Assembly (NCBI GenBank): GCA_009781005.1
Contig: WQYX01000046.1
Location: 1-33,457 of the forward strand
DNA from: Polyangiaceae bacterium
Lineage (GTDB): Bacteria; Myxococcota_A; Polyangia; Polyangiales; Polyangiaceae
Length of the DNA stretch: 33,457 nt
Reading direction: 5' to 3'
The notes under the pieces were generated by a model. That model saw only the letters and a program-made list of their open reading frames with translations, searched no databases and had not been told where the DNA came from. The translations under genes were made by a program, and so were the position numbers. This document shows, in pieces, positions 1 through 33,457 of the stretch. Every line of letters starts with the position of its first letter. Position 1 is the stretch's first letter.

Positions 1-111
1 ACGTAACGCAGACCCGGGCTGGCTCGTACTCGCTCGAGGTCTCGAAAAGCTCGAGATGCTCACTGCGGGTTGGCGTTTCCGAAAAGCAAGCGAAAGATCC
101 GATCGATGATG
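1..111. other. left edge, no gene recognised
   Basis: No coding region is supported here. The stretch lies downstream of the enolase stop. It holds one short inverted repeat (CTCGAG about positions 33-38 and again at about 50-55). Nothing indicates the next gene. Confidence 0.4.
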
Positions 112-140
112 AGGGCAGGCCCCCGTGCCTGCCCCGCGTC
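112..140. repeat. hairpin direct repeat, copy 1
   Basis: First of two nearly identical 29-bp copies that start 50 bp apart. It has a GGGCAGGC arm, a CCCCGT loop and a GCCTGCCC arm, an 8-bp perfect stem followed by CGCGTC. It lies about 55-85 bases beyond the enolase stop, so it could act as a transcription barrier. No T-tract follows on the minus strand, so a classical intrinsic terminator is not supported. Confidence 0.75.
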
Positions 141-161
141 GAATGCGTTTTGTCGGTTGTA

Positions 162-190
162 GGGGCAGGCCCCCGTGCCTGCCCCGCGTC
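162..190. repeat. hairpin direct repeat, copy 2
   Basis: Second copy of the 29-bp repeat. The stem is 9 bp here (GGGGCAGGC / GCCTGCCCC, loop CCCCGT). It ends 5 bases from the enolase stop codon, so in enolase mRNA it forms right after translation ends. Palindromic G/C-rich units like this are a common form of dispersed intergenic repeat. Copy number in this genome cannot be seen from here. Confidence 0.78.
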
Positions 191-195
191 GTGCA

Positions 196-3656
<3,461 letters not shown>

Positions 3657-3734
3657 GGGCGTCGAGCAGTCTCAAAGGAGATCGCGACATGCAGCAACTC
3701 GCAATAAACTCAATGGTTCTTGTACGATCGGCGC

Positions 3735-6029
3735 GTGAACCGCCCTGTGGGCAATCATCCCGCGCTCGACGCTGCTCCGAAGAAGGGCGCGCGTGAGGGT
3801 GCACACGTAGAGGACGACCTGCACGTCGATCGCGAAAGCCGCGAAAACGAGGGGCTTGCGCTGCGCCTTGCCATTGGCAGAGACGGCCTCGGCATCGAGC
3901 TCGGGAGACCCGCCTCCGTCGCGTGCCTCGACGTCACGGAGCTCGTCGTGCGGATGCCTCAAGTGCGCTTTCCGTTCAACGTGAGCGGAGGCATCGCAAA
4001 GTTTCGGAACAAGCGAGGCGAGCTCGAACGAGTGACCATCGAGCTCGACACACGCAAGCTTGTGCGCTGGGCCGAGCCGCGATTGCGCGGCCTCGTGACC
4101 GCCGGACGCGCGGCGGTCCGTGTCGACGCACGCCGCCTCGGCGCGACGATGACGGTCTTCGAATCGACGACCGCAGGTTCGGCAAAACCGACCACCGACC
4201 TGGCTGCACTCGCCTTCGAAGTCACCGTGACGACGCACGGCGACGACGTGGTGGCCATCGTGCATCGTGCACGCGGTGCAAACCTGCCCGATGTGGCAAC
4301 GGCCCTCGCCATACGTGCAGCCGCCGCGTTGTTCGGAAACACGGCGCGGCGTGAAGGCTCGCGATTCATCATCAGGCATCCTGCCATCACGCTGGTGCGA
4401 CACCTCTTGCCGGAAGCAGGCGTGCGTGCACCAAGCGGCGCCAACGTGAGGCTCTCGGGCTCCGGGCAGGCGGACGGCGCGCTCGTTTTTGCTTTTGTAC
4501 GCGACGCCGTTCCCGTCGAGATCGACGCTGCCGCCATCCTCGCGTCCGAGACAGCGCAGCTCCTACGGCAGGGCGATGACGCACGATTTTCGGGCGATCT
4601 CGAACGCGCACGCGCCCTCGACCTCGCGTGCCTCGAACGGGCACCGCGACATCCCGACGTCGCGTATCGCATCGCCGAGATCGATGCGATCGCGAAAAAT
4701 CGCGCCGAAGCAGCGCTCGCAACCCTGCGCGAAGCGGGCGGCGAACGAGCTCCGATGGGGACGCTCGCGGGGGCGCTGCACCTCGAGACGGGCGACGTCA
4801 CGTCCGCGATCGCGGCGCTGCTTCATGCAGCGGAGCGCGAACCGGCAAACATCGTGAGCGCGCTCACCTACGCGGCCGCCGCGCGTGCCACACGCAACCC
4901 GCTCGACGGGCTCGCTTGGCTCGACGCGGCCATCGCGCGCGCGCCGCGGATCGCCGAGCTGCGATGGGAGCGTGCGCGGCGTCGCTTGTCTGCGGGCCGT
5001 CTCGCCGATGCGCGCGCGGATCTCCAAGAGCTCGAGGCCCTTGCCGAAGGCAGTCGCGAACGCGAGGACGTCCTCCGTCGCGGCGCCGATCTGTATCGAG
5101 AAAAGGGCCTCGGTGACGCTGCTGCGGATCTCTACGAACGCGCGCTCCTCTATCGTCCCAACGATCCCTCGTCGCTTGCCGGACTCGGTTCGGCACTCGC
5201 GCGCGAAGGACGCGCGGCGCGCGGCGCGGCGCTCCTTGCACATGCCATCCAGACCGCGAACGCGTGCGGACAGCCGACGACCTGGATGGATCTCGAGCTC
5301 GCACGCATCTTGAGTGATCGGCTTCAAGATCGACCCGCGGCCATCGCGCGGCTCCGTGCAATCCCCGACAGCGCGCCCGAGGCGATCGCGGCGCGCGGTC
5401 TCGAAGGTCGCCTTCGCGCCGTGCTCGGTGACTTCGCGGGCGCCTCGCTCGCTTTTGCGCGCATGCGCGAGCAGTGCGATCGCAATCCGTCTGCCGTGCC
5501 ATGGCTCGTGGAAGCTGCAACGTACGAGTTCGAGCGCGGAGAACTGCTCGCGGCGCAACAGCACGCTGGTGCTGCGCTCGCCGTTGCGCCGCACGACGAA
5601 TCCGTACTTGCACTCTACAAAGACATCGGCACACGCATCGCAGAGAGCGTGCGCATCCGAGACGTGCCCGCGCCGCACGCCGAGTCGAAAGCGGAGCCTG
5701 CCGCGCCCGCGCCATCCGCACCTGAGGAGCCGATCGACGAAGGCGCCGCCGAAGAACGCATCGAGTCGCTCACGCGCGCCGTACAAGCCGATCCCTCGAA
5801 CGACGCCATCGTCGACGAGCTCGTTCGGATCCTCTCGAGGCTCGGTCGCGGCATGGAATTGCTTGCGCTTCTCTCCGCACGCCTCGAGGATGCGCCGCCG
5901 GAGCGCCGCCGCGAGCTCCTGCCGAAACACCGCGAGGTTCTCGCGCAGCTCGAAGGGCAAGCGCGCAGCGCCGGCCGCGATGGCGAAGCCGATCTCTTCA
6001 AGATGGCGCTCGAAGCATCAAACGAGTGA
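3735..6029 (+). CDS. TPR-repeat protein with unassigned N-terminal domain
   Basis: A protein of about 764 residues whose partner is unknown. Residues from about 30 to 260 form a domain I do not recognise, with a PFNVSGG motif and mixed beta-type sequence. From about 270 to the end there are TPR-like helical pairs rich in Ala, Leu, Arg and Glu, with a Pro/Ala/Glu-rich linker near residue 640. No signal peptide or membrane segment is visible, so it is probably cytoplasmic and acts as a scaffold. The frame opens with TTG at 3720. I prefer GTG at 3735, although neither start has a ribosome site. A TACGAT at 3723-3728 resembles a -10 box and would put the transcript start almost on the GTG. The neighbours are a divergent helicase and a UspA-like gene 52 bases downstream, and they give no hint of function. 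Confidence 0.85.
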   Translation: MNRPVGNHPALDAAPKKGAREGAHVEDDLHVDRESRENEGLALRLAIGRDGLGIELGRPASVACLDVTELVVRMPQVRFPFNVSGGIAKFRNKRGELERVTIELDTRKLVRWAEPRLRGLVTAGRAAVRVDARRLGATMTVFESTTAGSAKPTTDLAALAFEVTVTTHGDDVVAIVHRARGANLPDVATALAIRAAAALFGNTARREGSRFIIRHPAITLVRHLLPEAGVRAPSGANVRLSGSGQADGALVFAFVRDAVPVEIDAAAILASETAQLLRQGDDARFSGDLERARALDLACLERAPRHPDVAYRIAEIDAIAKNRAEAALATLREAGGERAPMGTLAGALHLETGDVTSAIAALLHAAEREPANIVSALTYAAAARATRNPLDGLAWLDAAIARAPRIAELRWERARRRLSAGRLADARADLQELEALAEGSREREDVLRRGADLYREKGLGDAAADLYERALLYRPNDPSSLAGLGSALAREGRAARGAALLAHAIQTANACGQPTTWMDLELARILSDRLQDRPAAIARLRAIPDSAPEAIAARGLEGRLRAVLGDFAGASLAFARMREQCDRNPSAVPWLVEAATYEFERGELLAAQQHAGAALAVAPHDESVLALYKDIGTRIAESVRIRDVPAPHAESKAEPAAPAPSAPEEPIDEGAAEERIESLTRAVQADPSNDAIVDELVRILSRLGRGMELLALLSARLEDAPPERRRELLPKHREVLAQLEGQARSAGRDGEADLFKMALEASNE

Positions 6030-6081
6030 CTGTTCTTGCATGCGGCGGCGTGTGCATTGCATGTAGATCGCACAGATCATC

Positions 6082-6561
6082 ATGCATGTTCCTCAAGTTC
6101 CCGAGCCTTCGATTGGCCGCGCGCGAGCCATCCTCGAGCGCATCTTCGTCCCGGTCGACTTCTCCATGGAGTCACACCGCGCCGTGGGTGTCGCCCTTGC
6201 GCTTCAGCGTTCGCTCGGCGCCGAAGTCTGTCTCTTCCACGCGGTCCAGAGTGACGGCACGAACGAGTTCCTTGGGGGCATCGGAAGTCCCGCCGTGCTC
6301 GGTGACTGGCGTGCCGCGGCCGAAGAGAGACTGCGCCGCTTCATCGACAACGTCGTGCCGGGCTACCCCCACCCCATCGAGGTCCGCGCTCACGTGGACG
6401 CGCACTCGCCGCACGTGATTCACGATCAGGCACATCTCTGGGGCGCGACTCTCATCGTCCTCTGTGCTGACGTGCGCGGCCTCTTGCGCTCGGACGCCGA
6501 ACGCATCGTGCACGACTTCGACATCCCCGTGCTCGTCATCCCCAAGCGAAAGCCGTCATAA
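6082..6561 (+). CDS. UspA-family universal stress protein
   Basis: A single-domain Usp protein of 159 residues with an alpha/beta Rossmann-like fold, probably cytoplasmic and dimeric. The first strand reads RIFVPVDFSMES, the usual Usp opening with Asp after the V/P, and the second strand is EVCLFHAV. The last part reads TLIVLCADVRGLLRSDAERIVHDFDIPVLVIP. ATP-binding Usp proteins carry G-x2-G-x9-G-(S/T) before the last strand. Here that stretch is largely lost and only one glycine remains, so this is probably a non-ATP-binding member. The ATG at 6082 has no clear ribosome site but is the only ATG that fits the fold. It is convergent with the TerB-like gene, with 15 bases between the stops. Confidence 0.88.
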   Translation: MHVPQVPEPSIGRARAILERIFVPVDFSMESHRAVGVALALQRSLGAEVCLFHAVQSDGTNEFLGGIGSPAVLGDWRAAAEERLRRFIDNVVPGYPHPIEVRAHVDAHSPHVIHDQAHLWGATLIVLCADVRGLLRSDAERIVHDFDIPVLVIPKRKPS

Positions 6562-6576
6562 GCGGAGAGCTCGCGT

Positions 6577-7140
6577 TCACATTGCGAGTGCGGCCTTCGC
6601 GTCGTTGAGCGCGGTGTCGACGGCGCTCGGCTCAAGCTGGCATGCCGAGGCAAGCCGCACGAGCATGGCGCGCTCATCGTTGTTCACGTCGTCACTTACG
6701 TGCGCAATGAGCGCCGCAATGCGAAGGACCTCCATGGCGTGCTCCTTTCGCATGAGCGCCTTGCCTAGACGCGAGAGCCGCTTGTCGAGCCCGTCTTCGG
6801 CGAGCAGACCGGCGAGGTCCCCCAACAGATCTGCAACATGACGTTGTGGGACCGCACCACCACATGCCGCGGTGACGACGCGTTCGAACGCGCGGCGCTC
6901 CTCGTCGTCGAACGAGCCATCGGCCATCGCAACGAGGTACGCCCCTTCCACGATGCTCTCGAAGAGGACGGCCGCGTGCGGATCGAAGCCTGTGGGAGTG
7001 GTTGCTTCACCTTTTGGCCGCGAGCCATACGACGCCGCCGCAAGAAGAAGAATCGAACGATCCGTGCTTGCGTCGGTCGTGGATGCCTGCGGAGAGCGCG
7101 CCACTTTAGCCAGGAGGTTGATTCGATCGTCGGTCTGCAT
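6577..7140 (-). CDS. TerB-like domain protein
   Basis: A protein of 187 residues, all helical by appearance. The core VEGAYLVAMADGSFDDEERRAFERVV (about 65-90) and the later IAALIAHVSDDVNNDERAMLVRLA carry the paired Asp and Glu residues typical of TerB/DUF533-type proteins. In those proteins an acidic helical repeat binds metal or a membrane partner. The frame is open up to 7263, but the extra 41 residues are low-complexity and overlap the stop of the gene before it. I therefore start at the ATG at 7140, which has no strong ribosome site. It is last in the long minus-strand run, 89 bases after the previous stop. The role is unknown. A link to tellurite resistance should not be assumed, because no other ter genes are present. 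Confidence 0.82.
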   Translation of the reverse strand: MQTDDRINLLAKVARSPQASTTDASTDRSILLLAAASYGSRPKGEATTPTGFDPHAAVLFESIVEGAYLVAMADGSFDDEERRAFERVVTAACGGAVPQRHVADLLGDLAGLLAEDGLDKRLSRLGKALMRKEHAMEVLRIAALIAHVSDDVNNDERAMLVRLASACQLEPSAVDTALNDAKAALAM

Positions 7141-7229
7141 GACGGATGGCGGAGAAAGGTAATCGAGAGCATGGCCCTCGGCTACACCCGCACGAGCACC
7201 ACCGCTCTCAATCAACATCGAAAGCGGTG

Positions 7230-9050
7230 TCAATGCGGTTGGTCGGCGAGCGGAATCTCGCAAAGACCATTGCTGTCGGTCATGGCCATCCCAATCTCGA
7301 CGGCCTGGCTGCCCGAGACGGGCACAGCGAAGATCCGCACGATGGCACCCCCGATAGGCACATAATTGGCTGCCTTGGATACCGGACCTTTTACCGTGAA
7401 CGACAGTCGCATCGGCAGAGGGACCGTCAACGTACCGAGATCCTGTGCGTCATCTTCGCTTGCGTCGCCTCCGATCTCGCGAATCGTGACGAAGCGTGGA
7501 AAGCCCGTCGCTGCTTGCGGCTCGACGCTGATGTTGTACCGGCCTTGATCGAGCTCCATCTGAAAGCTGCCGTCGTCGAGAGTGCTCGTTCGCGCGGGGC
7601 GCGGTAAGACCCCCTGACCATCGCGCGACGGATCGGCGAGAACCGCAGCTTGCGCAAGCGGTCGCCCGTCGCTCGAGATCGCATGGCCGGACACGAGCGT
7701 GCGCTTGATCGGCGTGAGGGTCAGCGCGGCGCCAGGTTCGACGTCGACGCTGGTCTCTTGCACGGTGCTGAAGCCGGTGCCCTCGGCGGGCTGGATCGTG
7801 ATGTCGTAAATGCCAGGTGGCAGCACCGTGACGAAGCGTCCCGAGTCATCGGTCGACAGACTCGTCTTGTACTCGAGGAGCGGCTGCAAGCTCCCGTCGA
7901 CGAGACGGATCGATTCGCTCGCGAACGAGAGCTCGGCGGCAATGCCCATGTATCCCGCTTCGGTCAGTTGCGCGACGAGTCCGATGAGCGAAGTTGGCGA
8001 CGGCAGCGTCGGGTAGACGACATTCCTACCTGCTCCGCCGATAAGGGGACTGACGAAACGAGGCACGCCGGCCCAATCGTCGGGAGGTGCAACGACGATG
8101 TTCACTTTGTCACGGAGCGCGGGGGTATCAGGCTGGCTCTGACCGATGGTGTCGAGGCGTACGGTGGACGCGACGCCGTGCAACGTTCGGAGCGATGAAA
8201 TTCGCGCCATCGTTGGCTCATCAGCGAGCCACACGTGCCATCCCTCGAGACCATCCGAGCGCGAGATCGTCGCGGTGCGTGTGTTGCCAGTTGGATCGTC
8301 GAGTTGCGTGAAGCTCTCGAGTGGCGCACCGAGCGTGAACGCATCGGGGAACTGGGTCCCAAACCGAACCGTGTTGAACACCGGAGGGAAGTCCTCATTG
8401 TACGGTGCTTCGGGGTACAAGACGCGCTGGTAGGACGCCGACGGAAGCGAGGTCTGGTAAAGGAGCGCGGGCGTTGCACCGTCGACAGGGACGAGGCGCG
8501 ACGTCGATACGATAGAGTCGAGTGGAAGCCCCAGGTCGGAGGCCCGAGCGTCGTCGGCGCCGAAGAGCGGCGTATAGACGGCTCGCACGGGAAAGGATGT
8601 CGATGCGCTCAGTGCCACACCGACGATTGCAGCCGCGTCGGACGTCACCGTATAGGATCCAGATGCGTCGCCAAAGTTCGGCAAAGGCAAGCACGAAGTG
8701 ACCGGGCAGGTCGACGTGGGGCCCGCGTTCGATCGCTTGAAGAGCGTACTGCTCGGAATGGCGAAAGTTTGCCCCGCTGCATAAGACGCAGTGCTCGGCA
8801 TGTTGATGACGATGGTGAAGTCGAACGACGGCGCGTCGGCAACGAACTCGCAGCGACCTTCGTTGCACGTGGGCGATAACGACGACGTCTCGCTCGGCGC
8901 ATAAGCCGAGCACTCTTGCTCCGTCGAGCACGCGTTCGTCGACGGTCGTTTCTGAGGCGTGCCTTGGACAGGCGTGCATCCGAAGAGCGCTGCACACGTC
9001 ATGACGAATGCGGCCTTCACCATGGCGCGCGCCTCGCGCATCCCGCGCAT
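7230..9050 (-). CDS. lipoprotein with carboxypeptidase-regulatory-like repeats
   Basis: A protein of 606 residues exported as a lipoprotein. It has a basic n-region, a short hydrophobic stretch and the lipobox LFGC with Cys25. Next comes a Cys-poor beta-rich region of about 330 residues that I cannot assign. From about 390 onward there are two or three beta-sandwich units of the carboxypeptidase-regulatory type, for example SGHAISSDGRPLAQAAVLADPSRDGQG then TLDDGSFQMELDQGRYNISVEP. These are usually surface-binding or spacing domains, not enzymes. The start was chosen at the ATG at 9050 because of a GGGGGAGG ribosome site. The ATG overlaps the TAA of the preceding lipoprotein gene (TAATG), so the two are probably translationally coupled. 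The product is probably in the outer membrane or on the periplasmic face. The function is unknown. Confidence 0.85.
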   Translation of the reverse strand: MRGMREARAMVKAAFVMTCAALFGCTPVQGTPQKRPSTNACSTEQECSAYAPSETSSLSPTCNEGRCEFVADAPSFDFTIVINMPSTASYAAGQTFAIPSSTLFKRSNAGPTSTCPVTSCLPLPNFGDASGSYTVTSDAAAIVGVALSASTSFPVRAVYTPLFGADDARASDLGLPLDSIVSTSRLVPVDGATPALLYQTSLPSASYQRVLYPEAPYNEDFPPVFNTVRFGTQFPDAFTLGAPLESFTQLDDPTGNTRTATISRSDGLEGWHVWLADEPTMARISSLRTLHGVASTVRLDTIGQSQPDTPALRDKVNIVVAPPDDWAGVPRFVSPLIGGAGRNVVYPTLPSPTSLIGLVAQLTEAGYMGIAAELSFASESIRLVDGSLQPLLEYKTSLSTDDSGRFVTVLPPGIYDITIQPAEGTGFSTVQETSVDVEPGAALTLTPIKRTLVSGHAISSDGRPLAQAAVLADPSRDGQGVLPRPARTSTLDDGSFQMELDQGRYNISVEPQAATGFPRFVTIREIGGDASEDDAQDLGTLTVPLPMRLSFTVKGPVSKAANYVPIGGAIVRIFAVPVSGSQAVEIGMAMTDSNGLCEIPLADQPH

Positions 9051-9601
9051 TACGGTGAGCCTCCCCCGGCATCGATGAAGCTCGCGTCGATGCCTGCATC
9101 CGCAACGGAGCACCCGCGCATGTCACCGCTCGGACTGTAGAACCACTGCACGATGTCGCCGCCGGGCGACGCGGGCGAGTGAGGATCGGTGTCCGATAAG
9201 TGAAGTGCGACGACGACTTCGATCACGTGACAGCCACCGGTGTCGGGTGGATTGATGGAGACTTCGAGCAAGCGCACTCCATCTTGCGTCGTTGTCGGAT
9301 CGAACTCGCTCGTATGCGTGACGCCAACTAGGCCTTCGCCTGAGTGTGGGTTGTAGTCGACGAACGCGGCCCACGCGAAGGACGCCGTCGCGGGCGTGAT
9401 CTCGACGGGAACGATGAACTTGGACGGAAAGACGCTGAGCACCGCGGAGGTCGAAGGCACCGCGGAGGCGTGGAGAATCGTCGGGCGCGTTGGCGGCGTA
9501 GCAGGCAGATCGTCCGGAGGTTCGACGAGCACGCACGCACCGACCGACGCAAAGGTCGAAGCGAGCGCGAAAGCGAGAGGGATACGGCGCGCGCAAACCA
9601 T
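9050..9601 (-). CDS. small predicted lipoprotein, function unknown
   Basis: A protein of 183 residues. The signal is MVCARRIPLAFALASTFASVGAC, with lipobox VGAC and lipidated Cys23. The mature part is Pro- and Thr-rich at first, then beta-rich (FIVPVEITPATASFAWAAFVDYNP). It ends with an Asp/Ala/Gly tail containing two further cysteines. I recognise no family. The open frame reaches 9871 but the extra part is shadow sequence of the next gene. The start at 9601 follows the TGA of the giant TPR gene after a single base. The downstream lipoprotein overlaps its stop, so this is the middle of a coupled set. Residues 35-165 look like one domain and may pair with the larger lipoprotein. Confidence 0.78.
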   Translation of the reverse strand: MVCARRIPLAFALASTFASVGACVLVEPPDDLPATPPTRPTILHASAVPSTSAVLSVFPSKFIVPVEITPATASFAWAAFVDYNPHSGEGLVGVTHTSEFDPTTTQDGVRLLEVSINPPDTGGCHVIEVVVALHLSDTDPHSPASPGGDIVQWFYSPSGDMRGCSVADAGIDASFIDAGGGSP

Positions 9602-9602
9602 G

Positions 9603-12600
9603 TCACACGATGGAGGTGGAAACGCGCCACCGCGCGTCGGCGTACTCGGGTCGGACGGCGAGACGGAAAAGATCGGCGAGCGCCGGCATCGCCGCGCAGA
9701 GCCGCGCGAGCCCTCCGGGGCGCGAAAGATCTTCGACGTTGCCGCGTTGCTCGGTGATGACGGCACGCGCCGCGTGACCAAAATCCCCGGTGAGGAACAT
9801 GCCGACGCGGCGGCCACTCTGCCGTGCGTGCTCGACGACGAGATCGAACGGCGCACGGTCGTCGCCGTCACTCGCGAGAAGTTCGATCAGCCGACGCTGC
9901 GCGCGCGGCGGAAGGGCACTCCAGAGCGATTGCGTCAGCTTCGCTCTGTCGCGATCGATCGATCGCCCTGGGGGACCGAACGCCGTCATGAGGACGTCGA
10001 AGAGCGCGCGAGCTTCGGTCTCGGGGAGGCCGAGCAAAAGGGCGTTGTCCGGCGTCACCGACGCGAGCGCGGCGCCGAGCTCCCACCTCAACGCAAGCGA
10101 GTCCTCGCGCGCGTTCGCCACGAGGAGCGCCGACGGACTCGAACAGAGCATCACGGTGAGCCGAGGCGGATCGTGCGGCGCTTCGGGCTCGCGATGAAAG
10201 AGCGCAAAGCGGGGCACGTCGAGCAGGCGCAACGCGATCTCGTAGAGACGCGAGAGCGCCAAATCAGGCCCCGGCACGACACGCTCGACGCCGGACACGG
10301 TGTAATCTGCAAGCGTCTTGACGAAGAGCGAGGGCGCGTTCTCCCATACGACGCCGAATGCTTCGCTCGCACATTCGCGCGGCCGATGCGTGAGCATGGC
10401 AAGCATCCCCGGTTGTACGCTCTGCGCTTCGAGTGGCGGCGGCGGAAGCGGGCCCGTCTTGCCATCGAAGGCACGGATCACGTGGTCGATGGCGCGCGCA
10501 AAATTCACATTCTGATCGCCCATCGCCGCGTCACGCAGCAGGGCGAGGCGATCGAGGTTTCCGGGATCGAGATCGACGGCGTGCCTGCGCACTTTGACGA
10601 GCGAAGCGATGCGCGATGGATCGCTTGCGAACATGGCGTCGAGTGTATCGGCCGCGGCAAGCGAACCATGGCCGAGCGCCTCGAACAGGAGCTTCTCGGC
10701 TGTTTCGGACTCACCTCCGGACAGACGCTCGTCCGCGAGCTTGTGCACAGCCGGCTGTCCGATCCGCTCGTGCAGATCCGCCAGCCAGTGGAGCGCACTC
10801 GCGTGACCGGGTGATTCCACGAGAACTTGCTCGAGCTCCGCGGCCGCGTCTTCGAGGCGATCGAGCCGCTGCTCGAGGACGGCGACGCGACGGAGGCGCA
10901 CTGCGCGCCGCGTCTCGGCGTTGGCCTCGCCCACGAGACGCTCGGCGCGTCGCTTCAGATGCGCAGCGAGTTCTTCGTGGTTCGCGCGTGAAACGAGAAG
11001 AGCCTCGATCGCGACGTCGGCCTCTGCGTCGTTCGGTGCAATGTCGTGCACGCGTTCGAGCTTGATCGCCGCTGCCTCGAGCTCGCCGGCTTCGGTGAGT
11101 TTCTTCGCGATCGCTCGAAGTGCCGCAGACCGGCGTGAGGCGTCGACGCTCTTCGAGAAACGCTCGGACAGCGATGGATCGGAGTACGCGAGTACGGCCT
11201 CGTCCGCCTCCGATATGATCTCGTCGCTGTCCGATTCCTTTTCCACGGCCATGACGAATGCGCGCGCGCGCGCCGCGTCGTCGCCGAGTGCTTTGGCGAT
11301 GGTGCCAGCGAGCCGGAGCAACGCGTGGCCGACGTTGGCGTAGGGCTTGTCACACATCGCCATGACACGCGCGAGCGCTCTCGCCGCGTCCTCTGCTTGC
11401 GCGAGTGCCGGCGCAAACCCGATGAGATCAGCATATTCGTCGATGTCCGCATCGACGTCGCTTGCGTGCGCGATCGCGCGCCATGCCCACGGTGCATCGC
11501 CGAAGACGTCGAGCGCGCTCTTCGCGAAGGCGACCGCAATACGTGCCCCCTCCGGTCCCTCGAGCTTCGTTACAAGCGAGTCGCTCGCGCGTTCGAGCCG
11601 CAACGCCAACGCATGGGCATCCTCTGGGCCGAGCGCGATGAGATCGCGCGTCACGCTGGCGAGCCCCGCGATCGTCGCCGTTGAAGGCGCAGCGATCATG
11701 GCCTTGATGAGCAGCTCGAAGCGCTGGTGATTTCCTTCGAGGTCGTGCGCGGCGAGCTCGGCGGCGAGCACGAGCCAGCGGGCGCGCACAGCCCTGCTTC
11801 GCGAGAAATCCGCGACGTGCTCGACCGTGCGCGCGGCCATGGAACCCTTTTGTGCGCGCGCCGCGGTGCGCGCGAGCAGCCTGAGTGTCGTGCTCTCCGA
11901 TGGCAGCGCGATGAAGGCCTGCGCGGCATGCTTGAGAGCGAGCATCGGGATGGATGCCGATTCGAAGTAGCGCGCCGCGCGATGGTGCGCCGCACGACGT
12001 CCGAAGCGGCCGCGCGCACCGCGCGCGACCTGATCGTAGAGCGCCGACATCTCCGGCGCCGAGCCGAGGCCGCTGCACGCCTTCTCCGCCGTCTCGATGG
12101 CCTCGACGCGCCCGGGATGTCGCTCGAGCGCCATCTGCGCGAGCGAGAGCGCGCGCGAGAGCTCCCCGATCTCGAGCGCCGCACACGATGCTTCGTGCGC
12201 GAGGATGCCCGAACGGCCCGGATCGCTCTCGCGATCGACGAGCTCCGCCAAGCAGTTCGCCGCATACTCTGCGTCGGCAAACGCCGATAGATCCATGCGC
12301 AACGTGCGATAGCCAATCGACGAATCGAGTGCGGCCGCGCGAAGCCACGTCGCAAGCGCGCGCGATCGATCGCCCGCCATGTCCCAGAGCGCGGCGCCGA
12401 GCTCACGCAGCGACGCGATGGCATCATCGGTACGCCCTTGCGCGACGGCGAGCTCGGCGCAGACCTCGAGCCACGCAAGCTCCATGTCCGGCGTTTTGTT
12501 GCAGAATGCAAGTTTCTCGATGCCGTCACGCAGCAGCGTGAGATCGGCGCCGGCACGTGCGGCCCGCACACACGCCGAAAGCTCACCGGCGATATCACCG

Positions 12601-14609
12601 GCAGCTTCGTAGTCGCTTACCAGCGTGACGAGGCGCGGCCTCTGCTCGGCCGCCGGAACGCCGGCAGCGATCCAACGTTCGACGAGCGTGGCCCGAAGGC
12701 GCGGTGCGTTCGCGATCGTCGCGATACTCGAGACCGCTTCACGGAGGATCGCATGGCGCGGCCCGAGAACATCGAGAGCCCGCGTGGCCATCTCGACGGC
12801 GCGTGACGGATCACGCACGGCGAGCGCTGCGAGCACGGGCGCGATGCGTTCGGCCGCGGCACGAGCGGGCTCGGGCTGCGCGATGAACCACGAGAGCACG
12901 CTCGTCATCGCTTCCGCGTCGTCTGCTCTGCTCGTGCGATCGAGCAAGAGATCGACGACGCTGGCGTCGCCGGGGCGAAGCGCAACGAGCCGGCGCGTCC
13001 ACGCGAGCGCCGTCGTTGCATCATCCATCCGCGCATAAACCTGCGCGAGCCGCGCGCACGCGTCCGAAGTCGGACCCGCCGCAACGACGGCGTGCTCGAT
13101 GGCCGTCGCCGCCACGCGTCCTTCCGTCGTCGACACGAGGAGCGACATCACGCGAAGCGCACGAGCATCTTCGGGGTTCGCCCGCATCGCCTGCTCGGCC
13201 ACGGCTCGCGCCGACGCTCCGTCGCCGACTCGCGAAAGCTCCTCGGCCGCGACGGCGCCGAGCACCGCCGCGAACGCACAACTCGGGGCATAGGCCGCCA
13301 TCGCGCGAGCACGCGTCGCGCGATCGCCCGCAGTCGCCGCCGCCATCCATGCAACGGAGTTCGCCCACGGCGTGCCTGCGATCTCCGATGCCATCTCACC
13401 GCCTCCGGCATCGCCGAGCGTCGCACGGATCAACGCTTCGACGGTCCAGGCCTCGCCGTCCTTTCCAGTAAGCCCGCGAAGAAGAGCCACGTTCTCTTCG
13501 TTGGTCGCATCCCGAGCCACGGCATGCGCATAAGCACGGGCCGCTCGATCGGGTGCAGCAAGCCGGCCCGCATACAAGCGTCCGATGTCCGCCCACGCGC
13601 GCGCCGTCCCTCGATCAGGCTGCAATTCGGCGCGGATCTCGAGCCGCAACGCCAAGAGTTCGAGCGCTCCCGCCTTCAGCAGAAGATCGTCGAGGACGTC
13701 CGCGTCCGATCCCGTGAAGACGGCGTCGAGCCCGTCATCGAGAGCCGCGCCGAGTGCCACGGAAAAATCCGAGCGCGCCAGCGCAGCACCGCGTCGCTCG
13801 CGGTGCACCTGCGCAGCCTGTTCGGTGCTGCCCCTCGAGGAGAGCGCGAACGCATGCCGGCGAAGAATTTCGTCGGCGGCGGCTGCCCGCCCGCGTGACA
13901 CGAATGCGCTCGAAAGTGCTACGGCCGCGTGCGTGCTCGATGGATCGATCTCGAACGCGCGCAGAAGATCCTCGAGCTCCGCTTCGGCGTCGCCAGCAGC
14001 TGCCCGTCTGCGCGCCGCACAGAGATAGGCGTCTGCTGCACGCGGCGCGATCGACTCGCTCTCGTCCTCGGGCAGCGGCGCGATCGCGCCGAGCAGTTCG
14101 AGCGGCAACGCATCCGACTCATCGAGCGCCGCGGCCTCCGTCAGCGCACGATGCGCGCCTTCCATGTCACCTGCACGCGCATGCAAGACGCCGATGCGAA
14201 CGAGCAGCGACGCGGCTTCTTTCGGAGTGCGTTCATCGACGAGCGGATGGAGCTCGGAAGCGGCGCCGGCTGGATCGCCGAGTCTTTCGAGCCACCGAGC
14301 AAGCACGTGTCGCCACTTGGGATCGTCGCGGCCTGCCAGCGCGCCGCGCAAAAGCTCGATCGCGACGTCGAGCTCCGTGTCACGGGCGGCAAGCTTGCTC
14401 GCAAGTCGAAGCGCCGAACTTCTCTCGTCGTCGACGTCATTGAACTCGCGCGCGAGATCGCTGCGCGCATGAAGGCTCGCCTCTTCGGCGACGGCGCCCG
14501 TCCTGCGCGCAAGCGGCGGCGCCGAGCCTAGTACGGATCTGCGGCCCCGCGGCGGTCGCGATGAGCGTCTCGCGGTCTGCTCGCCACCTGCGTTCGCCAT
14601 CGCCATCAC
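9603..14609 (-). CDS. giant TPR/HEAT-like repeat protein (1668 aa)
   Basis: A very long, Ala/Arg/Glu/Leu-rich helical protein with no signal peptide or membrane segment, so presumably a cytoplasmic scaffold. After about 45 basic, disordered N-terminal residues, helix pairs run almost to residue 1390, many with the TPR spacing and A-x4-A pattern. The last 270 residues differ: they mix strands and helices (SLALRWELGAALASVTPDNALLLGLPE, then FDLVVEHARQSGRRVGMFLTGDFGHAARA). They look like one folded domain that I cannot name. GTG at 14609 overlaps the TGA of the sppA-like gene (GTGATG), with ATG codons at 14606 and 14600 as alternatives. The next gene begins one base after its stop. Base use is very GC-rich, like its neighbours. 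It probably organises the products of the coupled genes around it, but this is inferred from position only. Confidence 0.87.
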   Translation of the reverse strand: MMAMANAGGEQTARRSSRPPRGRRSVLGSAPPLARRTGAVAEEASLHARSDLAREFNDVDDERSSALRLASKLAARDTELDVAIELLRGALAGRDDPKWRHVLARWLERLGDPAGAASELHPLVDERTPKEAASLLVRIGVLHARAGDMEGAHRALTEAAALDESDALPLELLGAIAPLPEDESESIAPRAADAYLCAARRRAAAGDAEAELEDLLRAFEIDPSSTHAAVALSSAFVSRGRAAAADEILRRHAFALSSRGSTEQAAQVHRERRGAALARSDFSVALGAALDDGLDAVFTGSDADVLDDLLLKAGALELLALRLEIRAELQPDRGTARAWADIGRLYAGRLAAPDRAARAYAHAVARDATNEENVALLRGLTGKDGEAWTVEALIRATLGDAGGGEMASEIAGTPWANSVAWMAAATAGDRATRARAMAAYAPSCAFAAVLGAVAAEELSRVGDGASARAVAEQAMRANPEDARALRVMSLLVSTTEGRVAATAIEHAVVAAGPTSDACARLAQVYARMDDATTALAWTRRLVALRPGDASVVDLLLDRTSRADDAEAMTSVLSWFIAQPEPARAAAERIAPVLAALAVRDPSRAVEMATRALDVLGPRHAILREAVSSIATIANAPRLRATLVERWIAAGVPAAEQRPRLVTLVSDYEAAGDIAGELSACVRAARAGADLTLLRDGIEKLAFCNKTPDMELAWLEVCAELAVAQGRTDDAIASLRELGAALWDMAGDRSRALATWLRAAALDSSIGYRTLRMDLSAFADAEYAANCLAELVDRESDPGRSGILAHEASCAALEIGELSRALSLAQMALERHPGRVEAIETAEKACSGLGSAPEMSALYDQVARGARGRFGRRAAHHRAARYFESASIPMLALKHAAQAFIALPSESTTLRLLARTAARAQKGSMAARTVEHVADFSRSRAVRARWLVLAAELAAHDLEGNHQRFELLIKAMIAAPSTATIAGLASVTRDLIALGPEDAHALALRLERASDSLVTKLEGPEGARIAVAFAKSALDVFGDAPWAWRAIAHASDVDADIDEYADLIGFAPALAQAEDAARALARVMAMCDKPYANVGHALLRLAGTIAKALGDDAARARAFVMAVEKESDSDEIISEADEAVLAYSDPSLSERFSKSVDASRRSAALRAIAKKLTEAGELEAAAIKLERVHDIAPNDAEADVAIEALLVSRANHEELAAHLKRRAERLVGEANAETRRAVRLRRVAVLEQRLDRLEDAAAELEQVLVESPGHASALHWLADLHERIGQPAVHKLADERLSGGESETAEKLLFEALGHGSLAAADTLDAMFASDPSRIASLVKVRRHAVDLDPGNLDRLALLRDAAMGDQNVNFARAIDHVIRAFDGKTGPLPPPPLEAQSVQPGMLAMLTHRPRECASEAFGVVWENAPSLFVKTLADYTVSGVERVVPGPDLALSRLYEIALRLLDVPRFALFHREPEAPHDPPRLTVMLCSSPSALLVANAREDSLALRWELGAALASVTPDNALLLGLPETEARALFDVLMTAFGPPGRSIDRDRAKLTQSLWSALPPRAQRRLIELLASDGDDRAPFDLVVEHARQSGRRVGMFLTGDFGHAARAVITEQRGNVEDLSRPGGLARLCAAMPALADLFRLAVRPEYADARWRVSTSIV

Positions 14610-16588
14610 CGAAGCGTAAGGGCAAACGGGATGGCCACGACGGATCGCTCACCTTCGGCGAGCGGCGCCATGCTCGTGGCGAACGGAACGAGCTCGGGTG
14701 CGGTGCGCTCCAGGAGCGTGATGGGGGACAGTGAGGCCCCGCGAATCCGCTCATCGGCACCGCTCTGCGGATCGAGCATCTCGAGAAGCGTTGGCTTTGC
14801 TTCCACCACGGCCACGCGCGCATCCGGAGGCAGCCCGGCAACCTCACGCGCCTTTGCGAGCGCCGCCGAAAGACCCCCAATCTCGTCGACGAGACCTCGA
14901 TTCTTGCCTTCTTGCCCGCTGAAGATGCGCCCTTCGGCGCTCTCTGCGACCTTGTCGCGCGTGATGGTTCTTCCGCGCGTGCTCCGCCCCTCCGAGACGC
15001 GCGCGAGAAACAATTCGTAGACCGCGGTCATGCTCTCGAGCACGCGCGCGCGCGTGGGATCATCCCAGCGCGTGAGCACCGACTCGTACGATGCGCGCGC
15101 CGCAGCGCCGGGATTCTTCGTGTTCGCGGGGAACGTCTCGGCATGCACGCCGATCTTCTCGAGCGCCTCGCCGGCGCCGATCTTGCCGCCGACCACGCCG
15201 ATCGATCCAACGATGCTCATGGGCTCGGCGAAGATGAAGTCGCCCGCAGACGCGAGGTACATGCCGCCGCTCGCCGCCATGTCACCAATGCTGACGATGA
15301 GCGGCTTCTTCGTTCGCAGCCTCATCAAGGAGTGCCACATCAAGTCGCTTGCGAGAGCGCTGCCTCCGGGTGAGTCGAGGCGAAGGACGACCGCCTTGAC
15401 GTCATCATCCTTTTCGAGGCGCTTCATCGTGCGTTCGAAGTCTTTCTCGATGATGCCCGAACGACCTCCGAGGATCCCGTTGCCGCCCGACGTCATCGCG
15501 ATGGCGCCCGTTGCTCGCACGAGCGCCACGGGCCCCGTCTCGCCACTGTCGCCCACGAGGGCGCGCACGAGATCGTCGAGACCGTCAGTCCTGTCGTCGG
15601 CGCCTCGACCGAAGACGACGTCCTCGCGCACCGCGCCGCTCGTGCTCTTGACCGCCGCGAAAGCGTCGTCCGCGTAGCCAATCTCGTCGATGAGACCGAC
15701 GGCTTTCGCGCGACCCGATCCGTGCGGTCCATCCTCCACGGCATCGGCGATGCCGGACTGCGAACGCCCCTTGGTGATCGTCTCGAGCCACGAACTTCGC
15801 ATGTCGGCGAGCACGCTCGTCAGCGACGCGCGCGCCTCGGGGCTCGGCCCGTCGCGCGTGAGAGGCTCCTCGGCACCTTTGTATTTTCCAACTTGGAGAA
15901 AATCGATCGACAGGTGGAGCTCGTCGGCGAGCAAACGTCGCATGTAGACGACCTGCGCAGCGATGCCCACGGTCTCGAGATCACCGGCGGGCGACAGGTA
16001 GATCGACGAGCAGCCGCGCGCGGCTGCCATGAAGGTCGCATTCGAAAAGCCGTCGCCGTGGCAATAAACTTTTTTCTTGCTGCGTAGCCGCTCGAGGTGC
16101 TCGCCGATCTCCTGCGAGCGCGCCGCTCCGATGTTCGCGCTACCGAATTTGACGAGGACACCAACGTGCTCTTTATCTTTCTGTTCGTCGGCAAGATCAT
16201 CGAGCGTCCGCAAAAGCTCGTCGAAGCTGCGTTTGCGCCCGGTGACACCGAAGGGGCTCTGAGACTCTTGCTCCGGCACGCCGCCGGCGAGATCGACGAC
16301 TGCGACGGCCGGCCCCGAAGTTGGTTTGGGCGAAGACGATCGCCCCTGACGAGGACGCCCCTCGCAACCAAGTGCCAGACTCACGAGCAGCACGACGGCT
16401 GTCGAACACGCTCTAAGAGCGAGTTCGCCAGCCGTCGCGAGCGAATCGAGGCTAGGGCGGAGCGCGAGGAGCCCGCGTAAACGTACTTGTCGTACGTGCG
16501 CAGGCACCGCAGCGCCCAACCGACGAATCGATTTCGCGCAGCAGGCTGCCCTACACGCTCTAAGGTGCATCCTTCGCGCGTATGTCAT
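14606..16588 (-). CDS. SppA-like signal peptide peptidase, lipoprotein form
   Basis: A 660-residue serine protease of the SppA (S49) family, which cleaves remnant signal peptides and other membrane-near peptides using a Ser-Lys dyad. Both halves of the two-domain 67K-type fold are present. The likely catalytic lysine is Lys237 in GKYKGAEEPLT and the nucleophile is Ser440 in GDMAASGGMYLAS. SPGGSALASDL near 406-416 is also typical. It has no N-terminal membrane anchor but a lipobox, LALGC, at Cys75. The ATG at 16588 overlaps the TGA of the upstream gene (ATGA). The distance from start to lipobox is abnormally long. Codons 13-61 are almost entirely repeat element, and residues LRAC occur on both sides. 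Without the insert the N-terminus would be a normal 25-residue lipoprotein signal. GTG at 16507 is an alternative start inside the element. Confidence 0.9.
   Translation of the reverse strand: MTYARRMHLRACRAACCAKSIRRLGAAVPAHVRQVRLRGLLALRPSLDSLATAGELALRACSTAVVLLVSLALGCEGRPRQGRSSSPKPTSGPAVAVVDLAGGVPEQESQSPFGVTGRKRSFDELLRTLDDLADEQKDKEHVGVLVKFGSANIGAARSQEIGEHLERLRSKKKVYCHGDGFSNATFMAAARGCSSIYLSPAGDLETVGIAAQVVYMRRLLADELHLSIDFLQVGKYKGAEEPLTRDGPSPEARASLTSVLADMRSSWLETITKGRSQSGIADAVEDGPHGSGRAKAVGLIDEIGYADDAFAAVKSTSGAVREDVVFGRGADDRTDGLDDLVRALVGDSGETGPVALVRATGAIAMTSGGNGILGGRSGIIEKDFERTMKRLEKDDDVKAVVLRLDSPGGSALASDLMWHSLMRLRTKKPLIVSIGDMAASGGMYLASAGDFIFAEPMSIVGSIGVVGGKIGAGEALEKIGVHAETFPANTKNPGAAARASYESVLTRWDDPTRARVLESMTAVYELFLARVSEGRSTRGRTITRDKVAESAEGRIFSGQEGKNRGLVDEIGGLSAALAKAREVAGLPPDARVAVVEAKPTLLEMLDPQSGADERIRGASLSPITLLERTAPELVPFATSMAPLAEGERSVVAIPFALTLR
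16406..16417. repeat. 12-bp direct repeat, target duplication (left)
   Basis: ACACGCTCTAAG, identical to 16553-16564. It flanks the palindromic repeat element on the left. Together with the insert the copied length is 147 bp, or 49 codons, so the sppA-like frame is kept. A 12-bp perfect duplication next to a known repeat is best read as a target site duplication. Confidence 0.75.
16418..16552. mobile_element. 135-bp palindromic repeat element, copy A
   Basis: A non-coding, MITE-like element with an imperfect palindromic layout. The centre is ACGTAC, a TTGTC loop and GTACGT at 16481-16497. The core from about 16430 to 16535 matches, in reverse orientation, the element at 29268-29415. The two share the GAGGAGCCCGCGTAAACGTAC block and the GTACGTGCGCAGGCACCGCAG block. 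The outer arms are more diverged than in the other copy. It lies inside the 5' part of the sppA-like gene and is flanked by a 12-bp direct repeat. It codes for no transposase, so any movement would have relied on an enzyme elsewhere. Confidence 0.8.
16553..16564. repeat. 12-bp direct repeat, target duplication (right)
   Basis: ACACGCTCTAAG, the partner of 16406-16417. In the sppA-like frame it encodes Leu9-Arg10-Ala11-Cys12, and the left copy encodes the same four residues at 58-61. Confidence 0.75.
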
Positions 16589-18174
16589 CCGCCACTCCGG
16601 TTGCCGCTATCGCTCGAAGCCGCGCGCTCGGTAAAGGCACGCAGAAGCGCAAACAGCGGATGAATTCGATGAAGTTTCGCAAGCTGTTCGAGCTCGACGC
16701 GCGCTCCCGGAACGTCGCCCGATCGCGCGAGAGCATAGATGAGCGCCGCGCGCGCACGCCCGGGCCCCACTTCAGCGCCGGCTGCAACGCGTAAGCGCTC
16801 GATGATGGTCGCCCACGGCGGTTCTTGCTCAGCGAGGCCGAGTGCCGCGAGGACGTACGCGTCTTCGGGATCGTTCGCGCGCAGCGAAAACTTCGCAGCG
16901 AGCGCGCGTGCTCCGTCTCGATCGCCCGAGGCCCGGAGCGCGTCGATCTTCGTCGACAGAGCCACGTGATTGTCTGGCAGAACCTGCAACGCTTGCTCGG
17001 CAGCCCCGCGCGATGCGGCTGCGAGCTCGTTGAGATCGTCCTGCGTGATGCGACGCTCGTCTGCGGCGTCTTCGGGTAAGAGACGCACCTTGAGCCAGGC
17101 CACGTCTGCACGCACGGCCGCAAGGCGCGCAACATCGACGAGCGCGCGCGGATCGTTGTCGGACAGAGCCGTGGCCTTGTCGAAGTTCTCCTTCGCGCGC
17201 TCGATGTCGCCGTCGACGAACGCCTTTTCACCTTGCTCGAGCAGCCCAACGACCTTCGAGTCGACGCTTGCAACAGGCGCGCTTGCAACGGGCGCGCTCG
17301 CAACAGTCGCCGCCTTGATGCGCGCGCCCACGTGTTCGGGTACCCCCACGGCAACGAGCAACGCGATGACGAGGATCACCGCGGCGGTGACAACGAGCCC
17401 TGCCGACCAACGACGCCCAACCGGTCGCACGGAGCTCGGCACGCCCGAATCAGTTGGAGCCCCGTCTGTGCGCTCGCGTTGCTCGCCGCTCTGCGCTGCC
17501 TTCCCCTCTGAAGGCACGGACGGGGAAGGCCCAGAATGCGCTTCCGCCGCCTCGGTCCGGGATTCAGGGACAGGCCCTGACTCGCAGCTCAAATCCACAT
17601 CGACCGCGGCGTACTCCGACGACGCCGGAGGCGACGGCTCGGGGGCAGACTTCGTGGTCACCTCATCGACGATGACGACCGATGCCTCTACGGCACCGGA
17701 GCGAGCTTCGCCGGGTCCAGTCCCCACGAGCGTTGTGACGAGGGATCGCAGTGTCCGTGGTGGCCGATTCGGGAGCACCGCCGGAGGCGCCGGGAAGTCC
17801 GGAAAAGTATCGAGCTGCGACCGCGTAGGCCCGAGTCCTGGAGCTGTCGTCGTCTTCTTGCTTCGCTCGAAGAACGACAGAAGCTCCGGGATCTGATCGA
17901 TCGGTTTTGACGGCGAACCTCCGCGCGAGAGCGTGTCGGTCGCTTTGATTCGTTGCGCCTGGATCGCCTTCTGTAGTTCCCGAAGCGACGTGAAGACGAG
18001 CGTCTTACCGCCGCGTGTTTGAACCCTCCAAAGGTCTCCGCCGCTCTCTGCCTTGCCGCGGGCAATCCGGAACTTGTGACCGCAGCTCGTACACTTCACC
18101 GTTGTGCCGCGCCAACTGACGAGCGCGTCGTCAAACTCGTACTCGGTGTTACAGCGCTCGCACCTGACGTCCAT
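16585..18174 (-). CDS. zinc-ribbon, transmembrane, TPR protein
   Basis: A 529-residue membrane protein with four parts. Residues 1-36 are an MJ0042-type zinc ribbon with Cys5, Cys8, Cys28 and Cys31. Residues 48-102 resemble a GYF_2-like domain (DLWRVQTRGGKTLVF through IDQIPELLSFF). A long Pro/Ser/Glu-rich linker follows to about 255. A single membrane helix lies at about 258-278 (LVVTAAVILVIALLVAVGV). The rest is TPR-like and predicted to be periplasmic. A zinc ribbon plus GYF-like domain ahead of a membrane helix recalls the myxobacterial gliding protein GltJ, but similarity to it cannot be shown here and the TPR part differs. A short ASAPV repeat sits just after the helix. The start is the ATG at 18174. 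The stop overlaps the start of the sppA-like gene (ATGA), so the pair is probably coupled. Confidence 0.87.
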   Translation of the reverse strand: MDVRCERCNTEYEFDDALVSWRGTTVKCTSCGHKFRIARGKAESGGDLWRVQTRGGKTLVFTSLRELQKAIQAQRIKATDTLSRGGSPSKPIDQIPELLSFFERSKKTTTAPGLGPTRSQLDTFPDFPAPPAVLPNRPPRTLRSLVTTLVGTGPGEARSGAVEASVVIVDEVTTKSAPEPSPPASSEYAAVDVDLSCESGPVPESRTEAAEAHSGPSPSVPSEGKAAQSGEQRERTDGAPTDSGVPSSVRPVGRRWSAGLVVTAAVILVIALLVAVGVPEHVGARIKAATVASAPVASAPVASVDSKVVGLLEQGEKAFVDGDIERAKENFDKATALSDNDPRALVDVARLAAVRADVAWLKVRLLPEDAADERRITQDDLNELAAASRGAAEQALQVLPDNHVALSTKIDALRASGDRDGARALAAKFSLRANDPEDAYVLAALGLAEQEPPWATIIERLRVAAGAEVGPGRARAALIYALARSGDVPGARVELEQLAKLHRIHPLFALLRAFTERAASSDSGNRSGG

Positions 18175-18302
18175 TCGTGAAGCTTAGAAAATACGAGGGA
18201 CTTCGATCCTTTTCACAGTATCACGCGCACGCCCTTTGTGGGCGAGATCCGTATGCGCCGCCCCCAGCGCATTCCAACGCAGGCATCGTGGCGCGCAGCA
18301 GG
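18175..18302. other. 128-bp gap, possible promoter region
   Basis: The largest spacer between the HEAT gene and the zinc-ribbon gene, both on the minus strand. It is long enough for a promoter of the envelope-type gene set. I see only weak matches, such as GATACT near 18215-18220 on the minus strand, and no credible -35 partner. Confidence 0.3.
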
Positions 18303-19004
18303 TCATCGGCGCTTTTTCGCGGGGCTGCCCTTACGACCGTCGGCGCTGATCTCGTGATCGTGTTGCTCGACGTGCAAGAGCAGTTCGCGCGCCTCGAAGG
18401 CCAAGTCGCCGATCGCGATGCGTTCGCCTTCGCCGCTGTCCTCATCGAGTTGAACTTGACGGCTGTCTTTTTCGACGGGCGTGAGGAGCGGAATGGCTGC
18501 TGGATCACCGAGCTCGGCGATCGCCTCGATGGAAGCGGCGACGACTTCTGCGTTCGGGTGTGCGAGAAATCGGCCAAGGAGCTTCACGCATCCCGGCTCG
18601 CCCACCTCCGCGAGCAGGAACGGAAGCTCGGTCAACGCCGGACTCGATGTCGGCAGCCGATCGAGCGCGCGCTCGACGCCGAGAGCAACTTCTTTGAAGC
18701 GATCGAAGGCGAGTGCCTCGAGCGCGTCGCCGGCGATGATGCGCGCCTCGGCAAGAGGACCGCCGAGGATGTCGATGAGCAGATCGACGACGACGTCACC
18801 TTCGAGATCGCTGAGGATCAACGCGATACGCGTGAGACGGAGCGTGGCGTCCGCATCGTCGGGGAGTGCGAGCGCGCTCTTCGTCGCATTCCCGAGCTCG
18901 GAGACGAGCTTCGAGCGGTCCTGCTCGAGCAAGGTCGCGTGGAGGCTTCGAACTTTGCGCTCTGCATGGAACAGCGCGTCGAGGTTTTCGACAATCGTAG
19001 GCAT
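18303..19004 (-). CDS. HEAT-repeat protein
   Basis: A 233-residue, all-helical protein, probably a cytoplasmic binding scaffold. HEAT-type units are visible, for example VVDLLIDILGGPLAEARIIAGDALEALA and CVKLLGRFLAHPNAEVVAASIEAIAELGDPAAIPLL, each with the typical Asp and small residues at the turn. The C-terminal 50 residues are charged and probably disordered and end in KKRR. The frame is open to 19172, but that part overlaps rimO. The ATG at 19004 has GGAGG six bases upstream, which fixes the start. It follows rimO after 25 bases on the same strand, so it is probably co-transcribed with carA and rimO. No enzymatic motif is present. The partner is unknown. Confidence 0.85.
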   Translation of the reverse strand: MPTIVENLDALFHAERKVRSLHATLLEQDRSKLVSELGNATKSALALPDDADATLRLTRIALILSDLEGDVVVDLLIDILGGPLAEARIIAGDALEALAFDRFKEVALGVERALDRLPTSSPALTELPFLLAEVGEPGCVKLLGRFLAHPNAEVVAASIEAIAELGDPAAIPLLTPVEKDSRQVQLDEDSGEGERIAIGDLAFEARELLLHVEQHDHEISADGRKGSPAKKRR

Positions 19005-19029
19005 CGTGAGCCTCCGCATAGCACGGGGC

Positions 19030-20484
19030 TCACGAGGACGAATCGGTCGTTCGTAGGACGGCCAAGCGGACCTTCTTCTTGGCTGGCTTCTTGGTCTGTT
19101 TCGGCGACGATGCAACCAAATGGTTGCTTTCGTCGTCGATGTCGATGACTTCACCAACGAGGTCGTAGTCACTCGCCTGTGTCACGCGAACGCGGCGAAT
19201 CTGGCCCGCGCGGACTTCTCCGCCCGAAAGATAGACTTGGCCGTCGATTTCCGGCGCCTGTCCGCGGTGCCGCCCTTGCATCACCAGCTCGTGCTCTTCG
19301 CTCGGTCCTTCAACGAGCACGTCGAGCTCCTGTCCGATCCTCGCCTTGTTCTTCGCGCGCGCGATCTTGCGCTGGATCGCCATCAGTTTGCGCCATCGGC
19401 TCGCACTGACTTTCTGCGAGACCTTGTCTTCCAATTCGGCGCTCGCCGTCGTCTCCTCATCCGAATAGCGGAAGACGCCGACGTGATCGAAGCGTGCCCA
19501 CGACACGAAATCGGCGAGCTCTTGGAAGTCATCCTCCGTCTCGCCCGGGTGGCCAACGATGAACGCCGTGCGGAAGACGAGGTCGGGGAGTTGCGCGCGC
19601 ATGAATTCGACGATGCGCTTCTGGCGATCCTTGCCGTGGCCGCGCCGCATGCGCGCGAGCATCGCGTCCGAGGCATGCTGAAGTGGCATGTCGACGTACG
19701 GCACGACGCGCGGATGATTTCGGAGCAGCTCGACGAGCGCTTCGTCGATCTTCTCGGGATACAGGTAAAATACACGCACCCATCGGATGCCTTCGACGTC
19801 CGCGACGCGGCGAACGAGCTCGGCGAGGCTCCTGCGACGAGCGCGATCGAGATCGCGGCCATACGCGACGGTGTCTTGCGAGATGAGATTCACCTCGACG
19901 ATGCCTTGCGCGGCGAGCTGCTCGGTTTCACGAACGACGTCGGCCACGCCACGCGACCGCTGCTTTCCGCGGAACTGCGGAATTGTGCAGAATGCACACG
20001 ATCGATTGCATCCTTCAGCAATCTTCACGTACGCACTCGCCACGGCGCCCGTGACGACGCGCGGATCGCTCGCGCGAAGGAGCCAGCTTGCCGGATCGCC
20101 AACGAGCATGCGCGAAGCTTTGCCCTCGAGGATCTTGCCGAGGCGGAGCATGTCGCTCGTGCCCAGGAAGTGATCGACCTCGGGCATCTGCTCCGCGAGC
20201 TCGGTTGGGTAGCGCTGCGACAGACAGCCCGTGACCACGAGTTTCTCGCAAGCGCCAACCTTCTTCAGCTCCCCGAGCTCGAAGATGGTCTCGATGGACT
20301 CGCGCTTGGCTTCGCCGATGAAGCCACACGTGTTGACGACGATGATCTCGGCTCGTTCGGCTTCAGTGGTGAGCTCGAAGCCTCCATCCCGTGCGACGCC
20401 GATCATGACCTCGGTGTCGACGCGATTTTTAGGACAACCGAGACTAGCGAAATAAATTTTTTTGTTCGGCAGACGCTTCGTCAC
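19030..20484 (-). CDS. rimO: ribosomal protein S12 methylthiotransferase RimO
   Basis: A radical-SAM enzyme that adds a methylthio group to the conserved aspartate of ribosomal protein S12. The protein has 484 residues. The N-terminal domain has the three cysteines for one 4Fe-4S cluster: Cys17 in SLGCPKN, Cys53 in NTCGF and Cys87 in TGCLSQRYP. The radical-SAM motif CNRSCAFC gives Cys159, Cys163 and Cys166. The phrase KIAEGCNRSCAFCTIPQFRG is typical of RimO and separates it from MiaB. A TRAM domain lies near the C-terminus (about 385-450). A Lys-rich tail of about 30 residues follows it, longer than usual. The GTG start at 20484 overlaps the carA stop (GTGA), which indicates translational coupling. 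Confidence 0.96.
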   Translation of the reverse strand: MTKRLPNKKIYFASLGCPKNRVDTEVMIGVARDGGFELTTEAERAEIIVVNTCGFIGEAKRESIETIFELGELKKVGACEKLVVTGCLSQRYPTELAEQMPEVDHFLGTSDMLRLGKILEGKASRMLVGDPASWLLRASDPRVVTGAVASAYVKIAEGCNRSCAFCTIPQFRGKQRSRGVADVVRETEQLAAQGIVEVNLISQDTVAYGRDLDRARRRSLAELVRRVADVEGIRWVRVFYLYPEKIDEALVELLRNHPRVVPYVDMPLQHASDAMLARMRRGHGKDRQKRIVEFMRAQLPDLVFRTAFIVGHPGETEDDFQELADFVSWARFDHVGVFRYSDEETTASAELEDKVSQKVSASRWRKLMAIQRKIARAKNKARIGQELDVLVEGPSEEHELVMQGRHRGQAPEIDGQVYLSGGEVRAGQIRRVRVTQASDYDLVGEVIDIDDESNHLVASSPKQTKKPAKKKVRLAVLRTTDSSS

Positions 20485-21605
20485 TGCATCATGCCCGTGA
20501 AGCGCTCGAACAAGTAGAGCGAGTCGTGAGGGCCGGCCGCTGCTTCAGGGTGATATTGCACGCTGAAGGCGCGCAAATTTTTGGCCGAAAGTCCCTCGCT
20601 CGTCGCGTCGTTGAGATGCACGTGCGTGCTTTCGATGCCGGCAGGGAGCGACGTGAGATCGACGCAGAAACCGTGGTTCTGCGTCGTGATCTCGATGCGG
20701 CCCGTCGCGAGATCTTTGACGGGTTGGTTTGCGCCGCGGTGACCGAACTTCAACTTGTAGGTCTTGCCGCCGAGCGCGAGCGCGAGAAGCTGATGACCGA
20801 GGCAGATGCCGAAGATGGGCCGTTTGCCAACGAGCTCGCGGATGGTGTCGACGGCGTAGCGGACGGCCGCCGGATCGCCGGGGCCGTTCGAGAGAAAGAT
20901 ACCGTCGGGATCGAGAGCGAGGATGTCTTTCGCGCTCGTCGTTGCGGGCACCACCGTGACGCGGCAACCCGCATCGACGAGACAGCGCAGGATGTTTTTC
21001 TTCACGCCGTAGTCGATGGCAACGACGTGCCGCGAAGCGGTCTTGTTCGGTCCCGCGTCGACGCGCCAGGCACCCGTGCCTTCGTTGAAGGTGTATGGCT
21101 CCTTCGGCGTCACGCGCTGAACGAGATCGAGACCCGACATGTCTGGGGCGCAGCGCGCAAGGCGCAGAAGGTCTTCTGGCAGCGCAGTGCCGATGGCGGC
21201 GTTCTGCGAGCCGCGATCGCGAAGGTGGCGCGTGAGCTTGCGCGTGTCGACACCGCCGATGGCAACGATGCCGTGCTGAACGAGGTAGTCCTCGAGCGAT
21301 TGCTCGGAGCGCCAGCTCGACGCAATGGGACTCGTATCGCGAAGAACGAAGCCCGCCACACGAGGCTTTCCGTCGACCGATTCGGCGTCGAGCGCATTGA
21401 CACCGACGTTGCCAATCTCGGGCGCGGTCATCGTCACGATCTGGCCGCAATACGACGGGTCGGTGAGAACTTCCTGGTAGCCGGTCATCGTCGTCGTGAA
21501 CACGGCCTCACCCGTGGTCGTGCCGCGCACACCGTAGGGCTGCCCCGGAAAAACGGTGCCGTCAGCAAGCACGAGGTAGGCGCGCTCCGATTTCGTCGCG
21601 TCCAT
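20481..21605 (-). CDS. carA: carbamoyl-phosphate synthase small subunit
   Basis: The glutaminase subunit, which releases ammonia from glutamine for carbamoyl phosphate in pyrimidine and arginine synthesis. It works with CarB, which is not in this window. The 374 residues are full length. The N-terminal domain begins LVLADGTVFPG and includes TTTMTGYQEVLTDPSY. The class I amidotransferase domain has LSNGPGDP near 239-246 and the nucleophile Cys268 in FGICLGHQ. The catalytic His352 and Glu354 are in VQYHPEAAAGPHD. I start at the ATG at 21605, which has GAGGAG about nine bases upstream; a TTG one codon earlier is less likely. It lies 14 bases after pyrC and overlaps rimO downstream. Confidence 0.97.
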   Translation of the reverse strand: MDATKSERAYLVLADGTVFPGQPYGVRGTTTGEAVFTTTMTGYQEVLTDPSYCGQIVTMTAPEIGNVGVNALDAESVDGKPRVAGFVLRDTSPIASSWRSEQSLEDYLVQHGIVAIGGVDTRKLTRHLRDRGSQNAAIGTALPEDLLRLARCAPDMSGLDLVQRVTPKEPYTFNEGTGAWRVDAGPNKTASRHVVAIDYGVKKNILRCLVDAGCRVTVVPATTSAKDILALDPDGIFLSNGPGDPAAVRYAVDTIRELVGKRPIFGICLGHQLLALALGGKTYKLKFGHRGANQPVKDLATGRIEITTQNHGFCVDLTSLPAGIESTHVHLNDATSEGLSAKNLRAFSVQYHPEAAAGPHDSLYLFERFTGMMQ

Positions 21606-21619
21606 CAAATCATTCTCCT

Positions 21620-22966
21620 CTACTCGGGTTTTTCATTAGCGTCGAACGCGACCGCTCCGCCTACCACGGTCATCACGACCATGCCGGTGACGCTCTGTCC
21701 GATGAACGGCGTGTTCTTGCTCTTCGAACGCAGGCGGTCCGGCGTCACGGTCCAGTGTGCATCGGGATCGACCAACGTGAGATTCGCCTCCGCGCCCTCC
21801 TTGATGCGAGAGGCAGTGCGGCCCGCAATCTTCGCAGGGGCCGCGGTCAACGCGTCCACGAAGCGCGAGAGCGGAAGGATGTTTTTGCGCACGAGACCGA
21901 GCATCAACGGGACGCAGAGCTCGAGCCCGATCATGCCGGGCGAGGCGTCGTGCAGATCGCAATCCTTCTCGAGCGGCGAGTGCGGCGCGTGGTCGGTCGC
22001 GATGCAGTCGATGGTGCCGTCGGCCAACGCTTCGCGAAGCACGGACAGATCCTCGTCCTCGCGCAGCGGCGGGTTGACCTTGCACGCCGTGTTGTAACCA
22101 AGGAGCGACGCGTCCGTCAGAAGCAGATGGTGCGGCGTGACTTCGGCCGTCACGCGGATCCCGCGCGACTTGGCTTCCCGCAGGATACGGAGGGCTCCCG
22201 CGGTCGAGACGTGAGCAACGTGGTATCTGGCACGCGTGTATTCTGCAAGAATGACGTCGCGGGCCACGATGACGTCTTCCGCGACGCGCGGCCACCCACG
22301 CAAGCCAAGCTTCGTGGACACGATGCCTTCGTGCATTTGCGCGCCCGCCGTGAGCGCGTGATCCTCGCAATGCTGAATGACGGGGAGATCGAAGGTGCTC
22401 GCGTATTCGAGCGCGCGGCGCATGACGTCGCTGCGCGTGACGCAATAGCCATCGTCACTCACGGCGACGGCACCGGCTTCTTTCAGATCGGCCATCTCGG
22501 TGAGAGCCTCGCCCTTCTGGCCCACGGTGATGGCTGCGATGGGGTGCAAACGCGTGCCGCCGATGGTGCGCGACTTGAGAACGAGCATCTCAGTGATCGC
22601 GCGGTTGTCGTTGACGGGGCGCGTGTTCGGCATCGCGCACACGTCCGTGAAACCGCCTGCAGCCGCCGCGGCGAGGCCGCTCGCGAGATCTTCCTTGTAC
22701 TCCTGACCGGGCTCGCGAAGGTGCGTGTGCAGATCGAAGAGGCCCGGGAAAAGCAGCGCGCCGGGCGCGTGAGGCACCTCAAAGACGCATTCCCCAAAGA
22801 CACACTCGGCGGCGTTCGGGCCAACGTGCGTGATGGTCTTGCCTTCCACCACGACATCGACGATCGCGTCGAGGTTCGAAGAAGGATCCACCGCGCGTAC
22901 GCCGCGGAAGACAAGGACGTTGCACTCTTTCGAGGAGGGCAGCTTGTGTATTCCGCTGCTCGACAT
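21620..22966 (-). CDS. pyrC: dihydroorotase (type I)
   Basis: A zinc amidohydrolase that interconverts carbamoyl-aspartate and dihydroorotate in pyrimidine synthesis. The protein has 448 residues. The metal-binding signature is PGLFDLHTHLREPGQEYKEDL, with His80 and His82. Asn114 and Arg116 in AMPNTRPV contact substrate. Further metal-site residues are the aspartate of VSDDG, the histidines of VIQHCEDH and VAHVST, and the catalytic aspartate of IATDHAPHS. This set is that of an active enzyme and not of the inactive PyrC' partner found in some bacteria. The start is the ATG at 22966 with a weak G-rich ribosome site. carA follows after 14 bases. pyrB, often the upstream partner, is missing here; a lipoprotein cluster occupies that place. 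Confidence 0.95.
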   Translation of the reverse strand: MSSSGIHKLPSSKECNVLVFRGVRAVDPSSNLDAIVDVVVEGKTITHVGPNAAECVFGECVFEVPHAPGALLFPGLFDLHTHLREPGQEYKEDLASGLAAAAAGGFTDVCAMPNTRPVNDNRAITEMLVLKSRTIGGTRLHPIAAITVGQKGEALTEMADLKEAGAVAVSDDGYCVTRSDVMRRALEYASTFDLPVIQHCEDHALTAGAQMHEGIVSTKLGLRGWPRVAEDVIVARDVILAEYTRARYHVAHVSTAGALRILREAKSRGIRVTAEVTPHHLLLTDASLLGYNTACKVNPPLREDEDLSVLREALADGTIDCIATDHAPHSPLEKDCDLHDASPGMIGLELCVPLMLGLVRKNILPLSRFVDALTAAPAKIAGRTASRIKEGAEANLTLVDPDAHWTVTPDRLRSKSKNTPFIGQSVTGMVVMTVVGGAVAFDANEKPE

Positions 22967-23000
22967 GCGCCGCCCAGTAGCACGCGCATCAACCAGACGG

Positions 23001-23014
23001 TAGGGGTGCCCCTA
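23001..23014. other. short perfect hairpin between lipoprotein gene and pyrC
   Basis: TAGGGGTGCCCCTA, a 6-bp stem with a 2-base loop, placed directly after the stop of the Cys-rich lipoprotein gene and 35 bases before pyrC. No T-tract follows. It could weaken read-through or be coincidental. Confidence 0.35.
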
Positions 23015-23911
23015 TCACGGATGGCTGTCGCAAACTCCCGAGCGACACTCGCTGTTTGCCGTGCATGTATCGCCATCTGCAACTCCGCACTTGTTGTCAT
23101 TCGCGTCGCAAACGCCGGTCTTGCAGGCATTCGACAACCCAGTGTCCGGGCAGCCTCCTGGCACGGCGTCGCCATTGGCAACCTTATTCGCGCATTTCCC
23201 GGTGTCCAGATTGCAGTATTGCCCAGTTGCGGCGCACTCTTCATCCGACTTGCAAGGCGGCGGAGGTGTGCACACCATTTGACCGGTGCCGTCATCGGCG
23301 CAGGTGGCGTCCGCTGTGCGGCACTGGCTGGCGTTCCCGCACTGGCTGTCATCCAGGAGTCCGCACGCGCGGTCAGTTGTGTCGCAAACACCGGTCTTGC
23401 AGAAGCGCGCACCAGTTTCATCCGTGCAGTCCGTGCCCTGACCCGGCAAATCCTCGCCGTTATCAAGCTTCGCCTTGCACGCGTTCGTTGCTGCGTCGCA
23501 CCACTCCGTGGCTTGGCAGTCGTTGTCGTTCGCGCATTGGCCAGCGGCAAGGCACTGGCCCCCTGCACTGCACTTGCCGGACCGGCAAACCGTCGCTGCA
23601 CTGCCATTATCGCACAGGCCGCCGCTGGCATATCCGCAAACATCGTCATTCACATCGCAAACGCCGCTCTTGCAGATATTCGTCTGCCCATTGGCCGGAC
23701 AGCCCCCCGGCACCGCGGTGCCGTTGTCGAGCTGCTCGACCACGGCGTTCAAGTTGAGGGCTGAGGATGTTGCACCAACGCCGTTGGCAACGCACGTGCC
23801 CGAACCAATCGAGGCGTCCTGAGCATCCTGGGGCTGATAGGGAGAAAGATCGAACCCGGTGCACCCGGCGGCTACCAACGTGAAAGCAACAATCCCATAA
23901 ATATGACGCAT
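23015..23911 (-). CDS. Cys-rich modular lipoprotein
   Basis: A 298-residue exported lipoprotein. The leader MRHIYGIVAFTLVAAGC has its lipidation site at Cys17 and is followed by TGFDL, the same leader as in the three NHL proteins upstream. The mature part has many cysteines in three repeated modules that begin with (L/V)xNGxx(V/L)PG, near residues 60, 150 and 245. Each module contains C-K-(S/T)-G-V-C-D and then C-R-(S/T) patterns. Such disulphide-rich repeats are common in secreted proteins of large-genome myxobacteria, and their binding targets are mostly unknown. The third module stops early, after CRSGVCD, with TGA followed at once by TAG. A GAGG site lies five bases before the ATG at 23911. 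Confidence 0.87.
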   Translation of the reverse strand: MRHIYGIVAFTLVAAGCTGFDLSPYQPQDAQDASIGSGTCVANGVGATSSALNLNAVVEQLDNGTAVPGGCPANGQTNICKSGVCDVNDDVCGYASGGLCDNGSAATVCRSGKCSAGGQCLAAGQCANDNDCQATEWCDAATNACKAKLDNGEDLPGQGTDCTDETGARFCKTGVCDTTDRACGLLDDSQCGNASQCRTADATCADDGTGQMVCTPPPPCKSDEECAATGQYCNLDTGKCANKVANGDAVPGGCPDTGLSNACKTGVCDANDNKCGVADGDTCTANSECRSGVCDSHP

Positions 23912-23948
23912 TTGAGCCTCTGAGGATGATCAAGGTTGTGGCAATGCC

Positions 23949-25034
23949 TCAATACACCGGCGTGATTTTACGGATCTTGTTGTTTCCTTGATCGGCGACG
24001 TAGATGACACCGTTCGCATCCACGGTCACCCCCACGGGTCCGTTAAAGGTGGCCTGGCCGGCCGGGCCGTCGGCGGCACCTTCCTCGCCGGAACCTGCAA
24101 TCGTCGTGACCTCGCCGGTGGGGATCGAAACCTTGCGCACCGCATTGTTGGTTGTGTCAGGCACGTAGAGATAGCCATCCGGGCCGATCGCTAGACCAAA
24201 TGGCTGGTTGAACGCTGCGCTCGTGCCGATGCCGTCCTTCAAAGCTTGAATACCCGAGCCGGCGAGCGTGCTCACACTGCCGTCAGGTGTAATCTTGCGG
24301 ATATCGTTATTACCAACTTCGGCAACATACAGGTTACCATCCGTATCAACGGCGATGCCCGTCGGTTCATTGAAAGTCGCGCCCATGCCGGTGCCATCGA
24401 TATGGCCGGCAGTACCGTTGCCTGCGATGGTACTGACGACTCCCCCAGGCGTCACCTTTCGAATCTTGTTACCACCCCATTCGGTAACGTACACGTTGCC
24501 TGAGGCGTCTACGGTCAGCCCCTCCGGCCCATCAAAGGCTGCATTCGACCCCGTGCCGTCGACGTCCTTGGCAGCGCCCGAACCTGCCAGAATGCTAACA
24601 TTGCACGAAGACGAAGACGTGATGATCTTGTAGATCATGTTGTTGCCAGAATCAGCTATATAGATGTTGCCGGTCGCATCCACCGCAATATCCGAAAGAC
24701 TAGAAAAGGTCGCGTTCGCACAGACGCCATTGCCCGCGTAGGTGCTGACCGTGCTGTCCACACCGTCAATGGTCATCTTGCGGACGATACCGTTCCCCCA
24801 ATCAAGAATATACGGGCTGCCATCGGGTCCAAGGGTGACGGCGCACGGGGAGTTGAAGGTGGCGTCCAGCCCGGCACCGTTCGACGCGCCTGATACACCT
24901 GTGCCGGCCAGCGTGGAGACAACATAGAGATTCGTGCTCGCGTCCTGTTGGTTCTCCGTTTGAGCGGGAAGGTCGAACCCGGTGCATCCAGCAACCATCA
25001 ACGCGAAAACAACAATCTTGTAGACGTGACGCAT
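23949..25034 (-). CDS. NHL-repeat beta-propeller lipoprotein 1
   Basis: A 361-residue lipoprotein. The leader is MRHVYKIVVFALMVAGC with lipidated Cys17, then TGFDL, a short Gln/Asp linker and a six-bladed propeller. Each blade of about 50-55 residues has the NHL pattern VSTLAGxG, then xATFNxPxGVAVDxxGNxYVADxGNNxIRKIT. Six copies fill the protein to its last residue, consistent with one closed propeller. NHL propellers bind protein, nucleic acid or glycan ligands; here a surface or periplasmic binding role is likely. One cysteine in blade 2 (NGVCANATF) and one at the start of blade 3 (SSSCNVSIL) recur in both paralogues. The start at 25034 is supported by GAGG in the GAGGCTCAG leader sequence. 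The gap to the next NHL gene upstream is 21 bases. Confidence 0.92.
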   Translation of the reverse strand: MRHVYKIVVFALMVAGCTGFDLPAQTENQQDASTNLYVVSTLAGTGVSGASNGAGLDATFNSPCAVTLGPDGSPYILDWGNGIVRKMTIDGVDSTVSTYAGNGVCANATFSSLSDIAVDATGNIYIADSGNNMIYKIITSSSSCNVSILAGSGAAKDVDGTGSNAAFDGPEGLTVDASGNVYVTEWGGNKIRKVTPGGVVSTIAGNGTAGHIDGTGMGATFNEPTGIAVDTDGNLYVAEVGNNDIRKITPDGSVSTLAGSGIQALKDGIGTSAAFNQPFGLAIGPDGYLYVPDTTNNAVRKVSIPTGEVTTIAGSGEEGAADGPAGQATFNGPVGVTVDANGVIYVADQGNNKIRKITPVY

Positions 25035-25055
25035 CTGAGCCTCGTATGCCTCTTT

Positions 25056-26135
25056 TCAATCTGCGGGCGGCGTGATCTTGCGGATTTTGTAGTTTTTGGA
25101 GTCGGCAACGTAAATCACACCGTTGGTATCCAGGGTCAGGGCCCAGGGATAAAAGAAAGTGGCCACATTGCCTGAGCCATCGTTTGCACCCGCTGCACCC
25201 GTACCTGCGACCGTCACCACGTCGCCAGCCGGCGAGATCTTGCGCACGGCATTGTTGTCACTGTCAGCAACATAAAGGTTGCCGTCCGCACCAAGCACCA
25301 GTCCACCCAGATCGTTGAAATGGGCGTTGACACCCGAGCCGTCGATCAACGGTCCATCATCACCCGAGCCAGCCAGCGTGCTCACCATACCGTCGCTGAT
25401 TTTGCGGATCACATTGTTGTCGGCCTCGGCAACATACACCGTACCTGCCATATCCACCGCAATACCAAACGGACAATTGAACGTAGCGATCGACGTGGCG
25501 CCGTCCGTATGACCGTAATTGTCCTTGCCCTTGCCTGCGATCGTGGTGACGACACCATCCGACGTTATCATTCGGATCTTGTTGTTGTCGCAATCGGCAA
25601 CATACACATTGCCTGAATCGTCGATGGCCAGTCCACCCGGATAACGAAAGGCTGCGTCTGAACCGGAGCCATCCGCGTCACCGGGAGTCCCCGTGGGAGA
25701 GCCCGCCAGCGTGCTGACCTGGCACGCGGCCGTGATCTTCCGAACGGAGTTGTTCTCATTCTCTGCCACATAGATATTGCCGTTCTTGTCCGTGGCAATG
25801 CTATTGAGCCCGTTGAAGGTTGCTGTGGAGCAGTCCCCATTGACGTAGCTATAGTCACCCGTCCCTGCGTACGTGCTGACCGTACCCTCCACGGTAATCT
25901 TGCGGATCGTGCTGTCGTCGGCGACATAAAGATTGCCATCCGATCCAACGGCCACTCCCGTGGGAAAGACGAAAGTTGCTGCCAAGCCAGGGCCATCGGA
26001 GTTGCTCTTCTTACCGGTGCCGGCCAGCGTGGAGACAACATAGAGATTCGTACTCGCGTCTTGTTGGGGAAGATCGAATCCCGTGCACCCCACGGCAACC
26101 CACGCGAAAGCTATCAACCCGCGGATGTGATGCAT
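25056..26135 (-). CDS. NHL-repeat beta-propeller lipoprotein 2
   Basis: A 359-residue paralogue of its two neighbours. The leader is MHHIRGLIAFAWVAVGC with Cys17, followed by TGFDLPQQDAS, the shortest linker of the three. Six NHL blades run from STLAGTGKKS to the C-terminus. Blade 1 is slightly shortened (YVADDSTIRKIT). The cysteine pair is NGDCSTATF and ITAACQVST; a third cysteine, in FNCPFG, is unique to this copy. Blades 4 and 6 are closest to those of NHL protein 3 (AGKGxxxYGHTDGATSIATF in both), so these two genes are the most recent duplicates or have exchanged sequence. The ATG at 26135 has GGAGA seven bases upstream. It is probably co-transcribed with its neighbours. Confidence 0.92.
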   Translation of the reverse strand: MHHIRGLIAFAWVAVGCTGFDLPQQDASTNLYVVSTLAGTGKKSNSDGPGLAATFVFPTGVAVGSDGNLYVADDSTIRKITVEGTVSTYAGTGDYSYVNGDCSTATFNGLNSIATDKNGNIYVAENENNSVRKITAACQVSTLAGSPTGTPGDADGSGSDAAFRYPGGLAIDDSGNVYVADCDNNKIRMITSDGVVTTIAGKGKDNYGHTDGATSIATFNCPFGIAVDMAGTVYVAEADNNVIRKISDGMVSTLAGSGDDGPLIDGSGVNAHFNDLGGLVLGADGNLYVADSDNNAVRKISPAGDVVTVAGTGAAGANDGSGNVATFFYPWALTLDTNGVIYVADSKNYKIRKITPPAD

Positions 26136-26204
26136 TTGAGTCTCCTATCCCGCATCTGAATAAATGGTTATCAGGGAATACCCGAGTTGGTCTGAGTCTC
26201 TTGC

Positions 26205-27356
26205 TCAAGGTGAGGGGGGCGTGATCTTACGAATCTTGTTGTTTTCGCTATCGGCAACGTAGATCACACCGCTGGTGTCCATCGTGAGGGCCCACGGATA
26301 GTTGAAGGTGGCAGTATCGCCTGGACCGTCCTTGGAACCCTTTCCGCCCGTACCCGCAATTGTTATGACCTCACCAGTCGGTGAGATCTTGCGCACGGCA
26401 TTGTTTCCGCTGTCAGCAACGAAGAGGTTGCCGCCTTCGTCGATGGCAAGCCCTCCCGGACTGCTGAAGGAGGCGCGGAGACCCGAACCGTCGATCAGGT
26501 CTGCATTCCCTGAACCAGCAAACGTGCTCACCATGCCATTGCTGATCTTGCGGATAGCATTGCTGTCGTCGGTTATATACAACGTGGTGCCCGCCGTATC
26601 CACTGCAATACCAAATGGATAATCGAAAGTGGCGATCGACGTGGCACCGTCGGTGTGACCGTAGGTGTTGGTGCCTTTGCCCGCGATCGTACTGACGACG
26701 CCACTCGATGTCACCATTCGGACTTTGTTGTTGTTGTAGTCGGCGACGTACACATTGCCCGAAGCGTCTATCGCCAGTCCCGCTGGCTCATCGAAAGCCG
26801 CCTGGGAACCCGTACTGTCCACGTCGCCGGCGGCGCCGGAGCCCGCCAGCGTGCTGACCTGGCATGTCGGCGAGGGGATGATCTTGCGAATGGCGTGGTT
26901 CCCGTACTCGGCCACGTAAACGTTGCCAGCCGCGTCCACTGCAACGCTCGCCGGTTCGTTGAAGGTTGCAGTTGCGCAGTTGCCATTGGTGAAGCCCGCG
27001 CGACCGGTACCTGCGAAGGTACTGACGGTGCCGTTGGGGGTAATCATGCGGATGATGTTGTTGTCGTAGTCAGCAACATAAAGGTTGCCATCCGATCCGA
27101 CTCCGACTCCAGCCGGAAAGCCGAAGGTCGCGGACGAACCGGCACCGTCCGCAGCACCCTCCGCACCCGTGCCAGCCAACGTTGACACATCGTAGAGGTT
27201 CGTACTCGCGTCTTGCTGGCTGCTGGCGTTTTGCTGGACACCAGATTCTTGTTGATTACCAGCGTCCTGTAGATCTTCAGTCTGGGTGGAAAGGTCAAAT
27301 CCCGTACACCCCGTGGTAACCAACACAAAAGCCATGATCCCGCGGAAATGCCGCAT
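26205..27356 (-). CDS. NHL-repeat beta-propeller lipoprotein 3
   Basis: A 383-residue protein, first gene of the lipoprotein cluster. The leader is MRHFRGIMAFVLVTTGC with Cys17, then TGFDLS. The linker before the propeller is about 20 residues longer than in the paralogues and consists of repeated QQ(D/E/N)xS-like units. Six NHL blades follow. The cysteine pair is NGNCATATF and SPTCQVST. The frame is open to 27452, but GGAGG seven bases before the ATG at 27356, and agreement with the paralogues, fix the start there. The sequence of this gene and its neighbours is visibly less GC-rich than the TPR genes. A lipoprotein with Thr at +2 is expected to go to the outer membrane. Confidence 0.92.
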   Translation of the reverse strand: MRHFRGIMAFVLVTTGCTGFDLSTQTEDLQDAGNQQESGVQQNASSQQDASTNLYDVSTLAGTGAEGAADGAGSSATFGFPAGVGVGSDGNLYVADYDNNIIRMITPNGTVSTFAGTGRAGFTNGNCATATFNEPASVAVDAAGNVYVAEYGNHAIRKIIPSPTCQVSTLAGSGAAGDVDSTGSQAAFDEPAGLAIDASGNVYVADYNNNKVRMVTSSGVVSTIAGKGTNTYGHTDGATSIATFDYPFGIAVDTAGTTLYITDDSNAIRKISNGMVSTFAGSGNADLIDGSGLRASFSSPGGLAIDEGGNLFVADSGNNAVRKISPTGEVITIAGTGGKGSKDGPGDTATFNYPWALTMDTSGVIYVADSENNKIRKITPPSP

Positions 27357-27633
27357 TTGAGCCTCCGAAGCCCCGCAGGCCAACGCCATCGAAATGCGTT
27401 CTCCCACGGTGTTCAAGCCTGTGATCTCTAATCTTGTTGTGGTTTGATGCAAGAGGATTCGTGAGTTCCCAAGGTGCGCCGTTCCCCATACTCATTCATG
27501 CCAACGCCAATGATTGGCTATCTGATCCCCCAGCCGCAATCGACCGATCATGCTGTCGCAGGTGCGAGGTTCGACGCGGAACGCCACGCGGGGATAGCCG
27601 CTTTTCCGCGGACGAGGTAGGCTCCGCGCCCCG
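27357..27633. promoter_or_regulatory. divergent intergenic region, promoters expected
   Basis: A 277-bp spacer between the first NHL gene (-) and the delta-60 gene (+). On the minus strand TTGCAT (about 27446-27451) and TAGAGA (about 27424-27429), 16 bases apart, are a weak sigma-70-like pair for the lipoprotein cluster. The spacer is AT-richer around 27420-27460 than its surroundings. No clear plus-strand promoter was seen, and no small gene is supported. Confidence 0.4.
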
Positions 27634-29271
27634 ATGGGCACCTCGTTGCCACTTGTCGACCGCTTCCCCCGGATCCTGCGCGTCCGCCGCGCAGCATGCG
27701 CGGCGCTGCCAATTGCAGCGCTCCTGGTCGTGGGCGGCTGCTCGACCATCCTTGGCTTCGACGACACGACGCTGCGCCCCGACGACGCGGGTTTCGACAG
27801 CGAAACCGACGTCTTACCCGAGGCCGGTGACGGGGCAACACCAAGCGTGGCGGTCGATCCGACGTCGCTCGTGCTTCGCCGAGGCGGGGCGCACGTCACG
27901 ATGAATGTCACGGTGAATCGCAACGGCGTCACCGGAGATCTTTCCGCCACGGTCGATAACCTTCCGCCGAACGTGACGGCGAGCGGGCTAACACTCCCGG
28001 CCGGACAAGACAGCGGCACCATCGAGATGTGGGCCGACGCAAGCGCGAACCTTGGTCCGTACACGGCGAAACTCGTCTTTCCGGATGCGTTGCTGCCGGA
28101 AATATCCGTCGGGATTCTTGTTGCCGATGCAGCGGGTAGCTTGGATTCTACTTTTGGCGAGAAAGGCGTCGCGTCAGACACTTCGCATGGAACGAGCTCG
28201 GCCTTTTACGCTCTCGCCCTCGAGCCTGGCGGGTCGATCCTCGCAGGCGGCGCCATCGGCAACGACCTCCTGCCGTTGGGTGACGGATGGCTGCTTCAGC
28301 GATTCTCTTCGGACGGCAACGTCGACGAGACGTTCGCACCCGAACCTCCTCAGGACGGAAAACTTCGCGCGATCGCGGTCGACGCAAACGGCAAGATCGT
28401 CTGCGTCGGCTCGTCGACACCGACGGGCGAACTTCTCGAGCAGATCACGGTCGTGCGGTTCAATCCAAACGGAACGCCGGACATGACGTTCGGCACGGAT
28501 GGCATGAACAGACCGTTGATTGAAGGCGCGCTTGGCTCCGACGGGCTCGCGGTGGCCACGCTTGCCGATGGATCGATCCTCGTGTCGGGCACAGTCCACG
28601 ACGGCACCGACTCGGGCTTCATCGTGCGCTTGTCTTCGAGCGGCGAGAACGACCCCACCTTCAACGGCGGCAATCCTCTCGTTGTCCCGTCACACCAATT
28701 CGTCGGCGTCGCACCGGCAGCTGCCGGCGCGATCGTCGTTGGCGGAACGAGCGGGTCAGGATTGTTCTCGTTGTTCTCCGTCGCGCGCTTCGAAGCGGAC
28801 GGATCCACTGATTCCTTGTTCGGCAACAACGGCGAGCTGACGTTCGGGTCCGTGGGGTACGAGGCGTTCGGCTTCACCGCGACGAGCGACGGCTCTCTCG
28901 TCTTGGCTGGTAGCATCGGGGGCTCCTCTTACACGGCGGGCAAGGCAACGCCCGACGGCGTGCAGCAATGGGTGCGCGCCGTCGCGAACAGCGCGGGCGC
29001 AGCGTCGTTCAACGCTGTTGCAGCAGAGACCAACGGCCTCATCGTTGCAGCGGGGAGCAACACCGCAACGGGCGAAGCGCGCGTCACACGGCTCGCGGCA
29101 AATGGAATGATCGACAACACCTTCGGCAATTCGGGCTCGTCTTTCATTACGCAAGCGGCGTCACCCGTCACCGCAACGCTAAATGCAATCGTGTTGCAAC
29201 AAGACGGTCGTATCGTCGTCGCCGGCAATCGCTCGGATCTCGGCGCCACCATCTTTCGCATCTGGCACTGA
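27634..29271 (+). CDS. delta-60 repeat lipoprotein
   Basis: A 545-residue exported lipoprotein: a basic n-region, then AALPIAALLVVGGC with lipobox Cys36. An Asp/Glu-rich linker follows. Residues about 70-165 look like one Ig-like beta-sandwich domain (VAVDPTSLVLRRGGAHVTMNVTVNR). From about 170 there are delta-60 repeats (TIGR02608-like) with the pattern D-x-T-F-G, then ALA-x-DG-I-x-V-x-G. I count about six D-x-T/L-F units, for example LDSTFGEKG, VDETFAP, PDMTFGTDG and IDNTFGNSG. They probably form a beta-propeller. The ATG at 27634 is preceded by GAGGTAGG at a somewhat long distance. The TGA stop lies inside the left arm of palindromic element B, so the element may have set the 3' end of this gene. 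Confidence 0.9.
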   Translation: MGTSLPLVDRFPRILRVRRAACAALPIAALLVVGGCSTILGFDDTTLRPDDAGFDSETDVLPEAGDGATPSVAVDPTSLVLRRGGAHVTMNVTVNRNGVTGDLSATVDNLPPNVTASGLTLPAGQDSGTIEMWADASANLGPYTAKLVFPDALLPEISVGILVADAAGSLDSTFGEKGVASDTSHGTSSAFYALALEPGGSILAGGAIGNDLLPLGDGWLLQRFSSDGNVDETFAPEPPQDGKLRAIAVDANGKIVCVGSSTPTGELLEQITVVRFNPNGTPDMTFGTDGMNRPLIEGALGSDGLAVATLADGSILVSGTVHDGTDSGFIVRLSSSGENDPTFNGGNPLVVPSHQFVGVAPAAAGAIVVGGTSGSGLFSLFSVARFEADGSTDSLFGNNGELTFGSVGYEAFGFTATSDGSLVLAGSIGGSSYTAGKATPDGVQQWVRAVANSAGAASFNAVAAETNGLIVAAGSNTATGEARVTRLAANGMIDNTFGNSGSSFITQAASPVTATLNAIVLQQDGRIVVAGNRSDLGATIFRIWH

Positions 29272-29415
29272 CCGCGTTCGATAACCGTCGCGAGCGACGC
29301 GATGCCTGCGTTGGGCCCTGCGGTGCCTGCGCACGTACAACAACGTACGTTTACGCGGGCTCCTCGGGCCCGCCTTGGCCTCGCGTCGCTCGCGACGGTT
29401 ATCGAACGCGGTCAG
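29268..29415. mobile_element. 148-bp palindromic repeat element, copy B
   Basis: The arms are perfect 35-bp inverted repeats at 29268-29302 and 29381-29415. The interior is an imperfect palindrome centred on ACGTAC-AACAAC-GTACGT (29333-29350), so the whole unit can fold into one long cruciform or RNA hairpin. The core is homologous to the element at 16418-16552 in opposite orientation. It fills most of the space between the convergent delta-60 and TPR genes. The delta-60 stop codon is within the left arm. A strong hairpin here would also serve as a two-way terminator, though without a T-tract. No convincing flanking duplication is seen. Confidence 0.85.
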
Positions 29416-29433
29416 TTCGCAAATCGAAAGCGG

Positions 29434-30483
29434 TCAGAGTGAACCGGAGAGCGTGACGCCACCACCGCCCGCATAAGCGTTTGGAGCAACGGTCATACTC
29501 ATCGAACGTGGCGATGGCGCCGTCAGAAGGATCACGAGACCCGTCGCAGCAAGAACGCCGCCCGCGACGACGACGACAGTTGACATGGTTGCGGCGTGCC
29601 GGGCGCTGTCAACGGAGCTCTGCCCCGCGGCATCGCATTGATTGGTCAGACGGCTGCAACCACCGTTGTCAAAGGCATTGTCGTACTTCGACTTTGCAGA
29701 CAGACCAAAGGCCGCACCGACGACGACTGCAACTGCGCCAGCACCGGTGATCGCGAGACCCGCCGGTTTCTGCCACGTCGACGGAGCCTCGACCTGCGAC
29801 GCCAACGGTGACGGCGGCGCCGGCGAGACAGCATAAGAAGACGTCGTCGTTGACGGCACTGCATCTACGACAAGGATGGCTTCGAGCGGCGGCACCTCGA
29901 CGCGAGCGCTCTGACCCTCGGCAAGCGTGACGCGCGTTGCGTAGAGTCTGTGGTTCGGAGCCGTGACTTCGAACGAGTACGTGCCAGTGTCCTTGGGGCG
30001 ATCGACCCCCACCGCGGTGGGTTCGAGCACGTTGCCGTTTTCTTTGATGACGAGCCCGGGCAGATGGCTGTCAGGTGGGAGGACCACGGTAAGGTAGGAC
30101 AGCTTCGGTTCGAGCGATTTCGCGCGCTCGCGAGCAACTTGTTCGCGTGCCTTTTCACCGCTGCGCGAAGCAAGGTCGGCGACCTCGCCATACGTCACCC
30201 ACGCGCTCGCATAACGTCCGAGCTTCTCGTAGCACTCGGCGAGCTTTCCTCGCGTGCCGAGCCCCGGATAGATTTTCAGGCTCGCCTCGAATTTGGGGCA
30301 GGCCTCAGCGAACTTGCCCTGATTGAAGAGTGCAACACCATCATCGAACAAGACGCGCCCAACGCTCTGCGCCGCGCCACTCTTGTCTTTCTCGTCGTCC
30401 GCCCGCGCGGGTGTCACAACCGTGGCGGCAACGAGCATTGTGAAGGCGGAAAGAGAAGCGGCAAGAAGCGATCGCGTGAGCAT
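29434..30483 (-). CDS. exported TPR protein with two C-terminal membrane helices
   Basis: A 349-residue protein. The signal peptide MLTRSLLAASLSAFTMLVAATVVTPARA probably ends with cleavage after Ala28. Residues 40-110 hold TPR helices (DDGVALFNQGKFAEACPKFEASLKI, then LAECYEKLGRYASAWVTYGEVADLA). A beta-rich PEGA-like part follows (TGTYSFEVTAPNHRLYATRVTLAEGQSARVEVPPLEA). Two membrane helices come next, GLAITGAGAVAVVVGAAFGLSA and TVVVVAGGVLAATGLVILLTA, with a short Cys-containing loop between them. This architecture is frequent in myxobacteria and its function is not established. The frame is open to 30927, but the upstream part is shadow sequence of the divergent gene; ATG 30483 gives the signal peptide. 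The ribosome site is weak. Confidence 0.88.
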   Translation of the reverse strand: MLTRSLLAASLSAFTMLVAATVVTPARADDEKDKSGAAQSVGRVLFDDGVALFNQGKFAEACPKFEASLKIYPGLGTRGKLAECYEKLGRYASAWVTYGEVADLASRSGEKAREQVARERAKSLEPKLSYLTVVLPPDSHLPGLVIKENGNVLEPTAVGVDRPKDTGTYSFEVTAPNHRLYATRVTLAEGQSARVEVPPLEAILVVDAVPSTTTSSYAVSPAPPSPLASQVEAPSTWQKPAGLAITGAGAVAVVVGAAFGLSAKSKYDNAFDNGGCSRLTNQCDAAGQSSVDSARHAATMSTVVVVAGGVLAATGLVILLTAPSPRSMSMTVAPNAYAGGGGVTLSGSL

Positions 30484-30608
30484 GGTTGGTGGAACCGATG
30501 GCGTGCGCCGCGCGCAATCTCGGTTGTCGTCCGCGACGCTATCACGCCATTCGCGACGACGCACCGCCAAGCCGGCTCGAGCACATCGATTGCACCGCTT
30601 GGTTTTCC
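30484..30608. promoter_or_regulatory. divergent promoter region
   Basis: A 125-bp spacer between the exported TPR gene (-) and the SUMF1-domain gene (+). Both need a promoter here. I see no convincing -35/-10 pair on either strand. Confidence 0.35.
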
Positions 30609-32117
30609 ATGAAGCCGCAGAAGCCTCGCGCACTCTGGAGAACATGTTTACCAGCACTCGGTATGGCGGGGGTGATCGCGGCATGCGACAGCGCCAGTTC
30701 TTCTGGAATCTCCGTGTTGCCACCCGATGAAACCAATAACGATAGGGAAGGCGCGCCAGGCACTTCAAACACCGCCGAAATAGACGCGACGGCGGACGTC
30801 GACGCTGCGGATGCATCGGCCGATGCGGACGCGACGGCGGACGTCGACGCTGCGGATGCATCGGCCGACGCAGACGCGGCTCCGAACGTCGACCCTCCCG
30901 ATCCGCCGCCACCACCACCACCGCCACCGCCTTCGTGCGGCCAAGCCGTTGACATCCCGTGCGAGCTTGGACACGACTGCGCCGTCAACGCAGACTGCGC
31001 GAGCGGTTTATGCGGTGAGCAAGGACCGAACACGAACAAGTGCGTCGTCGCCAGGAGCTGCGACGGGACACCCGGCGCCGATGACGCGTGCGGGGCCGCG
31101 GGTGGCGAAGCGGATTCATGTTGCACGTCGCTGCCCGTTCCCGGTGGAGCGTTCTCCAACATCGACGACGACGGCGTGAGTCTCGTGAAGGCGACCGTGG
31201 CGTCCTTCAAGCTCGATAAATACGAGGTCACCGTCGGACGACTACGTGCATTCTACAATGCCCATCAAGGCGACGTTCGCGACCATCCTCCCGCTCCCGG
31301 GTCCGGTGCGCACCCGCTCGTGCCAAACAGCGGATGGCGCGAGTCGTTCAACGAGCGCTTGCCCGGTAGCTGGGACGAGATCAACGTGCGCCACGTCGCG
31401 GCGTGCGCCGTTGGCGGAGACAACACGGACTACGGTGCTGCCGTTTGGACCGACGCGCCCGGACCAAACGAAGACAAGCCAATGAACTGTATCGATTGGT
31501 ACACGCTCTTTGCATTCTGCATCTGGGACGGCGGAAGGCTGCCAACGGACGCGGAGTGGAGCTTCGCTGCGCAGAGCGGCGACGAAGCGCGCGTCTACCC
31601 CTTTGGCAACGATTTTCCGACGTGGACGGAGCACCACGACGTCATCGCGTCGAACCTGACCGATCCGCCGGCACCCGGCTACAAGTTCACCGAGGGTCCG
31701 ATGTACCGGAGTCCAGACGATGGACCCTTGCAGATTGCACAGGTCGGCAAAAAATCGGAGCGCTCGGCTTTTGGACAGGCCGACCTCACGGGCAACGTCA
31801 TCGAGCTCACGATGGAGGAGGCGGACGGGCGTCCCCAGGTATGTAACAACTGCGCGAACGTAGCCTGGCCCGATCCGCCGCCGCACAGTCCACCCATGCA
31901 ACCGCCGGACTGGCAGACGTTCGATCCACAAACGGGGCTGCCCGTGGGCGACGAATTCGGCGATGAGCGCGCCACCGCAGACGGAATTCGGCTCGCACGC
32001 GGCAGCTCATGGCAAGGCCTATCGGGGGATCATCCACTCGCGAACGGACGAAACCGCTTCTGGGCACCGGTTTGGCGGACATACAGCGCCATCGGCGGCC
32101 GCTGCGCAAGAAACTGA
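30609..32117 (+). CDS. SUMF1/FGE-like domain lipoprotein
   Basis: A 502-residue lipoprotein with the leader ALGMAGVIAAC and lipidated Cys26. Residues 58-88 are an Asp/Ala repeat, followed by ten prolines in a row and a Cys-rich segment of about 75 residues (CGQAVDIPCELGHDC through DSCC). The rest is a formylglycine-generating-enzyme-like (SUMF1) domain: FKLDKYEVTVGRLRAFYNA, MNCIDWYTLFAFCIWDGGRLPTDAEWSFAAQSG and the end motif RLARGSSWQG through GRNRFW. The paired catalytic cysteines of true formylglycine-generating enzymes are not seen between the GSSW and GRNRFW motifs. A binding or structural role is therefore more likely than sulfatase maturation. The frame opens at 30486, but the ATG at 30609 gives the lipoprotein signal. 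Its stop is 6 bases from the convergent small gene. Confidence 0.88.
   Translation: MKPQKPRALWRTCLPALGMAGVIAACDSASSSGISVLPPDETNNDREGAPGTSNTAEIDATADVDAADASADADATADVDAADASADADAAPNVDPPDPPPPPPPPPPSCGQAVDIPCELGHDCAVNADCASGLCGEQGPNTNKCVVARSCDGTPGADDACGAAGGEADSCCTSLPVPGGAFSNIDDDGVSLVKATVASFKLDKYEVTVGRLRAFYNAHQGDVRDHPPAPGSGAHPLVPNSGWRESFNERLPGSWDEINVRHVAACAVGGDNTDYGAAVWTDAPGPNEDKPMNCIDWYTLFAFCIWDGGRLPTDAEWSFAAQSGDEARVYPFGNDFPTWTEHHDVIASNLTDPPAPGYKFTEGPMYRSPDDGPLQIAQVGKKSERSAFGQADLTGNVIELTMEEADGRPQVCNNCANVAWPDPPPHSPPMQPPDWQTFDPQTGLPVGDEFGDERATADGIRLARGSSWQGLSGDHPLANGRNRFWAPVWRTYSAIGGRCARN
30783..30872 (+). repeat. 45-bp tandem repeat, two copies
   Basis: Two nearly identical 45-bp units at 30783-30827 and 30828-30872, in frame in the SUMF1-domain gene. 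Each encodes 15 residues of the Asp/Ala type (DATADVDAADASADA). A partial third unit follows. Copy number is likely to vary between strains. Confidence 0.85.
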
Positions 32118-32123
32118 CGCCTT

Positions 32124-32330
32124 CTAACGGCAAATAGCGTTGCGGCAAGACACCGGGGGCGGATCATCATCGTACCGCTCAGCAAATGGCCTCTGCAGAG
32201 TGTACCGGGCACCTTGGGCCGGCGCCGGCAACGGAGCAGTCAATGCTTGGACACGCTGAAGTAACTGAATGTCGACACCTGGGTTTGTTTGGGCCAACTC
32301 GGCGAGGTCGAGTTTTTCGTCATCCACCAT
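32124..32330 (-). CDS. 68-aa protein coupled to SDH-type protease
   Basis: A small soluble-looking protein beginning MVDDEKLDLAELAQTNPGVDI. The first 32 residues are helical and acidic; then comes an Ala/Pro linker and the motif ARYTLQRPFAERYDDDPPP, ending with two cysteines (SCRNAICR). I recall no named family. The start is well supported: AGGAGG lies seven bases before the ATG at 32330, and the ATG overlaps the TAA of the protease gene (TAATG). The open frame to 32378 is therefore not used. Tight coupling suggests it acts with the protease as adaptor, regulator or substrate, but nothing in the sequence proves this. Confidence 0.8.
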   Translation of the reverse strand: MVDDEKLDLAELAQTNPGVDIQLLQRVQALTAPLPAPAQGARYTLQRPFAERYDDDPPPVSCRNAICR

Positions 32331-33220
32331 TAGGCGCCTCCTAAAAAGAATTTGCGCGTTTGCACGAACAGTTTCCATTCATGTTGCCGCATGAAATCCA
32401 GGAGAAATAATAAATAGCTGCGCAGAAGCTCGGTAAGGCCTTCAACAAGGCCAAAGTCATCGATTTTTAGCCGCAGCGCCTCGCTCGTGAGCGTTTTCAT
32501 CGGGATGCCTCGCCCATGGGAATGCCAACCGCGCGCATCGCTCAGCTTCGACGCGATTTCCTTTGCGCGCACCCTCTTCATCTCATCGGTCACGGGCTTC
32601 CCGTTCGTCTCGGTCTTCGTCCAATCCTTGAACTTGTATTGTACAAGCCAGCGCTGGAGTAGCTTGATCGAAAGCTCCTTTGCTTCTCGGAACTGCTGAA
32701 GCTCCCCGAGGTCGAGTTGCTGAAGCAGGATGCCTTCAGCAGACGTAAGCTTCCCCTCTCGCGCAAGCTCGACGAGGCGGTCGAATTCGTCGACGTAGCC
32801 TTGCGCGGGAAGCAGTTGCCCCTTTTTATTCCGGACCTGCGGGTCGATAGGACCAAGCACGGAGAAGTAATCCATCATGATCGCATCGCCAGAAAGCGCG
32901 AAGATCGTACCAGCAGACATTGCGCGATCGGGGATAGCAAAGACAACCTCTTTGTAGTGGTGCCGGAGCGTGTCGACCATGCGCTCGACCACCTCGATGA
33001 CACCTCCGTTTGTATCGAGCACAACGACGAGTCGTGAGGTCTTGCTGTCTAACGACTCGACCGCTTGACGAACGAGGTCGTCCAAGCCAGGCACGATCGG
33101 ACCGATGCACGCAAGCACGTCGGCGTCGAGCTTGGCTTCGAGCTTCGAGAGCTGCTCTTGGAGGGCTGTGCGCCCCACAGATGACAACGTCATATCGCTC
33201 ATGCATCGCATCTTTAGCAT
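32330..33220 (-). CDS. SDH-type ClpP-fold serine protease
   Basis: A 296-residue protein of the serine dehydrogenase proteinase group in the ClpP/crotonase fold, related to the SppA core. After about 40 helical residues come the strand RLVVVLDTNGGVI (63-75) and the nucleophile motif IPDRAMSAGTIFALSGDAIMMD, with Ser102 as the likely nucleophile. The next strand, SVLGPIDPQV, matches the usual P-x-D region. The C-terminal half is helical and charged and ends with a short hydrophobic stretch (LLRSYLLFLLDFM). There is no signal peptide, so it is cytoplasmic or membrane-associated from inside. The ATG at 33220 has GGTAGG upstream; ATG codons at 33211, 33202 and 33193 are alternatives. Base composition is less GC-rich than the TPR genes. 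The substrate is unknown. Confidence 0.88.
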   Translation of the reverse strand: MLKMRCMSDMTLSSVGRTALQEQLSKLEAKLDADVLACIGPIVPGLDDLVRQAVESLDSKTSRLVVVLDTNGGVIEVVERMVDTLRHHYKEVVFAIPDRAMSAGTIFALSGDAIMMDYFSVLGPIDPQVRNKKGQLLPAQGYVDEFDRLVELAREGKLTSAEGILLQQLDLGELQQFREAKELSIKLLQRWLVQYKFKDWTKTETNGKPVTDEMKRVRAKEIASKLSDARGWHSHGRGIPMKTLTSEALRLKIDDFGLVEGLTELLRSYLLFLLDFMRQHEWKLFVQTRKFFLGGA

Positions 33221-33239
33221 GAGCGCCTACCCATGAGAA

Positions 33240-33260
33240 TGTACTCTCTTAGGTAGTACA
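33240..33260. promoter_or_regulatory. inverted repeat upstream of SDH protease, possible operator
   Basis: TGTACT, nine bases, AGTACA: a perfect 6-bp inverted repeat whose near end is 20 bases from the protease start. The position suits an operator or a regulator site over the promoter. No regulator gene is adjacent. Confidence 0.4.
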
Positions 33261-33457
33261 AAATGTGGCAGACGACTTGGCGATGGCGCGCGTGCGAGCC
33301 TTCCCCGGCGGCGCGCAGGAAGGGCCGCTTCGGCCCTGACGAGCACCAGCCCAGGGGAAGCAGGTGTGATTGGAGTCAAGGCCATTTTGTTCACGCGTGG
33401 GTGGGAAGGAGAGTGGGAGTCCAGGGGCGACCATCGCGCTGGATGGCGTTGACGAGG
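33261..33457. other. right edge, no gene recognised
   Basis: No coding region is supported. A 61-residue open frame on the minus strand (33249-33434) has no ribosome site and no recognisable protein character. Confidence 0.4.

Follow-up and report, generated by a model that had tools for sequence, protein, structure and literature searches.

An IS5-type MITE-like element in the signal peptide of an SppA-like lipoprotein, and at other leaders, in a Polyangiaceae genome

The sppA locus and its leader

The window analysed here, a stretch of 33,457 nucleotides, is contig C46 of a Polyangiaceae draft assembly of 4.77 Mb in 199 contigs. It carries on the minus strand (positions 14606 to 16588) a gene for an SppA-like lipoprotein (peptidase S49), which begins with ATG and encodes 660 amino acids, including the insert described below. 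The product matched Pfam PF01343 with 165 bits and the NCBIfam model SppA_dom with 182 bits, above the cut-off, while its score against SppA_67K, 238 bits, was below the cut-off of that model. The catalytic Lys and Ser of E. coli SppA (3bez) were matched in the alignment, and the protein has the characters of an S49 peptidase. The native start codon (16586 to 16588, minus strand) overlaps the stop codon of the upstream gene in an ATGA, and the same overlap was found in the orthologues L062, L063 and L064. The upstream gene (16585 to 18174, minus strand) encodes a zinc-ribbon/TPR protein (Pfam Zn_ribbon_4) and is a conserved neighbour of sppA, with a homologue at 24 of 29 loci.

An in-frame insert of 147 bp lies between the sppA start codon and the hydrophobic core of the signal peptide, so that the leader reads MTYARRMHL, followed by 49 additional codons and then by RACSTAVVLLVSLALGC. 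In lipoprotein leaders the cysteine is usually found at about residues 15-35. The lipobox cysteine codon of sppA, TGC (16364 to 16366, minus strand), specifies residue 75 with the insert, outside this range, and residue 26 without it, and the h-region and lipobox are intact. The sequence-only reading from which this study started had already noted the 49 codons added in frame and the shift of the cysteine to residue 75, and both hold, the frame being open over all 660 codons. Its statement that excision of the 147 bp gives MTYARRMHLRACSTAVVLLVSLALGC with the cysteine at position 26 is also correct, but the joined leader is itself partly element-derived (RACSTAV), as described below.

The comparison of orthologues proposed in that reading was carried out, and no insert was found in sppA at any of the 29 loci outside the host genome that were compared. 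Complete leaders from the same genus and family were about 20-30 residues long and ended in a ..GC(E/D)GRPR-like motif. Because the ATG at 16588 overlaps the upstream stop codon as in the closest orthologues, the native start is placed upstream of the element.

Boundaries and anatomy of the sppA copy

The inserted element is a MITE-like copy of 144 bp with IS5-type ends (16417 to 16560, plus strand), whose boundaries were defined by the alignment of copies and by a target-site duplication of the form TNA, here TAA at 16414 to 16416 and a matching TAA at 16561 to 16563. The left terminal inverted repeat, GAGCGAGTTCGCCAGCC (16417 to 16433, plus strand), agrees at 13 of 17 positions with the right end, GAGCGTGTAGGGCAGCC (16544 to 16560, given as the minus strand), which belongs to an end type common to many copies. 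Beyond the left TAA lies a 21-nt orphan end of a second, inverted copy, GAGCGTGTTCGACAGCCGTCG on the minus strand (16393 to 16413), which exactly matches another element end type and shares the TNA with the 144-bp copy; about five further copies also have an element end beyond a shared TNA. The orphan end codes for RACSTAV of the sppA signal peptide. As an element end was already beside the insertion site, the site has probably received two or more insertions, and the "ancestral" leader of 26 residues is in part element-derived already, RACSTAV coming from the other copy.

This arrangement accounts for the 12-bp repeat ACACGCTCTAAG, which had been described as flanking a 135-bp element. The repeat is indeed present at 16406-16417 and 16553-16564 and the total of 147 bp stands, but the true unit is a 144-bp element plus a 3-bp TNA (144+3 = 135+12). 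The first 8 of the 12 bp are terminal repeat, which in the left-hand copy is part of the orphan end, and TAA and one G follow; the repeat thus arises because the site already carried the 21-nt end of another copy; a 12-bp target duplication was ruled out, the duplication being 3 bp throughout the family. The description of the element as palindromic was fair, since its RNA is predicted to form a long imperfect hairpin of -76.4 kcal/mol (z -4.4), although the DNA fold is less clear (z -1.3). Such a strong RNA hairpin could lower expression. The sppA copy is near the family consensus, which suggests that the insertion is probably recent.

The element family and its connection with IS5

The element is not confined to one gene, as the sppA copy had 49 matches in its own genome, and the identity of the better matches was mostly 91-97%. 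Pattern searches of the genome for right ends gave 52 + 176 hits and none with a reversed control pattern, from which the copy number is estimated at about 200 (~228 from the right-end counts); the stretches analysed around copies held 208 distinct copies or large fragments. In the alignment of the best copies and of all two-ended copies, the element begins with GAGC and finishes with GCTC, and ends of the GAGC(G/A)(T/A)GT....CAGCC type occur on both sides, i.e., it has the terminal inverted repeats of a MITE, as well as the small size (143-144 bp) and the lack of a transposase gene. Identical TNA triplets flanked 100 of the 122 two-ended copies, with TAA, TTA, TCA and TGA similarly frequent. 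The element is therefore a high-copy MITE-like repeat that inserts at TNA and duplicates it. Most copies add a net length of 146 or 147 bp, and a long form adds 191-194 bp; the latter (L117, L136, L151, L162 and others) is 188-191 bp in size, with ~45 bp extra. The search of the window against Rfam matched no known RNA family.

Several end types exist, and they often differ between the two sides of one copy: the same type was found on both sides in 20 of 81 copies, against 8 expected if pairing were independent. Copies in the series L001-L060 and L104-L243 combined mixed IS5 end types with a core that is nevertheless highly conserved, as if ends had been exchanged between copies or templates. 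Four of the end types agreed with the termini of fragments of IS5-family transposases from this genome (GAGCGTGTTCGACAGCA, GAGCATGTTTACCAGGA, GAGCGTGTTCTACAGGG and GAGCGTGTTTACCAGGA), several of them with TNA at the edge. The transposase, assembled as a composite of two fragments and assigned at the family level, was identified as NCBIfam NF033580 transpos_IS5_3 (162 bits, cut-off 110). No intact autonomous IS was found in the genome, where the transposase pieces lie mostly at contig ends. We infer that IS5-family transposases encoded in this genome probably mobilise the element in trans. The element resembles the IS and MITEs of the IS5 family (IS427/IS1031-like), in which IS1031-type elements recognise three nucleotides (PMC2516522), in its short terminal repeats and short target duplications, and pieces of a matching transposase are present in the genome. 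The Polyangiaceae element differs in that only the ends are common to it and the IS pieces, and in the mixing of end types on one copy.

With about 200 copies and many contigs ending within the element, the sppA locus could conceivably be an assembly chimera, in which unrelated flanks were joined via the 144-bp repeat. However, the two flanks are parts of a single gene and lie in a single conserved neighbourhood, the zinc-ribbon/TPR gene followed by sppA as at the 24 loci mentioned above, which speaks against an assembly join, and the TAA duplication is identical on both sides. We regard a chimera as very improbable.

Position of the copies relative to genes

According to a simple gene finder, which misses N-terminal insertions and scored sppA itself as intergenic, 68 of 80 well-defined copies were intergenic, against 17% expected at random, and the remaining copies were at gene edges (9) or inside genes (3). 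Codon-score windows around the insertions missed even the sppA case; because of this blindness, the gene-call version and an empty-site signal-peptide test were used instead.

Two copies were clearly gene-internal, both of them 147-bp in-frame copies: L009 (C13:36771) lies in an RlmB/TrmH-like methyltransferase, just before the catalytic domain, and L170 (C88:7770) in a TIGR02757 protein. The relatives of both proteins align over the join without an insert. A further in-frame insertion of 147 bp, L224 (C64:16406), lies in a reading frame rich in Pro, Ser and Thr. At L017, L187, L201 and L233 the duplicated TAA falls exactly at the end of a gene, where the duplication may restore the stop codon.

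Signal-peptide insertions and the reading frame

For the empty-site test, the element, of any length, and one TNA were removed and a signal peptide was then sought. The strict rule required an upstream start codon, no later start before the h-region, an n-region of net positive charge, an 11-residue hydrophobic core and downstream coding sequence. The test was devised after the pattern had been seen in a list of reading frames that cross the element, its strict form was fixed after two looser versions had been inspected, and it relies on a small number of cases and on a simple hydropathy criterion. Of the 110 well-defined copies, 6 qualified under the strict rule as splitting a signal peptide between the start and the h-region, compared with 1.85% of random TNA sites (p 0.017). 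All six add a multiple of three, as against 37 of the 110 copies (34%) overall (binomial p 0.0014, Fisher p 0.0011). The first looser rule gave 8 matches with 6 in frame (p 0.021), and a relaxed rule gave 18 with 11 in frame (p 0.013).

Besides sppA, the strict cases are the lipoprotein L002 (MRCSSL, element, RIILLVGFACMLSVGAAC), the HEAT-repeat protein L243, with the element at its GTGA start, L005/L360 (VRTKKSVSVL, element, GLGLVSLSLFVSRAAEA), L165 (MKRLALL, element, FFAMLLVVTNASS) and L226 (MNHL, element, TRIAALFGVLIFAADAKA). Two less clean in-frame cases with imperfect ends, L164 and L194, were recognised by inspection, and the TNA repeats are imperfect in some of these eight signal-peptide cases. 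The signal-peptide cases use different frames of the element and both orientations, so that the peptide sequence of the element itself is unlikely to be selected.

The two out-of-frame matches of the first looser rule, L196 and L346, do not count as interruptions, each having a separate start codon on the downstream side of the element. The out-of-frame looser-rule matches examined either had their native start downstream of the element or were not signal-peptide-like, and L019, L224 near 2370, L241 and L160 were set aside with native starts downstream of the element. The insertions examined included no convincing out-of-frame copy that had an intact native start on its upstream side. A composite insert of 324 bp at the ATGA start of a lipoprotein (L120/L361; C21, around 11766) leaves the frame open and is a doubtful case, as is L140/L362.

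The retention of frame bears on where translation starts. Initiation at the native start, with ribosomes reading through the element, predicts lengths in multiples of three, initiation within or after the element does not, and read-through is thus favoured. Among the options offered by the sequence-only reading for sppA, this frame rule favours the native start with translation through the element, an internal start at the GTG (16507) being possible. If translation began inside or just after the element, e.g., at this GTG, the leader would have been replaced and frame retention would be coincidental. In-frame TTG and GTG codons do occur at element codons 13 and 17 in sppA, L243 and L002. However, the length of the element would then be irrelevant, which does not fit the six strict cases, and in L005 and L226 the element lacks a start codon in the frame that would be required. 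Moreover, a native start on the upstream side of the element agrees with the starts of orthologues for sppA, L243 (orthologue L281, which starts GTG AGA AAG), L005 (L382), L165 (L404) and L194 (L394). Internal initiation is therefore considered unlikely. The pattern argues for n-regions that would be longer by 49 or more residues and translated from the native starts.

The insertion could also be deleterious or neutral noise, with export lost and the open frame reflecting a recent event in a GC-rich, stop-poor element. The sppA copy is near the consensus and so probably recent, its cysteine at residue 75 lies outside the usual range, and at least one frame is open in most of the in-frame copies. 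On the other hand, the frame is kept across several signal-peptide insertions, which are enriched over random TNA sites, the out-of-frame class with an intact native start upstream has no convincing member, and the catalytic residues of SppA align intact. This explanation seems to us quite unlikely.

A probable course of events and comparison with known systems

Read-through of the sppA copy from the native start, with the n-region as a permissive site for such insertions, is in our view the probable explanation. The 144-bp copy inserted after codon 9 of sppA, beside the leftover end of another copy, and added exactly 49 sense codons. Translation would most likely proceed from the native coupled ATG through the element and give a 75-residue lipoprotein leader, in which, as the retention of frame suggests, an extended Arg-rich n-region would be followed by the intact h-region and lipobox. 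The n-region of signal peptides tolerates length, and for this reason the core probably remains recognisable to Sec and to the machinery of lipoprotein processing. Selection would remove most intragenic copies, and those between the start codon and the h-region would persist provided that their length is divisible by three and that they leave an open frame.

A broader reading would take the n-region as a recurrent refuge of the element in this lineage, with about eight exported proteins having functional leaders lengthened by 49 or more residues from the element. Export and lipoprotein processing would then tolerate n-regions as long as 50-60 residues, and element ends would have been used to rebuild parts of the h-region, as in sppA; we give this reading an even chance.

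In-frame MITEs in proteins and one signal peptide made partly of a repeat are already known. The Rickettsia palindromic elements (RPE) are palindromic repeats of about 150 bp found in frame in protein genes (PMC10969869), and a table in PMC2229807 gives no established target-site duplication for them. The likeness to the element studied here, compared by description, lies in palindromic in-frame insertions of ~150 bp. RPE, however, occur in many kinds of conserved proteins, whereas the intragenic survivors in the Polyangiaceae genome are mainly in signal peptides and most copies are intergenic, with TNA duplications and IS5-type ends. In Yersinia, an RU-2/YPAL repeat forms part of the signal peptide of YPO1552 (Delihas 2007, PMC2759123; PMC2229807). 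In that case a putative new exported protein owes its N-terminus to the repeat, while the Polyangiaceae element splits existing conserved signal peptides, repeatedly and with a frame test. In the open-licence papers searched, no account was found of a genome in which MITEs had inserted repeatedly in the stretch from start codon to h-region, and this feature looks new.

The results suggest that export signals are an intragenic place where such parasitic DNA can be tolerated, and they show which parts of a bacterial proteome allow a mobile element to persist within a gene. The limits to stretching of the n-region could be tested on a natural set of matched proteins that either have or lack the 49-residue extension of the leader, and the frame test makes the translation of small repeats in bacterial genes, an old question, directly testable. 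For annotation, proteins whose leaders are lengthened by the element may escape signal predictors that are tuned to short ones.

Relatives of the element in other genomes

The sister genome G009 contains a closely similar element core, mostly 91-96% identical, with end types of its own. Diverged full-length relatives with 67-73% identity were observed in other genera of the family (L096 in G014 and L099 in G034).
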